Assembly: GCF_017349355.1 (NCBI RefSeq)
Contig: NZ_JAFMPM010000008.1
Coordinates: 310,001-374,000 of the forward strand
Direction of reading: 5' to 3'
DNA: 64,000 nt
Source: Thiothrix fructosivorans
Lineage (GTDB): Bacteria > Pseudomonadota > Gammaproteobacteria > Thiotrichales > Thiotrichaceae
The number at the start of each line of letters is the position of its first letter. Positions within the stretch are counted from its first letter, which is position 1. This document shows positions 1 to 64,000 of the stretch, one piece after another. Both the position numbers and the translations under genes were made by a program. Below the pieces are notes generated by a model, which was not told the origin of the DNA, searched no databases, and saw nothing but the letters and a program-made list of their open reading frames with translations.

Positions 1-227
1 GTGATTTGATGGTAACTAATGCTGCATTAGCTTCTATTACGGGTGTTAAAGAGCAGATGGTTACAGAAGATGATTGGGTTTATTGGAACTATAATGTCAC
101 TGTCAAGGCAGGGGCGACTGATGGGGAAGTAGGGGTACAGTTTGCTGATTCCGCATCCATTACGGATTTGGCTGGTAATGAAATTGATTTAGCGGCTATA
201 GAACCTTATTTATTGTTTATTGTTTAA
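1..227 (+). CDS. C-terminal end of an Ig-like domain surface protein (partial)
   Basis: The reading frame is open from the first base of the window, so the gene starts upstream. The visible 75 residues end with AGATDGEVGVQFADSASITDLAGNE, which follows the pattern of the last strands of bacterial Ig-like repeats in large adhesins (alternating T/V strands, then an 'xxDLAGN' turn); only the C-terminal part of one domain is seen. No LPXTG, PEP-CTERM or transmembrane anchor follows the domain; the protein simply ends LLFIV. A strong terminator hairpin lies just after the stop. The exact family and the export route cannot be judged from this fragment. Confidence 0.6.
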   Translation, partial: DLMVTNAALASITGVKEQMVTEDDWVYWNYNVTVKAGATDGEVGVQFADSASITDLAGNEIDLAAIEPYLLFIV

Positions 228-235
228 TACATAAA

Positions 236-264
236 AAGAAACCCTCCACTAGGGAGGGTTTCTT
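236..264. terminator. Bidirectional intrinsic terminator between convergent genes
   Basis: A 12-bp perfect stem (236-247 with 253-264) encloses a 5-base loop. On the minus strand the hairpin is followed by a run of T, so it suits the secreted Ig-like gene that ends at 303. On the plus strand it follows the stop of the first gene by 9 bases. Confidence 0.8.
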
Positions 265-302
265 CACTCATGATAATAATTATCTGAACTTACAACTGAA
301 TG

Positions 303-698
303 TTAAGCAGCACCCGATACTGGTGCTGGTTTCAGGTGGATAGTAACGCGTGCTGATTTTTTACGGGTTTTGCCTCTTGCATCTTTGTATGTGACAGTGT
401 AAGTAAAGCTGTCGGTTTTCTTACCTTTGGCTTTGCTTGGGTTTGGCGTATAAGTGCAAGTACCACCATCACAAACAACAGAACCATACCGTGCTTTACC
501 ACCAGTGTAGCCATCTATAACGGCACTAGGGTCTTTGTCATTTGCTGCAACATCAATATCCACTGCTGTATCAGTAGTGGTTGTGCCAGTATCAGCACGT
601 AATGTAGGCGCTTTAACCGCAGCAGCAAATGCTGCACTGCTCATGACAATGCCAGACAATAGCAAAGCAGTAGTGGATAATTTGAGAAATTTGTTCAT
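303..698 (-). CDS. Small secreted protein with one cadherin-like/Ig-like domain
   Basis: The 131-residue product has a clear signal peptide (MNKFLKLSTTALLLSG.., likely cut after AFA near residue 25) and a mature part of about 105 residues. The mature part resembles one bacterial Ig-like (Big_9/cadherin-like) unit: 'DIDVAANDKDP' near the start, 'GSVVCDGGTCTYTPNP' in the middle, then 'DSFTYTVTYKDARGKTRKKSARVTI'. Two cysteines flank a GG turn and could form a disulphide. The start is supported by GGGAG about 7 bases upstream. The same domain style recurs in the LRR protein at 33157. Two promoters are visible: a sigma-70 type (755-782) and a CRP-type one (854-896). Function is unknown; a matrix or surface role is inferred from the domain and shared regulation. 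Confidence 0.75.
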   Translation of the reverse strand: MNKFLKLSTTALLLSGIVMSSAAFAAAVKAPTLRADTGTTTTDTAVDIDVAANDKDPSAVIDGYTGGKARYGSVVCDGGTCTYTPNPSKAKGKKTDSFTYTVTYKDARGKTRKKSARVTIHLKPAPVSGAA

Positions 699-754
699 GG
701 GTTTTCTCCCTATGGATTAAAAATTGGAACGAATGACGTAATATCGCCACTCTC

Positions 755-782
755 ATTATAAATAATTTTGATTCATGTGCAA
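755..782 (-). promoter_or_regulatory. Sigma-70 type promoter of the small secreted Ig-like gene
   Basis: On the minus strand TTGCAC (777-782) and TATAAT (755-760) are separated by 16 bp, placing the transcript start near 748, about 50 bases before the start codon. Confidence 0.6.
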
Positions 783-853
783 GCAAAATTATTTATTAGT
801 TGATGCCTTTTCTGGTGGTTTTCCCAGAAATTATGTTAATAAGGCACGACATT

Positions 854-896
854 ATTTTATCCTAAGCATTAGGACTTTTCTGTAACAGCCATCACA
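854..896 (-). promoter_or_regulatory. CRP-type class II promoter (site S1)
   Basis: TGTAACAGCCATCACA at 881-896 matches TGTGA-N6-TCACA with one mismatch. TAAAAT (854-859, minus strand) begins 29.5 bp from its centre, as at the five other sites of this kind in the window. The predicted transcript start is near 847, about 149 bases before the small secreted Ig-like gene. Confidence 0.6.
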
Positions 897-914
897 TCTA
901 CTATGATTGCGCTA

Positions 915-2234
915 TTATTTTTTATGTGTTGTTAACGTTTTCAAGAAGATGCCAGCCAAACAGGCAAATATCAAAGGATGTGGAATGGTGTGGAAATTAA
1001 AATCAAAAAAAGCATGTATTAAGGAAAGTAATAACCCCATGCCTGCCCCCACCTGTAACATAAACAAGGGATGCCGTGCATGTTGCCAAAGTCTGTACCA
1101 GCCGTATAAGAATATACCTAGAAAAAATACCAATAGGCTGATGCCAATCGCGCCTGTTTCCAACAATAACTCAAGATAGTCATTATGGGCATGGGCAACA
1201 AAACCTGCCCCCACTTGTTCCATGGGTTGAAATGCCGTATAGACATTACCAAACGTACCGGGACCACTTCCTAACGGAAAAAATTGTTGGATGGCTTCGA
1301 TTTGTTGGGTGAACATCACCCAGCGAGCATCGGCGAGTGGGTCTGCCGCAATAAAGCGATTAATGACCGGAACTAACCCTGTCAAATAGGCTAACGTCAT
1401 AACCAATGCCAAAAATAACACAATAAATAAAGCAGCATGAGTTTTGCGTACCTTACGAGATAGCAGCAATGGTGTGAGCACGATGGCTAGAAACAAGTTG
1501 GGAATACCTGCCCGTGACATGGCAAACATACCACCTAGAAAAATGAGGGTGGCGGCTGCCAGATAAAAAGCCAGTAGGGTTTTATGCCGCCCTTCATCGT
1601 GTTCGCGGCGGTGCGCCATGTGATGTGCCGTTAGCGCAATCACCAACGGTAGCGTAAATTCCATTAAGGTGGAGTAATGGTCACGGTTGTAATAAGACCC
1701 GTGCGCTGAGCCACCTGCCCCGGAATATTGGATTAACCCCCAAGTAGCTTGTAATGCCGCGACCGTGATGAGCAGGCGCACGAGCACATACAGTCTATCC
1801 GTATCTAATGAGATAGTAGCGAGAAATAATACTAATGCAGGCAAGATGCTTAATAGTGTTTGCGCGGTAGCATAAGGGTCAACGGAGAGGCTGTGCCACC
1901 CCATTGGATTGCCTGTTTGTGCCAGCAATGTCGCGACATCCTGATAAAAGTCCCTGCCGGGTAGTGCTAGCCAGACATCGGGGGGAACGGGTATCAAATA
2001 CAAAGCAAACGTTACACTCACATAGGCAATGAAGGCGACCACAATCCCCGGAATGGGCAGTGCTTCACGCCGATGCACGACTAACAGCATGATGCCCAGT
2101 AACAAGCCGATGACTTCTAATAGAAACCAATGCCAGTTAGTTTCTAGCCAAGGGGATGGCAGCAGCAAAATACCCGCACTGGCTAACAATAGCCCTTGCG
2201 CGAGTGTTAGCGGTGTATGTTCGGCATTGCTCAT
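915..2234 (-). CDS. O-antigen ligase/polymerase family membrane protein (Wzy_C domain)
   Basis: The 439-residue protein has about 10-12 hydrophobic segments. Near residue 350 it carries the loop motif AHAHNDYLELLLETGAIG, preceded by GSGPGTFG, which is the hallmark of the Wzy_C/O-antigen ligase family. Members polymerise or ligate undecaprenol-linked glycan on the periplasmic face of the inner membrane. It is the last gene of the export operon and overlaps the preceding gene by 4 bases, so it is probably translationally coupled. Because a second, EpsG-type polymerase lies at 21839, this one could be a ligase or the polymerase of a different polymer; sequence alone does not decide. Confidence 0.85.
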   Translation of the reverse strand: MSNAEHTPLTLAQGLLLASAGILLLPSPWLETNWHWFLLEVIGLLLGIMLLVVHRREALPIPGIVVAFIAYVSVTFALYLIPVPPDVWLALPGRDFYQDVATLLAQTGNPMGWHSLSVDPYATAQTLLSILPALVLFLATISLDTDRLYVLVRLLITVAALQATWGLIQYSGAGGSAHGSYYNRDHYSTLMEFTLPLVIALTAHHMAHRREHDEGRHKTLLAFYLAAATLIFLGGMFAMSRAGIPNLFLAIVLTPLLLSRKVRKTHAALFIVLFLALVMTLAYLTGLVPVINRFIAADPLADARWVMFTQQIEAIQQFFPLGSGPGTFGNVYTAFQPMEQVGAGFVAHAHNDYLELLLETGAIGISLLVFFLGIFLYGWYRLWQHARHPLFMLQVGAGMGLLLSLIHAFFDFNFHTIPHPLIFACLAGIFLKTLTTHKK

Positions 2235-3640
2235 GGTGGCGTTGATCCTTTCACAATGCTGAGGTCATCAAACCAGATTTCCCCTTCAAAAACGTTGTGG
2301 TGGGCATAAGGGCTATCGGTTTCTAAGCGAAGCAATTGTGCTTGGCAACCGGTGGGTACACGTAGGTTGGCCGTAAATTTTTCCCAAACGCCGTTACCCT
2401 TGAAGGCAGCAGATTCGCCCAATACCGGTAGGTCAGGCTTATCCGCACAATGCATCCGCCAGCGCAGTCCTTTACTGGTACGGAGTTGTGCCAACCGATA
2501 ACGTCCTTGTAACGTGTAATCGCCCGCTGGTAATAGCCGGGTTTGCGAGACATGCTGAAACACAACGCTTTTAGTACCTTTTTTGAAAGTGATGTGCAAG
2601 CCCAGTTTGCCGGTCACACCCATGCCACTGGTCTGTTGTACTTTGACCGTTGGGGCGGGTTGGCTGATTTTCCACGTAAAGGCTTGATTGATGTTTTTAG
2701 TATCTTCAAAGCCACCGTCATACAGTTGGGTTTCCGAACCAGCGGGTATGCTTAAGTTATCCGCCCAGACTTGGTAGGCTTTTGACCAATATTTGCTTTT
2801 AATGAGGTGATTAACATAGCTATCTCGCTCAGCCGGAATGGGGGGATGCGCGGAATTAGCGCGAGCCATGTAGTAGCGATGGATCTTATCCGCATCAGGT
2901 TCGTTTGCCAGCAAATAATTGAAGAAAGCAGGCCACCAGACCGGCGGCGAGGCTAAATGCTGAGCAAAGAATTCGGTGAAACGTGGGTCATCCAATGCTG
3001 TGTGAAACAGTGGAAACGTGACTTCGGCAGATTCTGGATTATTGACCAATAACGCTGATCTAGCACGGAAGGATTTGGCATCTTCTTTAGATGCCGACCA
3101 ATAGTCAGCCACGGTTGCTAATGTCGTTAAATAAGTAGGTCGTAAACGGTAACTAATATCCGCTACTGTATCTGCGACGGCTTTATCGGCTGGGCTGATA
3201 GTGGGAAAAGCTTCAGTTGCATCGGTTTCATCTGTGGCTTGATCAGGTTCTGTCGTGCCAGTGTCTTCCGCATCGTATTCCGTCTCATCCAATACCACAC
3301 GATACAGGGCTGGGCGGGCATACAGCTCTAACAACATAAGGGCTGCTTCGCCATTGGCGGGATTATGACGTACTGCATCAAACGCATGGCGGCGGGCATC
3401 ATCAACTTTGCCATCCACGGCTGCTTGTTCTGCCAATGCTAAGTAAGCATTAGGTGGAAAGAGCAACGGAAAATGGGTGGGTGCATGGTAGTTGCCAGGG
3501 TCAAATAATGGGTTATAACCATCACTGTTGCCACCATCGACTGCGTTATACGTGCGTCCGTACCCATCGGCAATGCCTGTGACGGTTAATAAACCGCCAT
3601 AGGCTAGGATTAGGCTACCGATGATCCATTTGGTGATCAT
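2231..3640 (-). CDS. Membrane-anchored TPR-like protein with C-terminal carbohydrate-binding-like domain
   Basis: A single hydrophobic segment at the N terminus (IIGSLILAYGGLLTVTG) is followed by a helical TPR-like stretch (NAYLALAEQAAVDGKVDDAR, then HNPANGEAALMLLELY), an acidic low-complexity linker rich in D, E and T, more helices, and a beta-rich C-terminal domain starting 'LYDGGFEDTKNINQAFTWKI'. The last part looks like a family of carbohydrate-binding modules found at the C terminus of polysaccharide proteins. The start chosen is the ATG at 3640, which has AGGA 9 bases upstream; a TTG at 3658 is also in frame and would overlap wzc by 4 bases. Its place between the Wzc-like kinase and the ligase suggests a structural role in export or polymer length control. 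No precise family was recognised. Confidence 0.7.
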   Translation of the reverse strand: MITKWIIGSLILAYGGLLTVTGIADGYGRTYNAVDGGNSDGYNPLFDPGNYHAPTHFPLLFPPNAYLALAEQAAVDGKVDDARRHAFDAVRHNPANGEAALMLLELYARPALYRVVLDETEYDAEDTGTTEPDQATDETDATEAFPTISPADKAVADTVADISYRLRPTYLTTLATVADYWSASKEDAKSFRARSALLVNNPESAEVTFPLFHTALDDPRFTEFFAQHLASPPVWWPAFFNYLLANEPDADKIHRYYMARANSAHPPIPAERDSYVNHLIKSKYWSKAYQVWADNLSIPAGSETQLYDGGFEDTKNINQAFTWKISQPAPTVKVQQTSGMGVTGKLGLHITFKKGTKSVVFQHVSQTRLLPAGDYTLQGRYRLAQLRTSKGLRWRMHCADKPDLPVLGESAAFKGNGVWEKFTANLRVPTGCQAQLLRLETDSPYAHHNVFEGEIWFDDLSIVKGSTPP

Positions 3641-3654
3641 GCTGCTATTTCCTA

Positions 3655-5940
3655 TCAAGCTGCCGCTTTGCTGATGCGTTTCTTTTCACCCTTATCGCTC
3701 TTGCTGTCTCCACCATAGGTGTAGTGGTATTCATAGCTATAACCGTAACCAGCACCACCCGACTTAACTTTGGTTAAAATTGATCCAATGACATGTGAGC
3801 GTGCATGACGTAGGCGCTGGTAAGCATCCAGCAACGGTTTTTTGCGTGACTGCGCAAAAGTAGCCACTAACAGGGTAGCATTTGCCCAGTTAGACAAAAT
3901 CAAGGCATCCGCCAAGCCCATAATCGGTGGGGAGTCGATGATGATCATGTCATAGTCAACGGGTACGAGCTTCAATAGTTCGCTCATGCGGTCACTGAGC
4001 AGCAATTCGGCTGGATTGGGGGATAGCGGCCCCGCCGTGATAATATCCACATTCGGAATATCGGTGTGACGGATGACTTGCTTGGCTTCTGATTGATAAG
4101 TCAAGAAGTTACTCATGCCCTCGTAGTTATCCAGCTTCAACTTTTGATGCAAAGATGGTTTGCGCAGGTCGCAATCAATCAATAAAACCCGTTTCCCGGA
4201 TTGCGCAAAAGCAGTGGCGGTATTCACGCAAATACTGGATTTGCCTTCACCGGGCATAGAGCTAGTGACATGTAATACTTTCGGTGCCCCTTCACGGGTA
4301 GCAAACAACATACTGGTACGCAGTGAGCGGAACGCTTCACCAATTGCAGAGCGTGGGTCGAGATGTCCCATGAGTGCAGCTTGTTTCTCGTCTTTGGATT
4401 TGGCGCGGGGAATCATACCCAGTACTGGCATTGACAGCAGTTTTTCGAGTGCTTCCTTCGTTTTAATGCGGTCATCAAGGAATTCCAGCATAAAGGCAAT
4501 CACCATGCCGATGAATAAGCCGCCGACCAAACCTAAAGCAAGATTTAGTGTAACGTTAGGTGAGAACTGATTATAGGGTAGAACGGCTTCATCAATCACG
4601 GTGATGTTGTTTTTGTCGATATTGCCTGCTACACCGACTTCCTTAATCCGCTGCAACAAACTTTCGTACATATTGCGGTTAGTTTCAACTTCACGTTCCA
4701 GCGTGTTGTAACCGATGCTTTTATCACGTACATCCAGTAAATCGCCTTTTTGCGTTTCTAACTTTTTGCGCAAAGAATCTTCTTGTTGTTTGGCCGCTAA
4801 GTATTTGGCCTTGAGTGTATCGCGTGCAGAGCCAATTTCTTTGTTGATTTGTTGATTGATAATGCCCATTTGTTGGCTGATTTCAACCATCAGCGGGTAA
4901 TCTGCCTTGTAAACTTGCAGCTTTTCTTGGTAATCAGATTCCAGTTTGGAGTAACGTTCCTTCAAGCTTTGGATATTGGTGCTTTCTGCTATCGCAGCGG
5001 CGGTATCACCTAATTTAGCTTGTTCATAGACGCCTTCTGCAAGGATACGATCTTTCTCTGCCTCGGTGACTGCTTTATCCAAGGCTTCCATGCGCTGTGA
5101 AGATAGGCTGCGTTTATCATCAGTGTTAATGATTTGTTCACGCTTGGCGTAACCGACTAACTTGGATTCTGATTCTTCCAGCTTGCTTTTGGCTTGTGCT
5201 AATTGGTCGTCCAAGAAGGTTTTGGCGTAAGAGGTCGAGTCTACTCGACGTTCTAAATTCAAGCTGATGTATTGCGCAGCAATTTCGTTGGTAATGCGCT
5301 GAGCCAGTTCAGGATCTTTACTGCTGTAACTAACTTTGACTAAGCTGGAGTTTTTGACAGGTTCAACTGCCATGCCTTTCAAAAACTTTTCCTCAACGGG
5401 GTATGCGCCCAAACGTTCCCGTGATGCACCATCCTCTTCCCCACGCATCACCGTTTCGAGCTGTTCTAAAGCGTCGGCAAAGAACGGTTTGGCGAGTTGT
5501 GTTTCTGCTTCCGCATCATTCGGGTACAAATTAAGTTGATCAATGACGCGCCGCGCTAACGAGCGACTTTTGAGTAATTCGTATTGGGTTTGATAGAAAT
5601 CTTTGTCATTAACCGGTCGAGTACTTTGGGCTTCAACGTCATAGTTCAGGACTTTGGCGCTGTTTTCCAAATCAATTTTCAAGGTCACGGTGGAGCGATA
5701 TTGCGGCGGCATCATCAATGTCACAATGGTGACAATGATGAAGATCAGCAGGGCAATTCCCACAATCGTCCATTTATGACGGCGTACAGTGTCCCAGAGC
5801 TGCCGTAGGTCGATTTCATCATCGCCATCATCATCGCCCTTTGGGGGCAAAGTGAGGGCGTTAAATTCATCTTCGCGCAATGCCAGCTTATGGGGCTTTT
5901 GCGCCAGCGCAATCGGATAGGGTGGTTTCATGTTTGACAT
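3655..5940 (-). CDS. Polysaccharide co-polymerase / BY-type tyrosine autokinase (Wzc/ExoP-like)
   Basis: The 761-residue protein has a Wzz-type chain-length domain between two transmembrane segments (about residues 55-78 and 463-485), with a long periplasmic coiled coil between them. A cytoplasmic CpsD/CapB-type kinase follows. It shows Walker A (SSMPGEGKSS), the A' motif (LLIDCDLRKP) and Walker B (DMIIIDSPPI). Near the C terminus a tyrosine cluster (GYGYSYEYHYTY, six Tyr) provides the autophosphorylation tail. In Wzy-dependent systems this protein controls polymer length and export together with Wza, and the phosphatase encoded two genes upstream would reverse its phosphorylation. Confidence 0.93.
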   Translation of the reverse strand: MSNMKPPYPIALAQKPHKLALREDEFNALTLPPKGDDDGDDEIDLRQLWDTVRRHKWTIVGIALLIFIIVTIVTLMMPPQYRSTVTLKIDLENSAKVLNYDVEAQSTRPVNDKDFYQTQYELLKSRSLARRVIDQLNLYPNDAEAETQLAKPFFADALEQLETVMRGEEDGASRERLGAYPVEEKFLKGMAVEPVKNSSLVKVSYSSKDPELAQRITNEIAAQYISLNLERRVDSTSYAKTFLDDQLAQAKSKLEESESKLVGYAKREQIINTDDKRSLSSQRMEALDKAVTEAEKDRILAEGVYEQAKLGDTAAAIAESTNIQSLKERYSKLESDYQEKLQVYKADYPLMVEISQQMGIINQQINKEIGSARDTLKAKYLAAKQQEDSLRKKLETQKGDLLDVRDKSIGYNTLEREVETNRNMYESLLQRIKEVGVAGNIDKNNITVIDEAVLPYNQFSPNVTLNLALGLVGGLFIGMVIAFMLEFLDDRIKTKEALEKLLSMPVLGMIPRAKSKDEKQAALMGHLDPRSAIGEAFRSLRTSMLFATREGAPKVLHVTSSMPGEGKSSICVNTATAFAQSGKRVLLIDCDLRKPSLHQKLKLDNYEGMSNFLTYQSEAKQVIRHTDIPNVDIITAGPLSPNPAELLLSDRMSELLKLVPVDYDMIIIDSPPIMGLADALILSNWANATLLVATFAQSRKKPLLDAYQRLRHARSHVIGSILTKVKSGGAGYGYSYEYHYTYGGDSKSDKGEKKRISKAAA

Positions 5941-5952
5941 AGCAGTATTTCG

Positions 5953-6675
5953 TTAAAAAGGGCTTAAAATATTGGCGATGTTGCTCATGCTGGAAGAGAC
6001 TTCCTTCAGCCAGTAACGGCTATCTGAGCGATGTGCCACAATAATATCGTTATTGCGCAGGTAAGGGTTTTTGGATTGTCCTTTCCTGATCGTATCAATA
6101 TTGAGCTGATAGGCTTTTACTTGGTTGCCTACTTTGCGAAACAGCACGATTTTACTGGGGTCAGCCATGTCATCCAAACCGTTGCCCAATGCCAATGCTT
6201 GAATTAAGTTAACTTGCCCCGCTGTAATTGGGTAAACACCGGGGGTTTTAAATGAACCATCTAACGTAATGTGCTGGCTACTGTATTCTTTAACAAACAC
6301 CGTGACTTGTGGATTTTGTAAGTATTTCTGGCGTAACCGTTCGGCAATGACTTGTTCTGTTTGTACGGGTGTTAAGCCTTCGACTTTAATATTCCCCAAC
6401 AGTGGTAACGAGATGTTGCCATCACTGTCTACCCTTGCTTGACGGGAAAATTCTTCAGCACGGAATACGCTCGTTTCCAGTAAGTCAGCCACGCCAATGC
6501 GGTATTCTTCTGCTTTAGCGGTGTAGTCTAGTTCTGCCGTACTGGCAAACAGCGTTTGCGCATTCGGCATTGTGCCATCACTGCTGCCCATCGGTGAGGT
6601 GCTACAAGCCGGTAGTAATACTGCACATGTAACACTGAGTAATAGGGTAGGAAGGATCGTTGTTTTCATCATCAT
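5953..6675 (-). CDS. Polysaccharide export outer-membrane lipoprotein (Wza-like)
   Basis: The product is a lipoprotein: MMMKTTILPTLLLSVTCAVL followed by the lipobox LPAC. After it come the polysaccharide-export domain (YRIGVADLLETSVFRAEEFS.., then GNISLPLLGNIKVEGLTPVQ) and one SLBB-type domain (TLDGSFKTPGVYPITAG). It would form the outer-membrane export channel for the glycan. The frame stays open to 6738, but that longer start would overlap the phosphatase gene by 53 bases and bury the signal peptide, so the ATG at 6675 was chosen. At about 240 residues it is shorter than E. coli Wza (379 residues) and lacks its C-terminal helix region, like many EpsA-type forms. Confidence 0.88.
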   Translation of the reverse strand: MMMKTTILPTLLLSVTCAVLLPACSTSPMGSSDGTMPNAQTLFASTAELDYTAKAEEYRIGVADLLETSVFRAEEFSRQARVDSDGNISLPLLGNIKVEGLTPVQTEQVIAERLRQKYLQNPQVTVFVKEYSSQHITLDGSFKTPGVYPITAGQVNLIQALALGNGLDDMADPSKIVLFRKVGNQVKAYQLNIDTIRKGQSKNPYLRNNDIIVAHRSDSRYWLKEVSSSMSNIANILSPF

Positions 6676-6685
6676 TTCAATCCGG

Positions 6686-7495
6686 TTAGCCAAATAAGCG
6701 CCGTAGCCACGGCTTTTTCGTTGTGGAGGTGGCAGCAAGCCTTCTCAAGTGAAAGGCAGGTGGCGCGTAAACGTCTTCAGGAGCCAGATCATCTAAAATA
6801 GCTTGTGGGCGGTCACGTACCATACGCCACGCTTCAGCTTCATCGCCGAGAATACGTGCCGTTTCTGCTACCGCATCGGTCAGCACAGGAATGCGTGACT
6901 TTGCCTCATGAGCATCTGAGGCAAGAATATGCACATACCCATCCATCAGGAAGCGTTCGCACCAGTTTTTGGCAGAACGACCAAAATGCCCGGTAACAGA
7001 TCCTGCGGTCAGTTGGATCCACGCGCCTAACTTTGCTGCTTCCAGAAATGTTTCGTAATGCCCGTGCAACCAGTGCAACCGCTCTGGATGGGTAATGACT
7101 GGGACATAACCCGCATTAATAAAGTTCTCGATGTGTTCAAGAAAATTCGGCACGGGGACATGATGCGACGGTTCTAGCAGGAAATAGCGTGAGCCATGCA
7201 GCGTGGGGATTGTACCGTGACGCAGGCCAGAGAGCAGCGTCGGTGTGAATTGCACATCCGCCCCAATGACTAAGGTTAGTGGAATACCCGCCTCATTCAG
7301 TACCGTTTGTAAGGCTTCCATCGCCGGACGGATGGTGGCAGTGGTGTTTTCATATACGTTAGGGTATATGTGGGGTGTGCACGCTAAATGCGTTGTGCCG
7401 TCCGCAACTGCAATACGCGCCATCGCGAGCGATGTTTCCATATCTTGCGAGCCGTCACACAGAGCGGGGAGTATATGGCTATGTAAATCAATCAT
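6686..7495 (-). CDS. CpsB/YwqE-type PHP-family tyrosine-protein phosphatase
   Basis: The protein begins MIDLHSHILPALCDGSQD, the metal-binding HxH signature of PHP-family phosphatases. Further metal ligands follow: 'ACTPHIYP', 'PVITHPERL' and 'ILASDAHEAKSR'. CpsB/YwqE enzymes dephosphorylate the tyrosine cluster of BY-kinases, and the matching kinase is encoded two genes downstream. This is the first gene of the export operon; a CRP-type promoter (7640-7682) lies upstream with a predicted 138-base leader. The 269-residue length is normal for the family. Confidence 0.9.
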   Translation of the reverse strand: MIDLHSHILPALCDGSQDMETSLAMARIAVADGTTHLACTPHIYPNVYENTTATIRPAMEALQTVLNEAGIPLTLVIGADVQFTPTLLSGLRHGTIPTLHGSRYFLLEPSHHVPVPNFLEHIENFINAGYVPVITHPERLHWLHGHYETFLEAAKLGAWIQLTAGSVTGHFGRSAKNWCERFLMDGYVHILASDAHEAKSRIPVLTDAVAETARILGDEAEAWRMVRDRPQAILDDLAPEDVYAPPAFHLRRLAATSTTKKPWLRRLFG

Positions 7496-7639
7496 ATGTC
7501 AGTCTGCCCGTTAACGCATGAGTAAAATAATGAATTGGCAACAAATGTTTATTGTTTATTCGCTAGTATAGTATACAGATTGTTTTCTGTACCCATCTCC
7601 CCTTTTCTAACAAATATTATCAACGTGCCTTAAGTATGC

Positions 7640-7682
7640 AGAATAACGTGGCACGCGGGACAGGGATGTGATGCCAATCACA
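7640..7682 (-). promoter_or_regulatory. CRP-type class II promoter of the export operon (site S2)
   Basis: TGTGATGCCAATCACA at 7667-7682 is a perfect TGTGA-N6-TCACA palindrome. TATTCT (7640-7645, minus strand) sits at the class II spacing. The predicted start is near 7633, 138 bases before the phosphatase gene. Confidence 0.7.
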
Positions 7683-7690
7683 TCCCTGTC
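7659..7690. repeat. 14-bp perfect inverted repeat (extended operator, possible terminator)
   Basis: Arms at 7659-7672 and 7677-7690 pair perfectly around GCCA and contain the whole S2 CRP-type box. It also lies 14 bases after the stop of capD, so in RNA it could act as a terminator hairpin, but no T run follows on the minus strand. Confidence 0.7.
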
Positions 7691-7703
7691 GCTTGATTGA
7701 TAA

Positions 7704-9644
7704 TTATGCACAGGCGGCGTAGTTGTTGGTTTGTTCCGTTGGGGTGGGAATGAAGTTATCCGGCATCATGCCACTGTGTTTGAAGCCTTGAACTTGCTGT
7801 TTCAATAAGCGGTGAATGCTGGCTAAGTCGTAGTGTTGGCAAGCCGTATCCAGCTTGTTTAATACGCGCTCAAACTCAGGCCAAGCGGCCGCTTGTTCAT
7901 GGGCTTTGAAGATACGGCTGTGTTGCGTGGCTTTTGATACGCTGCCAATTAGCAATTCTTCATAGAGCTTTTCACCGGGGCGCAGACCGCTGAATTCAAT
8001 ACTGATGTCACCGTAAGGGGAGTGCTCATCGCGCACTTCTAACCCTGAGAGGCGGATCATGCGTTTTGCCATATCCAAGATACGTACCGGTTCACCCATA
8101 TCCAACAGGAAGACATCCCCACCCGTTGCCATAGCCCCCGCTTGAATAACGAGTTGCGCCGCTTCCGGTATGGTCATGAAGTAACGAATAATATCAGGGT
8201 GCGTGACGGTGACTGGTCCACCTGCCTGAATTTGTTTGCGGAAGAGGGGGACGACCGAGCCAGAAGAGCCGAGTACATTGCCAAAGCGTACCATGCCAAA
8301 CGTGGTTTTGCTGGGTAATTGAGCTAGCCCTTGCAATACCAGTTCTGCCATGCGCTTGCTAGCCCCCATGATATTGGTGGGGCGAACGGCTTTATCGGTT
8401 GAGATGAGGGTGAAGTGTTCAACGCCTGCCGCAATGGCTGCTTCAGCGGTGCGCCAAGTGCCAAACACATTGTTGCGGATGCCTTCCACTGGGTTGTGCT
8501 CGACCATCGGTACGTGCTTATACGCGGCTGCATGGTACAAGGTTTGGATATGGTATTGCTTGAGAATACTTTCAACGCGTTGCCGGTCTTGTACCGAGCC
8601 TAATACGGGTATCAACGGTATAGAGCACGGTTCATGACTGGCGAGTTGAATTAACTCTTGTTCAATTTGGTAGAGAGCAAATTCGGATAATTCAAACAGT
8701 ACCAAACAGGTTGGTTGCAGGCGAATAATTTGGCGGCACAGTTCAGAGCCAATTGAGCCACCCGCACCTGTGACCATGACGGCTTTATGGGTGATACAAG
8801 CACTCAACAGCGTGGTATTAGGTAGTACGGGGGGGCGACCGAGTAGGTCATCAATTTCAATATCGCGTAATTCACTGATGGTCTGATTGCCGGAGACCAG
8901 ATCCACGAGGCCGGGGATTGTGCGGACATGGACATCCAGCGGTTCTAAATAATGCAGGATTTCGTTACGTTGCGCCGCACTGGCAGATGGCATAGCCAGC
9001 AAGACTTGTTGAATGTCGTAGGTGTCGATCAGCTCTGGGAGTGCTTCCCGTGCGTGTACGTGGATGCCGTTGATAATGGCTTTTTGCAAGCGTGGGTTAT
9101 CATCCACATAAGCGATGACGTGGTATTCGGGTAGGTTTTCCAGTGTGACTGCCAGTTGTGTGCCTGATTGCCCTGCACCGTAAATGGCGACTTTGATCTG
9201 TGAAGTGTTTTTCTGAAGGGCATAATAGTAGCGTCGCGCCACGTAGCGGCTGCCACCAATCAAGAGGAAGGCTACACCCCAATAAATGGGATAGACGGAA
9301 CGGGGGATGTTGTCCCAATCGAATATAACGCCACAGATGCTGAGCATAATAGTCGATAGCGTCACGCCATAGAACACAGCCATCAGGGCGTGCCCGCTAA
9401 TGAAACGGATGACGGCGCGGTATAAGCCGAGTGCCACGAATACGGGCAGTGTGACCAACGGGGCAGCGAGCAACATCCACACACCATCATGCAGGGTGGG
9501 TTGCCAGTCGCCTAAGCGTAGACAAAAACTGAGCCAAACCGCCAAAGGCAGTAACAGTATATCGGTGCTCAACATGAATAAACGTTTTTGCCAGCGAGGT
9601 AGCGAAAACGGCAAAGAAGCATAACGTTTGGTTGCGCCCATCAT
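7704..9644 (-). CDS. pglF: UDP-GlcNAc 4,6-dehydratase, CapD/WbpM/PglF family
   Basis: The N-terminal third holds four transmembrane segments (KRLFMLSTDILLLPLAVW onwards) and a nucleotide-binding Rossmann unit (VAIYGAGQSG). The C-terminal SDR domain has VTGAGGSIGSELCRQI and the active-site region STDKAVRPTNIMGASKR, where Met replaces the usual Tyr of SDR enzymes, as in WbpM and PglF. These enzymes make UDP-4-keto-6-deoxy-GlcNAc, the first intermediate towards diacetylbacillosamine. The aminotransferase, acetyltransferase and phospho-sugar transferase that would follow lie upstream at 11.3-14.6 kb. The ATG at 9644 was chosen because AGGAAG precedes it; the frame runs on to a TTG at 9689 that has no ribosome site. 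Its leader carries an RfaH-type ops element and a CRP-type promoter. Confidence 0.9.
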   Translation of the reverse strand: MMGATKRYASLPFSLPRWQKRLFMLSTDILLLPLAVWLSFCLRLGDWQPTLHDGVWMLLAAPLVTLPVFVALGLYRAVIRFISGHALMAVFYGVTLSTIMLSICGVIFDWDNIPRSVYPIYWGVAFLLIGGSRYVARRYYYALQKNTSQIKVAIYGAGQSGTQLAVTLENLPEYHVIAYVDDNPRLQKAIINGIHVHAREALPELIDTYDIQQVLLAMPSASAAQRNEILHYLEPLDVHVRTIPGLVDLVSGNQTISELRDIEIDDLLGRPPVLPNTTLLSACITHKAVMVTGAGGSIGSELCRQIIRLQPTCLVLFELSEFALYQIEQELIQLASHEPCSIPLIPVLGSVQDRQRVESILKQYHIQTLYHAAAYKHVPMVEHNPVEGIRNNVFGTWRTAEAAIAAGVEHFTLISTDKAVRPTNIMGASKRMAELVLQGLAQLPSKTTFGMVRFGNVLGSSGSVVPLFRKQIQAGGPVTVTHPDIIRYFMTIPEAAQLVIQAGAMATGGDVFLLDMGEPVRILDMAKRMIRLSGLEVRDEHSPYGDISIEFSGLRPGEKLYEELLIGSVSKATQHSRIFKAHEQAAAWPEFERVLNKLDTACQHYDLASIHRLLKQQVQGFKHSGMMPDNFIPTPTEQTNNYAACA

Positions 9645-9705
9645 CTTTCTTCCTGAAAATTTTGTGCTATTGGATAGGATTTCAGACAAAGCGTAGACCG
9701 TGGCT

Positions 9706-9717
9706 CACGCTACCGCC
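9706..9717 (-). promoter_or_regulatory. RfaH recruitment element (ops) in the capD/pglF leader
   Basis: The minus strand reads GGCGGTAGCGTG, identical to the core ops element of E. coli RfaH-controlled operons, 62 bases before the chosen start codon and about 120 bases after the predicted transcript start. RfaH binds this element on the non-template strand and suppresses polarity in long polysaccharide operons. Confidence 0.75.
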
Positions 9718-9846
9718 CTACATCGTCGTGGATGTTATGGAGGGGGAACGAGCAAAGCTTATAATCTGACCCCTTAGATCGCTTCGTCTTCGAATCATAA
9801 GCCTAGTTTTGTCAGCGGCTCTCCAACAGTTGCTGGAGATAGGGTT

Positions 9847-9889
9847 ATCTTATGGAAAACGCGGTGGATAGGATGTGATTAGGCTCACA
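9847..9889 (-). promoter_or_regulatory. CRP-type class II promoter of capD/pglF (site S3)
   Basis: TGTGATTAGGCTCACA at 9874-9889 is a perfect TGTGA-N6-TCACA palindrome. TAAGAT (9847-9852, minus strand) has the class II spacing. The predicted start is near 9840, before the ops element. Confidence 0.7.
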
Positions 9890-9899
9890 GTATGGGTGT

Positions 9900-10167
9900 T
9901 AAAGTTGACGTGCCTAACTCTGCGGTAGATGTGGCGTACGGCTATTTCTAAATCAACGGATTCCAGTATCAAGGTATTGTCGGCGTAATAGGATTCTAAT
10001 TGCCAGTTGGTACGGCGGCGGTAAACCCGCAAATAGGGCGTTTCCTGCGAAACCATGACGTATTCCAACAGTGAGGGAATTTGTATGTAATTATCGAATT
10101 TTTCTTTCAAGTCAATCCGCTTGGTTGAGCCAGACAGCACTTCGATAATGAGGATGGGAGTTGCTCT
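9900..10167 (-). pseudogene. Uma2-family nuclease fragment
   Basis: The frame reads RATPILIIEVLSGSTKRIDL, then YIQIPSLLEYVMVSQ and PYLRVYRRRTNWQLE, which matches the C-terminal half of Uma2 (PD-(D/E)XK type) proteins. The first 80-90 residues expected of the family are missing. The frame runs on to 9850, past the usual family end, through the S3 promoter, so the tail is probably read-through. It joins directly to a BrnA-like antitoxin relic at about 10167. Both pieces look like decayed mobile or toxin-antitoxin cargo. Confidence 0.65.
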
Positions 10168-10169
10168 CA

Positions 10170-10323
10170 TCCTCCCGTTTGCGGTGCTGGGTGGCATAAT
10201 CCCGCAAATAGAGGTTAATGAGTGTCTGGTAGGGGATGCCCGTTTCTTCAGTCAGTATTCCACGGCATCGTTATCCAAGCGGATGGTGACAGGCTGTTTT
10301 AAGTGCTTGATGGATGGATTCCT
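10170..10323 (-). pseudogene. BrnA-like antitoxin relic (frameshifted)
   Basis: Translation gives KHLKQPVTIRLDNDAVEY followed by a stop at 10252-10254, then in another frame TEETGIPYQTLINLYLRDYA. Joined, these resemble the C-terminal ribbon-helix-helix part of BrnA-type antitoxins, with a few codons lost at the junction. No BrnT toxin is visible nearby. It lies directly after the Rpn stop codon and in the same frame. Confidence 0.6.
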
Positions 10324-11151
10324 TCACCTTTTTTCCCGCAGTTGTGCAACTTGTTCTAAGCTTAATCCCGTTTTTTGAGCGATGGTATGATCATCAAGGA
10401 GGTCGAGCAAGTTGGCTGCAATGCCAAGCGCCTTTTGGTGTTCGCCTTTTTCCATTCCTTTTTCCATTCCTTCCTGAAGTGCTTTTTCCCGCTCTTCTTT
10501 GCGTAATTCTTCTTCGCTGTATTCGTCTTTCATGCGGGCGTGGTCGCGGGGGGTGAGGGTGTCTTTGCGGATGGTTTGCAGCACTTTTTGTACATTGCCA
10601 TTGTGGTAAGCCGATTCATCCACTTCCTCGTCGAGGCTATCGTTGATGGCTAACAGCCATTCGCGCCAAGTTTCAGGGGTTTCGTCGTTGAGGTATTTGG
10701 GGCAAATGTAGACGATTTTATGGGGTATTTCCCCTAAGCCTACGCCGTGGCGGTCTTTGGGGTCGAAGTCAATCATCACCATATCACGGGCGTATTTATC
10801 GCCTGAGGTGAGTACCACGATGGTATAAACCGCCAACGCAGGGCGGTAGTCCTTAGCGTGGACAGCTTGTTCCAGCAAGGCGGCGCAATGGTAGTGCAAA
10901 AAGCGCTGGTAATGGTCAGGGTAACGGCGGTGTTGGATGTCCACGATGATGCGGTTGACTTTATCTTCGGCGAACAGGTCAAAATAGTTATTGACTGAAC
11001 CGATGGGGTTGCTAAACGACTTTTCAGTTTCTACGTGATCAATGACCAGTTCAATGCCCAGAATATCTTTGACAAATGCGGTGAATATATCAGGTTGAGA
11101 AAAGGCTTTTTTGAAGATCACGCCATAACGAAGGGAAGCAACGGCTTGCAT
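10324..11151 (-). CDS. Rpn-family recombination-promoting nuclease / PD-(D/E)XK putative transposase (copy 1)
   Basis: The 275-residue protein begins MQAVASLRYGVIFKKAFSQP and has the nuclease core FDLFAEDKVNRIIVDIQHRR, where Asp and the IVDIQ strand supply the D...(D/E)xQ/K-type site of the PF12784/Rpn group. The C terminus is a charged helix with EKGMEKG repeats and a short 'TIAQKTGLSLEQVAQLREKR' motif. A second copy lies at 13090-13920. Rpn proteins are DNA endonucleases linked to RecA-independent recombination; whether this one is active is unknown. It interrupts the bacillosamine gene set. Confidence 0.85.
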   Translation of the reverse strand: MQAVASLRYGVIFKKAFSQPDIFTAFVKDILGIELVIDHVETEKSFSNPIGSVNNYFDLFAEDKVNRIIVDIQHRRYPDHYQRFLHYHCAALLEQAVHAKDYRPALAVYTIVVLTSGDKYARDMVMIDFDPKDRHGVGLGEIPHKIVYICPKYLNDETPETWREWLLAINDSLDEEVDESAYHNGNVQKVLQTIRKDTLTPRDHARMKDEYSEEELRKEEREKALQEGMEKGMEKGEHQKALGIAANLLDLLDDHTIAQKTGLSLEQVAQLREKR

Positions 11152-11198
11152 GGTGAGTACCTTGATAATAACTGCATCGGCTTGGAGTATAGCACGCT

Positions 11199-11306
11199 TT
11201 AGCGATGATTTCGCAGGTAGGCTTGCTTGATGCTGTAATGCTCATCCATCATCAGTTTGGCGATTTCCAACTTGAAGGCGGGACTAAAGAGCTTGCGTTT
11301 GGTCAT
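11199..11306 (-). pseudogene. IS3-family OrfA N-terminal relic
   Basis: A 35-codon frame reads MTKRKLFSPAFKLEIAKLMM, then DEHYSIKQAYLRNHR and a stop. This matches the N-terminal helix-turn-helix start of IS3-family OrfA proteins; everything downstream is gone. Its ATG overlaps the stop of the aminotransferase gene by 4 bases. Confidence 0.6.
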
Positions 11307-12475
11307 GTTGCCATCTGCATCACTTCAATTAGGGCGGTGCAGGTTTGATGGATGTGTTCAGCAGTGAGTGTAGGGTGAACGAGGAACATTAGGCTGGTTT
11401 CGCCGAGTTCTTGGGCGGTGGGGAGACGTTGGGCGGGTCGCCAGTCGGTGTTGTCGAAGGCTTTTTCTAGGTAAACCTCTGAACACGAGCCGGAGAAGCA
11501 GGGGATGCCGCGTTGGTTGATTTCCGCCATGATGCGGTCACGATTCCAGTCGGGTTTGAGGTGGGTGGGTTCGACGAAAACGTAGCATTTATAGGCGGCG
11601 TGACCGATGTGGTCAGGGATGGTGGGGACGCGCAAGCCGGGGAGTTGGCTGGCAGTGTTCCCGATGGCTTGGGCGTTGTGGCGGCGCTGGGCTGTCCAGT
11701 CGGTCATGCGTTGGAGTTGGATGCGTCCGATGACGGCTTGTATTTCGAGCATTCGCCAATTGGTGCCGAAGCTGTCGTGTAGCCAGCGGAAACCGGGTGG
11801 ATGTTGGCGTTCGTAGACGGCTTCCCAGCTTTTGCCGTGGTCTTTGTAGCTCCACATGCTTGTCCAGAGTGCGCGGTCGTTGGTGGTGACGATGCCGCCT
11901 TCGCCGCCGGTGGTCATGATTTTGTCTTGGCAGAATGACCATGCGCCGATGTGACCGATGCTGCCGATCATGCGCCCGTTGTAGGTTGCGCCGTGGGCCT
12001 GGGCGCAGTCCTCGATGACGTAGAGTTGGTGTTGGGTGGCGAGTTGCATGATGGCATCCATTTCACACGGCCAGCCTGCGAGGTGGACACAGATGATGGC
12101 GCGGGTACGCTGGGTGATCATGGGGGCGATGGTGGCGGCGGTGATGTTTTGGCTGTCGCGGTCGATGTCGGCGAAGACAGGGGTTGCGCCAGCGGTGACG
12201 ATGCAGGAGACGGAGGCTAGGAAGGTGCGCGAGGTGACGATGACTTCATCGCCTGTACCGATGTTGAGGGCTTTGAGGGCAAGGTCTAGTGCGACTGTGC
12301 CATTGGCGACCGCTATGGCGTGTTCTGTGCCACACCATGCGGCGAATTCTTTTTCAAATTCGCGGCATTCGTTGCCTGTCCAATAGTTGACTTTGTTGGA
12401 GAGGAGGGTGTGGGAGACGGCATCGGCTTCTTCTTGAGTGAAAGAAGGCCATGAGGGGAAGGGTGTGTTTAGCAT
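11303..12475 (-). CDS. pglE: DegT/DnrJ/EryC1 aminotransferase, PglE-like
   Basis: The 390-residue protein has the fold-type I features of sugar aminotransferases: AVANGTVALDLALKAL, TSRTFLASV, 'VIEDCAQAHGATYNG' and the PLP lysine region SFCQDKIMTTGGEGG. It would aminate UDP-4-keto-6-deoxy-GlcNAc to the 4-amino sugar. The role is inferred from its position 4 bases after the PglD-like acetyltransferase and its closeness to a PglC-like transferase and a PglF-type dehydratase. Other 4-keto sugar substrates remain possible. Confidence 0.85.
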   Translation of the reverse strand: MLNTPFPSWPSFTQEEADAVSHTLLSNKVNYWTGNECREFEKEFAAWCGTEHAIAVANGTVALDLALKALNIGTGDEVIVTSRTFLASVSCIVTAGATPVFADIDRDSQNITAATIAPMITQRTRAIICVHLAGWPCEMDAIMQLATQHQLYVIEDCAQAHGATYNGRMIGSIGHIGAWSFCQDKIMTTGGEGGIVTTNDRALWTSMWSYKDHGKSWEAVYERQHPPGFRWLHDSFGTNWRMLEIQAVIGRIQLQRMTDWTAQRRHNAQAIGNTASQLPGLRVPTIPDHIGHAAYKCYVFVEPTHLKPDWNRDRIMAEINQRGIPCFSGSCSEVYLEKAFDNTDWRPAQRLPTAQELGETSLMFLVHPTLTAEHIHQTCTALIEVMQMAT

Positions 12476-12479
12476 GATT

Positions 12480-13085
12480 TTATTTCAAAGGTAGAGGACG
12501 TGCCGGACAGCCGACGACGGTGACATTATCAGGCAGGTTATGGGTAACAACCGCGCCTGCACCGACGGTGACATTATTACCCAGCGTGAGGTATGGCAGA
12601 ATGGTTGCGCCCGCGCCGATCAGACATTGTGAGCCAATGGTAACGCCACCGCCGAGGGTTGCTGCGGGGGCGATGTGGCAGAATTCGCCAATATTGCAAT
12701 CATGATCAACTGTGGCATGGTGGTTGATGATGCTACCTGTGCCGATGTGAGTGTCTGGGCCGATGATGCTGCCTGCGGTAATCAGGCTACCTGTGCCGAT
12801 GGTTGCACCGGGGTAAATGAGTGCTTGTGGGTGAATGGCGGTTTCAGCTATGACACCAAGACGTAGCCATTCGGTTTGTAAGCGTTGGCGGATACGGTTG
12901 TTGCCAATGGCAAAGTGGATGGCGTATGGGTATAGGTCTTGAATTTCCGGCGGGGAAAGTATCGGCAGACCGCACAAACGCCCACGCGCATTGTCGTCGA
13001 TGAAGGCTTCAACCCGTTTTTGCTGTTGGATCAGGGTGTGAAGGACGACTTTGCCGTGTCCGCCTGCGCCATAGAGGTAGATCAC
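12480..13085 (-). CDS. pglD: PglD/NeuD-type sugar-nucleotide N-acetyltransferase
   Basis: The N-terminal half is a small nucleotide-sugar binding domain starting MIYLYGAGGHGKVVL. The C-terminal half is a left-handed beta-helix of hexapeptide repeats (IYPGATIGTGSLITAGSIIG, then HATVDHDCNIGEFCHIAPAA). The His in 'HHATVDHDC' corresponds to the catalytic base of PglD. It would acetylate the 4-amino group to give UDP-diacetylbacillosamine. The 201-residue length fits PglD/PerB-type enzymes. It lies between an Rpn nuclease gene and the aminotransferase gene. Confidence 0.88.
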   Translation of the reverse strand: MIYLYGAGGHGKVVLHTLIQQQKRVEAFIDDNARGRLCGLPILSPPEIQDLYPYAIHFAIGNNRIRQRLQTEWLRLGVIAETAIHPQALIYPGATIGTGSLITAGSIIGPDTHIGTGSIINHHATVDHDCNIGEFCHIAPAATLGGGVTIGSQCLIGAGATILPYLTLGNNVTVGAGAVVTHNLPDNVTVVGCPARPLPLK

Positions 13086-13089
13086 TTGC

Positions 13090-13920
13090 TTATCGCTTCC
13101 CTTGACGCAGTTCTACGATCTCTGCCACGGTTAAGCCTGTTTTTTTAGCAATGGTGGCATCGTCCAAAATATCCAACAAGTTGCGGGCGATTTCCAATCT
13201 GCCTTCCAGCTTCCCTTCCTCTCGTCCTTCTTCGCGTCCTTTCGCTATGCCTTTTTCCCATTCTTCACGGCGTAACAGGTCTTCACTGTATTCGTCTTTC
13301 ATGCGGGCACGGTCTTCGGGGGTAAGGGTATTTTTTTGGATGGAAGCAAAAACTTTCTGGACACAAGCCTTGTGATAGTGCGTTTCATCCACTTGTTCGT
13401 CAAGGCTGTCGTTAATGGCAAGCAGCCATTCACGCCACGCCTCAGGGGTTTCATCGTTGAGGTACTTGGGGCAGATGTAGATGATTTTATGGGGAATTTC
13501 GCCCAAACCTTGCCCATGGCGGTCTTTGGGGTCGAAGTCAATCAGGCTCATGTCGCGCCCGTGTTTATCACCAGAGGTCAATACGACGATGGTGTAAACG
13601 GCGAGTGCGGGGCGGTAGTCTTGGGAACTGACGGCTTGTTCGAGGAGTGCGGCACAGTGGTAGTGCAAAAAGCGGTGATAATGGTCGGGGTAACGGCGGT
13701 GCTGGATGTCGACGATAATCCGGTTGATTTTATCCTCTGCGAACAGGTCAAAGTGGTTGTTGACATTACCCACTGGGCTGGGAAAAGACTTTTCCGTTTC
13801 GACGTGATCAATGATGATGTCGATGCCGAGGATGTCTTTGACAAAAGCGGTAAACACATCGGGTTGGGAAAAGGCTTTTTTGAAAATGACCCCATAGCGG
13901 AGCGAGGCGACGGCTTGCAT
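13090..13920 (-). CDS. Rpn-family recombination-promoting nuclease / PD-(D/E)XK putative transposase (copy 2)
   Basis: This is a close paralogue of the protein at 10324: the N terminus MQAVASLRYGVIFKKAFSQP is identical, as is the core NRIIVDIQHRRYPDHY. The C terminus ends with KGREEGREEGKLEGRLEIA and 'TIAKKTGLTVAEIVELRQ'. The start at 13920 is chosen to match copy 1 and has AAGGA about 9 bases upstream; an ATG at 13938 is also in frame. The gene is inserted between pglC and pglD, 4 bases from the latter. Confidence 0.85.
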   Translation of the reverse strand: MQAVASLRYGVIFKKAFSQPDVFTAFVKDILGIDIIIDHVETEKSFPSPVGNVNNHFDLFAEDKINRIIVDIQHRRYPDHYHRFLHYHCAALLEQAVSSQDYRPALAVYTIVVLTSGDKHGRDMSLIDFDPKDRHGQGLGEIPHKIIYICPKYLNDETPEAWREWLLAINDSLDEQVDETHYHKACVQKVFASIQKNTLTPEDRARMKDEYSEDLLRREEWEKGIAKGREEGREEGKLEGRLEIARNLLDILDDATIAKKTGLTVAEIVELRQGKR

Positions 13921-13967
13921 GGTGGGTTTCCTTGTCATCGTTGAGTTCTGCCGAGTATAGCAGGAAC

Positions 13968-14555
13968 TCAGCTCCCGGTGAATTTGGGCATGGTGGCTTC
14001 GCCTTCGGCGCTGATGCCTTCACGCACGAAGACTTTTTTCACGGTCAGTAATAGGATTTTCAGATCTAACCAGAAGGATTGGTTATCCACGTACCAAACA
14101 TCGAGTTTGAATTTTTGATTCCAGCTAATGGCGTTGCGCCCGTTGACTTGTGCCCAGCCAGTAATGCCGGGTCGTACTGCGTGGCGACGCGCTTGCTGTG
14201 GAGTGTAACGTGGTAGATATTCCATTAATAAGGGGCGAGGGCCGACTAGACTCATATCGCCTTTGAGGACATTCCATAATCCGGGAAGTTCGTCGAGGCT
14301 GCTGGAGCGCAGGAATTTACCGAATGCAGTGAGGCGTATGGAGTCTGGTAGTAGCTCGCCGTTGGCATCGCGGGCATCAGTCATAGTGCGGAATTTGATC
14401 ATACGAAAAGGTTTGCCGTATAAGCCGGGGCGCACTTGTGAAAACAAAACGGGTGAGCCAAGTTTGCGGCTGACTAAAAGAGCCACCACCAGCAAGATTG
14501 GGCTAAATAAGATGAGCAGGCATAACGCTGCTATGAAGTCAGTTGTACGTTTCAT
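13968..14555 (-). CDS. pglC: Phospho-sugar transferase, PglC-like (bacterial sugar transferase family)
   Basis: The 195-residue protein has one N-terminal membrane helix ([20 protein letters not shown]), KFRTMTDA, '[26 protein letters not shown]' and '[14 protein letters not shown]'. These are the signatures of the small, one-domain PglC/WbaP-core enzymes that transfer phospho-sugar to undecaprenyl phosphate. With neighbouring pglD, pglE and pglF the expected substrate is UDP-diacetylbacillosamine, which would make this the initiating enzyme of the repeat unit. It has its own CRP-type promoter with a 25-base leader, and AAGGGG lies before the ATG. Confidence 0.92.
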
Positions 14556-14586
14556 GTTGAGTGCCCCTTTCTATAACAATAAGCTA

Positions 14587-14629
14587 ATTTTATGGTTTTT
14601 TGTTATAAATTGGTGTGATGGGTGTCACG
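14587..14629 (-). promoter_or_regulatory. CRP-type class II promoter of pglC (site S4)
   Basis: TGTGATGGGTGTCACG at 14614-14629 matches TGTGA-N6-TCACA with one mismatch. TAAAAT (14587-14592, minus strand) has the class II spacing. The predicted start is near 14580, 25 bases before pglC. The box overlaps the stop codon of the upstream glycosyltransferase gene. Confidence 0.65.
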
Positions 14630-15779
14630 TTTTATCTAACCCCATGATTTTTAGTATGTCAGCATTGACTTTGTGTACGTCGTATTTTTCTTCAGCTAAC
14701 TGGCGGCTACGTTGTCCCATGCGTTGCCATTGGTTGCGGTGTTCGATGAACCAGATCATGCGTTCGGCGAGTGCTTGGGCGTTGGCTTTGGGGACTAGGT
14801 AGCCATTGTCACCATTGATTACTGTTTCACGGCAGCCGGGAACATCAGTTGTCAGGATCGGACGACCTGTTGCCATGGCTTCTAGTACTGTGCGTGGCAT
14901 CCCTTCGTGGTAGGAGGGTAAGACGTAGATATGGCAGTTTTGTAAATAGGGGCGCACGTCATGGGTTGAGCCTAGGTATTCGAGCCAGCCTTGTTGATGC
15001 CAGTGTTGTACTTGGCTGAGGGGGATGCCATCGGGTGAGGGGTCTTCTGGTCCTAGTAGTTGGAAGGTGGCTTCTGGGTAGCAGACTTTGACAATTTGGG
15101 CAGCTTGGGCATATTCGCGGAAGCCTTTTTCGCCTAATAAACGCCCGATGGTGAGAAAAACAGGCGGGTTATTGGGCAAGGGTGTGTGTGTGTGGCGGCT
15201 AATGTCTACGCCCGAACCGTTAACTAACGCACATTTGGCGGCTGGTACAATGCTACGTTGAACAAATTCGTTGAGGTTGTCAGGGTTTTGAAAGATCACC
15301 CGTTCGGCTCGTTTTAAGGCCGTGCGGTAGAGGAATGTGACTAGCTTCACTAGCAGTTTGCGCTTGAACGTTTCCCCTTGGAAGGCAAAGCCAAGCCCGG
15401 TGATCAGGGCGTAAAAGCGTGTATTCGGGAGAATACGGCTTGCCAGCCCACCCCAAATTACCGGTTTAATGGTGTAGGCGAGAATGACATCGGGTTGCAG
15501 TTCTTGGAATGTTTGGCGTAGGGATTGCCATGTTTTGAAGTCTGCTAGTGGGTTTAGGCTATTGCGTTGTACAGGGTAAGCGCGGAAATTTGCGCCCCAT
15601 GTGGCTAGTTGTTCAATGACTTTGGTTTGTGTTTCTGAAGCCATGCCAGTTACTTGGTAATTGGCTTTGCGTAGGGACTGGATGAGTGAGCCACGGAAGT
15701 TTATTAAAGACTCAGAAAGAGCACCAATCAGTAATACATGACTGGAATTGGAATATGATATTTTACTTGAAGAGTTCAT
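14625..15779 (-). CDS. GT4-family glycosyltransferase (PglA-like)
   Basis: This GT-B fold protein has the N-terminal 'LIGALSESLINFRGSLIQSL', an acceptor-side 'AYTIKPVIWGG' and the C-terminal donor site (FLTIGRLLGEKGFREYAQAA, 'VLPSYHEGMPRTVLEAMATG', 'GNDNGYLV'-like NGDNGYLVP). PglA-type enzymes add the second sugar onto lipid-linked bacillosamine, which would fit the pglC gene directly downstream. The ATG at 15779 was chosen; a TTG at 15812 is also in frame, and neither start has a clear ribosome site. It overlaps the upstream glycosyltransferase gene by 17 bases. Confidence 0.85.
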   Translation of the reverse strand: MNSSSKISYSNSSHVLLIGALSESLINFRGSLIQSLRKANYQVTGMASETQTKVIEQLATWGANFRAYPVQRNSLNPLADFKTWQSLRQTFQELQPDVILAYTIKPVIWGGLASRILPNTRFYALITGLGFAFQGETFKRKLLVKLVTFLYRTALKRAERVIFQNPDNLNEFVQRSIVPAAKCALVNGSGVDISRHTHTPLPNNPPVFLTIGRLLGEKGFREYAQAAQIVKVCYPEATFQLLGPEDPSPDGIPLSQVQHWHQQGWLEYLGSTHDVRPYLQNCHIYVLPSYHEGMPRTVLEAMATGRPILTTDVPGCRETVINGDNGYLVPKANAQALAERMIWFIEHRNQWQRMGQRSRQLAEEKYDVHKVNADILKIMGLDKT

Positions 15780-16950
15780 TTTTAAAACTGAGTGTATAGT
15801 GACGATAGTCAAAGTTCTCTATGGCTGTTTTTCTTGCATTAAATCTCATGTTTTCATATTCATGTGCCTGAAGTGATAAGGCACGTTCTATAGCATTCGT
15901 AATATTTTCTTTGCTCGGTGATTGACATACAAAAGAATTAATGCCGTCTAACAAATAAATGCCAATATCTCCTGTAATGTTTGCAATTAATGGTGTGCCT
16001 ACGGATAGGCTTTCTACTAGTTTCGTTGGAAAGCCAGCAGATGAAACTTTATTTTTCTCTCTAAATAAAATACTAAAGTCACTTGATCCAACTAATTTTA
16101 TTGCTGCATCGTGGTTTATTTTCCCATAAGCTTTTATGTAACTTGGCGAGTCGGTTCTTTTTGTTTTTTTGAAAAAGTCATATGCAATTAGTTCTGGTTC
16201 AGTAATGCCAGCTAAGCACAAAGTAACAAATATGTCGTTTTCATTAATATAACAAATCGCTTCAAGTAATTCATTTAATAAATCTTTAGAGCCAGGTGTT
16301 CCAGTGTAAGCAATAGTTAGAGGTTTTTTTGAAACTTTAGTATAGGTTGGTATGATTGTTTTTGTATCTATGGTCGGTGGGATTTTAATTGTCTTTATGG
16401 ATTTTTTCTCATAAATTTTTTGCAAGTATTCGCTGATTACAATTAATCCATTGAGTTTTGGTAGCAAAAATCTCATGGAGAACTCTATATTCCACTGATA
16501 GGGTGATAATATATTCTTAATTACGCTATTTTGGTCATACCATTCAACAGCATCGAAGAATAAGGGAATTTTATTTTTTTTGCAGTAATATTTCATCCAT
16601 AAAATATACGGCGTGTAGCCGCTATATAATATTATGTAGTTCGGTTTGTTATTTTGAGACTTAAACCAGTTGTAGGTTTTTCGTCCCATAGTAAGGTAGA
16701 TGATTCTCTTAAGAAACTGCGGTAGTTTTTCGGCAGTTCTTTCTTCTGTTGATATAACCTCAAGGAAATCAGGAATCTCTGTTTTTATTTCTTCTTTTGT
16801 TTGACCGGAAATAATTTTTACGTCATAACCAGCTTCATAAATACTTAGGGCATTGCCTAAGATTCTTCTGGCCGCTGCTCCGCCATCAGGAAATCTGAAT
16901 GGTCCGACATAAGCAACCCACGGTTTATTAGGCTGATCTGTATTATTCAT
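15763..16950 (-). CDS. Glycosyltransferase, GT4-like
   Basis: The protein opens WVAYVGPFRFPDGGAAARRI, a sugar-acceptor loop typical of GT-B enzymes. The donor half has 'TIAYTGTPGSKDLLNELLEAI' and 'SAGFPTKLVESLSVGTPLIAN', the usual E-x7-E-like region. The coding sequence is A+T rich compared with its neighbours, suggesting recent acquisition. The ATG at 16950, two bases after the capG stop, was chosen; an ATG at 16968 inside capG is possible. Because it follows the L-FucNAc genes it may be a FucNAc transferase, but that is only inferred from position. Confidence 0.8.
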   Translation of the reverse strand: MNNTDQPNKPWVAYVGPFRFPDGGAAARRILGNALSIYEAGYDVKIISGQTKEEIKTEIPDFLEVISTEERTAEKLPQFLKRIIYLTMGRKTYNWFKSQNNKPNYIILYSGYTPYILWMKYYCKKNKIPLFFDAVEWYDQNSVIKNILSPYQWNIEFSMRFLLPKLNGLIVISEYLQKIYEKKSIKTIKIPPTIDTKTIIPTYTKVSKKPLTIAYTGTPGSKDLLNELLEAICYINENDIFVTLCLAGITEPELIAYDFFKKTKRTDSPSYIKAYGKINHDAAIKLVGSSDFSILFREKNKVSSAGFPTKLVESLSVGTPLIANITGDIGIYLLDGINSFVCQSPSKENITNAIERALSLQAHEYENMRFNARKTAIENFDYRHYTLSFKNELFK

Positions 16951-16952
16951 TG

Positions 16953-18086
16953 TTACGCTTTTTTCCATATAACATGATTCACATAATCCGTATAGCTATG
17001 AATAATCCGCACAACTTTCTCGGCAACGTTCGGCATACTGTAATCACCCACAGGGCGTAGTGTGCGTTCAGTATTGCCTCGTGCCTGCGATTCTAGTACG
17101 AACAAAGCTTGCATCACCCGTTCTGTCTCTAAACCCACCATCATAACCGAGGCTTCTTCCATCCCTTCAGGGCGTTCGTGGGCTTCGCGGATATTGAGGG
17201 CAGGGAAGTTTAAGATCGAGGATTCTTCCGTAATCGTGCCGCTGTCAGATAATACCGCTTTGGCGGTCATTTGCAGTTTGTTGTAATCCTTAAAGCCTAA
17301 AGGTTTCAGGAGGCGTACTAACGGGTGGAAGCTGATATTCATCGCATCAACACGCTTTTGGGTGCGTGGGTGAGTCGAGACAATCACCGGATAACCGTAA
17401 TGTTCTGCCACGGTATTGAGGACGTTGACCAGTTTCAGGAAGTTTTTGTCAGAGTCGATGTTTTCTTCACGGTGCGCACTGACTACGAAAAACTGACCTT
17501 CGCTAAGTTCTAGGCGACTGAGTACTTCAGAGGCTTCAATGCCTGCTCGGTAGTGGTTCAGCACTTCAAACATCGGGCTGCCGGTTTTAATCACCATATC
17601 GGGTGGTAAGCCTTCGCGTAACAGGTATTCACGCGCAATGCTGCTGTAGGTGAGGTTGATGTCGGCGGTGTGATCGACGATACGGCGGTTGATTTCTTCG
17701 GGGACGCGTTGGTCAAAACAGCGGTTGCCTGCTTCCATGTGAAATACGGGGATTTTGCGGCGTTTAGCTGGAATCACTGCCATGCAGCTATTGGTGTCAC
17801 CTAGTACCAGCATCGCGTCCGGTTTGACTTCAGCAAGTGCTTGATCTACGCCTATAATGACTTTACCGATGGTTTCCGCACCGGATGCGCCTGCGGCTTG
17901 CAGGAAATAATCCGGCTTGCGTACTTCCAGATCGTCAAAGAATATCTGGTTGAGTTCGTAATCGTAGTTCTGCCCGGTATGCACCAGCACGTGATCACAA
18001 TATTGGTCGAGTTTTGCCATGACCCGTGACAGGCGGATGATTTCCGGGCGGGTGCCGACCACGGTCATTATTTTGAGCTTTTTCAT
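16953..18086 (-). CDS. capG: UDP-N-acetylglucosamine/UDP-2-acetamido sugar C2 epimerase, CapG/FnlC/WbjD-like
   Basis: The protein begins MKKLKIMTVVGTRPEIIRLS and continues HTGQNYDYELNQIFFDDL, 'LVLGDTNSCMAV', 'HMEAGNRCFDQRVPEEINRR' and 'FVVSAHREENI', all features of the WecB/CapG epimerase family. CapG converts UDP-N-acetyl-L-pneumosamine to UDP-L-FucNAc as the last step after CapE and CapF. The frame stays open to 18230, but the ATG at 18086 lies one base after the capF stop and begins the conserved domain. Gene order capE-capF-capG supports the assignment. Confidence 0.88.
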   Translation of the reverse strand: MKKLKIMTVVGTRPEIIRLSRVMAKLDQYCDHVLVHTGQNYDYELNQIFFDDLEVRKPDYFLQAAGASGAETIGKVIIGVDQALAEVKPDAMLVLGDTNSCMAVIPAKRRKIPVFHMEAGNRCFDQRVPEEINRRIVDHTADINLTYSSIAREYLLREGLPPDMVIKTGSPMFEVLNHYRAGIEASEVLSRLELSEGQFFVVSAHREENIDSDKNFLKLVNVLNTVAEHYGYPVIVSTHPRTQKRVDAMNISFHPLVRLLKPLGFKDYNKLQMTAKAVLSDSGTITEESSILNFPALNIREAHERPEGMEEASVMMVGLETERVMQALFVLESQARGNTERTLRPVGDYSMPNVAEKVVRIIHSYTDYVNHVIWKKA

Positions 18087-18087
18087 A

Positions 18088-19200
18088 TCAAACCTGATGT
18101 GCGTAAGTATCGGGGTGTTCGCGGTCAAACTGTTCGTTTGCCCAGAGCATGACGACCATTTCGTCCGTACCGATATTGGTAATATCGTGCGCCCAGCCGG
18201 GGATGGTTTCGACAATTTGTGGGTTGTCACCGTCGGTTTCTAGCGTGAAGGTTTCATCGGTGAGGATGTGCCGAAAACCAAACTGGGCTTTACCTTTAAT
18301 CACTAGAAATTTTTCGGTTTTGGTGTGGTGATAGTGACCGCCACGGGTAATACCGGGGTGGGCGGTGAAAAAGGAGAATTGCCCTGAATCAGGGGTTTTG
18401 AGCATTTCCACGAAAACACCGCGTTGATCACCGTATTTCGGGACGTTGTAAGCAAAGTCTGTTGTCGGTAAATAGCTGACATAGGTGGAATATAACGCCC
18501 GAAGTAACCCTGTGCCGACTTTGGGGGTGATCAAGGTGTTGCGGCTGTTGCGGAAGCCTTCGATTTGTTGAGCTAGTTCGCCTACCGTGGTTTGGTATTC
18601 GGGGGTAACGGCGCGGAAGGTTTGCTGTGCTATGACTGGTTTATGTTGCAGCACTTGAAGGAAGTCGTGGATCACATCATCCACATGCACCAGTGTGATG
18701 GGTGCGTTGGGGTCATTAATGGTGATCGGCAAACCATTGGCGATGTTATGGCAGAAGGTCGCTACCGCTGAGTTGTAGTTGGGTTTGCACCATTTGCCGA
18801 ATACATTGGGCAAGCGGTAGATGTAAACGTTTGCACCCGTTTGCTCGGCATAATGCCGTAAAGCATCTTCGGCTGCGCGTTTGCTGCTGCCATAGGGGTT
18901 GTCTAGGGCTGCTTGGGTGGATGATGCAAATAATACGGGAATCGTGTGCTGGGTGTCGGTGAGAATCCGACTTAGAGTGGTGGTTAACCCGGTGTTGCCT
19001 GTTACAAATTCTTCCGGTGACAGTGGGCGGTTGATACCAGCCAAATGGATAATGGCATCGACGGCGGCAATCAGCTCAGGAAGTTCCTGTTCGGTGTTTT
19101 GCCGTGAGAAACGCAGGGCTTCTATATCTGCCATTTCTGCGAAGCGGGCTAACAGGTTTTTGCCGATAAACCCGTCTGCGCCAGTGACTAGGACTTTCAC
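18088..19200 (-). CDS. capF: Bifunctional epimerase/reductase CapF (FnlB/WbjC) of UDP-L-FucNAc synthesis
   Basis: The N-terminal SDR domain starts MKVLVTGADGFIGKNLLARF and has the catalytic 'NPYGSSKRAAEDAL'. The C-terminal part is a cupin (SFFTAHPGITRGGHYHHTKT, 'EKFLVIKGKAQFGFRH'), giving the two-domain layout specific to CapF. The cupin epimerises C3 and the SDR domain reduces C4 of the CapE product. The 370-residue length is normal. Its partner capE directly upstream is split by an insertion sequence, so CapF may lack substrate in this strain. Confidence 0.93.
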   Translation of the reverse strand: MKVLVTGADGFIGKNLLARFAEMADIEALRFSRQNTEQELPELIAAVDAIIHLAGINRPLSPEEFVTGNTGLTTTLSRILTDTQHTIPVLFASSTQAALDNPYGSSKRAAEDALRHYAEQTGANVYIYRLPNVFGKWCKPNYNSAVATFCHNIANGLPITINDPNAPITLVHVDDVIHDFLQVLQHKPVIAQQTFRAVTPEYQTTVGELAQQIEGFRNSRNTLITPKVGTGLLRALYSTYVSYLPTTDFAYNVPKYGDQRGVFVEMLKTPDSGQFSFFTAHPGITRGGHYHHTKTEKFLVIKGKAQFGFRHILTDETFTLETDGDNPQIVETIPGWAHDITNIGTDEMVVMLWANEQFDREHPDTYAHQV

Positions 19201-19205
19201 GGTAT

Positions 19206-19891
19206 TTATTCCTCTGGCTGGACGTATTCGCCGCGTTCTAAGGCTTTAACAAAGGTCAGTTTGCGTAGCAGGGTTTTCATGCCTTCCACATCGAGACGGG
19301 TGGTGTTGTGGGAGTTGTAGTCTTCGATGGTGGCAATGCGGGATTCGCCTTCTTCCACAAATTTGCTGTAGTTGAGGTCACGCAAGTCGGGGGGGATGCG
19401 GTAGTAGTCGCCCCTATCTTCGGCGGCGAGCATTTCTTCACGGCTGAGCAGGGCTTCGTACAGTTTTTCACCGTGACGTGTGCCGATCATGCGGACTTCA
19501 TGGTTGGGTTTATCCATAATACCGAGTAGCGCTTGAGCGAGGACTTCAATGGTGGCTGCGGGGGCTTTTTGCACGAAAATATCGCCGTTTTGTCCGTGTT
19601 CAAAGGCATACAGCACCAAATCTACCGCATCTTCCAAGGTCATCATGAAGCGGGTCATGTTGGGATCGGTGATGGTGATGGGCTTGCCAGCGAGGATTTG
19701 ATCGACGAACAGCGGGATGACTGAGCCACGGGAAGCCATGACGTTGCCGTAGCGGGTGCTACAGATTGTGGTTTGTGTGCCTTTCAGGTTACGTGATTTC
19801 GCCACGATGACTTTTTCCATCATGGCTTTGGAGATACCCATTGCGTTGATGGGGTAAACCGCTTTATCGGTGCTGAGACAGACTACCCGTT
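19206..19891 (-). pseudogene. capE: 3' part of capE (UDP-GlcNAc 4,6-dehydratase, inverting), split by IS66-type element
   Basis: Just past the insertion the capE frame resumes as VVCLSTDKAVYPINAMGISK and continues to ALERGEYVQPEE, the family C terminus (GNVMASRGSVIPLF, 'TRFMMTLEDAVDLVL', 'GTRHGEKLYE'). The 5' part lies at 21478-21835. Removing the insertion and one copy of the duplicated target restores QVKRVVCLSTDKA without a gap. A separate start (19841) exists within this part but would lack the NAD-binding domain. Confidence 0.9.
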
Positions 19892-21477
19892 GTAAGCGTT
19901 CACGCCGTCTGTAGCGGGTTAGAAGCTAACGGTTGAGCCAAAGGGAAGCGCACCGAGACAGACTTATGAGCCAAGCCTTGTGAGCAAATGTCCCGCATCA
20001 ATATCGCCATATTCATCCCCAATTGACGTGCCGTCCCCAGCACGGTCATCACCGTTGGACGGAATCTGTCACCTTGTGCCGACTGGCTGGCAAAGCTGGT
20101 TTTCCGCCATTGCACATACGGCCTGATCACCCGCTCGGCACGGTTATTGGTGAGGGGAATGCGACTATCCTTGAGGAAAGTCCAACACATCGCCTCATCC
20201 TTGAGCAAATGCTTGCATTGGTTGGTGGTGCGTTTGCAATTCTCCAATGCCAAGCCTTTGTTGAGCGTGGCTTGGAAGCTGCGGCGCAAGCGGAGTATCC
20301 GCCGTTGGTAGCGAGCGGCTTCATCGGGTTGTTGTTGCCAGCGGTGATGGGTGCGGACGGTGGTATAGGCGAGTAACAACAGGCGTTTGCCCACGCTTCC
20401 CCCTTCGCCGCAACGCCCCGCCATTTTGCGGAAGTGGCGGATCAAATGCGCCCAACACAGTTGCCGCCGTTCGGGTGGGACGTTGCCGTAACCACTGAAG
20501 TGGTCGGTGACCAGATAGCCAGTAAAGCTGCCCAACAAGGCATCGGCGGCGGCCTTGCCGCGTGAGTAATGGGTCATGAAGTAACTCACGCTATGGTCAG
20601 CCAATGCCCATAACCAGTAAGTGTTCGTACCGCGATAATGGCGGGTTTCATCGGCGTGGCATACCGCTTGTCCGCGTACATACTGACCTACTTGACGGTA
20701 TAGCGGCCCCATCCACGGAATGGCTTTGCCTTGCGCCTTGCTGATAGCCCCAGTGCTAAAACGCACGTGGCACATTTCCCACAACAGAACCTGGATCTGG
20801 CGCATGGATAGGCGGAACTGACCACTCAAAATCACCACCCAGGCGATCACGCCTGCACCCATTTGACCGCTCGGCACCCAATCCGGCCACTGGCTGTGGT
20901 GCTTGATGCCGCAGGATTGGCAAACACCCTGATAAAACTGGTGTTCCGTCACGTCCGGTGGCGGCGGTGGAGCAATATCCGTGACCTGATGGCGGTAAGG
21001 GTTTCCCCAATCAATCGCCACTGCCCCACCACAGGAACAGGTGCTTTCAGGGAAATACTGTTCGGTACGGGTCACTTGTTCGGGAGGATATAACGCCCGT
21101 TCGTGACGCGGATGCCCCGGTTGCCCACCGTGTGGGCGGCTACTCCCCTTGCGTTTGGGACGCAACGCCCGTTGTTCCGGGCTGTCGGAGGACGGCGCTT
21201 TGGAACTGTTACGCGAACTGCTGCCGAATTTGGCAACCAGTTCTTCCAGTTGTTTTTGCAGCATTTCGACTTGTTGCTCCAGCACCGCCACCCGTGCCAC
21301 TTGCTTCTCCAACTCAGTTATCCGTTCCTGTTGGCGCACGATCACCTGATGCGCTTCATCCAGTGTCGTGGGTAAGGTAGGAACGGCGGCTAACAAGGGG
21401 TAAATGACTCGCTGTTGGGATGGGGTGAATTTACTACAAGTTCGCTGGAATGCCTAATAGAGGGCGTGAACGCTTAC
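19891..21477 (-). mobile_element. IS66-family insertion sequence with a single transposase gene (ISBst12-like)
   Basis: The element is about 1.59 kb. Its ends are a 15-bp perfect inverted repeat, GTAAGCGTTCACGCC, at 19892-19906 and its complement at 21463-21477. CTACCCGT occurs directly on both sides (19883-19890 and 21478-21485) and occurs once in the reconstructed capE, so it is the 8-bp target duplication; the next T is shared, so 9 bp cannot be excluded. Perfect ends and duplication point to a recent insertion. It carries only a TnpC-type gene and no tnpA or tnpB. Confidence 0.9.
19900..21396 (-). CDS. IS66-family transposase (TnpC)
   Basis: The 498-residue protein is intact. It has an N-terminal coiled coil (EKQVARVAVLEQQVEMLQKQ), the basic/Ser-rich segment 'KFGSSSRNSSKAPSS', a zinc-finger region (CSCGG... 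'GVCQSCGIKH') and a DDE core: Asp in VCHADETRHY, Asp in YLVTDHFSGY and Glu in PLTNNRAERVIRP. The C-terminal IS66 tail follows. It lies inside the insertion that splits capE. Confidence 0.95.
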   Translation of the reverse strand: MLAAVPTLPTTLDEAHQVIVRQQERITELEKQVARVAVLEQQVEMLQKQLEELVAKFGSSSRNSSKAPSSDSPEQRALRPKRKGSSRPHGGQPGHPRHERALYPPEQVTRTEQYFPESTCSCGGAVAIDWGNPYRHQVTDIAPPPPPDVTEHQFYQGVCQSCGIKHHSQWPDWVPSGQMGAGVIAWVVILSGQFRLSMRQIQVLLWEMCHVRFSTGAISKAQGKAIPWMGPLYRQVGQYVRGQAVCHADETRHYRGTNTYWLWALADHSVSYFMTHYSRGKAAADALLGSFTGYLVTDHFSGYGNVPPERRQLCWAHLIRHFRKMAGRCGEGGSVGKRLLLLAYTTVRTHHRWQQQPDEAARYQRRILRLRRSFQATLNKGLALENCKRTTNQCKHLLKDEAMCWTFLKDSRIPLTNNRAERVIRPYVQWRKTSFASQSAQGDRFRPTVMTVLGTARQLGMNMAILMRDICSQGLAHKSVSVRFPLAQPLASNPLQTA

Positions 21478-21835
21478 CTACCCGTTTTACCTGATTTTGA
21501 ATGGCGGCTTCCAAGACATTTTCAGTTCCCATTACGTTGGTTTTGACGGCTTCTATGGGGTGAAATTCACATGAGGGGACTTGTTTTAGTGCAGCGGCGT
21601 GGAAGATGTAGTCGACCCCACGACTGGCATTCAGGATGCTTTGGTAGTCGCGTACATCACCGATGTAGAATTTCAGTTTGGGATTAGAATACTTCTTCCG
21701 CATGTCATCCTGCTTTTTCTCGTCACGGCTGAAAATGCGGATTTCGGCGATGTCGGTTTGGAGGAAGCGGCGGAGGACGGCGTTGCCGAAAGAGCCTGTG
21801 CCCCCGCTAATTAGGAGTGTTTTTCCGTTAAACAT
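21478..21835 (-). pseudogene. capE: 5' part of capE, split by IS66-type element
   Basis: MFNGKTLLISGGTGSFGNAV is the glycine-rich NAD-binding start of CapE/FnlA, followed by IFSRDEKKQDDMRKKY and 'FHAAALKQVPSCEFHPIEAV'. The frame runs to QVKRVG, then into the insertion and stops at 21434 after 11 foreign residues. It lacks the catalytic part. It starts 3 bases after the EpsG-like gene. Confidence 0.9.
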
Positions 21836-21838
21836 TAT

Positions 21839-22912
21839 TTAGCTTCCGTTAAAAAAGTAGTCAAATACATGATTGTTCTCAAATATAGAATAAAAAACTT
21901 CTTCACTGTAGTTGTAATAAACGTGCCATATAAATAATAGACTCACTAACGTAACTAGCATAGAGATGTAATAGGGTTTTAGCTTTATACTAAGTGTACT
22001 AAATGTCAGGGAAAATAAAATATAGTCTAGGATTAAACTTATTCTAAATGCCCGCTCAAAAGTCCCATTAATTACATAAAATGGGAACAAAATAAGTAAA
22101 TAAATATTGATTATTAATATAAGCTCTACAAACTTGCTGCTTTTGTTTTTTTTTCTTAAAATATTTACAGAGTAAAACACTATGGCTAATGTGCATAGTT
22201 GAATAAAAAACTGAACAAAGAAACCAAAATTAGCCCTGTTTTCAAAATAGCTTTCAGTTCTGGTACTACCTGTTATTTTTATGGCTAAAGACTGCATGAT
22301 ATTAAGTTTGTCTAAAAATAATACCCCTAATGATGAGATGATTATAAAAATAATAAGAATTTTAATATTTATCTTTTTTATAAATGCTAAGGGTAGAAAA
22401 AACAGTGCTATGAAATGAATTGATGATGCAATTAATATCCCTGCAATATATTTGTATGTTGATGTTGTTCTATTTTCGATTAGAAATCTGACTGAGAATA
22501 CAATGATCGACATTGCTAGAAAATGTTTGACTTGAATAATATCAAGAAAGAAAGGATGTATGAAGTAAAGAGCAAAAACAAAGTTTGGTTTTTCAGTATA
22601 TTTGCTAATAGTTGAATATATTAGCAATATTCCCATGAATGATACAATTGTTAAGAAACCATTATAACTTAGTCCTAAAGTGCTAGATAAACTCATTAAA
22701 TTAATGAATCCTATCTGACTGGTATCGAAAACTACTTCTTGCTCCTGTAATTCGTATGTGGCTAAATAATTGGCATAATCTGCGTTAGAGTAGTTAGCTC
22801 CAAACATAGCCCACATAACAGGAATTAATAAAAGTACGAATAGCCCTGAATTACGGAAAAAAGACGAAATTAATGTAAAAAAGAAGGCATTAAATACGAT
22901 TATATATGACAT
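21839..22912 (-). CDS. EpsG-family polysaccharide polymerase (Wzy-like)
   Basis: The 357-residue protein is strongly hydrophobic with about 9-10 membrane segments. The 'NYSNADYANYLATYE' loop, 'QIGFINLMSLSSTLG' and 'HPFFLDIIQVKHFLAMSIIV' are typical of EpsG-family proteins. Such proteins act as the repeat-unit polymerase in Wzx/Wzy systems. The gene is very A+T rich. It lies 6 bases after the GT2 gene. With the Wzx flippase at 25183 it would complete the assembly machinery of this locus. Confidence 0.85.
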   Translation of the reverse strand: MSYIIVFNAFFFTLISSFFRNSGLFVLLLIPVMWAMFGANYSNADYANYLATYELQEQEVVFDTSQIGFINLMSLSSTLGLSYNGFLTIVSFMGILLIYSTISKYTEKPNFVFALYFIHPFFLDIIQVKHFLAMSIIVFSVRFLIENRTTSTYKYIAGILIASSIHFIALFFLPLAFIKKINIKILIIFIIISSLGVLFLDKLNIMQSLAIKITGSTRTESYFENRANFGFFVQFFIQLCTLAIVFYSVNILRKKNKSSKFVELILIINIYLLILFPFYVINGTFERAFRISLILDYILFSLTFSTLSIKLKPYYISMLVTLVSLLFIWHVYYNYSEEVFYSIFENNHVFDYFFNGS

Positions 22913-22918
22913 GGTGAT

Positions 22919-23737
22919 CTATAGATATTTCTTGTATATTTTATAAGATGCTTTGTTTATATCATATCTTTTTTTTGACTCAATGTTAACAACACTAGCA
23001 CTTTCATGATGAGTGATCTTTATCGTTGGATCATATAATGTAATACCTGAGACGCTCTCTACTTGGTTTGAAAGTAATGCTTCTTCACCCCATAGAAATA
23101 CACGATCATCCAACTTCTCGAAAAAGTCAAAGAAATGTGGAGTTAAAATATAACAAGCCCCAATTCCTCTCTTGATCGGCATTTGTCCGAAATCATTGGT
23201 TAGTATTTTTTCATTCTTATTAAGTGGATTTCTGAATAATCTGTTTATAAATCTGAGTGATTGACCTATATAGTAGTTAGAGTAGTAAATCTCACATTTT
23301 ATTTTCTCTATTCTGGGTACTTCATTTATAACATGAGGATTTTGCTGTCTGCCTTCTAGGGTAATGATATTGGGTGCAATAACTAAAGTGTTTTTGTTAT
23401 ATGCTATTTTCTTGAGATTTTTTAAAAAATCCTTATCAAAAGTCAAATCGTTGTTGCCAGCTATGATCAGTGTATTACTATCTTTCTTTGCTATGGTTAT
23501 ACCTATGTTAAGACCCTTAAAGTATCCTAGATTGGTGTCATTTCTAATTAGCTCTACAGAATCAAATGTGCGGCAAAAGATTTCAAGATTTCGGTAGTCT
23601 TCATTGTTTGATTTGTTATCAACTATTATTACATTTACATGATCACCTTCATCTAGTGGTATTGAGTTTATGCTATATATATACTCTTTAGTAAAATTGC
23701 AGTTGTTATAATTAACAGTTATAAAGTGAAAAAACAT
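22919..23737 (-). CDS. Family 2 glycosyltransferase
   Basis: The protein opens MFFHFITVNYNNCNFTKEYI, then NVIIVDNKSNNEDYRNLE and 'RNDTNLGYFKGLNIGI', and has 'IIAGNNDLTF' at the DxD-like position. 'RGIGACYILTPHFF' and 'LWGEEALLSNQ' follow, with an ED/EE-type catalytic acid. This is the GT-A layout of rhamnosyltransferase-like GT2 enzymes. Donor and acceptor are unknown. The gene is A+T rich like its neighbours in the 21.8-26.7 kb block. Confidence 0.85.
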   Translation of the reverse strand: MFFHFITVNYNNCNFTKEYIYSINSIPLDEGDHVNVIIVDNKSNNEDYRNLEIFCRTFDSVELIRNDTNLGYFKGLNIGITIAKKDSNTLIIAGNNDLTFDKDFLKNLKKIAYNKNTLVIAPNIITLEGRQQNPHVINEVPRIEKIKCEIYYSNYYIGQSLRFINRLFRNPLNKNEKILTNDFGQMPIKRGIGACYILTPHFFDFFEKLDDRVFLWGEEALLSNQVESVSGITLYDPTIKITHHESASVVNIESKKRYDINKASYKIYKKYL

Positions 23738-23839
23738 GGTTTACCTAGATATTGATTGGTTGTGAAAATAAGTCGCTTTTTAAGTTTGTATCTGCCTCGT
23801 AGCAGGTATGAACACCACTAGTGTTCTCAGGCTATTTAG

Positions 23840-24766
23840 TTAAAAATTTTCTAAATTATTTAATGATGCTATGAATAATTTGGTATTATCAATATTTGTT
23901 TCTTCATTTTTTTTTAGTTTTTCTAAAACTAGGCTCTGTGTTTCTATTGCCCATTTTATATTTTCAGTACCATAAGATATTCCATATCTATCTTCGATAG
24001 AAGGATACCAATCTAATATAGAGACATTTTTATCTGGAACAACAATTGACACGCAACCACTTATTGCCGCTAATGAGGAATATGCAGTGTATAAGTCATA
24101 AGAGTAGAAGTATTGAACTTTACCTAGTATGGTTGCTATTTCATGATGAGATAATCCATCTATACAAATTGAATTAGGTGGGTGGATAAAATCTTTACCA
24201 ACTCCTTTCCTAATCAAATGCGCTGAACCTAATCGATCTTTACTGATCTTTGACAAATAAAGATCGATTGGGTATTTTACTATTTTTAGTAGTTGATCTA
24301 GGAAAATAATACCGCTTAAATTTTGTTTTGGAATGTTGTCATTAAAACGAATAATAATTTCACCTTGACTCCAACATACTTGCTTATGGAAAAACATTGG
24401 GTAGTGAAGTAACCATCTCACTATTTTTTTTGCTTGATATGGATTCCCCAAAACTGTATCTGTATAGATAAAAATAGCCCCTTTTTGGGCTAACGACTTG
24501 GCATCTAAAACACTTATTATTTTAGCTTTATTCGCTGGAAATGATGTAACTTTTTTGAGTTTGTACAAATGAAGGTAAAAAGTATGCATTACAGCACTTT
24601 TAAATTTTTTTAATGAAAGAATATTAATCTCGGTTAGCAATGGAGCAATATATGTCGTATATCCTAAACTGGCTAATATATCTGCTAGGTGATGTACACA
24701 TATAGAGCCACCCGAATTTTCTGAATAATCAGGGGCACATACAACAAAAACTTTATTATTAATCAT
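23840..24766 (-). CDS. Probable glycosyltransferase (GT-B-like, WavQ-type)
   Basis: The 308-residue protein starts VFVVCAPDYSENSGGSICVH HLADILASLGY, which resembles the N-terminal acceptor domain of GT-B enzymes ('xSGGxxxxHxLAxxLxxxGxxV'). Later segments include 'GVGKDFIHPPNSICIDG' and 'FYSYDLYTAYSSLAAISGCV', reminiscent of the donor-binding region of WavQ-like lipopolysaccharide proteins. No classical E-x7-E motif is obvious, so the assignment is tentative. The gene is A+T rich and is separated from the flippase gene by a 416-base gap. Confidence 0.6.
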   Translation of the reverse strand: MINNKVFVVCAPDYSENSGGSICVHHLADILASLGYTTYIAPLLTEINILSLKKFKSAVMHTFYLHLYKLKKVTSFPANKAKIISVLDAKSLAQKGAIFIYTDTVLGNPYQAKKIVRWLLHYPMFFHKQVCWSQGEIIIRFNDNIPKQNLSGIIFLDQLLKIVKYPIDLYLSKISKDRLGSAHLIRKGVGKDFIHPPNSICIDGLSHHEIATILGKVQYFYSYDLYTAYSSLAAISGCVSIVVPDKNVSILDWYPSIEDRYGISYGTENIKWAIETQSLVLEKLKKNEETNIDNTKLFIASLNNLENF

Positions 24767-25182
24767 GTGGTTTATCTAATTATGGATGGAAATTTATTTT
24801 TAAGTGTTGATGCGAATATTTCGTAATTATGAAAAATTTATTAGTCAGTTTTCAACGGTTAATACCATCGATTTTAGTCGTTCAGCTTTTATCTCCACTA
24901 TTCTTAACTCAGTTATTTGATAATGGATCATTTTGGTCGATAAATTTTTAGAAAGAGCAGGGAGTATATCGAGTGGACTTTTGACTACCACTAAACCCAA
25001 CTATACCATCGGTAAATGAAAATTCGGTTTTTTTAAAATTCATAACTCATTGATAAAAGAGTGATTGTGAAAAATATCGAAACCGAGAACTCAATTGCCG
25101 ATGGTATACTTCAGTGAGTGATTGTTTGGTTTAGAAGTGGCATGTATTTTAATGATGAGTTTTTTACGTCTCTTTGGTTTAA
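24767..25182. other. Intergenic region, A+T rich, no gene seen
   Basis: No credible coding frame was found. The region contains a MITE-like inverted-repeat element (25004-25106). No ops element or CRP-type box was seen, so the downstream genes probably depend on read-through from the tviB promoter. Confidence 0.6.
25004..25106. repeat. MITE-like element flanked by TA
   Basis: Inverted ends TACCATCGG (25004-25012) and CCGATGGTA (25098-25106) are flanked by TA on both sides. The similarity extends imperfectly inward to about 27 bp per arm (CGGTTT at 25025-25030 against AAACCG at 25079-25084). Short length, no coding frame and TA flanks suit a non-autonomous IS630/Tc1-mariner type element. Confidence 0.5.
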
Positions 25183-26697
25183 TTATCTGCTTGTGAATCT
25201 TTTTATTGTGCTAATGAGCAGTGACCTTGTATGTGAGCCAGATAATATAGAGGTTAAAAAAATAATAATAACAAAGAGAATTAGTGTTGGTAGTGAGTGA
25301 AAAAATACGCTATGTTCTTTAAAATTAATGGTTAAAAAAATTGTAAATAATAGTGGAAGTATTATTGGGGTTGTAACATCTTTCAAAAGCCATGACAAAT
25401 GTAAACCTTTTAAATATTTTCTGTGTATAAATCCAATCCAAAATAGAAAATATATAAAATTTGTTATCATCCAAGCATAACCAGTACCTGCTATTCCAAA
25501 TTTATAAGTTAATAAGAATAATAATGGTAATAAAAGTCCTAAGTAAAATAGACTCCCATAAATGTGTAGATCAAGTTTACCCTTTGCATACTGTAGATAA
25601 TACGGAAGACTTGATATTGCTAGAAAGCCATAACCGATTGCATAGGATGTTAAAACTGTAGAACCAATATTTGCAATGTGTCTGTCATGAGTCCAAAGGT
25701 ATAAAATAAAATTTGAGAAAGTGGCTAAGACGATTGCTGTTGATACACTAACTACAGTGATAATTTGCGTTGATTTCCGGTATAAATATATTAGTTCTTT
25801 TTGTTTGTTTTCAGTTTCTAGTCTTACTAAGTTAGGTAATAGAGCAGTACTAATTGGACTGTAAGTCATTACAATAGCGCTAGCTACTAAAACAGATAAA
25901 GTAAAATATCCATATTCTTCTAAAGATAGTAGTCTTGATACGATTAATTTATCTGTCTGTGTGACAACTGTCCAAATGCTACTAGTAAATGCAATACTAA
26001 GAGAAAATTTTAATGTATTTTTAATGGGTGCAATAGATAAACCTATTTTTTCTATTTGAGATTTTTCTAAAATAGGAAGAATTTTACTGGATTTTAACCA
26101 TAAAATACAAAACTCTACTACGGCGATGAGTAGTTGATATTGAAAAAATATTTCAGGTTCTGTGCCATAATGCCAGAAAATTGGAAAAATCCCTAAAAAT
26201 CGTAGAGTTGCGATAAATACATTAAATGATGATAGCCATATTATTTTTTCTGAGCCAGATATAGTGCCACGATACAAACCAGATATCCAACGTAAAGCGA
26301 CAATTATAGCTACAATTTTTAAACAAAAAGCAACTTCATCAGTCGATAGTTTTGTTATATTAAGCCAGTTTTTGGCAAGATAATCAGATATTAAAAATAA
26401 TCCGCTTCCTCCAATAATAGCTATAAATAAGAATATTAAGCTTAAAGCCCGAAATAGTTGACGATACTTAAGAGGGGAATGACCTCCTGCTTTGAAGCTT
26501 GCTGTTTCTCTAGCAATAGTTGGTGTTAAACCTAAATCTAAAAGATTAAACCATGCTTGTAACATAACAAAGAAACCGACTAAACCATAAGCTTCTGCTC
26601 CCATGTATTTTATGTACAGAGGAAGTATTAGGATGCCAATCGCAGTAATATAGATTTGGCTGGCATAGCTAGCAACTATGTTTCTTTTAAGACTCAT
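25183..26697 (-). CDS. Oligosaccharide flippase (Wzx-like, MOP superfamily)
   Basis: The 504-residue protein has about 12-14 membrane segments. Its start MSLKRNIVASYASQIYITAI and the motif LYIKYMGAEAYGLVGFFVML are typical of polysaccharide transporter (PST) family flippases, as is 'LLDLGLTPTIARETA'. It would move the lipid-linked repeat unit to the periplasmic face. It overlaps the acetyltransferase gene by 4 bases and is A+T rich. Confidence 0.92.
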   Translation of the reverse strand: MSLKRNIVASYASQIYITAIGILILPLYIKYMGAEAYGLVGFFVMLQAWFNLLDLGLTPTIARETASFKAGGHSPLKYRQLFRALSLIFLFIAIIGGSGLFLISDYLAKNWLNITKLSTDEVAFCLKIVAIIVALRWISGLYRGTISGSEKIIWLSSFNVFIATLRFLGIFPIFWHYGTEPEIFFQYQLLIAVVEFCILWLKSSKILPILEKSQIEKIGLSIAPIKNTLKFSLSIAFTSSIWTVVTQTDKLIVSRLLSLEEYGYFTLSVLVASAIVMTYSPISTALLPNLVRLETENKQKELIYLYRKSTQIITVVSVSTAIVLATFSNFILYLWTHDRHIANIGSTVLTSYAIGYGFLAISSLPYYLQYAKGKLDLHIYGSLFYLGLLLPLLFLLTYKFGIAGTGYAWMITNFIYFLFWIGFIHRKYLKGLHLSWLLKDVTTPIILPLLFTIFLTINFKEHSVFFHSLPTLILFVIIIFLTSILSGSHTRSLLISTIKRFTSR

Positions 26698-27266
26698 TGT
26701 TTTTGTGGTTTTAATAATTGTTGTTCTAATGTTAATAAGTCTTTTTTTCTTTCTTTGATAAATTTAGCTGGATTTCCCGCATAAATCCCAAAAGCCTTAC
26801 AGCTTTTCGTGACTAAAGATAAAGCCCCAATAGCCACTCCATCCTCTAATCTAACCCCCGGCAATATCACACTTCCACTACCCACAATGACATGCTTACC
26901 TAAATAAACATCAGCATGTTCGACATTAGTGAACTGTTTAGGGACAGCAGGATTAGTCATGAAAGCCCCAGAGTAATCATCACTGCTTGAGTAAATGGCA
27001 ACTCTTGATGATAAGTTACAATAATCATCTAATGCTATCTTTCCCGCACCAATTAGAGACGTGTAAACTGCAATGTGAATATAATTGCCTAGCGTAATTC
27101 CACCTTCTCCAGCAGAAAGTACACAAAAATCATCTATACGACAGTTATTACCTATCTTGATCTTCGCACAATTGTGGAAAGAAGCCTTTTCTGAAATCGT
27201 GACATTGTTGCCAATTTCAGCAAAGCCCATTTGTTCGATAGCATCACGATTAAGTGCAGCCATCAT
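26694..27266 (-). CDS. Hexapeptide acyltransferase, probably for a dTDP-4-amino sugar (VioB-like role)
   Basis: The 190-residue protein is a left-handed beta-helix built of hexapeptide repeats (IGNNVTISEKASFHNCAKIK, 'GGITLGNYIHIAVYTSLIG', 'VIVGSGSVILPGVRLEDGVA', 'GIYAGNPAKFIKERK'). It resembles WbbJ-type O- or N-acetyltransferases. It overlaps the aminotransferase gene by 4 bases, which suggests it acetylates that enzyme's 4-amino product. GGAG precedes the ATG by 5 bases. Confidence 0.82.
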   Translation of the reverse strand: MMAALNRDAIEQMGFAEIGNNVTISEKASFHNCAKIKIGNNCRIDDFCVLSAGEGGITLGNYIHIAVYTSLIGAGKIALDDYCNLSSRVAIYSSSDDYSGAFMTNPAVPKQFTNVEHADVYLGKHVIVGSGSVILPGVRLEDGVAIGALSLVTKSCKAFGIYAGNPAKFIKERKKDLLTLEQQLLKPQKQ

Positions 27267-28378
27267 TTTTCTCCGGCAATAACATTAATAATTCGCTGTT
27301 GCTCATGATGCGAAAGATTTGGATAGATAGGCAAACAAATCACTTGTTGTGCTGCTTTTGAGGCAATGGGTAAATTGTCTGATGTGGCAGAACGTAAGCC
27401 ACGATACATTGGGAACTCTGAAATTAATGGATAAAAGTAACGACGTGCAAAAATATTATGTTCCCGCAATTTTAAATATAGCTCATCACGGTTTAAGGGG
27501 TAAGTATCTTCGACCATGATGGGGAAATAGGCATAATTAGCCGCTTGTTCGCCAGCATCATTAACGCAACGGATTCCCTTAACATTAGCTAAAGCTTCAC
27601 GATAATGTGCATCAATTTCTTGGCGGTGTTTCAAAGCTTCATCAATATGTTGTAACTGTAATAAACCTATAGCCGCATTGAGTTCACTCATTTTGCCATT
27701 AATACCAGGGGCAACAACGGTGACTTCATCAACAAAGCCGAAGTTTTTTAAATGGTCAATACGTTGTTTTGTCTTTGCATCAGGACAAATAATTGCACCA
27801 CCTTCAAAGGTGTTAAAAACCTTAGTGGCATGGAAGCTTAAAACCGATAAATCACCGTGATTCAGTACGCTACCACAATGACATTTCACCCCAAACGCAT
27901 GGGCGGCATCATAGATCACGCGCAAATTATAGTTATCTGCAATTTTCTGAATGGCATCAACATCACAAGGATGTCCATAGACATGCACTGGCATAATCGC
28001 GGTAGTTTGTGGTGTGATAGCCGCTTCAATCTTGCTAGGGTCAAGATTCAGCGTATTAGGGTCAATATCAGCAAATACAGGCTTAATACCGTTCCACAGC
28101 AGTGAATGCGCTGTTGCCACAAACGAATACGGCGTAGTAATTACTTCACCCGTAATACGCAGGGCTTGCAAGGCAGTGACCAATGCAAGCGTACCGTTGG
28201 CAAATAAAGCAATGTGTTCAACACCTAAATACTCGCATAATGCCTTCTCTAATTGTTGATGAAAAGGACCACCATTAGTAAGTATTTTGTTATCCCAAAT
28301 CTTTTCAAAATAGGGGATTAGTTCTTCTAGGGGCGGTAAATAGGGCTGCGTAACATAGATGGGTTTATCATTATTCAT
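27263..28378 (-). CDS. DegT-family sugar aminotransferase, VioA-like
   Basis: The protein begins MNNDKPIYVTQPYLPPLEEL and shows NGGPFHQQLEKALCEYLGV, 'TTPYSFVATAHSLLWNG', 'YDAAHAFGVKCHCGS' and the PLP lysine region LSFHATKVFNTFEGGA. VioA and related enzymes aminate dTDP-4-keto-6-deoxyglucose to dTDP-4-amino-4,6-dideoxyglucose. The neighbours rfbA and rfbB make that keto sugar and no rfbC or rfbD is present, supporting this role over rhamnose synthesis. The frame runs on to 28435, but the ATG at 28378 has GGA upstream and does not overlap rfbB. Confidence 0.87.
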   Translation of the reverse strand: MNNDKPIYVTQPYLPPLEELIPYFEKIWDNKILTNGGPFHQQLEKALCEYLGVEHIALFANGTLALVTALQALRITGEVITTPYSFVATAHSLLWNGIKPVFADIDPNTLNLDPSKIEAAITPQTTAIMPVHVYGHPCDVDAIQKIADNYNLRVIYDAAHAFGVKCHCGSVLNHGDLSVLSFHATKVFNTFEGGAIICPDAKTKQRIDHLKNFGFVDEVTVVAPGINGKMSELNAAIGLLQLQHIDEALKHRQEIDAHYREALANVKGIRCVNDAGEQAANYAYFPIMVEDTYPLNRDELYLKLREHNIFARRYFYPLISEFPMYRGLRSATSDNLPIASKAAQQVICLPIYPNLSHHEQQRIINVIAGEK

Positions 28379-28398
28379 AATTGAATTCCGTTTATTGT

Positions 28399-29454
28399 TT
28401 AGTGAGATCCAAACAGTTCGACACCGCCACGCCAAAAAGCTGCACCATTCAGATACCAGTCTAAGGTTTTGTTTAAGCCGGATGTGAAGGTTTCTTGTGG
28501 CTGATACCCAAGATCATGACAAATCTTGCTGTTATCAATCGCATAACGCCGATCATGCCCCGGTCTATCCGTCACATAAGTAATATGCTGCTGATGCGGC
28601 ACATTCGACGATTCAGGGAAACGTTCATCCAACAACTCACACAGGGCATGAATCAGGTTGATATTCGTCTGTTCATTATTTCCGCCAATATTATAGGTTT
28701 CACCAATCCGCCCTTTACGAATAATCAGATCAATTCCACGATTATGGTCATCCACATACAACCAGTCACGCACCTGCAAACCATCGCCATAAATCGGCAC
28801 AGCCTGACCCTGCAATAAACGTGAAATCGCCAGTGGAATCAACTTTTCGGGGTATTGATAAGGCCCGTAATTATTAGAGCAGTTGCTAGTGGTCGTTTGT
28901 AACCCATAAGTATGCTGATACGCCCGCACAATATGATCCGAAGCCGCTTTACTTGCTGCATACGGCGAATTCGGTGCATACGGCGTGGTTTCCGTAAACG
29001 CAGGGTCAGTAGGGGAGAGCGTCCCATACACCTCATCCGTTGATACATGATGAAAACGGTGTGCAAACCCCGGCTTTTCATCCAACCACACCGTTTTAGC
29101 CGCTTTCAGCAAACTGTGTGTACCATCAATATTGGTTTTCAAGAAAGCATCCGGCCCGTAAATCGAACGGTCAACGTGTGACTCCGCCGCAAAATGCACG
29201 ATGGTATCAATGATTTCCTCGCGCAACAGTGTTGTCACCAATGCCTGATCCAGAATATCACCCTGCACAAAACGGAAATTACTTTTCCCTTCATGCGCTT
29301 GCAGGTTTTCACGCCGCCCCGCATACGTCAGCATATCCAACACCACGATATGCGCATCAGGGTATTGTTCAAGCCAATAATGCACAAAGTTAGTGCCAAT
29401 GAAGCCAGCCCCACCTGTGACGAGTAAGCGTTGAGGATTGTGTGTTGTTGTCAT
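28399..29454 (-). CDS. rfbB: dTDP-glucose 4,6-dehydratase
   Basis: The SDR enzyme has the NAD-binding [20 protein letters not shown], '[12 protein letters not shown]', 'TDEVYGTL' and the catalytic '[17 protein letters not shown]', plus '[18 protein letters not shown]'. These are diagnostic of RfbB/RmlB. It converts dTDP-glucose to dTDP-4-keto-6-deoxyglucose. The 351-residue length is normal. It overlaps rfbA by 4 bases. Confidence 0.95.
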
Positions 29455-30332
29455 GCGTGAAGTAATCCTGTCAGATAATCGCCATAACCGCTTTTCTTCA
29501 GCGGCTCAGCCAATCTAAGTAACTGTTCTTGGTCAATAAAGCCCATCCGCCACGCGATTTCCTCCGGGCAAGCAATCTTCAACCCTTGCCGCTCTTCAAT
29601 CACCCGAATGTAGTTAGAAGCATCCAGCAATGACGCATGTGTACCCGTATCCAGCCACGCAGTGCCACGTTTGAGCATTTCGACCTGCAATTGACCCGCT
29701 TCCAAATACATCTGATTCAGGGTGGTGATCTCTAACTCGCCACGCGGGGAAGGACGTACTTCACGCGCCATATCCACCACTTGGTTATCATAGAAATACA
29801 GCCCAGTCACCGCATAGTTTGAACGTGGTTTAACCGGCTTTTCTTCAATACTGAGGGCTTTGCCGTGCGCATCGAAATCGACGACACCGTAGCGTTCCGG
29901 GTCTTTAACATAATAGGCAAACACGGTTGCACCGTTTTGTTGCTGTGCAACGCTTTGCAGACGCTGTGACAGCCCTTCGCCGTAATAAATATTATCACCC
30001 AAAATCAAAGTGGCAGGTGAGTTACCTACAAAGTCAGCTCCGATCAAGAAAGCCTGCGCCAATCCTTCTGGCTTTGGCTGTACCGCATATTCAATATTCA
30101 AACCCCACTGCGAACCATCGGCTAACAATTGCTGGAACTGAGTGGAGTCTTCTGGCGTGGTGATGATCAAAATATCCCGAATGCCTGATAACATTAGTAC
30201 CGTTAACGGATAGTAGATCATCGGTTTATCATAGATCGGCATCAACTGCTTGCTGACTGCTTTGGTAAGCGGATATAAACGCGAACCGCTGCCACCAGCG
30301 AGAATAATGCCCTTACGATGCTTGGGTTTCAT
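29451..30332 (-). CDS. rfbA: Glucose-1-phosphate thymidylyltransferase
   Basis: The protein shows [20 protein letters not shown], '[17 protein letters not shown]', '[10 protein letters not shown]' and '[20 protein letters not shown]', all signatures of RmlA/RfbA. It makes dTDP-glucose for the next enzyme, RfbB. The ATG at 30332 was chosen because it shares one base with the stop of the epimerase gene (TGATG); the frame stays open to 30356. Confidence 0.95.
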
Positions 30333-31360
30333 CAGTGTTTCTGACCTAAATACCATTGCATAGCTACTGCTAAACCTTCACCAATACGATGACTGGGGGA
30401 GTAGCCCAACAGCCGTGCAGACTTACCGACATCTGCCAGTGAGTGTCTTACATCCCCCGCCCGAAAATCCCGATAGGTCGGCTCAAACTCCTGTAAATGT
30501 GCAAACCGTGGCAACAAATTCTCATGCAAATGCCAGAACAATTCATTCAGCGTGGTGCGATCACCCACTGCCACGTTATACACCTGATTCGTTGCATCAG
30601 TGTTTTCCGTAGTTGCCGCCAGTAAATTCGCCTGTACCGCATTGTCGATATAACAAAAATCGCGGCTGGTTTCGCCATCCCCATTAATATACACTGGCTC
30701 ATCTTTGATTATGCTGGCAATCCACTTCGGAATCACCGCCGCATACGCCCCATTCGGGTCTTGGCGCTTGCCAAAGATATTGAAGTACCGCAACCCAATC
30801 GTATTAAATCCATACGCCCGCGCAAATACATCCGCATACAACTCATTCACATATTTGGTGACCGCATACGGCGATAACGGCTTACCAATGTTTTCCTCAA
30901 TCTTAGGCAGGGCAGGGTGATCCCCATACGTAGAGCTAGAAGCCGCATACACAAACCGTTTCACCTGTGCATCCCGTGCCGCCACCAACATATTTAAAAA
31001 GCCATCAATATTAGTGCCATTCGTGGTAATCGGGTCTTCCAATGAACGCGGCACACTACCTAACGCCGCTTGGTGCAATACATAGTCCACACCCTCACAC
31101 GCCGTTTGGCAATCATTCAATTGGCGAATATCCCCGCGTATAAACCGGAAGTTTGCCCACTGCTCACCACTGACAAGGCTTTGCACTTCATCCAAATTAT
31201 GCTGATGCCCAGTCGCAAAGTTATCTAAGCCCACCACCCGCTGATTAAGCTTCAGCAAAGTCTCCAGCAAGTTAGAGCCAATAAACCCCGCAACACCCGT
31301 AACCAACCAAGTCTTAGGCTGTGAGGGCAGGGTAGCAAGTAAAGTTTCGTAAGCAGTCAT
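30332..31360 (-). CDS. UDP-N-acetylglucosamine 4-epimerase, WbpP/TviC-like
   Basis: The 342-residue SDR enzyme has [20 protein letters not shown], '[21 protein letters not shown]', the catalytic '[18 protein letters not shown]' and '[19 protein letters not shown]'. 'GSVPRS' and the N-terminal extension are typical of WbpP and TviC, which interconvert UDP-GlcNAc/GlcNAcA and UDP-GalNAc/GalNAcA. It follows the TviB-type dehydrogenase by 3 bases. The pair should yield UDP-GalNAcA. Confidence 0.92.
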
Positions 31361-31363
31361 AAG

Positions 31364-32641
31364 TTATAATCTCAAATCTGAAGCATCGGCAGGGAACACA
31401 TATTTCAGGTCATATAGCACATGCATGTTTTTCCCTAAACCACGAATACCATCTATACCCATTTCCTTAAACTGCTGATGCCCAACTGCTAAAATAATCG
31501 CATCATAAGCTCCTTGTCGTGGCTCAAGTACTGGCGTGATCTGGTATTCATGTTGTGCCTCTTCCACCGATACCCATGGGTCATACACATCGGCTTCAAT
31601 GCCGTACTCACACAATTCTTTCAGGATGTCGACCACACGGGTATTGCGTAAATCCGGGCAGTTCTCCTTAAAGGTCAAACCCATCACCAGCACTTTCGCG
31701 CCTTCCACCTGAATACGCTGCTTCAACATCGCCTTGATCAATTGCGACACCACATAAGCACCCATGCCGTCATTAATACGCCGCCCAGCCAGAATCACTT
31801 CCGGGTGATAACCCAATGATTGCGCCTTGTGGGTCAGGTAATACGGGTCAACCCCAATGCAATGCCCACCGACCAAACCGGGGCGGAAGGGCAAAAAGTT
31901 CCATTTTGTACCCGCCGCTAACAATACCGATTCCGTATCAATACCCATGCGGTTAAAAATCACTGCCAACTCATTGATCAAGGCAATATTCAAATCGCGC
32001 TGAGTGTTTTCAATGACTTTGGCAGCTTCTGCAACTTTGATGCTGGTGGCTTTATGCGTGCCTGCGGTGATAATGCGTTGATACAGCGCATCCACAAAAT
32101 CAGCCACGTCAGGGGTAGAACCAGAAGTCACCTTCTTAATGGTAGGAAGGCGATGTTCTTTGTCACCGGGGTTAATCCGCTCCGGTGAATAGCCAGCAAA
32201 GAAATCCACGTTAAACGTCAGCCCAGAAACACGCTCAATCACTGGAATGCAATCTTCTTCGGTCGCACCGGGGTAAACCGTGGACTCATAGACCACGACA
32301 TCACCACGCTTGATAATTTTACCAATACTCTCACTCGCTTTAATTAATGGGGTGAGATCAGGACGCTTATGGTCATCTATCGGGGTTGGCACAGTAACAA
32401 TAAAAACATTTGCATCGCGCAGGTCTTCTAAATGGTCGGTGTAACTTAGGTGTTGTGCATCCTGCAATTCTTCCGATGTCGTTTCTAGTGTATGGTCATT
32501 ACCACTTTTCAGTTCTTCAATGCGTGCTTTGTTAATATCAAAGCCGATGGTGGGAAGGTGTTTGCCAAATTCGACTGCTAATGGCAAACCGACATAGCCC
32601 AAGCCGATGATGGCTAGCGTTGATTGTTCAAGTGTTTTCAT
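31364..32641 (-). CDS. Nucleotide-sugar dehydrogenase, TviB/WbpO-like
   Basis: The 425-residue enzyme has an N-terminal Rossmann motif ([20 protein letters not shown]), '[13 protein letters not shown]', '[17 protein letters not shown]' and the catalytic cysteine in [17 protein letters not shown]. These fit the TviB/WbpO branch that oxidises UDP-GlcNAc or UDP-GalNAc at C6. It is the first gene of the long operon running down to the glycosyltransferase at 14625. GGGG lies 6 bases before the ATG. Its leader has an ops element and a CRP-type promoter. Confidence 0.93.
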
Positions 32642-32711
32642 GAATGCCCCAGAGAAAGAGGTAATGGTTTATATATGATTTTAACTATGCATTTAAGTCA
32701 AAAAAGCTAGG

Positions 32712-32723
32712 TACGCTACCGCC
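32712..32723 (-). promoter_or_regulatory. RfaH recruitment element (ops) in the tviB operon leader
   Basis: The minus strand reads GGCGGTAGCGTA followed by CCTAGCTTTTTT, close to the E. coli arrangement in which ops is followed by a T run. It lies 71 bases before the tviB start codon and downstream of the predicted transcript start near 32771. Confidence 0.75.
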
Positions 32724-32777
32724 CTACCTTGTATTGCCCGGTATGGCTTCGATGTGGTGTCCCCATTGATGAGCGCG

Positions 32778-32820
32778 AGCTTAACGGCAAAACCGATCAA
32801 CGGTTGTGATGCCTATCACA
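32778..32820 (-). promoter_or_regulatory. CRP-type class II promoter of the tviB operon (site S5)
   Basis: TGTGATGCCTATCACA at 32805-32820 is a perfect palindrome and differs from site S2 at one base. TAAGCT (32778-32783, minus strand) lies at the class II spacing and resembles the TAAGAT of site S3. The predicted leader is 130 bases. Confidence 0.65.
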
Positions 32821-32869
32821 CTTTACAAAAAAACCTGATAAAACTTGGTTAAGATGTATGCGTTTTGGA

Positions 32870-32881
32870 TACGCTACCGCC
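32870..32881 (-). promoter_or_regulatory. Second ops-like element upstream of the tviB promoter
   Basis: GGCGGTAGCGTA on the minus strand is repeated here, with 22 bp around it nearly identical to 32712-32733 (one difference). It would be transcribed only from a promoter further upstream, for which TATACT at 32950-32955 is a candidate -10. Confidence 0.55.
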
Positions 32882-33082
32882 CTGCCTTGTATCTAATCAG
32901 CATCAGTTATCGTTAGTGTGTTATGACTTAAATCTAGTCTGTTAAGTGCAGTATATCGGAAAAACTATACCATTTGTCTGTTAACTGCCTAATGCAAAGC
33001 ATGAATATTTTTATCCACGCTCAACTATCATTCGACTTATCCGCCCGACAGCCCAAAATTACTACAAAACTAGTCGCCTGTA

Positions 33083-33125
33083 TGTGACGTATCTCACACC
33101 AAAAAATACATTTATGCCATAAAAT
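33083..33125 (+). promoter_or_regulatory. CRP-type class II promoter of the LRR/Ig-like protein (site S6)
   Basis: TGTGACGTATCTCACA at 33083-33098 is a perfect TGTGA-N6-TCACA palindrome. TAAAAT (33120-33125) gives a predicted start near 33132, so the palindrome centre is at -41.5 and the leader is 25 bases. Confidence 0.75.
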
Positions 33126-33156
33126 AAATGAATAGTTTGTTTTGAGGCATCATGTC

Positions 33157-35817
33157 ATGAAAATCAGGGGTTTGGGGATCATTATCCTAACGGGTGTTTG
33201 CGTTTTATGTTCGTCAGTGGTGCAAGCGGCTAACACCAAACCAACCGCCCTGCCGCAATCCGTCACCGTGACAGAAGATACGGCAACGTCCATTACCCTC
33301 GAAGGGTTAGACCCTGATGTCGGCAGCGTGCTGACCTACAAAATCAGCAGCAAACCCACCAAAGGCACAGTGGTGTTACCTGCGGGCAGTAACATAGCCA
33401 CCTACACCCCCAAAGCCAACCTCAGCGGCAGCGATAAATTCACCTTCGCAGTGAACGACGGCAGCTTAACCTCAACCACGGCCACCGTGAGCATCATGAT
33501 CAATGCGATCAATGACGCACCCGTAGCCGTCGGGCAAGCCATCAAGCTCACCGAAGACACCAGCAAAAGCATTACCCTGAAAGCCACTGATGTAGACAGT
33601 AAAACCTTGACCTATCAGGTTGTGACGCCACCCGCGAATGGCAGTGTCATCATCAGTGGTGCTAAAGCGACCTATAAACCCAATACCAATTACGCCGGTG
33701 CGGATAGTTTTACCTTTGCTGCGAGCGATGGCAGTTCAGTATCAGCCCCTGCCACTGTGAGCCTCGCGATTGCTGCTGTTAATGATAAACCTGTTGCCGA
33801 TTCCAAAACTGTGGTGGTGTCAACACGCGGGACAAGCACTATTACGCTCAGCGGTTCAGATCCCGATGGCAATAGCTTAACCTACGCACTGATGAGCAGC
33901 CCCAAACCGAAAGGCACTGTCAGTGCTATCAAGAATGGCAATCAAGTCACCTACACCCCGAAGGCGGGTGTCACCAGCGATGCATTCAAGTTCACGGTAA
34001 AAGACGGCAAACTCACTTCAACCGCTGCCACGCTTACCATCGCTGTTAAAGATATTATCTCGATTACTGACCCTGCTTTGTTGCAATGCTTTGGCGATGT
34101 TGTGCCGAGCGCGACCACGGATACGTTGAGTTGTGTCGATATTGATTTATCTCAGGCTGATTTATCGCAATTATCACAATTACCTAGCTTACAAACCTTG
34201 GATTTGTCATACACCAACTTGACCAATATCAGCGCCCTGAGCACCTTGACCAGCTTGCAAGTCTTAGGGCTGGACGGTAACAACCTCACCCGCGTGACAG
34301 ACATTGATGACTTACCCAATTTGCAAGAACTCTACCTGCGTGGCAATGCCTTAACCGACGTGAGCACCTTGTCGCGTCTGACCAAGCTACAAGCGCTAGA
34401 GTTAGGTTTCAACGCGATTACCACTATTCCATCCCTCACTAGCATGACCGCTTTAGAACGTTTAGGGTTGGAATACAATGCCATTACCGATGTTGCCCCA
34501 CTGTCGGGGCGCACCAGTCTGAAAAGTTTGGATCTGGAATACAACGCCATTACCAGCTCAACGACGAATATCGCCAGTTTAAACTCCTTAACAGGGTTAA
34601 ATGCGCATCTGCGCTTAGAAGGCAATCGGTTGCTAAGCGTGGATGATTTGAAATACATGGGGGGTAGCAAGAACTTGACGCTCACCCTCGAAGATAATTG
34701 CTTACCAGCGGTGATCGCCTTACCAAGCCGTATCAAAGTGGTAGGTAAGTCATGGCAGTTTGCGCCGAGTCGCTGTGGCAGCACCGCGCCAATAGCGTTA
34801 GCCAAAAATGTCGAAATTTTCCAAAACACGCCAACCACCATTAACTTGGATGTGGCGGATGCTAATGGCAATGCGCTAAACCCTAGCAATCCGAATATCA
34901 CTTATCAGCTAGAAAGCACTAGTGTGGTGGGTGGCGTGTTAACCGTTTCTGCCAAAGGACAGGTATTATTGACACCAACGCATGGTTATTTAGGGACGGC
35001 GGGTACGTTCGCCTTCTCTGCGACGTATAGCGGACAAAAGTCACGGGTGGCAACCGTCAATTTACGGGTTATTCACCCCATGCTCTCGACGTGTTTTGGT
35101 TCAAGTTCGAGCATTCCCACGGAAGAGGCATTATTAGCCAGTACGCAGTTTGCGTGTCCTAACCAAAATTTGACCGATATTAGCGTGCTTGCACATTATT
35201 TTCCCAAAATTCAAGCACTAGACTTGAGCAACAATCAGATTACCGACATCAGCAGTTTGACTGCACAGCATTTTCCTGATCTGCGTGATTTGTATTTGAG
35301 TGGTAATGCCTTGGATGCCAGTGATCTGAGCGCGTTGGGTGTGAACTTGCCTAGCTTAAACACCTTATTCATTGATAATGCCCAATTGGACAATAACAAT
35401 TTGGTGGATTTGTTTGGTACGCCTGATGTGCCCAAATTACGCTTGGTAAATTATTTAGTACTGCGTAACAATCAGATTACTGATCTACAACCGCTACTGC
35501 ATCTGCGTAATATGGCAATCTTGAACCTAGACGGCAATTTATTGACCGATGTTGCCGCGTTGTCACCAGCGGATACGGCATCCCCACTGCCTATGCCGAG
35601 CTTGTCGCAACTGTCATTGGATCAGAATAGGCTGAAAGCCATTGCCTTGCCGCGTTTGACCAAGCTGAATTATTTACAGCCGTCCCATAACTGCATCACC
35701 GTGATGCCGACTGTGCCTGCATCGGTTGCTGATTTTGCGACCAATTGGAATACCTATTGGAAAGGCAATCAACGGGCGGTGGATAATACGGGTCAATGCC
35801 CAGTGTATCAGCCGTGA
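33157..35817 (+). CDS. Secreted protein with cadherin/Ig-like repeats and two leucine-rich-repeat blocks
   Basis: After a signal peptide (cut near VVQAAN) come three Ig-like units of about 95 residues (each with 'VTEDT..SITL', 'YTPxxNxxGxDxFTFxxxDG' patterns). They are followed by an SDS22/internalin-type LRR block (LQTLDLSYTNLTNISALSTL and repeats), another Ig-like unit near residues 540-630, and a second LRR block (LDLSNNQITDISSL.., 'LVLRNNQITDLQPL'). Each LRR block is preceded by a short Cys-containing cap ('LLQCFGD', 'LSTCFGS'). The protein probably acts outside the cell in adhesion or matrix binding. The start at 33157 has GAGG 9 bases upstream; a TTG at 33142 is also in frame. No cell-wall or membrane anchor is visible. 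Confidence 0.85.
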   Translation: MKIRGLGIIILTGVCVLCSSVVQAANTKPTALPQSVTVTEDTATSITLEGLDPDVGSVLTYKISSKPTKGTVVLPAGSNIATYTPKANLSGSDKFTFAVNDGSLTSTTATVSIMINAINDAPVAVGQAIKLTEDTSKSITLKATDVDSKTLTYQVVTPPANGSVIISGAKATYKPNTNYAGADSFTFAASDGSSVSAPATVSLAIAAVNDKPVADSKTVVVSTRGTSTITLSGSDPDGNSLTYALMSSPKPKGTVSAIKNGNQVTYTPKAGVTSDAFKFTVKDGKLTSTAATLTIAVKDIISITDPALLQCFGDVVPSATTDTLSCVDIDLSQADLSQLSQLPSLQTLDLSYTNLTNISALSTLTSLQVLGLDGNNLTRVTDIDDLPNLQELYLRGNALTDVSTLSRLTKLQALELGFNAITTIPSLTSMTALERLGLEYNAITDVAPLSGRTSLKSLDLEYNAITSSTTNIASLNSLTGLNAHLRLEGNRLLSVDDLKYMGGSKNLTLTLEDNCLPAVIALPSRIKVVGKSWQFAPSRCGSTAPIALAKNVEIFQNTPTTINLDVADANGNALNPSNPNITYQLESTSVVGGVLTVSAKGQVLLTPTHGYLGTAGTFAFSATYSGQKSRVATVNLRVIHPMLSTCFGSSSSIPTEEALLASTQFACPNQNLTDISVLAHYFPKIQALDLSNNQITDISSLTAQHFPDLRDLYLSGNALDASDLSALGVNLPSLNTLFIDNAQLDNNNLVDLFGTPDVPKLRLVNYLVLRNNQITDLQPLLHLRNMAILNLDGNLLTDVAALSPADTASPLPMPSLSQLSLDQNRLKAIALPRLTKLNYLQPSHNCITVMPTVPASVADFATNWNTYWKGNQRAVDNTGQCPVYQP

Positions 35818-35880
35818 CTGGACGGGGTAGGGCGGCTTGTGTAATCTGACTCTTTCGCCATCCAGTCAGGACATAACCAT

Positions 35881-36957
35881 TTGCTAACCTACCTCCTGCG
35901 CCGTTTACTCTTGATGATCCCCACCCTGTTGGGGATCACTATTGTCGTATTTGCCGTCATGGCACTCGCCCCTGGTGGGATTACCGCACAATCCCTAGTC
36001 GGTGGCGCGAACATGAAACCCGCTGAAAAACAAGCATTAACCGCCTATTACAACAAACGCTACGGTCTTGACCAACCCGCGCCGCTGCAATACCTACGCT
36101 GGCTTAACAATGTTTCCCCCGTCGGCTTCACCCAAGATCAAGCAGGCAAATTCACCGGCTTTTCACTCACCAAAGGCATGGATTTGGGCGATAGCCTTAT
36201 GTACGGGCGACCGGTCAGTGACATTCTCGCCGAACGCATTCCCATCACCGTTTTGCTGAATGTGGTCACGCTGCCGCTGATTTACGTGATTGCGATTGTG
36301 GTGGGGGTGAAAGCGGCGACTAAGCGCGGCGGGCGTTTCGATGTCGTGTCTGGCATGTCGATGCTGGCGTTGTGGTCGATTCCCACCATGCTCGCTGGTG
36401 TGCTATTGATCGGATTTCTGGCGAACAGCCAATATTTACAGTGGTTTCCGACGGCAGGTATTTCCAGTCGTGAAGCGCAAGACATGCCGTTCTTGCCGCA
36501 TATACTCGGTGGACAGTTTGTCATGGGCTATTTGCTGGATCGTATCTGGCATTTGGTTTTGCCCGTGATTTGTTTATCGTATGCCGGTTTTGCGGGTCTA
36601 GCCAAACTTACCCGCACCTCAGTATTGGAGAACCTGCAAGCTGATTATGCGCGGACGGCGCGTGCCAAAGGGCTGTCAGAACACGATGTGCTGTGGAAAC
36701 ACGTTTTTCGCAATAGCCTATTACCGCTGATTACGGTGTCGGCAGGATTGCTTCCCAGCCTGTTAGCGGGTTCGCTGATCGTGGAAAACATCTTCAGTAT
36801 CAATGGCATGGGGCAATTAGCGATTGAGGCGGTAAAAGGGCGTGACCGTGAATTGGTATTGTCGATTACGTGGATCAGCGGTTTCCTGACCCTAATTGGT
36901 TATCTGATTGCCGATGTTTGTTACACGCTGGTTGACCCAAGGGTGACGTATGACTGA
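35881..36957 (+). CDS. Peptide/oligopeptide ABC transporter permease (YejB/OppB-like)
   Basis: The protein starts MLTYLLRRLLLMIPTLLGIT, the characteristic first helix of DppB/OppB/YejB permeases. Six membrane segments follow, with the ATPase-contact (EAA) loop 'YARTARAKGLSEHDVLWKHV' near residue 260 and the C-terminal 'DVCYTLVDPRVTYD'. The predicted start is TTG and no strong ribosome site is visible. Its partners follow directly with overlaps of 8 and 4 bases. The fused ATPase makes the set resemble YejBEF, although no substrate-binding protein gene is present here. Confidence 0.9.
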   Translation: MLTYLLRRLLLMIPTLLGITIVVFAVMALAPGGITAQSLVGGANMKPAEKQALTAYYNKRYGLDQPAPLQYLRWLNNVSPVGFTQDQAGKFTGFSLTKGMDLGDSLMYGRPVSDILAERIPITVLLNVVTLPLIYVIAIVVGVKAATKRGGRFDVVSGMSMLALWSIPTMLAGVLLIGFLANSQYLQWFPTAGISSREAQDMPFLPHILGGQFVMGYLLDRIWHLVLPVICLSYAGFAGLAKLTRTSVLENLQADYARTARAKGLSEHDVLWKHVFRNSLLPLITVSAGLLPSLLAGSLIVENIFSINGMGQLAIEAVKGRDRELVLSITWISGFLTLIGYLIADVCYTLVDPRVTYD

Positions 36958-38101
36958 GAGTATCTGGCGTAAAACATGGCAGGGTACGGGCGTAAAACTC
37001 GGCTTTGTGTGGATTGGCTTACTGGTGTTCATGGGCGTATTTGCGCCGTTTTTAGCCAATTCCATGCCGCTGCTAATGAGCAAAAACGGTGAAATTTCCG
37101 CACCCGTGCTGACGTATTTGACGGCTGAAGATGTCTTGGTGTTGGTCTTATTCGCGTTGGCATCGGTGTTAGCGTGGTTGCCGTTGGGTACTGGCAAACG
37201 CGTGCTGCTGTTTTTGGCGGGAACGTTGCTAACCGTTTTCGTCACGCAGGCATGGGTGAAACCGCCCGCCGTCAATCTGTACGATGATTTTCGTTCTACC
37301 GCGTATACGGCAGTCGATTGGCGCATGATGCCGCCTGTGCCGTATGCGCCGACCGATTACTTGCGTGATTACGCCGAACATGGCTTGGAAGCACCGTTGG
37401 AAGCCAGCGAGCGTTTCCACCTGATGGGTACGGAAGAAAATGGCGCGGATGTGTTCAGTCGCATGATTCACGCTTCGCGGATTGCTTTGAGCATTGGCTT
37501 GATTGCGACCAGCATTTCAATGGTGATCGGGGTGATGTTAGGCGGGTTAATGGGCTATTTTTCCGGCGTGGTCGATATGATTGGGATGCGGCTGGTGGAA
37601 ATTTTCGAGGCGATTCCCACGCTGTTTTTGTTGCTGACCTTCGTGGCTTTTTTCGGGCGCAGTTTGTACATGATGATGATCATTATCGGCGTAACCAGTT
37701 GGTCGGGGTATGCGCGGTATATCCGTGCCGAATTCCTGAAATTGCGCAAGCAAGAATACGTGCAAGCGGCGGTCGCCAGCGGTTTGCCCTTGTCGTCGAT
37801 TTTATTCCGCCACATGTTGCCGAATGGGGTTGCACCGTTATTGGTGGCGGCGAGTTTTGGGGTGGCATCCGCGATTTTGGCAGAGGCGACGTTGAGCTTT
37901 CTCGGTTTAGGTTTGATTGACGCGCCGTCGTGGGGGCAAATGTTGGATCAGGCGGTGAAATCGTCCACTTTTAACTGGTGGATGGCGGCATTCCCTGGTG
38001 GCGCAATTTTCTTCACGGTGTTTGCCTATAACTTGATTGGCGAAGCCTTCCGCGACGCGATTGACCCCAAATTATCGCGTAATGCGGGGGTAGGCTCATG
38101 A
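36950..38101 (+). CDS. Peptide/oligopeptide ABC transporter permease (YejE/OppC-like)
   Basis: The 383-residue protein has an extra N-terminal region with about three membrane helices, then 'HLMGTEENGADVFSRMIHAS', the DppC/OppC hallmark (GTDxxGRDxxSRxxxG-like). The EAA loop 'YVQAAVASGLPLSSILFRHM' and 'AEATLSFLGLGLIDAPSWGQML' follow. It overlaps yejB-like by 8 bases. The extended N terminus fits YejE-type proteins. Confidence 0.9.
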   Translation: MTESIWRKTWQGTGVKLGFVWIGLLVFMGVFAPFLANSMPLLMSKNGEISAPVLTYLTAEDVLVLVLFALASVLAWLPLGTGKRVLLFLAGTLLTVFVTQAWVKPPAVNLYDDFRSTAYTAVDWRMMPPVPYAPTDYLRDYAEHGLEAPLEASERFHLMGTEENGADVFSRMIHASRIALSIGLIATSISMVIGVMLGGLMGYFSGVVDMIGMRLVEIFEAIPTLFLLLTFVAFFGRSLYMMMIIIGVTSWSGYARYIRAEFLKLRKQEYVQAAVASGLPLSSILFRHMLPNGVAPLLVAASFGVASAILAEATLSFLGLGLIDAPSWGQMLDQAVKSSTFNWWMAAFPGGAIFFTVFAYNLIGEAFRDAIDPKLSRNAGVGS

Positions 38102-39768
38102 GTCAACCGTTGCTTGCAGTGAACAATTTGCGCACGTATTTGAACAGCAGTGGGCGTGTGGTGAAGGCGGTGGAGGATGTGAGTTTCAGCATCGCCAAGG
38201 GTGAAACCTTCTGTCTGGTCGGCGAATCGGGCAGCGGCAAGTCGATTACCGGGCTGTCAGTGATGCAGTTATTGCCACAGGACATCGCCTCGCATCCTGC
38301 TGGTGAAATTCTGTTTAATGGGCAGAACATGCTGACCTTGCCGGAAGCGGCGTTGCGGGGTATTCGTGGTTCGCAAATCGCGATGATTTTCCAAGAACCG
38401 ATGACTTCGCTGAATCCCGTCTTCTCGATTGGTGAGCAGATTACGGAAGCCTTGCAGTTGCACAATCCCACCATGAGCGATGCGGAAGCGGTCGAACGCG
38501 CCATGTTAGCGTTAGAGCAGGTGCAAATGCCCAACGCCCGCGCTCGTTTCAGCGATTTCCCGCATCAATTATCCGGCGGGCAACGTCAGCGCGTGATGAT
38601 CGCGATGGCATTGGCGTGTGAACCGGAATTGCTGATTGCCGACGAACCGACTACCGCTCTGGATGTGACGGTGCAGGCAGAGATTTTGCGGCTGCTGCGC
38701 CAACTGCAAGACGCTACCGGCATGAGCACCTTGTTCATTACCCACGATTTCGGCGTGGTGGCACAAATGGCGCAGCACGTCGGCGTGATGCAGCAAGGGC
38801 GGTTGGTGGAAGTGGGCAGTACAGCGCAAGTATTGCGTGCGCCACGTCACGCTTACACGCAGCAATTGCTCGCGGCAGTGCCGGAGAATTTAGCGCGTCA
38901 TCGAACGGGTAGGTCGGACTTTAGTCCGACAATTTCCTCAATAAATCATGTAGAAGATGTCGGACTAAAGTCCGACCTACTGCTCTCCATTCGCCATCTC
39001 AACGTCTGGTTTCCGATCAAAAAAGGCTTGTTCCGCCAAACGGTGGATCATGTCCGCGCTGTCGATGATGTTTCGTTGGATATTCCGAAAGGGCAAATCG
39101 TGGCGCTGGTGGGCGAATCCGGTTGCGGCAAGACCACGTTAGGGCGGGCAGTATTGCAATTGGAAAAGCCCACTTCCGGCAGCATTCAATTACACGGACA
39201 AGAATTGACGGGGTTATCGGCACGCGCCTTACGCCCGTTACGCCCGAAAATGCAGATTGCGTTCCAAGACCCGCAGTCGTCGCTTAATCCGCGTTTGCTG
39301 ATCGAAACGACGCTCACCGAGCCGCTCAAAGCCCACGGTATCGGCGCAAATGACGAGGAACGTTTGGAGCGTGCCGCCAACATTCTGGCGGATATGCAGC
39401 TTCCGCGAGAGGCGTTGTGGCGTTACCCGCACGAATTTTCTGGCGGACAACGCCAGCGCATCGGTTTGGCGCGGGCGCTGGTGTTGAATCCCGACTTCAT
39501 TGTGTGCGATGAAATTACCAGTGCGTTAGACGTATCGGTGCAAGCAGAAATTCTGCAATTGCTGCTGAAAATCCGCGCCGAACACGATCTAACCTTACTG
39601 TTTATTACCCACAATATTGGGGTGGTGGAATACCTAAGCGATCAGACGGTGGTGATGTACAAAGGTAAAATCGTCGAACGCGGTGCTACGTCTGATGTGT
39701 GTGGTCATCCGCAAGATGCCTATACCCAGAAACTACTGTCAGCTGTGCCGCGCTTGCTTAAGATTTAG
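38098..39768 (+). CDS. Fused double ATP-binding protein of the peptide ABC transporter (YejF-like)
   Basis: The 556-residue protein has two full nucleotide-binding domains. The first has Walker A GESGSGKS, signature LSGGQRQR and Walker [13 protein letters not shown]; the second has [17 protein letters not shown] and '[12 protein letters not shown]'. Each ends with an oligopeptide-transporter C-terminal tail ('[15 protein letters not shown]', '[15 protein letters not shown]'). The linker between them is encoded by an inserted 72-bp palindromic repeat (38909-38980) that keeps the frame. It overlaps the permease gene by 4 bases. Confidence 0.93.
38909..38980. repeat. REP-like palindromic repeat pair inside the ABC ATPase gene
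   Basis: Two 23-bp inverted copies (38909-38931 and 38958-38980) each contain the self-complementary core GTCGGACT-tt/aa-AGTCCGAC. The spacer is 26 bp. The unit is 72 bp, exactly 24 codons, and encodes the linker between the two ATPase domains. Confidence 0.85.
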
Positions 39769-39973
39769 GGGGAAGCTCTGGCAGCCAAAGATTAGCACCA
39801 CAGTCATGGCAGTGAAAATGTAACAAATGTCTACGCGTTAACATCTTTTCATACCATGAGCGTTTTGCGCGTAAGAGGAAGGTGCTTTGACATTCGGGGC
39901 AGGTACGAGAATAGTCATGGTCGTTGACACCATAGCTGAACGCTGGATGAGTTTTCTCTGGCATTACTTGCAT
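39758..39973 (-). CDS. Small zinc-ribbon protein, paralogue 1
   Basis: This 71-residue protein has two CxxC pairs: CPECQSTFLLRAKRSWYEKM and, 25 residues on, HCHDCGANLWLPE. The segment between them, R-S/T-WYEK-x-LTR-x-H, is shared with the neighbour at 40140, so the two form a tandem paralogous family. It overlaps the 3' end of the ABC ATPase gene by 11 bases on the opposite strand. I do not recognise the family. A four-cysteine zinc ribbon is the clear structural feature. Confidence 0.6.
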   Translation of the reverse strand: MQVMPEKTHPAFSYGVNDHDYSRTCPECQSTFLLRAKRSWYEKMLTRRHLLHFHCHDCGANLWLPELPPKS

Positions 39974-40139
39974 CGTGGATAGCCTTATTTGTCATGAAAT
40001 TTAAAATTTACTGAAACAGTCTAGGCTTAATTTTACACAGAGTCTCATTTTTATATTTTATTGTGAGTAAGGCCGCATAGAAACCGGAGGCATGTCAGTC
40101 ATACCATTGTTTGCTGATCCCGGCGGTATGGCAATGCCT

Positions 40140-40358
40140 TTAGTCTTTCTTCCAGAATTTCTCACCGCAATCCTGACACCAGAATTTGTGTTGGCGGGTG
40201 AGGAGTTTTTCGTACCAAGTGCGGCGGACGGGCATGATATAAGCGCTGCGGCAGCATGGGCAGCCGATGCGACTCTTTTTCAGCCAATCAAATTGATGGA
40301 CTTGTGAGAATGGACGGGGTGGAGAAAGCGACACCAACGCTTTGGATGTACTTAACAT
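40140..40358 (-). CDS. Small zinc-ribbon protein, paralogue 2
   Basis: The C-terminal 45 residues read CPCCRSAYIMPVRRTWYEKL, then LTRQHKFWCQDCGEKFWKKD: two CxxC pairs and the same R-T-WYEK-LLTR-x-H core as the protein at 39758. The ATG at 40358 is a guess; the frame is open to a TTG at 40421 whose extra residues look non-coding. Conservation of both Cys pairs between paralogues argues that the frame is real. Confidence 0.55.
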   Translation of the reverse strand: MLSTSKALVSLSPPRPFSQVHQFDWLKKSRIGCPCCRSAYIMPVRRTWYEKLLTRQHKFWCQDCGEKFWKKD

Positions 40359-40472
40359 GGCAGCAACAGCCCTTGACACTCGAAAGACCCACAATCTAAT
40401 ACAGGTTCGGGTAAAAATCAATCTACTTTAGGCATTGCTATCTAATTGATTCGTATTCATTAATCAGTTGTT

Positions 40473-41462
40473 TCATTTTATAGCATCATCACTTTGCCAG
40501 AGGTAACGTCCCACGGCGAGCCATGAGCCGATGACGCCTAAAACGCTACTGGCGAGCAGAATTTGCAATGTCATCAAGACATCAATGCCGCTGAGGGTAA
40601 AGGTGCTGCCGTATAATTTGGCTAGTTGTGTTACTGGTTCAACCAAAAACAATAGGGCAACGTGCACAATAACCAAGCTAAGCACCCCACCAAATAGCCC
40701 CAACCAAATGCCGTTATAGATGAAGGGGCGGCGGATATAGGCATTGGTTGCGCCAATTAATTGGGTGACGCGGATTTCTTCCTTGCGGTTTTCGATGTCG
40801 AGCCGGATGGTATTGCCGACGACCAAGAGCACCGTCATGCCCAGCAAAATCGACACCACCAGCACAATCCGTTCAGCAATCCGCAAAATACCGCGCAAGC
40901 GTTGTACCCATTCCACGTCGATTTGCAAATCGTCGACTTCCGAATAGGCTTTGAGTTTTTTGGATAAGTCCTCCACATCCATGTCTTCTCCCCCCAATAA
41001 ACTCAGGCGCGGGGTAAGAATCAGGACGTGGGGCAGGGGATTAGCATCCAGTGTTTCCAGCGTTTGCGCAAAGCCAGTGATTTTGCGGAAGTCCGCCAAG
41101 GCTTCCTCACGCGTCACTACGCGTACATTATCAATTTCGGGCAATTCCGAGAGTAATTCAGCGCGGTCTTTGGCTTGTTGCTCAGAAACCGACTGTTTCA
41201 GGAACAAGGTAATGGTGGGGACTTCGCGCTTATCTGCTGTCAATGTCTGCATGTTTTTCAGCAATAAGTGCAAACTGGTCGGCAAGGAAAGCGCAATCGC
41301 AATCGCGGCTAAGGTAATCCATGTCGATGCGGGGTTAAACCACAAGCGTTCCATGCTGAATTTAATGGCACTGGCTTGCTGATTCCACCACGCGCTGAAG
41401 GGATTGGCAGTAGTCGATGTATTGCGTTTCGGGGCAACTTTCTTATTGGTTGGCGTCGTCAT
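40473..41462 (-). CDS. ftsX: Cell division protein FtsX
   Basis: The 329-residue protein has a cytoplasmic N terminus, a first helix (STWITLAAIAIALSLPTSLH), a periplasmic domain with 'TITLFLKQSVSEQQAKD' and 'LPEIDNVRVVTREEALADF', and three more helices including 'LGMTVLLVVGNTIRLDIENR'. This is the layout of FtsX, which with FtsE activates septal peptidoglycan hydrolases. The stop of ftsE and the start of ftsX overlap by one base. Confidence 0.95.
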   Translation of the reverse strand: MTTPTNKKVAPKRNTSTTANPFSAWWNQQASAIKFSMERLWFNPASTWITLAAIAIALSLPTSLHLLLKNMQTLTADKREVPTITLFLKQSVSEQQAKDRAELLSELPEIDNVRVVTREEALADFRKITGFAQTLETLDANPLPHVLILTPRLSLLGGEDMDVEDLSKKLKAYSEVDDLQIDVEWVQRLRGILRIAERIVLVVSILLGMTVLLVVGNTIRLDIENRKEEIRVTQLIGATNAYIRRPFIYNGIWLGLFGGVLSLVIVHVALLFLVEPVTQLAKLYGSTFTLSGIDVLMTLQILLASSVLGVIGSWLAVGRYLWQSDDAIK

Positions 41463-42106
41463 TAGTCCACCTTTTGTAACACGATGGTACGTTTTTTCAT
41501 GCGTTCGACCAGTGCGTGGTCGTGGCTAGCAATCATCACCGTTGCGCCGAGTTCGTTGAATTGCGCGAAGGTAAACATAATGTCTTGCGCGAGTTCGGGG
41601 TCGAGGTTGCCAGTGGGTTCGTCTGCCAGAATGATGGTGGGTTTGTTGACCATCGCACGGGCGATACCAACGCGCTGTTTTTCGCCAGCGGATAGCATGA
41701 GTGGGAAGGTGTTTTCGCGTCCGGTTAGCCCGACTTTATCCAATGCTGCTTGCACACGGCGGCGGGTTTCGCTTTGCCCCATGCCTGCAATGCGCAAGGG
41801 CAGGGCGATATTGTCGAACACGGTACGGTCGTACAGCAGGTGTGGGTCTTGGAAAATGAAACCGATGCGGCGGCGGTAGTTGGGAATCTGGCTGCGCCCC
41901 AGCTTGCTCAAGGAGCGCCCACCGATCAGCACCTCTCCTTTAGTGGGGCGTTCCAACATTGCCACTAATTTGAGCAAGGTGCTTTTGCCTGCGCCGGAAT
42001 GCCCGGTAATGAACACCATTTCCCCAGCTTCCAGCGTGAGGTTAATATTGTAAAGGGCAAGTTGCCCTGTGGGGTACTTCTTACTAACTTGTTTGAATTC
42101 AATCAT
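41462..42106 (-). CDS. ftsE: Cell division ATP-binding protein FtsE
   Basis: The 214-residue ATPase has Walker A TGHSGAGKSTLLKL, 'RRIGFIFQDPHLLYDRTVFD', signature MLSAGEKQRVGIA and Walker B 'IILADEPTGNLDPEL'. This matches FtsE closely; the signature reads SAGEKQR rather than SGGEQQR. It lies between ftsY and ftsX, the conserved ftsYEX order. Confidence 0.95.
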   Translation of the reverse strand: MIEFKQVSKKYPTGQLALYNINLTLEAGEMVFITGHSGAGKSTLLKLVAMLERPTKGEVLIGGRSLSKLGRSQIPNYRRRIGFIFQDPHLLYDRTVFDNIALPLRIAGMGQSETRRRVQAALDKVGLTGRENTFPLMLSAGEKQRVGIARAMVNKPTIILADEPTGNLDPELAQDIMFTFAQFNELGATVMIASHDHALVERMKKRTIVLQKVD

Positions 42107-42111
42107 GTAGC

Positions 42112-43128
42112 TTAGCTGTCCCCAGCAAGCAAGGCGCTGGTGAATTCATAAGCATCGAATTCTTGGAGGTCGTCGATGCTTTCACCTACGCCAATAAAGC
42201 GCACGGGGATTTTAAGTTGTTGGGCAATCGCGAACAGGATACCGCCTTTAGCCGTCCCGTCCAGTTTAGTGACGGTGATTCCCGTCAGCCCTAATGCTTC
42301 GTTGAATTGTTTGGCTTGTACCAAAGCATTTTGACCAATACTGGCATCCACAATCAGCATGATTTCATGCGGTGCAGAGCCATCAAACTTTTGTATCACA
42401 CGTTTAACTTTTTTCAGCTCATCCATTAGGTTGGTCTGCGTGTGCAGCCGACCAGCGGTATCCGCGAGCAATACGTCGATTTTACGCGCTTTGGCGGCTT
42501 GTACTGCATCAAAAATGACTGAAGCAGAATCCGCGCCACTGCCCTGGGCAATCACCGGAATATTATTGCGTTCACCCCAAATGGTGAGCTGTTCCACCGC
42601 CGCAGCACGGAACGTATCGCCTGCGGCAAGCATGACGGATTTGCCGTCTTGCTGGAATTTCTTGGCGAGTTTGCCAATCGTGGTGGTTTTACCCGCGCCA
42701 TTAATACCGACCATGAGCAATACAAACGGTTGGTGCGCGGTGTCGATCACCAAGGGTTGTGCGGCAGGGCGCAAAATGCGGTGCATTTTATTGTAAAGTG
42801 CTTGCATTAACGCATCCATATCCGCCAATTCTGCGCGTTTAACGCGACTGGTGAGGTCGGCGATAATTTCGCGGGTGGCATCAACACCCACATCGGCGGT
42901 TAATAAGCGTGTTTCTAATTCTTCCAGCACATCATCGTCGATTTTCTTTTTGCCGACGACTAGCGTGCTCATCCCCTCAGTGATGGCATGACTGGTTTTA
43001 GAGAGACCCCGTTTTAACCGCGCAAATAAACCTTCCGCTGGGGCTTCCGGTGCGGTGGGGGCGATTGGTGTAGCAGCAGAAGTGTTTTCTGGTATTTCCT
43101 GCTTTTTTTTCTTTCCGAATCCAAACAT
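42112..43128 (-). CDS. ftsY: Signal recognition particle receptor FtsY
   Basis: The protein has a short charged N-terminal domain (MFGFGKKKKQEIPENTSAAT) and an NG GTPase domain with GINGAGKTTTIGKLA, 'DTFRAAAVEQL', 'DTAGRLHTQTNLMDELKKV' and 'TKLDGTAKGG'. It receives ribosome-SRP complexes at the membrane. The start at 43128 gives 338 residues; an in-frame extension to 43188 would run into the divergent gene. The N-terminal acidic domain is shorter than in E. coli. Confidence 0.95.
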   Translation of the reverse strand: MFGFGKKKKQEIPENTSAATPIAPTAPEAPAEGLFARLKRGLSKTSHAITEGMSTLVVGKKKIDDDVLEELETRLLTADVGVDATREIIADLTSRVKRAELADMDALMQALYNKMHRILRPAAQPLVIDTAHQPFVLLMVGINGAGKTTTIGKLAKKFQQDGKSVMLAAGDTFRAAAVEQLTIWGERNNIPVIAQGSGADSASVIFDAVQAAKARKIDVLLADTAGRLHTQTNLMDELKKVKRVIQKFDGSAPHEIMLIVDASIGQNALVQAKQFNEALGLTGITVTKLDGTAKGGILFAIAQQLKIPVRFIGVGESIDDLQEFDAYEFTSALLAGDS

Positions 43129-43169
43129 CGTACAATGACCGTCCAGCTTTACTATCGTCAGGTGAAAGA

Positions 43170-44594
43170 ATGCGAAGAATACTACCATTTGCCGGACAAA
43201 ACCGTAATATCAAAACAATTCTAGCGGTTTCTGTCGTGTTTGCAGGTTTTTTTACAACACCATTGCACGCTATTGAGCGTGTGAAAGTGGCTGTACCCGT
43301 TTACGAATACAAGCTGGATAACGGTTTGAAGGTGTTGGTGAAACAAGATAAACGTGCGCCGATTGCAGTGGTGCAGTTGTGGTACAAAGTCGGTTCGAGC
43401 TACGAACACAACGGTTCTACGGGTCTGTCACACGTGGTTGAACACATGATGTTCAAGGGAACGACCAAGCACCCGACTGGCGAATTCAACCGTATTATTG
43501 CCGAAAATGGCGCGGAAGATAACGCGTTCACGGGGCAAGATTACACGGCATATTACCAAGTCATCGCGGCTGATCGGCTGGAAGTGGCGTTTGAATTGGA
43601 ATCGGATCGGGTGCGCAACCTGACGTTACCGCCCGAAGAATTCAAGAAAGAAGTGGAAGTGGTCAAGGAAGAACGGCGTTGGCGTACCGAAGACAAACCG
43701 ACGGCGTTGACCCGTGAGCAGTTTGAAGCGGTTGCTTTTATGAACAGTCCTTACCATAACCCCGTGATCGGCTGGATGGCGGATTTGGATGCGATGCAAG
43801 TCGAAGATTTGCGGGCATGGTACGAACGTTGGTACGCGCCTAACAATGCAACCTTGGTCGTGGTCGGCGATGTTGACCCTGATAAGGTGCACGAGCTGGC
43901 GAAAAAGTATTACGGCCCTCTCAAGCCCACGGCAGCTATTCCCCCGCCCAAACCGCAAACTGAAGTCGAGCAAAAAGGTTTGCGCACTATCAAAGTGAAA
44001 GCGCCCGCCGAATTGCCGTACATCATGATGGGTTACAAAGTCCCCGGTATGATTAATGCTAAGGAAAAATGGGAGCCGTATGCGCTGGAAGTACTTGCGG
44101 GGATTTTGGATGGCGGTAACAGTTCGCGCTTATCCAAGGAGCTGATTCGCGGTAAAGAAATCGCCTCCAGTGCCAGTGCGTGGTACAGCGGGTCGGGGCG
44201 TTTGCCGGATTTGTTCAGCTTAAGCGGGATGCCGACCAAAGGCGAAAAGCTCGAAACGGTCAAAGCCGCATTACTGGAACAGGTCGAAAAGCTGCGCAAT
44301 GAACCCGTGACGGCTGATGAATTGGCGCGAGTCAAAGCGCAAGTGATTGCAGGCGAGATCTACGAACGCGATTCCCAACAAAATCAAGCAAATGTGCTGG
44401 GTTCGTTGGAAACTGTCGGTTTGGGGTACAAGCTGGCGGACGAGTACGTGGATAATATCTTGGCGATTACGCCCGAACAAATTCAAGCCGTTGCGAAGAA
44501 GTACCTGATTGAAGACACGTTGACGATTGCCGAGCTTGACCCGCAGCCGCTTGACCCGAATAAGCCCAAAAATGCCCCCAGTTTTGTGAGATAA
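43170..44594 (+). CDS. M16 family zinc metalloprotease (catalytic subunit)
   Basis: After a signal-like segment (TILAVSVVFAGFFTTPLHAI) the protein carries the inverted zinc motif HVVEH (H88, E91, H92) and downstream Glu in 'AFELESDRVRNL'. The second M16 half has 'GKEIASSASAWYSGSGR'. The gene is followed 5 bases later by a second M16-type gene without the zinc motif, so the two probably form a periplasmic heterodimer. The pair lies divergent to ftsY and before rsmD, as in several gammaproteobacteria. Confidence 0.92.
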   Translation: MRRILPFAGQNRNIKTILAVSVVFAGFFTTPLHAIERVKVAVPVYEYKLDNGLKVLVKQDKRAPIAVVQLWYKVGSSYEHNGSTGLSHVVEHMMFKGTTKHPTGEFNRIIAENGAEDNAFTGQDYTAYYQVIAADRLEVAFELESDRVRNLTLPPEEFKKEVEVVKEERRWRTEDKPTALTREQFEAVAFMNSPYHNPVIGWMADLDAMQVEDLRAWYERWYAPNNATLVVVGDVDPDKVHELAKKYYGPLKPTAAIPPPKPQTEVEQKGLRTIKVKAPAELPYIMMGYKVPGMINAKEKWEPYALEVLAGILDGGNSSRLSKELIRGKEIASSASAWYSGSGRLPDLFSLSGMPTKGEKLETVKAALLEQVEKLRNEPVTADELARVKAQVIAGEIYERDSQQNQANVLGSLETVGLGYKLADEYVDNILAITPEQIQAVAKKYLIEDTLTIAELDPQPLDPNKPKNAPSFVR

Positions 44595-44599
44595 ACCGT

Positions 44600-45910
44600 A
44601 TGTTAAAAAAAATCTTGTTAGCACCACTGCTGCTGTGGGTGGTGTTTGCACCTTGCGTACACGCTGCCCCGAAAATCGAAAACTGGACGACCAGCAATGG
44701 GTTGCGGGTGTATTACGTTCATGCACCGGATTTGCCAATGCTCGATTTGCGTCTCGCGTTTGATGCGGGCAGTGCGCGGGATGGCAATAAGCCCGGTCTT
44801 GCTGCTCTCACTAATAGTATGTTGGATAAAGGCGCGGCAGGCTTGAGTGAAGACCAATTGGCTGAGCAATTTGAGTCGATTGGGGCGGGTTTTGGTGCAG
44901 GTACGTCAATGGATTTGGCATCGGTCAGCTTGCGTACCATCACGTTGCCAAAGGAACAACAAGCGGCGTTGGAAACGTGGTTGAAAGTGCTATCCAAACC
45001 GGATTTTCCGCAGAAAGATTTTGAACGGGTGCAAAAATTAACGCTGGTCGGGCTGCAAGCTGAAAAGCAAGACCCCGCGAGTTTGGGCAGTAAGGCGTTT
45101 TACAAAGCCTTGTACGGTGATCATCCTTACGGACAACCGGAAAACGGCACAGAAGAGAGTATTCCAGCATTGACGGTTGCTGACCTGAAAGCGTTTTATC
45201 AGCAGTATTACGTGGCGAAAAATGGCTTGCTGGCGATTGTGGGTGCGGCAGATCGGCAACAAGCGGAAGCCTTGGCAGAGCAGGTGGCGGGTGTATTGCC
45301 GCCCGGTGGGGCGGCTGCCCCAATTCCTGAAGTGAAGCCGTTGACTGAGGCTAAAACGGTGAAGATTCCGTACCCTTCTAGCCAATCACACATTACGGTG
45401 GGGCAGATTGGGAATAAACGCGGCGATGCGGATTATTTTACGTTGTACATGGGCAACCAAGTGCTGGGCGGGAGTGGTTTTACGTCGCGATTGATGAAGG
45501 AGGTGCGTGATGCACGCGGTTTGAGTTATAGCGTGAGCAGTTATTTTTCACCGTTCGCACAATTAGGGGCGTTCACGGTCAGCTTGCAAACCAAGAAGGA
45601 ACAAACCGATGCAGCCCTGACAGTGGTGCGTGATGTGTTGGGCAAGTTCCAGAAAGAAGGCCCGACAGCAGAGGAATTGGACGCTGCTAAAAAGGACATT
45701 ACTGGCGGTTTCCCGTTGCGCACGGCGAGTAACAGCCAGATGGTGGAATACGTTGGCATTATTGGCTTCTACCAACTACCGTTGGATTACTTGGATACGT
45801 TTACCAGCACGATTAATGTGTTAACCCGTGAGCAGATTGCGGATGCGTTCACGCGGCGGGTGCAGCCGGATAAAATGGTGACAGTGATTGTGGGTGGCGA
45901 TGAAAAATAA
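44600..45910 (+). CDS. M16 family peptidase-like protein (non-catalytic subunit)
   Basis: A signal peptide (LLAPLLLWVVFAPCVHA) precedes a domain of the M16 fold. At the position of HxxEH it reads LAALTNSMLDKGAAGLSEDQ, so the zinc ligands are absent. The C-terminal half has 'VLGGSGFTSRLMKEVRDARG LSYSV', the RY-type substrate-binding motif of the regulatory subunit. This is the usual split between active and inactive M16 subunits. Confidence 0.9.
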   Translation: MLKKILLAPLLLWVVFAPCVHAAPKIENWTTSNGLRVYYVHAPDLPMLDLRLAFDAGSARDGNKPGLAALTNSMLDKGAAGLSEDQLAEQFESIGAGFGAGTSMDLASVSLRTITLPKEQQAALETWLKVLSKPDFPQKDFERVQKLTLVGLQAEKQDPASLGSKAFYKALYGDHPYGQPENGTEESIPALTVADLKAFYQQYYVAKNGLLAIVGAADRQQAEALAEQVAGVLPPGGAAAPIPEVKPLTEAKTVKIPYPSSQSHITVGQIGNKRGDADYFTLYMGNQVLGGSGFTSRLMKEVRDARGLSYSVSSYFSPFAQLGAFTVSLQTKKEQTDAALTVVRDVLGKFQKEGPTAEELDAAKKDITGGFPLRTASNSQMVEYVGIIGFYQLPLDYLDTFTSTINVLTREQIADAFTRRVQPDKMVTVIVGGDEK

Positions 45911-46448
45911 TTTGTTACGCATTATTGGTGGGGAATGGCGTAGCCGTAAGCTACGCTTTGCCGATGTCGCGGGTTTGCGCCCCACGCCGGATCGGGTACG
46001 CGAAACCTTGTTTAATTGGCTGCAAACGCAAGTGCCGGGGGCGCGTTGCCTCGATTTGTTTGCAGGCAGTGGCGCGTTGGGGTTGGAAGCTTTGTCGCGA
46101 GGGGCGGGCGAGGTGGTGATGGTGGAAAAACATCCCGCCGCCGCGCGTTTGTTGCGTGAAAATATTACGTTGTTGGGGGCGCAAAATGCGCTATTGTTAC
46201 ACGATGATGCGTTCCGTTACCTGCAACGCGAAACGGTGGGATTTGATCTGATTTTTCTCGATCCACCGTTTCGGCAGAATTTGTTAGTGCCTGTGTTGGA
46301 AGCGATTGTTGACAAAGGCCTGCTGAAAACGGGTGGCATGATTTATCTGGAGCAGGAGGCGGATACCACCATAGACTTTGAGCGGTTCAATCTGACCATC
46401 CACCGTGCAACCAAAGCGGGGCAGGTGCAAAGTTTATTGCTAATTTGA
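45900..46448 (+). CDS. rsmD: 16S rRNA (guanine(966)-N(2))-methyltransferase
   Basis: The protein begins with NNLLRIIGGEWRSRKLRFAD and 'LRPTPDRVRETLFNWLQ', then SAM motif I 'CLDLFAGSGALGLEALSRGA' and catalytic motif FLDPPFRQN. These are diagnostic for RsmD. The ATG at 45900 overlaps the end of the M16-type gene by 11 bases; an in-frame GTG at 45888 is less likely. Confidence 0.94.
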   Translation: MKNNLLRIIGGEWRSRKLRFADVAGLRPTPDRVRETLFNWLQTQVPGARCLDLFAGSGALGLEALSRGAGEVVMVEKHPAAARLLRENITLLGAQNALLLHDDAFRYLQRETVGFDLIFLDPPFRQNLLVPVLEAIVDKGLLKTGGMIYLEQEADTTIDFERFNLTIHRATKAGQVQSLLLI

Positions 46449-46532
46449 GTATTTTTGTTCAGCAAAGATTCAGGTTGTGTTCTAGGCTTTATGGGTGAGT
46501 GTTTTGTTGACAATTATGCGGAGGATAACCCG

Positions 46533-47060
46533 ATGTTCGGTGTCGTAGTGCGAGGATTAGTAGCGCTGTTGGCTTGTTCCTTGATCGGTTGCAGTGCAGT
46601 GTCAGAAGCCCCGAAATCCATCAGTGTGGCGCAAATTCCTGTGCAGGAAGTGCCAGCGTCGGTGACGTTGCTGGATAAGGTGGTGTGGAATGCGCAAAAG
46701 CAGCAGGGCAAGATGTACCGCTGGGGTGGCACTAGCCCCGTGACGGGATTTGATTGCAGCGGCTTGACGCAATACGCGTTCAAAAACGGCGCACAAGTGG
46801 CGATTCCGCGCACCGCCGCACAACAATACGACGCTGCCGTGAAAGTCTCACGCGAGCAAAGCCAGAAGGGCGATCTAGTGTTTTTCAATACCAGTGGCAA
46901 GCGCGTCAGCCATGTTGGGATTTATTTGGGAAATAATAAGTTTGTCCATGCGCCGCGCACGGGACGAGCGATTGCTACTGATCAACTGAAGGGCTATTGG
47001 GCGAATCGTTTGATTGGGTTTGGGCGAATTCCGGGGGCTTGCCGTCCTAGTTATTCGTGA
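46533..47060 (+). CDS. NlpC/P60-family lipoprotein (cell-wall endopeptidase)
   Basis: The ATG at 46533 has GGAGG 9 bases upstream and begins a lipoprotein signal (VVVRGLVALLACSLIGC with lipobox LIGC). The catalytic domain has Cys in GFDCSGLTQYAF, His in RVSHVGIYLGNNKF and a third residue in FVHAPRTG. These enzymes cut peptide stems of peptidoglycan, usually between D-Glu and mDAP. The in-frame extension to 46455 lacks a ribosome site. Confidence 0.9.
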   Translation: MFGVVVRGLVALLACSLIGCSAVSEAPKSISVAQIPVQEVPASVTLLDKVVWNAQKQQGKMYRWGGTSPVTGFDCSGLTQYAFKNGAQVAIPRTAAQQYDAAVKVSREQSQKGDLVFFNTSGKRVSHVGIYLGNNKFVHAPRTGRAIATDQLKGYWANRLIGFGRIPGACRPSYS

Positions 47061-47272
47061 GAAGTGCGGCGTTGCTTACTTCCAGAGAACGGCAACGTCG
47101 TAGATTCTAGGCTTTTAGGTGTTTCGTATTCCAGAAAGTCACCCAATGGTTCATCAGCGTTGGGCGTAATGCTTTTTACCAAACCTCGCAGTGAACCAAG
47201 TTTCCGTTTTGGTTTGTTGATGGAGTCTTGCGTACTTCTTTGCATGGCAAATAATCCGTTACTGATAGGCAC
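47051..47272 (-). CDS. Possible DUF2281/antitoxin-like remnant
   Basis: The 73-residue frame has KPKRKLGSLRGLVKS ITPNADEPLGDFLEYE, which resembles the C-terminal 'K-x-GSLKGK-x(6)-D-x-PL-x-DF' pattern of small DUF2281/VapB-type antitoxins. The N-terminal part expected in that family is missing, and the start would be GTG. No partner toxin is adjacent on this strand. It overlaps the end of the NlpC/P60 gene by 10 bases. I regard it as a probable relic. Confidence 0.35.
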   Translation of the reverse strand: MPISNGLFAMQRSTQDSINKPKRKLGSLRGLVKSITPNADEPLGDFLEYETPKSLESTTLPFSGSKQRRTSHE

Positions 47273-47349
47273 ATGATAATTGTAGCATTCACATCCTGCT
47301 ATGAATCTGCTACTAATGCAGCATCTTTTTATCAGTCGATTCTTACCTC

Positions 47350-48219
47350 ATGCCGAAAGCCTTTATCAGTTATGCCTGCGATGGTAGCCACGGTGAAAAC
47401 CTTGCCGCCGAGATTCAGCAGCAGTTGTTGGCGGCTGGCTTTGCCGTGTTCCGCGATGTGATCGGTTTGAAACCGGGCGATGTGTGGTATCACAAACTGG
47501 AATTTGAACTCGAAACCAGCGATGTGATGGTGTTGGTGGTTTCTGAGAAAGTGCGCACGTCGAAGTGGGTGCATAACGAAGTGAGTATGGCGGAGGAAAT
47601 CGGTATTCCGGTGATTCCAGTGCTCGCGGAAAAAGTGCGGTATCCGTTGTGGTTGCGGCATTTGCAGGTGCTGGATTTTTGTGGGGCGGTGGATTGGACG
47701 TTGTTGTTGGGGGCGCTTGGGCATCATGTGGGAAAAACCCTCACCCCCCAGCCCCCTCTCCCAGAGGTAGAGGGGGAGCAAGAAAAAGAGCCAGCGGCTG
47801 AACTTGTTGCAGACCGCTATATCATCCACAACAATGGAACGGTAACGGATACCGTAACTAATCTGATGTGGAAGCGGTGTAGTGAAGGGCAATATGGCGT
47901 AGATTGTAAAGTGGAAGTGCAACGTCATAACTGGAATGACACCATGTCGAAATTCGGCAAAGGGGTAAGTTTTGCAGGTTACAACGATTGGCGCGTGCCG
48001 ACCATCGAAGAGTTGCGAACCCTCGTGGATAATAGTCAGCATCCGACCATTAACTTACAGGCATTTCCGAATACTTTAGCTGATCATTTTTGGTCTTCGT
48101 CTTTTAATGCCGAGAATAGTGCTAACGCATTGAATGTCGATTTCGCTAACGGCTACATCAGAGAGCTTTTTAAGGATTATTATTCCTTTCCGGTACGGTT
48201 AGTGCGTAGCGGACAATGA
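47350..48219 (+). CDS. TIR domain protein with C-terminal DUF1566 (Lcl C-terminal) domain
   Basis: Residues 1-125 form a TIR domain: KAFISYACDGSHGENLAAEI, 'GFAVFRDVIGLKPGDVW', 'LVVSEKVRTSKWVHNEVSMA' with W73 and E77 at the usual W..xE position of NAD-cleaving TIR domains. Residues 155-289 form a DUF1566 domain (TVTDTVTNLMWKRC, 'FAGYNDWRVPTIEELRTLVD', 'HFWSSS', 'FPVRLVRSG'). The linker, residues 128-145, is encoded by a genomic palindromic repeat. Bacterial TIR domains often act in immunity or as NADases; DUF1566 is of unclear role and common in surface or ligand-binding proteins. No known defence genes other than a PIN pair are nearby. No strong ribosome site precedes the ATG. Confidence 0.8.
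   Translation: MPKAFISYACDGSHGENLAAEIQQQLLAAGFAVFRDVIGLKPGDVWYHKLEFELETSDVMVLVVSEKVRTSKWVHNEVSMAEEIGIPVIPVLAEKVRYPLWLRHLQVLDFCGAVDWTLLLGALGHHVGKTLTPQPPLPEVEGEQEKEPAAELVADRYIIHNNGTVTDTVTNLMWKRCSEGQYGVDCKVEVQRHNWNDTMSKFGKGVSFAGYNDWRVPTIEELRTLVDNSQHPTINLQAFPNTLADHFWSSSFNAENSANALNVDFANGYIRELFKDYYSFPVRLVRSGQ
47737..47782. repeat. Palindromic intergenic-type repeat inside the TIR-DUF1566 gene
   Basis: The sequence ACCCTCACCCCCCAGCCCCC continues into an inverted pair CCCCCTCT (47752-47759) and AGAGGGGG (47770-47777). This type of repeat is common between genes in many bacteria and here encodes the proline- and glutamate-rich linker TLTPQPPLPEVEGEQ. Confidence 0.65.
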
Positions 48220-48325
48220 TTCCGCTGTGACAGCAAATAGCAAAGTCTGTTACCACATTAGGCATTAGTTCCCGCTTCGTTGTACCATTCCCACATCAAG
48301 GCAAACTCAGCAAGAGGCAATAATT

Positions 48326-48559
48326 ATGTATGCAGTTGAATTTGAAGCCAGTATCAACGATGGAATGTTCAAAATTCCCGAAACATTCCTCAAACTACAG
48401 TCTGTAGCAAAAGCCAAAATCATTATTATGGTGGAAGACGAGGTGACGATGCCCCAAGCGGTGAAGAAGATCGGATTTATCGAACGGCTTGCCAACAATC
48501 CTGTGCATGTAGACAAGTCGCTACAGTTCTTATCCCGTGAGGAAGCGAATGAGCGCTAA
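48326..48559 (+). CDS. Antitoxin-like protein preceding the PIN toxin gene
   Basis: This 77-residue protein (MYAVEFEASINDGMFKIPET.., then 'KAKIIIMVEDEV' and 'FIERLANNPVHVDKSLQFLS') is encoded immediately before, and overlaps by 11 bases, a PIN-domain protein. It has the pattern of small antitoxins whose N terminus forms a beta-strand DNA-binding unit and whose C terminus ('F-x-PLSREE'-like) contacts the toxin. AAGAGG lies 9 bases upstream of the ATG. The pairing with PIN is the main evidence. Confidence 0.72.
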   Translation: MYAVEFEASINDGMFKIPETFLKLQSVAKAKIIIMVEDEVTMPQAVKKIGFIERLANNPVHVDKSLQFLSREEANER

Positions 48560-48962
48560 GGTATTCATTGATTCCAATGTGTTTTTGTACACATTCTCTG
48601 ATAAAGAGCCACTTAAGCACACCATCGCAAAGGCATTGGTATTGGGCGGTAGGCATACGATTTCTGTGCAAGTTATCAATGAAGTCAGCAGTAATTTATT
48701 GAAGAAACTGCGGCAGAGTAATGCTGATGTCCAAGATTTTATCGATGATTGCTACAGCCGTTATCTGATTGAAAATCTCTCTCAAGCCGTTTTTAGTAAG
48801 GGTGTATCGCTCAGGGAGCGCTACAAGTTCTCTTATTACGATTCCATTATTGTGTCATCTGCGCTGCTAAGTGGCTGTCAGGTGCTTTACAGCGAAGACA
48901 TGCAGCACAGTCTGCTTGTCGAAAACCAACTCACCATTATTGATCCATTTGTCCAATGCTAG
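48549..48962 (+). CDS. PIN-domain ribonuclease toxin
   Basis: The protein begins AKVFIDSNVFLYTFSDKEPL with the first catalytic Asp, has Glu in SVQVINEVSSNLL, Asp in FSYYDSIIVSSALLSGC and a further acid in LYSEDMQHS. These four acids define the PIN (VapC-like) nuclease site. The ATG at 48549 has GAGGAAG upstream and overlaps the antitoxin gene, the usual coupled order. It overlaps the following ABC-F gene by 7 bases. Confidence 0.88.
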   Translation: MSAKVFIDSNVFLYTFSDKEPLKHTIAKALVLGGRHTISVQVINEVSSNLLKKLRQSNADVQDFIDDCYSRYLIENLSQAVFSKGVSLRERYKFSYYDSIIVSSALLSGCQVLYSEDMQHSLLVENQLTIIDPFVQC

Positions 48963-50854
48963 TCTTCTCCGACCTAACCCTGCGGCGCGGCTCAAAAGCC
49001 CTGCTCGAATCCGCTTCCTTCAGCATCCATCCCGGTCAGAACGTCGGGGTTACGGGTGCGAACGGAGTCGGCAAATCCACCCTGTTCTCGCTGATTCGTG
49101 GGGAATTGCACCAAGACACGGGCAATTTTTCGATACCGCCCGCGTGGGTGATCGCGCACGTCCAGCAAGAAACGCCCGCTACTGACCAAACCGCACTGCA
49201 TTACGCACTCGAAGGTGACACCGAATACGTCAGCCTACGCCAGCAACTTGAACACGCCGACGGCGCACACCTCGGCGAACTGCACGCCCGCCTCGATGCC
49301 ATCGACGGTTACACCGCTGAAAGCCGCGCTGCCACCTTGCTGCACGGTCTCGGTTTCAAACCCGACCAAATTCACAACCCGGTCAGCAGTTTTTCCGGCG
49401 GCTGGCGGATGCGCCTCAATCTCGCGCAAGCCCTGATGTGCCGTTCAGACCTGCTCCTGCTCGACGAACCCACCAACCACCTTGATCTTGATGCGGTCAT
49501 TTGGGTGCAAGAGTGGCTGAAAAATTATCGTGGCACGCTGCTGCTGATTTCGCATGACCGCGAATTCCTCGACGCGATTTGCACCAATATTGCGCACATC
49601 GAACACAGCCGTCTGACGCTCTACACCGGCAACTATTCGACCTTTGAAATCACCCGTGCGGAAAAACTTGCCCAACAGCAATCGGCTTACGAGAAGCAAA
49701 AGCGCGAACGCGAACACATGCAAAAGTATGTTGACCGTTTCCGCGCCCAAGCCACCAAAGCCCGCCAAGCACAAAGCCGCCTGAAAGCCTTGGAGCGGAT
49801 GCAAGTCATCTCCGCCGCCCACGTCGATTCGCAATTCCACTTCAGCTTCCGCGACCCCGAAAAGTTGCCGGATCGCTTGCTGCATGTGCGCGAAGCGCGC
49901 CTTGGTTACGCTGACAAAACCATCATTGAAAAGGTGGAGTTGCAAATTTTCCCCAGCGACCGCATCGGGTTGATTGGCCCCAACGGTGCGGGTAAATCCA
50001 CCCTGATCAAATTCCTTGCCGGACAACTGCCTGCACAAGCGGGTGAAAGCTGGCAAGCGCCCGACCTCAAAATCGGCTATTTCGCCCAGCACCAGCTCGA
50101 ACAACTCAAGGTCGATCAATCGCCGCTGCAACATTTGCGCGACATGGATAAACAAGCCCGCGAACAAGATTTGCGCAACTTCCTCGGCGGTTTCGCTTTC
50201 CAAGGTACACGGGTGGAAGAGGCGATTGCACCCTTCTCCGGCGGCGAAAAAGCCCGCCTAGCGCTGGCTTTGCTGATCTACCAACGCCCTAATTTGCTGT
50301 TGCTGGATGAACCGACCAACCACCTTGACCTCGATATGCGCCTTGCCCTCAGCATGGCGTTACAGGAATTCAAGGGCGCAATGGTCATCGTCTCGCACGA
50401 CCGCCACATGCTCAAAACCGTCACCGACAAGCTATTACTGGTCGATAGCGGCAAAGCGCTGGAATTCGATGGCGACCTTGACGATTACGCGGCGTGGCTG
50501 CAAAACCGTTTCCGTGCCGAGGAAGCCGCCAGCAAGCCAACCGATCAAGCCGCCGCCGCGCACACCTCCGCCGGACGCAAAGACCAGCGCCGCGAAGCCG
50601 CCGAAAAGCGCAAACAGTTACAGCCCTTAAAGAAAAAGATCGACAAGTTGGAGCAGGAAATGAACAAACTCCAACAACAACAAGCCGCGTTAGAAGCACA
50701 GCTTGCCGACCCCGACATTTACAGCGATGCCAACCGCCACAAGCTCAAGCAACTGGTGCTCGACAAAAGCAACCTCGATGCCAAATTGGAGGAGGTGGAA
50801 ATGGAATGGATGGAGCGTAGCGAAGAATACGACACCGCGATGGCAGAGAATTAA
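48956..50854 (+). CDS. ABC-F family ATPase (YheS-like)
   Basis: The 632-residue soluble protein has two ATPase domains: Walker A GANGVGKSTLFSL and GPNGAGKSTLIKF, signatures 'FSGGWRMRLNLAQAL' and 'FSGGEKARLALALL', Walker B 'LLLLDEPTNHLDLDA' twice. The linker between domains is the charged helix pair characteristic of ABC-F ribosome-associated factors, and the C-terminal coiled coil (KKKIDKLEQEMNKLQQQQAA) resembles YheS. It lacks membrane domains. It probably acts on the ribosome E site. Confidence 0.92.
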   Translation: MLVFSDLTLRRGSKALLESASFSIHPGQNVGVTGANGVGKSTLFSLIRGELHQDTGNFSIPPAWVIAHVQQETPATDQTALHYALEGDTEYVSLRQQLEHADGAHLGELHARLDAIDGYTAESRAATLLHGLGFKPDQIHNPVSSFSGGWRMRLNLAQALMCRSDLLLLDEPTNHLDLDAVIWVQEWLKNYRGTLLLISHDREFLDAICTNIAHIEHSRLTLYTGNYSTFEITRAEKLAQQQSAYEKQKREREHMQKYVDRFRAQATKARQAQSRLKALERMQVISAAHVDSQFHFSFRDPEKLPDRLLHVREARLGYADKTIIEKVELQIFPSDRIGLIGPNGAGKSTLIKFLAGQLPAQAGESWQAPDLKIGYFAQHQLEQLKVDQSPLQHLRDMDKQAREQDLRNFLGGFAFQGTRVEEAIAPFSGGEKARLALALLIYQRPNLLLLDEPTNHLDLDMRLALSMALQEFKGAMVIVSHDRHMLKTVTDKLLLVDSGKALEFDGDLDDYAAWLQNRFRAEEAASKPTDQAAAAHTSAGRKDQRREAAEKRKQLQPLKKKIDKLEQEMNKLQQQQAALEAQLADPDIYSDANRHKLKQLVLDKSNLDAKLEEVEMEWMERSEEYDTAMAEN

Positions 50855-51729
50855 ATGGCAGACCATAGTAGGAATTGTTGTTCGCTCAATCCCAACCGTT
50901 CGCACAATGCCTGCAACTGCACCAAATCCTTAGCCTTACGCCGTAAATCCAGCGGTACATCGGGCACGTCGCAATAAATCTCGGTTAATTGCCGTGCCAG
51001 CCGCACCGTTGCCTGATGTTCCTCGACCAGTTCTTGCAGGCGTTTTGCCCCACGGGTTTTCATTAGCCCGATGTCGGGAATGCGCGATAGCAACACTTCC
51101 ACGTTGCTGAATTTCTGTAACAGTTTGGCGGCGGTGGACATGCCTACGCCCGGAATGCCGGGGATGTTATCGGCTACATCGCCTGCTAGGGCTAGTTGAT
51201 CGGGGATTTGCGCAGGCCAGACGCCGAATTCTTTTTTCACGCCACCAGGGGGTAATGGCGTGCGTTTGCCGTAATCCCACCAAATATCGCCTGCGCCGAC
51301 TAATTGCGCTAAGTCTTTGTCGCCACTGATAATCATGCAGGCTTGTCCGTTATCACGCTGCTGTTTTGCCCATGTGCCGATTACGTCATCCGCTTCAAAG
51401 TGGGGGCTTGCGGCTTGCACAATGCCAAGTGCATCCAAAAAATCCCGGCACAGTTGAAACTGCATTTTGAGATCGGCTGGGGCAGGTGTGCGGTTGGCTT
51501 TGTAGGCGGGGTAAATAGCTTTGCGGGTAGAGGTTTGCAGGCTGATGTCGAAGGCAAATGCAATGCAGTTCGGTTGTTCGGTTTGCAGGAGGTTGTAGAC
51601 AAAACGCAGGAAACCGAGTACCGCATTCGCGGGTTGTCCGTGGCTATCGAACGTGGTGGGCTGGCGAATGAACCACGGGCGGAACACGTAAATACTGGCA
51701 TCGACGAGCCAGACGGGATTTTCAGGCAT
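50851..51729 (-). CDS. 5'-3' exonuclease / flap endonuclease domain protein (Xni-like)
   Basis: The protein starts NPVWLVDASIYVFRPWFIRQ, then 'IAFAFDISLQTSTRKAIYPAYKANR', 'PHFEADDVIGTWA', 'MIISGDKDLAQLV' and the helix-hairpin-helix 'DNIPGIPGVGMSTAAKLL'. The acidic residues match the metal site of the N-terminal domain of DNA polymerase I. At 292 residues it is a stand-alone exonuclease. It converges with the ABC-F gene, overlapping by 4 bases. Confidence 0.9.
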   Translation of the reverse strand: MPENPVWLVDASIYVFRPWFIRQPTTFDSHGQPANAVLGFLRFVYNLLQTEQPNCIAFAFDISLQTSTRKAIYPAYKANRTPAPADLKMQFQLCRDFLDALGIVQAASPHFEADDVIGTWAKQQRDNGQACMIISGDKDLAQLVGAGDIWWDYGKRTPLPPGGVKKEFGVWPAQIPDQLALAGDVADNIPGIPGVGMSTAAKLLQKFSNVEVLLSRIPDIGLMKTRGAKRLQELVEEHQATVRLARQLTEIYCDVPDVPLDLRRKAKDLVQLQALCERLGLSEQQFLLWSAI

Positions 51730-51800
51730 GGTATTTTTTCGGTAGGGGATAAGTTTTTGGACTATAACATGACGGTGATGCTATGGATAAAGGAGTGGAC

Positions 51801-52385
51801 ATGCGTAATCTGCGGGTAATGAGTGGGGTGGTGCTGGTAACTGCCGTGCTATTGAGTGGGTGCGATGAGCAGCCTAGTTCTGCCGCGTTGCCAGCGGTGA
51901 AGCCGTTGGAGATGTTGTCTGCCGATGGGGTGGGGCCGCTTAATGGTGCAACACCGTTTAACCTGCATGATATTACGATGGCGTTTCAGGGGTTGAATGT
52001 GGCGCAACGCACCAACTTTTCTGAGGGTGCAGAATATCCTGTCATTACGGTCAGCAAGGACTTGAAACCACTTTTGAGCATTAACCCCGATGCCAAGCAA
52101 GAAAAAGTCTTCTCGATCATGGTGCACGATAATTTGATCGGGAATCGTATCGGGCATCCGCTTGGCTCGAAATTTACCGATGTCTATAGCGCCAATTCGA
52201 CGGAAGAATGTGGCGCAGGTTCGGAAGAACTCTCTGGTAAAGTGCTGTGTTACGCGCCGAAAACCGGCAATGTGCTGTATTTGTTTGGCGGAACGTGGAC
52301 GGGGCCGGATGGCTCAGTGCCGCCGAAAGATGTACTGGCGAATTGGCGGATGGAAGCGATGATTTGGAAGCCACCGGTTCAGTGA
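51801..52385 (+). CDS. Lipoprotein, DUF1131-like (YfeY-type)
   Basis: MRNLRVMSGVVLVTAVLLSG followed by Cys is a lipoprotein signal (lipobox LLSGC). The mature part has GVGPLNGATPFNLHDITMAF, 'NFSEGAEYPVITVSK', 'IMVHDNLIGNRIGHPLGSKF' and 'CGAGSEELSGKVLCYAP', which I associate with the DUF1131/YfeY family of envelope-stress lipoproteins. The ATG at 51801 has AAGGAG 7 bases upstream. Two Cys near the end could pair. The family assignment is from memory and should be tested. Confidence 0.7.
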   Translation: MRNLRVMSGVVLVTAVLLSGCDEQPSSAALPAVKPLEMLSADGVGPLNGATPFNLHDITMAFQGLNVAQRTNFSEGAEYPVITVSKDLKPLLSINPDAKQEKVFSIMVHDNLIGNRIGHPLGSKFTDVYSANSTEECGAGSEELSGKVLCYAPKTGNVLYLFGGTWTGPDGSVPPKDVLANWRMEAMIWKPPVQ

Positions 52386-52392
52386 CGTTGGT

Positions 52393-52418
52393 TAGGGGCG
52401 GTTCACGAACCGCCCCTA
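52393..52418. terminator. Palindromic repeat between convergent genes, possible bidirectional terminator
   Basis: TAGGGGCGGTTC (52393-52404) and GAACCGCCCCTA (52407-52418) form a 12-bp perfect stem with a 2-base spacer. The same type of sequence is a common dispersed palindrome in many bacterial genomes. It lies 7 bases after the stop of the DUF1131-like gene and 6 bases past the yggX stop on the other strand. No T run follows. Confidence 0.6.
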
Positions 52419-52424
52419 CGAGTT

Positions 52425-52691
52425 TCAAACGGGTTTGAAGTTATCAATTGCGCTCGCACCTTCGCCAAAGAAGAATTTTTCCATTTCTTCTTGCAGGAAT
52501 TTGCGGTCTTTGGGGTTGATGGTGCTGAGGCGGTATTCGTTGATGAACATGGTTTGTTGCTTTAGCCACTTGCCCCATGCTTCTTTGGAAACGTGTTCGT
52601 AAATGCGTACACCCAGTACGCCGGGGTAGGTTGGGCGTTCCAGTCCTTCTGCTTCGCGTCCTAAATGGACGCAGTTCACCATACGTGTCAT
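52425..52691 (-). CDS. yggX: Probable Fe(2+)-trafficking protein YggX
   Basis: The 88-residue protein starts [20 protein letters not shown], then [20 protein letters not shown] and '[22 protein letters not shown]', which is the complete YggX pattern with the conserved Cys7. It protects iron-sulphur proteins against oxidative damage. It overlaps mutY by 4 bases; the mutY-yggX order is conserved in E. coli, and MutY itself carries an iron-sulphur cluster. Confidence 0.96.
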
Positions 52692-53752
52692 GTGATCTCC
52701 TCAGTCGTTGAGTCAATGTTTTGGAAAAATTGCCGGACAGCAGCCGATAGCCCGCCCGTAAAATGTGTGCCTGCTTTATACCAGAGCCAGCCGTTGCCTT
52801 CCATTATCCGTGCGGGTTGCACGTCTAAATCGACCTGTAAGGGTTGCAAATGCAGGCGGTAATGCGAAAAGGTGTGGGTTAAAATGGGTAAACGTGCGGA
52901 TACCGTGCCGTTTTGCCCGATATGTTGCGCCAGCCAGTCGTGCATAGCCGTTTCATTGGCAAATTCGGGGAAACTCCATAAGCCGCCCCAAATGCCGGTG
53001 GGGGGGCGGTGTTGCAGGAGTAATTCGCCGTCATGATTGCGCAATAGCAAGGCGATGGCGCTTTTTTCGGGCAAGTTTTTTTTCGGGCGTTTGCCGGGGT
53101 AATCGTGCGGTCTGCCTTGTTGGAAGGCTTGGCAGCCGTCTTGTAACGGGCAGAGCAAGCACAGCGGCTTGCTGCGGGTACACAGGGTCGCGCCCATGTC
53201 CATCATGGCTTGGGTGTAGTCGGCATTGCGACTGGCGGGTAGGTGCTGTTCGGCATGTTCCCAGAGTTGTTTGAGGGTGCGCGGTTCACCGCTCCAACCT
53301 GCAATGGCGTGGTAACGTGCCAATACCCGTTTGACGTTGCCATCGAGGATGGCTTCGCGTTGCCCATGGCTAAGGGAGAGGATCGCGGCGGCAGTGGAAC
53401 GCCCAATACCGGCTAAGGCTTCCATGCTGGGCAGGGTGGTGGGGAATGCGCCCGCGTATTCGTCACGCACTTGTTGCGCGGTTTTGTGTAGGTTACGGGC
53501 GCGGCTGTAATAGCCTAAGCCTTCCCAGTGTTTCAGTACATCGTCTTGCGGTGCATCGGCGAGGGTTTGCACATCGGGAAAGCGTTGCATAAAACGTTCA
53601 TAGTACGGAATGACGGTGGCAACTTGAGTTTGTTGCAGCATGATTTCCGACACCCAGACGCGGTAAGGGGTAGGATTTTGCTGCCAAGGCAAGTCTTTGC
53701 GCCCGTGCTGATCGAACCATACCAGTACTTTATCTGCAAATGTCATCATCAT
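52688..53752 (-). CDS. mutY: A/G-specific adenine glycosylase MutY
   Basis: The protein has [20 protein letters not shown] (catalytic Glu), the HhH '[20 protein letters not shown]', catalytic Asp in '[16 protein letters not shown]' and the iron-sulphur loop C-x6-C-x2-C-x5-C ([17 protein letters not shown]). The C-terminal NUDIX-like domain ([12 protein letters not shown]) recognises 8-oxo-G. It removes A opposite 8-oxo-G. The start may be any of three consecutive ATG codons. Confidence 0.96.
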
Positions 53753-53810
53753 CGTTGTTGTCTCGGCGAAAACGCACTACAATAGCGACCTGCTGACACT
53801 ATCTCAATAA

Positions 53811-53884
53811 GCGGGTGTAGTTCAATGGTAGAACGGTAGCTTCCCAAGCTGCACACGTGGGTTCGATTCCCATCACCCGCTCCA
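53811..53884 (+). tRNA. tRNA-Gly (anticodon CCC)
   Basis: A full cloverleaf can be drawn: acceptor GCGGGTG/CACCCGC, D arm GTTC-AATGGTA-GAAC, anticodon stem GTAGC/GCTGC with loop TTCCCAA, and T arm TGGGT-TCGATTC-CCATC-type with TTCGA. CCA is encoded at 53882-53884. The anticodon CCC reads GGG. Confidence 0.95.
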
Positions 53885-53902
53885 AATCCCCTACTTTTCC
53901 CT

Positions 53903-54598
53903 TCACTCGTCCATATAATCGCCCATTTTTGGCGCGAATGGATCCATTACCACAATCTTGCCATCTGTCATGCGGTGCATTAAGTTATCGCCATGCAAAT
54001 CCCAGTTCAAATATTTTTTATTTTCACGGTAATACAAGCACAGTTTGCGCATGTCTTCCGCCAGCGCTGCGCCGTAGCGTTCTGCCACGTAAGCCCACAC
54101 TTTGAGGCGGTCGGCTTGTTCCATCCAATCAATGTCGTGGACGTGTTCGGTAAAGAAAGCGGCATCCGCTTCATCCAGATGTTCCAAGCGTTCCATCACG
54201 TAGATAATGCGGTAATCGGGTTCTTCAAACGTGAACAAGTGAATACAAGCGGGGTCGAGCGGTTGCCCTTCCTCATCCAGCACCCCGACACGGCGGGCAA
54301 ACGGTACGTTGGTGAGCTTATGTTTTTGGATGGCATCCAGAAAATACTCCAGCCCTAGCGACTGCTTTTCTAGCACGACGTAGTTTTTCCACGCGGCATG
54401 GTCGGTATCGGCAGTGAATAGGCGTTTGCACTCGGCGCATTTCACGCTGAGTTTCTTGCCACTGTCAAAGCATTTCATTTCGTAAACTTTGGTGAGGAAG
54501 GTGTTTTCACACTGTGGGCAATCCATGCGTTTGAATTTGCCACTGAGGAAGCAATCCAGTATCTCTTTGCTAGAGTCGAGCGGGTTATTGTTTTCCAT
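53903..54598 (-). CDS. Zinc-ribbon protein with a C-terminal kinase-like (HGDN) domain
   Basis: The N terminus has two CxxC pairs (CPQCENTFLTKVY and SVKCAECKRLF), a zinc ribbon. The C-terminal part has YLNWDLHGDNLMHRMTDGKI followed by VVMDPFAP, the catalytic H-G-D-N loop and metal-binding Asp of aminoglycoside/protein-kinase-like enzymes. The N-lobe is short and an ATP-binding loop is not obvious, with 'HLFTFEEPDYRIIYVMERL' at the hinge position. It is coupled to the HAD-like gene upstream. The chosen ATG is two codons after a TTG. Confidence 0.6.
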   Translation of the reverse strand: MENNNPLDSSKEILDCFLSGKFKRMDCPQCENTFLTKVYEMKCFDSGKKLSVKCAECKRLFTADTDHAAWKNYVVLEKQSLGLEYFLDAIQKHKLTNVPFARRVGVLDEEGQPLDPACIHLFTFEEPDYRIIYVMERLEHLDEADAAFFTEHVHDIDWMEQADRLKVWAYVAERYGAALAEDMRKLCLYYRENKKYLNWDLHGDNLMHRMTDGKIVVMDPFAPKMGDYMDE

Positions 54599-54600
54599 AA

Positions 54601-55071
54601 TCAATACTCTATTCCGTTTCTGAGGAGGATGGGGGTCCCAAATTGGGTAATGCCGGGAAAGTAGTCATCTATCCACATACCTACGCTAATGCCCTCATGT
54701 AGCATGAAAGCGCGTTTTTTCTTGCCGTCTGTTGTGTAGACACGGATGCCAGCATCTTGCAACTTGTCATGAATTTCCACGAGGTTTTCATCATCATTAT
54801 CCCGCAGCGTGCAGACAATGGGCTCCCAGTTATGGCAGCGGTAAGCGTCGATAAGGTCGAGATAAAAATCCACGTCAGCCGTAATGGTGTTGTCGAAGTC
54901 GATGGCGACAATCCTTGAGGTGGGAGAATCTGCTAAGACGTAAGCATCAATCGCAAATTCGTTGAATTCAGAGATGACACGGTGTTCACCATTCAGTTTG
55001 ATAGCAGCGTCCAGAATCCTAAACGCAGCACACGGCAGGCGATTGTTGTAATAAAAAACGAGTCCAGACAT
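54601..55071 (-). CDS. HAD-superfamily phosphatase-like protein
   Basis: The protein has the HAD motif I RIVAIDFDNTITADVDFYLD, a motif II-like 'PIVCTLRDNDDEN', Lys in 'DGKKKRAF' and motif IV 'VGMWIDDYFPG'. The N-terminal 50 residues before motif I are unusual. At 156 residues it is a cap-less HAD protein. Its stop is two bases from the ATG of the kinase-like gene, so the two are probably co-translated and may act on the same substrate. Confidence 0.72.
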   Translation of the reverse strand: MSGLVFYYNNRLPCAAFRILDAAIKLNGEHRVISEFNEFAIDAYVLADSPTSRIVAIDFDNTITADVDFYLDLIDAYRCHNWEPIVCTLRDNDDENLVEIHDKLQDAGIRVYTTDGKKKRAFMLHEGISVGMWIDDYFPGITQFGTPILLRNGIEY

Positions 55072-55243
55072 GCAATATTCTCTCTAGCAGGTTGCGTATT
55101 TTTACTGGTAGGCATCTAGGATAGAAGCAGGGCATCCGCTAGGCAATGACATAAAGCAAAAAATCGTTGACAGCGTGTTTTTTCTAAATTGCAGTGCAGC
55201 ATTTATTGTATTCTATGTCTTTTTCATTCGAGGTATTGAGCAT

Positions 55244-56482
55244 ATGGAGTCTTCTCATTCAATTGAGTTAGCCAAACACATCTTGTTGTCGTTTGGCTTA
55301 ATTTTAGGGGTTGGGACATTTTTCAGTATTGTCGCCAATAAGTTGAAAGTGCCTGATGTAGTTATGTTTTTGTTGGTGGGGCTGTGTATGGGGCCTGCTG
55401 CATTAGGATTAATTGATATTCGCGCAGATTCAACGTTAAACCAACTGATTTTGATTTTTGGTTCGTGTTACATCTTGTTTGACGGTGGTGCGTCGATCAA
55501 GTTGAAAGTCTTGAAAGAAGTTTGGGTTTCATTGGTGGTGATGGCGACGATTGGGGTGTTGATCTCCACGGCGATTACCGGTGTTGCGGCTTACTACATT
55601 CTGGGGCTTGCGCCGATCGTGGCTTTGCTGTTGGGTGCAACGATTGCTTCGACTGACCCTGCTACGCTCGTGCCAGTGTTCCGTCAAGTGAAAATCAAAG
55701 AGCGCGTGGCACAAACCGTGATGAGTGAATCCGCATTCAATGATGCGATGGGCGCGATTGTGACGTTTGCGGTGTTGGGCGTTGCGATGGGGCAGGGGGA
55801 ATTCTCGCTTAGCCACGCGGTGGGTGATCTGTTGTGGCAGTCTGCCTTAGGTGTTTTGGTCGGCGGTATCTTTGGCTATCTGGCGGCGATGTTCATCGCA
55901 CATGAAAAAATGAGCTTCTTGGCAGAATACGCGCCTATTGTCAGTGTGATGGCGGTGATTGGGGCTTATATGGGCGCTGATGGTGCTCATGCGTCGGGTT
56001 TTATGGCGGTGTTTGTCTTCGGCATTATGCTGGGTAATAAAGAAATGTTTGGTTTCAAAATGGAACATGGCGAAGAGGCAAAACTGGAGGATTATGTGCT
56101 GACGACTGGTTTAATGATGCGCATGTTCATTTTTATCTTGCTAGGCGCACAGGTTGATTTTGCGTTAATTAACCAGTATCTCGTCGGTGGTGTTATCGTG
56201 GTGGTTTTATTTATGTTTGTCGCTCGCCCAGCCACCGTTTTCTTGTGTGCTGGTTTTGATCGTCGCGCTAAGTGGAGCTTTAAGGAATTGCTGTTTATGT
56301 GCTGGACACGGGAAACCGGCGTGATTCCGGGAGCATTGGCAGGTATGTTAGTGGGTATGAAAGCACCGGGAGCAGAGATTATTGCTTCTGTAACCTTCAT
56401 TGCGATTCTGATGACTATCATTATTCAGGCAACGACAACGAAGTGGTTAGCTAGCAAATTAGGCTTATTAGAAGAAGCGTAA
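55244..56482 (+). CDS. CPA1-type cation/proton antiporter (NhaP-like)
   Basis: The protein has about 12 membrane segments, with ASTDPATLVPVFRQVKIKER and SESAFNDAMGAIV, the ND motif of electroneutral NhaP/CPA1 exchangers. 'WTRETGVIPGALAGMLVG' near the end is also typical. The ion may be Na+ or K+. The ATG at 55244 has GAGG upstream and starts just before the first helix; the frame runs on to a GTG at 55175 that would add a hydrophobic segment. Confidence 0.87.
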   Translation: MESSHSIELAKHILLSFGLILGVGTFFSIVANKLKVPDVVMFLLVGLCMGPAALGLIDIRADSTLNQLILIFGSCYILFDGGASIKLKVLKEVWVSLVVMATIGVLISTAITGVAAYYILGLAPIVALLLGATIASTDPATLVPVFRQVKIKERVAQTVMSESAFNDAMGAIVTFAVLGVAMGQGEFSLSHAVGDLLWQSALGVLVGGIFGYLAAMFIAHEKMSFLAEYAPIVSVMAVIGAYMGADGAHASGFMAVFVFGIMLGNKEMFGFKMEHGEEAKLEDYVLTTGLMMRMFIFILLGAQVDFALINQYLVGGVIVVVLFMFVARPATVFLCAGFDRRAKWSFKELLFMCWTRETGVIPGALAGMLVGMKAPGAEIIASVTFIAILMTIIIQATTTKWLASKLGLLEEA

Positions 56483-56486
56483 ATAA

Positions 56487-56515
56487 AAAAAGGCTTCCCA
56501 ATGGGAAGCCTTTTT
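56487..56515. terminator. Bidirectional intrinsic terminator
   Basis: AAAAAGGCTTCCC (56487-56499) and GGGAAGCCTTTTT (56503-56515) form a 13-bp stem with a 3-base loop. T runs exist on both strands, serving the antiporter gene and the convergent symporter gene. Confidence 0.9.
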
Positions 56516-56536
56516 CAATCAGTAGCGAGCTATTGA

Positions 56537-58570
56537 TTAGTGTGCTTGCGCACCTTCAGCATTGATACCGGTGTTCTGACGAACATACAGCTCATCCCAC
56601 ATCTCATCTGAGCGGCGGTCACGCGTGAACAGTGAAATCAGAATCGTCACCAAGAAGCCTAATGGAATGGAGACCAAGCCTGGGTTTTTCAACATAAACC
56701 ATGGCTTTTCCAGACCCATCATGCTGGTAGTTTGACCTTCAAACTTCTTCAGATCGCCTTCCGCAGCGGTGATGGATTTTTCCAGACCTTTGATTTCCTT
56801 TTCCTTAGCCGCTTTAGCAGCGTCATCCGTCAAGGTTGCCAGATCAGCTTGTGCTTTCGCCAACTTCTCTTTAGCGCCTGGAACGGCTGGCTTTTCAGGA
56901 GCAGCTTTCACTTCTTTCTTACAGGCTGGGTCAGCAAACAGTTCGCAAGAGAAGCCCCATTGTGCAGGTGCTGCTTCTTTCGCTACGACCGCTGGTGTAC
57001 CTTCTAGAACTTTCTTCGCATCAGCGATTTTTGCCAGTGGGTAAGTCATGTTCGGCGACAGCATTACCAACAGGATGGCAGAACCTGCACCCGCCAACAT
57101 ACCCGCAACGATACCGTAGGTATTCGCCTTCTTCCAATACAAGGTCAGGAAGACCGCTGGCAAGTTAGAAGATGCCGCTACGGCAAACGCTAACGCTACC
57201 AAGTGGGCAACGTTTTGACCTTTTGCAGCAATACCTACGTAAATAGCCAATGCACCTACGATAACGGTTGCAACGCGTGCAGCGGTGATTTGCTCTTTCG
57301 CTGTGGCATGTTCGCCACGGATAACGCCAACGTACAAGTCATGTGACATTGCAGAAGCAGAAGCCAATACCAGACCTGCTACTACCGCTACGATAGTAGC
57401 GAAAGCAACGGCTGAAACGAATGCTAAGAACAAGTTACCCAGCATAGACTCAGGACCACCACCCACAAATTGTGCCAACAAAGGTGCAGCCATGTTGCCG
57501 CCTTTATCCAACGCCATAATGGAAGCAGGTGTTACGTTCATCGCAGCGCCCAGACCCAAGAACAGGGTCAGAACATAGAAGCCGCCGATAATCGCCATTG
57601 CCCAGATAACGGATGTACGTGCATCTTGTGCCGTTGGTACAGTGAAGAAGCGCATCAGGATGTGTGGCATACCTGCTGTACCCAGAACCAACGCCATACC
57701 CAGAGAGATTTGGTCAATAGGGCTTTTCAGGTACAAACCCGGTTCAAGGAAACGTTGACCCAATTCTTCAGGCGTCATGTTAGTGGCTGCATCGCCAATC
57801 AGCTTAGCGACTTGCTTTTGGATGTCAGGGTTATCAACCGCTGCTTGCAAGAAGCCCGGCAAAGAGAAGCCATATTGACCCCAAGTGAACAACACCAGCA
57901 GGATAGATGCTGTTACCAGCAATATCGCCTTGATGATCTGTACCCAAGTGGTGGCTTTCATGCCGCCGAATACCACGTAAGTCAGCATCAGGATGCCTAC
58001 CGCGATAACGGATACTTCGTATTCGATACCAATCAGCGTTTTAACCAGAACACCACCGCCTACCATTTGAGCTGTCAGGTAGAAGGTGGAAACGGTTACG
58101 GTAGAAACCGCTGCGACTACTTTTGCGGCTTTCGGGTTGTTACGGAAGGCAAGGATGTCGCCTAACGTGTACTTACCGATGTTCCGGCAGGGTTCAGCAA
58201 TCACTAACAATACGGTGATATACGCGACCAACCAGCCTACGGAGTACATGAAACCGTCATAACCGTACAAAGAGATCAGACCCGCGATACCCAAGAAGGA
58301 AGCGGCTGACAGGTAGTCACCTGCAATCGCCCAACCATTCTGCACACCAGTAACAGAACGACCTGCTGCATAAAAGTCAGCAGCAGATGCAGTTTGTTTC
58401 GCGGCACGGTATGTCACATACATGGTCATACCGATAATCAGACCAAAGACCAAGAAAGTTAGCCATTTGAATTTGTCAGCAACTGCACCACCTTCAGCGG
58501 CGAACGCAGTCTGGCTTGCTAACAAGCCTAGCAATAGGGCGATTGAGCCTGCCCAAAACGTTTTCTTCAT
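56537..58570 (-). CDS. actP: Cation/acetate symporter (ActP-like) with an inserted coiled-coil loop
   Basis: After a signal-like start (KKTFWAGSIALLLGLLASQT) the sodium:solute symporter core has 'TASAADFYAAGRSVTGVQNG', 'FLGIAGLISLYGYDGFMYSV' and 'GTAGMPHILMRFFTVPTAQDAR', the pattern of ActP. The usual family length is about 550 residues, but this has 677. The extra ~110 residues between about 515 and 630 form a charged helical loop (KEKLAKAQADLATLTDDAAK AAKEKEIKGLEK) with two Cys (FSCELF.., DPACKK). The DUF485 partner is encoded 11 bases upstream, as in E. coli yjcH-actP. Confidence 0.9.
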   Translation of the reverse strand: MKKTFWAGSIALLLGLLASQTAFAAEGGAVADKFKWLTFLVFGLIIGMTMYVTYRAAKQTASAADFYAAGRSVTGVQNGWAIAGDYLSAASFLGIAGLISLYGYDGFMYSVGWLVAYITVLLVIAEPCRNIGKYTLGDILAFRNNPKAAKVVAAVSTVTVSTFYLTAQMVGGGVLVKTLIGIEYEVSVIAVGILMLTYVVFGGMKATTWVQIIKAILLVTASILLVLFTWGQYGFSLPGFLQAAVDNPDIQKQVAKLIGDAATNMTPEELGQRFLEPGLYLKSPIDQISLGMALVLGTAGMPHILMRFFTVPTAQDARTSVIWAMAIIGGFYVLTLFLGLGAAMNVTPASIMALDKGGNMAAPLLAQFVGGGPESMLGNLFLAFVSAVAFATIVAVVAGLVLASASAMSHDLYVGVIRGEHATAKEQITAARVATVIVGALAIYVGIAAKGQNVAHLVALAFAVAASSNLPAVFLTLYWKKANTYGIVAGMLAGAGSAILLVMLSPNMTYPLAKIADAKKVLEGTPAVVAKEAAPAQWGFSCELFADPACKKEVKAAPEKPAVPGAKEKLAKAQADLATLTDDAAKAAKEKEIKGLEKSITAAEGDLKKFEGQTTSMMGLEKPWFMLKNPGLVSIPLGFLVTILISLFTRDRRSDEMWDELYVRQNTGINAEGAQAH

Positions 58571-58581
58571 GTGTGTCTCCC

Positions 58582-58896
58582 TTACTTGATCAGGCTAGAA
58601 TCGCGGACAATTTCCGCAGCCATCGCATCGAAATCGCGGTTAGCACGACGCGCATAAATAGCCGCGATCGTCCAAGCGACAACGAACTCGGATAACGCAA
58701 ACAGAATGCCCACGTTCATTGGCCCCCAAACCTTAATTTTAAACAGGTCGGGATAGTAAGCCGCCCCAATGGGCAGCAGGAAGTAGTAGATGGTTGAAAT
58801 AGCCATCAGACTCCACAAAAAGGTCGTTTTCTTTTTGTGTAAAGCCTGAAAGCGCGGGTCGTTATCAATAGCGGCCCAGTTGATGTTTGATGACAT
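58582..58896 (-). CDS. DUF485 membrane protein (YjcH-like)
   Basis: The 104-residue protein has two hydrophobic helices (FLWSLMAISTIYYFLLPIGA and VGILFALSEFVVAWTIAAIY) and ends with 'RRANRDFDAMAAEIVRD', which matches the DUF485 family. DUF485 genes usually precede actP-type symporters, as here. GGAGG lies 7 bases upstream of the ATG. Confidence 0.92.
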   Translation of the reverse strand: MSSNINWAAIDNDPRFQALHKKKTTFLWSLMAISTIYYFLLPIGAAYYPDLFKIKVWGPMNVGILFALSEFVVAWTIAAIYARRANRDFDAMAAEIVRDSSLIK

Positions 58897-59164
58897 ATAA
58901 GACTCCTCCGTTTGTTCTGCAAACGCAACGAGTTTAGCTTGAATGTAAACAGAATGTAAATTGCCATCGGAGTGAATTTTATGGATTGCACGACATTTTG
59001 TAGATTCTTGAACGGCATTTCAGGGGGATAGCGCCTGATTTGGGGGAGGTTACGTTTTAAATTGTCGACAATTTAAGTTTTTAGCGTTTTCATCTTTCGT
59101 GCCAAGTTTGTTGTATTTATGCCAAAAAGCATATTAATTGATCAATATCCCGCGAATGAAGATT

Positions 59165-59181
59165 TGCACTATCATGGTGCA
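59165..59181 (+). promoter_or_regulatory. NtrC-binding site (enhancer) upstream of ntrBC
   Basis: TGCACTATCATGGTGCA is a perfect inverted repeat of TGCAC and matches the NtrC consensus. Its centre is 107 bases before the predicted sigma-54 transcript start, close to the -108 site of E. coli glnAp2. Confidence 0.78.
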
Positions 59182-59253
59182 TGATACGTGGGCACTGAGG
59201 TAAAATCACCAGATGCTTTAATTAGGTTGTTGATATGAATGAAAAAAAATCTA

Positions 59254-59269
59254 TGGCACTAAATTTGCA
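59254..59269 (+). promoter_or_regulatory. Sigma-54 promoter of ntrBC
   Basis: TGGCACTAAATTTGCA matches the -24/-12 consensus TGGCAC-N5-TTGCA perfectly with GG and GC 10 bases apart. The predicted start is near 59280, immediately before the ATG at 59281. Confidence 0.82.
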
Positions 59270-59280
59270 TTGTTCTTGCC

Positions 59281-60351
59281 ATGAATAATGCAAGTTTCAA
59301 TAAAAGTGATTTACTGGATACCCTGACCTGCTCCATTGTGGTGCTGGACACTGGTTTGCGGGTGGTTTACATGAATCCATCCGCAGAAATGTTGTTCGGG
59401 CAAAGCCAGCAACGGGCTGCGGGTGCACCTGTTGCACTACTTTTGCGCAGTCATGAAGTTCTGGAACATCTAGCGTTGGCGTTGAGTTTGAGCGACCCGC
59501 AATCCATCCGCGAATGTGTCATTGAAGTTGCACATGCTGAACAAATTACCATTGATTGCGTGATTACACCGATTTCATTACGCGATTGGGAAAACCATTT
59601 ATTACTGGAAGTGCATCGAATTGACCGTAAATTGCGCATCGTGCGGGAAGAGCAAGTCATTTATCAGCAACAAGCGGTACATGAATTGGTACGTGGTATT
59701 GCGCACGAAATTAAAAATCCCTTGGGTGGCTTGCGCGGTGCAGCACAATTATTGGAAAGTGAGCTGGAAAATCCTGAGCTGAAAGAATACACCCAGATCA
59801 TTATTTCTGAAGCGGATCGCCTCAAATATTTGGTGGATGGAATGCTCGGCCCTAGCCGCTTGCCGCATACTGAAAGCGTCAATATTCACGAAGTGTTGGA
59901 ACATGTGCGGCATTTAGTCAGTGCCGAAATGCCTGCCAGCATTCAATTTATCCGTGATTACGATCCTAGCCTGCCAGAGTTCCAAGGCGATCGGAATCAA
60001 TTGGTGCAGGTGGTGCTGAATATCGTGAATAACGCTACGCGTGCCTTGGGTGGTGCTGGTGTTATTGAATTGCGCACGCGCATTTTGCGGCAATTTACCA
60101 TTCAACAAGTGCGTTATCGCCATGTATTGAAGGTTGATATTTGTGATGACGGCCCAGGTGTGCCGGGGCATTTGCAGGATAAATTGTTCCTGCCAATGGT
60201 CAGTGGGCATCCCGAAGGCAGCGGGCTAGGGCTGGCGATTGCACAGACCTTGATGCGTCGTCATCACGGTTTGATTCATTGTGAGTCCGTTCCGGGGCAC
60301 ACCTGTTTTTCTATTTTGATTCCGCTGGAGGAAGACCATGCCGCACACTGA
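59281..60351 (+). CDS. ntrB: Nitrogen regulation sensor kinase/phosphatase NtrB
   Basis: An N-terminal PAS domain (LLDTLTCSIVVLDTGLRVVY) precedes the H box (VRGIAHEIKNPLGGLRGAAQ) and the ATPase domain with QVVLNIVNNATRAL, 'ICDDGPGVPG' and 'GSGLGLAIAQTL'. No membrane segment is present, as expected for NtrB. It phosphorylates NtrC in response to PII. The ATG at 59281 has no visible ribosome site and lies on the predicted transcript start, so translation may be leaderless. It overlaps ntrC by 14 bases. Confidence 0.94.
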   Translation: MNNASFNKSDLLDTLTCSIVVLDTGLRVVYMNPSAEMLFGQSQQRAAGAPVALLLRSHEVLEHLALALSLSDPQSIRECVIEVAHAEQITIDCVITPISLRDWENHLLLEVHRIDRKLRIVREEQVIYQQQAVHELVRGIAHEIKNPLGGLRGAAQLLESELENPELKEYTQIIISEADRLKYLVDGMLGPSRLPHTESVNIHEVLEHVRHLVSAEMPASIQFIRDYDPSLPEFQGDRNQLVQVVLNIVNNATRALGGAGVIELRTRILRQFTIQQVRYRHVLKVDICDDGPGVPGHLQDKLFLPMVSGHPEGSGLGLAIAQTLMRRHHGLIHCESVPGHTCFSILIPLEEDHAAH

Positions 60352-61756
60352 ACAGGTTTGGGTTGCTGATGATGACCGCTCGATCCGCTGGGTTTTGGAG
60401 CGCACCTTGCAAAAAGCAGGCATCGCTACCCGCAGTTTTGAGACAGCGGATCAGGTTATTATTGCCTTACGCAACGAACAACCGGACGCGCTAATCACCG
60501 ATATTCGGATGCCCGGTACGGATGGGCTGATTTTGTTGGAACGGATGCAGCGCGAACACCCGATGATTCCCGTGATCATTATGACCGCGCATTCCGATCT
60601 TGAAAGCGCGGTCTCGGCGTATCAAGGCGGGGCATTTGAATATTTGCCCAAGCCGTTCGACGTGAATGATGCGCTAGAATTGGTGCGGCGTGCTTGCAAA
60701 ATGCGCCGTGAGCGTGAAGGCGAAAAGGCGGCTGACCCCGTGCTGGAATTGCTGGGTGGGCGCGACATTATTGGTCATGCGCCCGCGATGCAGGAAGTGT
60801 TTCGAGCCATTGGGCGTTTGTCCAAATCCAGCATTACCGCATTGATTACGGGCGAATCCGGTACGGGTAAGGAATTGGTTGCCAAAGCCTTGCACACGCA
60901 CAGCCCACGTTCCACCAAACCGTTTATTGCACTGAATACCGCCGCGATTCCACGCGAACTGTTAGAGTCCGAATTGTTCGGGCACGAAAAAGGTGCATTC
61001 ACGGGTGCGTATGCACAACGCAAGGGACGTTTTGAGCAAGCCGACGGTGGCGCACTGTTTTTGGACGAGATCGGCGATATGCCCGCCGAATTGCAAACCC
61101 GTTTGCTGCGCGTGTTGGCAGAAGGCACGTTTTACCGCGTCGGTGGGCACACCCCTGTGAAAGTCGATGTGCGCATTATTGCAGCCACGCACCAGCATTT
61201 GGAAGAATTGGTGCATAAGGGGCAATTCCGCGAAGACTTGTTCCACCGTTTGAACGTGATCCGTATTCACAACCCACCCCTGCGCGAACGTCGTGAAGAC
61301 ATTCCCTTGCTGCTGAATCATTTCTTGCACCGTGCGGCAGAAGAGTTGCAGGTCGAAATGAAAGCGCTCTCAGGGCGCGTGACGGAACATCTGCAAACCT
61401 TGCCGTGGCCGGGGAATGTGCGCCAATTGGAAAATACTTGCCGTTGGTTGACGGTGATGGCATCCGGTCGCGAAATCGTTATGGATGATTTGCCTGCGGA
61501 GTTGCTGGAGGTTGACCCCGGCAAGACGGAAGTGCCGGATAATTGGGAAAAAGCGCTGGCACAATTCGCCGATTACAGGCTCAACAAGGGTTCGGTGAAT
61601 TTGCTAACCGAACTTAACCCGATTTTCGAGCGCATTTTGCTGCAAGCGGCGTTAAAGAAAACCGGCGGGCGTAAGATCGAAGCGGCGGATTTGCTGGGGT
61701 GGGGGCGCAATACCCTCACGCGCAAACTCAAGGAGTTGGAGGTTGAAGACGTTTAA
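60338..61756 (+). CDS. ntrC: Nitrogen regulation response regulator NtrC
   Basis: The receiver domain has the phospho-acceptor Asp in ALITDIRMPGTDGLI. The AAA+ domain has Walker A ITGESGTGKELVAKALH, the sigma-54 contact 'EKGAFTGAYAQRKGRF' and Walker B 'GALFLDEIGDMPAEL'. The C terminus has a Fis-type helix-turn-helix (KIEAADLLGWGRNTLTRKLK). GGAGG lies 6 bases upstream of the ATG, inside ntrB. Its own operon has a matching enhancer, so autoregulation is likely. Confidence 0.95.
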   Translation: MPHTEQVWVADDDRSIRWVLERTLQKAGIATRSFETADQVIIALRNEQPDALITDIRMPGTDGLILLERMQREHPMIPVIIMTAHSDLESAVSAYQGGAFEYLPKPFDVNDALELVRRACKMRREREGEKAADPVLELLGGRDIIGHAPAMQEVFRAIGRLSKSSITALITGESGTGKELVAKALHTHSPRSTKPFIALNTAAIPRELLESELFGHEKGAFTGAYAQRKGRFEQADGGALFLDEIGDMPAELQTRLLRVLAEGTFYRVGGHTPVKVDVRIIAATHQHLEELVHKGQFREDLFHRLNVIRIHNPPLRERREDIPLLLNHFLHRAAEELQVEMKALSGRVTEHLQTLPWPGNVRQLENTCRWLTVMASGREIVMDDLPAELLEVDPGKTEVPDNWEKALAQFADYRLNKGSVNLLTELNPIFERILLQAALKKTGGRKIEAADLLGWGRNTLTRKLKELEVEDV

Positions 61757-63404
61757 GCATTGCCTGATTCTTGGGTAACGCGTCTTCAAAACCACAGAAT
61801 GCCCCCGAACAAGCTTGTAAATGTACCAGCTTGTCGGTGAGGTAACGGCTTTCAAAGCCCGCATAGCGCAGGGTAAGCGCATCCAACATCGCCACGTCAA
61901 TGGTTTCATATTCCATCCCATCCAGCAGCTTGTGGGTGACGTAGCCTTGCGCCGAATCCCACACATTGAAATAGGTGCGGAAGCGGTCTTGCTTGTAAAA
62001 ATCCGCTTCTTTGAAATGTGCCGCCACATCGCCGGGGATGTGATCGCCAAAGGTCACAACAATGGTGCGTTCCGGGAGCTTTTTGAGTTGCTTGAGCAGG
62101 CTTTCGTAGGCTTTGACCGATAATTTCAGGCGTTCGTTGTAATCCAACATAATCGAACATTGTTTGTCGGAAAGCACCGGTGCGCAGCGTTGTGCATCCG
62201 GTTTCATACCTTTTTCATGGGGTGAATGCTGGCGCATGGTCGCGACGAAAGTAAACAACGGCTGGTCGTTGAGTTTGACTTGCTTGACGGCTTCATCGAA
62301 AAAGATTTCATCGGGCAGTTTGTTCCAGCGGCGATTGTCGCATTCCGGCAAGGCTTTGCAGTCGATGAAGTCTTGAATCCCCAATTGTTCGTGAAACCGT
62401 TTGCCGCCGTAAAACCGCCCTGCAATCGGGTAAATAGTTTTGGTTTTGTAGCCTTGTTGCGCTAGTTGGTGCGCAATGCGTCCATCCAGCCGTCCGGGGG
62501 CGAACAGGTTAATGGATTTCCAGCCATTGCCATACAACGGCGGGGCTACCCCGTGTAGGAACGCGATTTCCTGTACCCACGTCGAGCCGCCAGCGGTGTA
62601 GACCTTGAGCGGGTACGCATCCTTGAAGAATTCACCTTGTGGCTTGAAACCGAGCACTTGTTCGGGGCGGAAAGTCGATTCTTCCAAAATCACGATGATA
62701 TTGGGTTTTTTCTCTGGTGCGGTAGTGAAGGCTTCGGCTTGCTGATCCGCTTTGAAACAGCAATAGCTGGTGTCGTGCGGTTGGGTCGGTTCGGTCAGTT
62801 GGGTGCGCCAGATGCTTTGTACAAAAATCGGCAAGGTTTGTTTGTATTGTGTTGTCCATTGCAGATCGATGTAAAACGGCGGCAAATTCAGGGCAATTAA
62901 CAACGCGGCACTGCTGGCAAAGCCGACGGCAAATGTTTTACGTTCCCAGCGCACCGTGGGCTGCTCTAGTGCGAAGCTTGCGATTAACAATACGGCATAG
63001 CCAAGGATAAGCAGGGTGGGGAGCAAGCCCATTTCAAAGAGCGTTTCGGCACTTAAAGCGGCAACGATCAAATCCGGCGCGACCAATTGCGAGCCAAGGA
63101 ATTGGTATTTAATCGCTGCGCCAACCCACAAGCCGCCAATGACGACGGAAGCAACCCCAGCGGCTGACCACAGGCGGCGTGATAGCCACAGCGCCCCACT
63201 GAACAATATGACCCACGTGCTGAGGATGTATAAACGGTTATACGCAAAACCCCATGCGCCGTCGCTACCTTGGTCGGCAAACAGTACATACGCCATGCCC
63301 AGCGTCGCGGGTACAGCAATGATTGCAGGAATAAGGTTGTGCCTGAATGCCAAGGTGGTAATTCCAATCCATGAAACGGTGATACAGAATAACCAGTTTG
63401 TCAT
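61728..63404 (-). CDS. Sulfatase-like membrane hydrolase/transferase (LTA-synthase or phosphoethanolamine-transferase type)
   Basis: The N-terminal 180 residues form about five membrane segments. The C-terminal periplasmic domain shows KKPNIIVILEESTFRPEQVL, a nucleophile region 'AGGSTWVQEIAFLHGV' with Thr, 'ATMRQHSPHEKG' and the metal ligands TFGDHIPGD. This is the alkaline-phosphatase-like sulfatase fold used in glycolipid transfer reactions. It has several Cys (YCCFKAD, 'CKALPECD') suited to periplasmic disulphides. The substrate is unknown. Its 3' end overlaps ntrC by 29 bases on the opposite strand. Confidence 0.82.
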   Translation of the reverse strand: MTNWLFCITVSWIGITTLAFRHNLIPAIIAVPATLGMAYVLFADQGSDGAWGFAYNRLYILSTWVILFSGALWLSRRLWSAAGVASVVIGGLWVGAAIKYQFLGSQLVAPDLIVAALSAETLFEMGLLPTLLILGYAVLLIASFALEQPTVRWERKTFAVGFASSAALLIALNLPPFYIDLQWTTQYKQTLPIFVQSIWRTQLTEPTQPHDTSYCCFKADQQAEAFTTAPEKKPNIIVILEESTFRPEQVLGFKPQGEFFKDAYPLKVYTAGGSTWVQEIAFLHGVAPPLYGNGWKSINLFAPGRLDGRIAHQLAQQGYKTKTIYPIAGRFYGGKRFHEQLGIQDFIDCKALPECDNRRWNKLPDEIFFDEAVKQVKLNDQPLFTFVATMRQHSPHEKGMKPDAQRCAPVLSDKQCSIMLDYNERLKLSVKAYESLLKQLKKLPERTIVVTFGDHIPGDVAAHFKEADFYKQDRFRTYFNVWDSAQGYVTHKLLDGMEYETIDVAMLDALTLRYAGFESRYLTDKLVHLQACSGAFCGFEDALPKNQAMLKRLQPPTP

Positions 63405-63436
63405 TAATTTGTAACATTAGTTGCATTCCACCTGTC

Positions 63437-64000
63437 TTATTTTTGCAACGCCTCTGCTACGGCTTGGCGAAGCGGGCGGCGTTGCCCAACAGGTTGTGAA
63501 TCGCGCTGATCTAAGCCTAGTTCCCACACAATCACCCCGCCTAAGCCTTGATAGCGTGCAAAGTCTATTTTGGCAGCAATGGCGCGGGCATCGTTGAAGT
63601 TACAAAACATGTCTTGCGCGGGGTCGGCAGCATCGACACTGAACCATGCCATTTGCGCCAACTCATCCCATTGATAGTGATCGGGAATCAGGTGTTGCTG
63701 GTGCATATCGGCAAAGCTGCGTTTGAAATACTGGGGCGGTTTAATCCATGATTGGCGTGGCAGGGTGACACCTTGTCCGTTGCTGGTTTCACCGCCTTGC
63801 CAGCATGACACGTCAAAGCTGATGCCTATGCCTAATTTACGGCGTGGCACGCCCGCTTGCAGGAATTCATCGACCCAGTTGGCAATGGAGGGAACTTCGT
63901 GGCTAAAACCGGGAAAGCGCAACCCGCCATTGTGCAAGGCACTGTCAAACCACGGAATCCAACCGTCATAGGGTTGTGCCATGTCGTAACTCATGAGGTT
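63437..64000 (-). CDS. GH18-family glycoside hydrolase, C-terminal part (partial)
   Basis: The frame is open to the window edge, so the N terminus lies outside. The visible part begins NLMSYDMAQPYDGWIPWFDS, the MSYD segment of GH18 barrels, has 'GVPRRKLGIGISFDVSCW' and ends with 'YQGLGGVIVWELGLDQRD', the final strand with the conserved Trp. The catalytic DxxDxDxE motif would lie upstream. The family includes chitinases and other endo-beta-GlcNAc-ases. It is not possible to say which substrate is cut. Confidence 0.82.
   Translation of the reverse strand, partial: NLMSYDMAQPYDGWIPWFDSALHNGGLRFPGFSHEVPSIANWVDEFLQAGVPRRKLGIGISFDVSCWQGGETSNGQGVTLPRQSWIKPPQYFKRSFADMHQQHLIPDHYQWDELAQMAWFSVDAADPAQDMFCNFNDARAIAAKIDFARYQGLGGVIVWELGLDQRDSQPVGQRRPLRQAVAEALQK

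Follow-up and report, generated by a model that had tools for sequence, protein, structure and literature searches.

A TIR-Lcl_C protein of Thiothrix fructosivorans is a probable member of an immune-type receptor family with exchangeable lectin sensors

The window, i.e., the whole stretch of 64,000 nucleotides of Thiothrix fructosivorans DNA analysed here, contains a short gene in which a TIR domain is followed by a DUF1566 domain, and the linker between the two is encoded by part of a dispersed palindromic repeat. What kind of protein does such a gene encode, and what is the role of the repeat at the joint? The features to which we refer are located in the window as follows.

47350..48219, + strand: TIR-Lcl_C receptor-like protein, 289 aa (ORF and Pfam)
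47362..47685, + strand: TIR domain, residues 5-112 (Pfam TIR_2; fold match to SARM1)
47566..47580, + strand: W73-VHN-E77, segment at the catalytic position (alignment with SARM1 WVHKE)
47737..47786, + strand: left half of a dispersed palindromic repeat, translated as interdomain linker; the joint where the sensor types of relatives differ
47836..48207, + strand: Lcl_C (DUF1566) sensor of C-type-lectin fold, residues 163-286 (Pfam; structure match 8q4e)
48094..48192, + strand: hypervariable tail, residues 249-281 (where relatives have the DGR variable region)
48956..50854, + strand: ABC-F ATPase gene, the synteny marker of a locus that is orthologous in six genomes

The open reading frame at 47350-48219 (+) begins with ATG and is uninterrupted. 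The initial annotation had read it from the letters as a TIR domain with a W..xE segment joined to DUF1566, and both assignments were borne out by Pfam. TIR_2 matched residues 5-112 well above the cut-off (E 5e-17), and Lcl_C (PF07603), known earlier as DUF1566, matched residues 163-286 with an E of 3e-29 and 102 bits, the gathering score being 34.9. The Glu of the WVHKE segment is the catalytic residue of SARM1. In a profile search against solved structures, W73-V-H-N-E77 of the window protein paired with this segment, so that by this alignment a Glu, whose presence the initial annotation had proposed to check, occupies the catalytic position; confidence in the predicted model is low over the TIR domain. 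The AlphaFold2 model, built from 24 sequences, was of good quality over Lcl_C, whereas over the TIR domain and the linker its quality was moderate to poor. In structural comparison with VIA-align, residues 143-288 matched the C-terminal domain of the Legionella collagen-like protein Lcl (8q4e) with Z 12.4, as well as invasin-type and snake C-type-lectin domains, and residues 1-116, in the low-confidence part of the model, matched the TIR domains of SARM1 and SPARTA with Z ~8 (8.2). A Foldseek search of the model against the PDB gave nothing under E 0.001; the TIR assignment is therefore mainly based on sequence, and our statement on the fold is based on VIA-align and sequence. Legionella Lcl is an extracellular adhesin without a TIR domain. 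The ORF of the window protein opens directly with the TIR domain and no N-terminal signal sequence was seen in it by eye, so its sensor is probably cytoplasmic. Thus the suggestion that a TIR effector had received a "sensor or surface-type" domain can be kept for the effector and the sensor, and a surface-type role is unlikely. Just 3' of the gene (window 48327-48962), a small ORF lacking any Pfam match is followed by a PIN-domain ORF, and the two may form a toxin-antitoxin pair.

The linker sequence at 47737-47786 matches, at 96% identity, the first 50 bases of a near-perfect palindrome 104 bases long, confirming that a common repeat is translated here. Only the left half of the palindrome is retained in the window gene; the full palindrome is present in four orthologous fusions, and the copy in G013, of ~104 bases, folds as a single near-perfect hairpin. 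The repeat is dispersed, with 11 matches in this genome and 11-51 in 13 of 15 congeners (some of these counts being at least the number given), and congeners G005 and G008 had no matches. A second repeat-encoded linker had been proposed within the ABC ATPase of the window, and for this repeat it was not reproduced, since BLAST found no second convincing copy in the window, nor any in the neighbouring ABC-F ORF. Full-length TIR-Lcl_C proteins, 68-81% identical to the window protein, are encoded in G012 (Thiothrix caldifontis), G013, G007 and G002, and all five members of the genus with this fusion carry the repeat in the linker. The search for this layout in other genomes thus returned homologous linkers encoded by the same repeat and not by unrelated DNA. 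With this distribution, the idea that the fusion is recent had to be given up, and so did the idea that the repeat created it: every one of the five fusions carries the repeat, and the TIR-SUMF1 linker of G019, which belongs to another genus, has a diverged and recognisable form of the palindrome, showing that the repeat has long been present at this joint. Parts of the same repeat were also seen inside two ORFs elsewhere in this genome (G000:C5:136000-152000, L070, at 7210-7253 and 8352-8395), where they directly precede SUMF1-type sequence resembling a variable region.

What did stand from the initial annotation is that the repeat at the joint matters for how the protein is assembled. The TIR module also occurs with SUMF1 or other partners, at TIR identities of up to 89-90%; the second copy in this genome, on C6, is a TIR-SUMF1 protein whose TIR is 89% identical to that of the window protein and whose palindrome is reduced to the right edge, GGTTGGGGTGAGGG. 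The ABC-F gene that lies just behind the TIR gene is 78-94% identical across the compared genomes, and upstream of it TIR-Lcl_C is found in four genomes (this one, G012, G013 and G007), TIR-SUMF1 in G014 and a broken SUMF1 reading frame in G005. Homology between the G014 TIR-SUMF1 gene and the TIR-Lcl_C genes spans the TIR and the whole palindrome and ends at the 3' edge of the palindrome, the sequences being unrelated after GGGGTGAGGGAA. TIR identity is 88-94% across sensor types and 83-95% among proteins of the Lcl_C type without G002, so that identity between types matches that within a type. These results showed that two sensor types alternate at one chromosomal place and that their border lies at the repeat. 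In the five fusions, the constant part of Lcl_C is 64-81% identical and the tail only 17-40%. Two further kinds of TIR sequence were noted. In G013 the fusion is preceded upstream by an extra, truncated TIR start (MPKAFISYARDGGHGENLAIE, L023:619); the G013 row of the TIR tree derived from this start and was disregarded. At G001:C1:1186471-1186848 (L028) and G009:C2:4201600-4201977 (L029), a TIR ~90% identical to that of the window protein forms the C-terminal end of a protein whose N-terminal part resembles, by eye, that of translation initiation factor IF-2.

How did one place come to hold two sensors? The two types at the ABC-F locus could have arisen when gene conversion, or transfer between paralogous loci, exchanged the TIR gene as a whole, with the repeat uninvolved. 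The TIR paralogues, at 88-94% identity, are sufficiently alike for gene conversion, and TIR genes do move, because the G002 fusion and the C6 copy occupy loci other than the ABC-F locus; against this, the homology break falls on the 3' edge of the palindrome, though a break at the domain border would be expected anyway. We consider whole-gene replacement a serious possibility, if somewhat improbable. The TIR tree, intended for ordering the swaps, was poorly resolved with support too low for this purpose. We infer instead that the sensor was exchanged at or next to the repeat joint, most plausibly via recombination within the repeat.

The sister proteins also showed the marks of a mutation-making retroelement (DGR). 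The DGR of this genome lies on C5 and comprises a reverse transcriptase (RT) gene (C5:411627) bearing the GLPIGSLTSQ motif, a template beside it and two adjoining SUMF1 targets. The C6 TIR-SUMF1 gene (C6:388388) is a remote target of the C5 template: over 129 nt its tail differs from the template at 20 of 32 adenines and at one of 97 other bases (Fisher p 3e-14). A TIR-SUMF1 gene from a different genome, G015, fits the C5 template as well (18 of 30 adenines changed vs 0 of 96 other bases), and the G014 TIR-SUMF1 gene, which occupies the place orthologous to that of the window gene, fits the template of G005/G002 (11 of 18 adenines vs 1 of 52 others). As judged by this adenine-directed pattern, together with the DGR-type RT in the genome, the TIR-SUMF1 protein encoded on C6 qualifies as a DGR variable protein. 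Lcl_C proteins elsewhere are, by the same kind of reasoning, DGR targets too: G022, from another genus of the same family, has a template reading AVVWSSSPNANNSNNAWNVNFNNGNDNTNNKNNNKQVRLVRSG and an Lcl_C target changed at 20 of 43 adenines and at none of 81 other bases, and in the congener G001 one template serves two Lcl_C target genes. At both Lcl_C DGR loci the RT frame, as assembled, looks broken or truncated; in G001 (G001:C1:1471000-1490000, L175, ~9642-10260) it is seemingly cut short, and an endonuclease-like ORF lies close to it on the opposite strand.

Is the tail of the window copy also rewritten in this way? This tail diverges from its orthologues more than the rest of the protein, and codons ending in C or T (NNY) make up 0.77 of it vs 0.46 elsewhere (p 0.0013), an excess that the DGR targets show too; in the tail of the G013 orthologue the fraction is 0.90. 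A pattern search of the own genome for a template, with ≤3 mismatches, matched only the gene itself, and the same was true when C's were kept fixed; neither this genome nor the four others with the fusion had a non-coding match to an asparagine-rich template peptide. The adenine bias of the window tail against heterologous templates was not significant (p 0.06 and 0.27), and the tail is longer by ~1 codon. Given the lack of a template, the extra codon and the non-significant bias, the window tail is probably an orphan variable region and not a DGR target. The window copy may have been targeted in the past, and this rests on homology and codon pattern because the adenine bias is not significant.

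The tail could be read more simply as an ordinary fast-evolving ligand-binding surface on which a DGR never acted, its likeness to variable regions coming from the shared lectin fold, and the fusion would then be a constitutive sensor of a nutrient, glycan or stress ligand. The missing template and the non-significant bias are what such a surface would give, and the NNY excess is absent from some secreted Lcl_C proteins of this genome, which means that Lcl_C tails are not all products of a DGR. But the window tail does have the excess, and it is larger in the G013 and G002 orthologues. The tails of these two moreover depart from heterologous Lcl_C templates in an adenine-directed manner (p 3e-5 and 6e-5), and a DGR does target the sister TIR protein encoded in this genome. 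Taken together, the two parts of this reading, the ordinary surface and the constitutive sensor, appear unlikely to us.

Lcl_C is joined to possible effectors in other layouts as well, their partner domains being named by eye. A TIR-TM-Lcl_C layout is present in this genome, G001 and G009; a caspase-like domain is joined to Lcl_C in G002, G009 and G012; and proteins of cable bacteria and others combine Lcl_C with parts that are caspase-like, LRR-like or RCC1-like. Such arrangements lend support to a pairing of Lcl_C with effectors. A second TIR-Lcl_C protein of the same genome (G000:C7:179599-179874, L012) belongs to another TIR subfamily, has a probable transmembrane segment and has relatives in G001 and G009. 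In genomes of the cable-bacteria type (L127, L129, L131, L133 and L135), a variable-tailed Lcl_C lies, by eye, C-terminal to a caspase-like part, and the tested Lcl_C tails of these genomes are NNY-rich.

On balance, the window gene likely encodes a TIR immune-type receptor from a family in which exchangeable, DGR-derived lectin sensors, either Lcl_C or SUMF1, are mounted on one TIR module. Ligand binding, NADase activity and a role in defence are predictions modelled on TIR effectors and on the antigen sensors proposed for multicellular bacteria (PMC10907252). A ligand from an invader would be bound at the lectin face, its binding would cluster the TIR domains, and the clustered domains would deplete NAD+ or make a nucleotide signal, upon which the infected filament cell would die or stop growing. 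The sensor tails would derive from DGR variable regions, those of the sister proteins being rewritten by the retroelement at template adenines. The tail of the window copy would no longer be served by a template in this genome, and because of this its specificity would be fixed for now. A more ambitious form, a two-tier adaptive system in which one TIR effector gains different lectin sensors through repeat recombination, the sensors are hypermutated in trans by DGRs, and template-less copies such as the window gene retain a useful fixed specificity as heritable memory, seems to us quite doubtful. Finally, it is very improbable that the gene supplies the TIR component to a Thoeris-type system or to another of the known TIR defences: Pfam ThsB_TIR scored slightly above its cut-off (22.4 vs 21.2 bits) and the PADLOC ThsB and TIR-Argonaute profiles matched, but all these matches are confined to the TIR domain, the NCBIfam Thoeris (ThcB4) and retron-TIR models scored far under their cut-offs, and the PADLOC scan of three neighbours recognised no defence partner and no ThsA.

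DGR-diversified lectin domains have been proposed as antigen sensors of multicellular bacteria from the study of Thiohalocapsa PB-PSB1, which also described the shuffling of domains and, at DGR loci, MITE-like repeats (PMC10907252). Like those sensors, the present proteins belong to multicellular hosts and carry a DGR-rewritten C-terminal lectin fold on effector or signalling domains including TIR. Unlike them, the protein described here has a two-domain TIR-sensor form without an NTPase or vWA part, a single locus combines the one TIR with either SUMF1 or Lcl_C, the linker is a translated repeat, and the window copy has no template. In the available part of a study of cyanobacterial multidomain DGR variable proteins, TIR-like domains are among the N-terminal partners of lectin domains and remote variable proteins are found, as here; these proteins are from a different phylum, and within that part repeat-joint sensor swapping and Lcl_C are not described (PMC7517822). 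The domain name DUF1566 occurs, as a text match, in DGR surveys (PMC6642488, PMC4159848). Our literature text search returned no paper joining "DUF1566" with "TIR domain" and none with both a DGR term and Thiothrix. As compared to SARM1 and bacterial TIR NADases, the window protein shares the TIR family and the WxxxE segment, from which NADase activity is predicted, and has a different regulatory domain. TIR on DGR-diversified lectin proteins is already reported, for Thiohalocapsa (PMC10907252) and, in what is available of PMC7517822, for cyanobacteria; as far as the searched literature goes, the two-domain TIR-sensor form and its Lcl_C version are new, and so are the alternation of sensors at one orthologous place and the translated palindrome at the joint.

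The TIR-Lcl_C protein offers a simple and testable form of the proposed DGR-based bacterial immunity, because effector and diversified sensor lie in one short protein and assays of binding, clustering and NAD+ loss could do without partner proteins. One chromosomal place with two sensors and a translated-repeat joint is a natural record of domain shuffling, which is one of the two sources of variation used by adaptive immune systems, and a sister protein in the same genome bears the marks of the other, targeted hypermutation. Since its relatives carry a different sensor at the same joint, and some of these sensors are rewritten by a mutation-making retroelement, the window gene looks like a member of an adaptable family of bacterial immune receptors.
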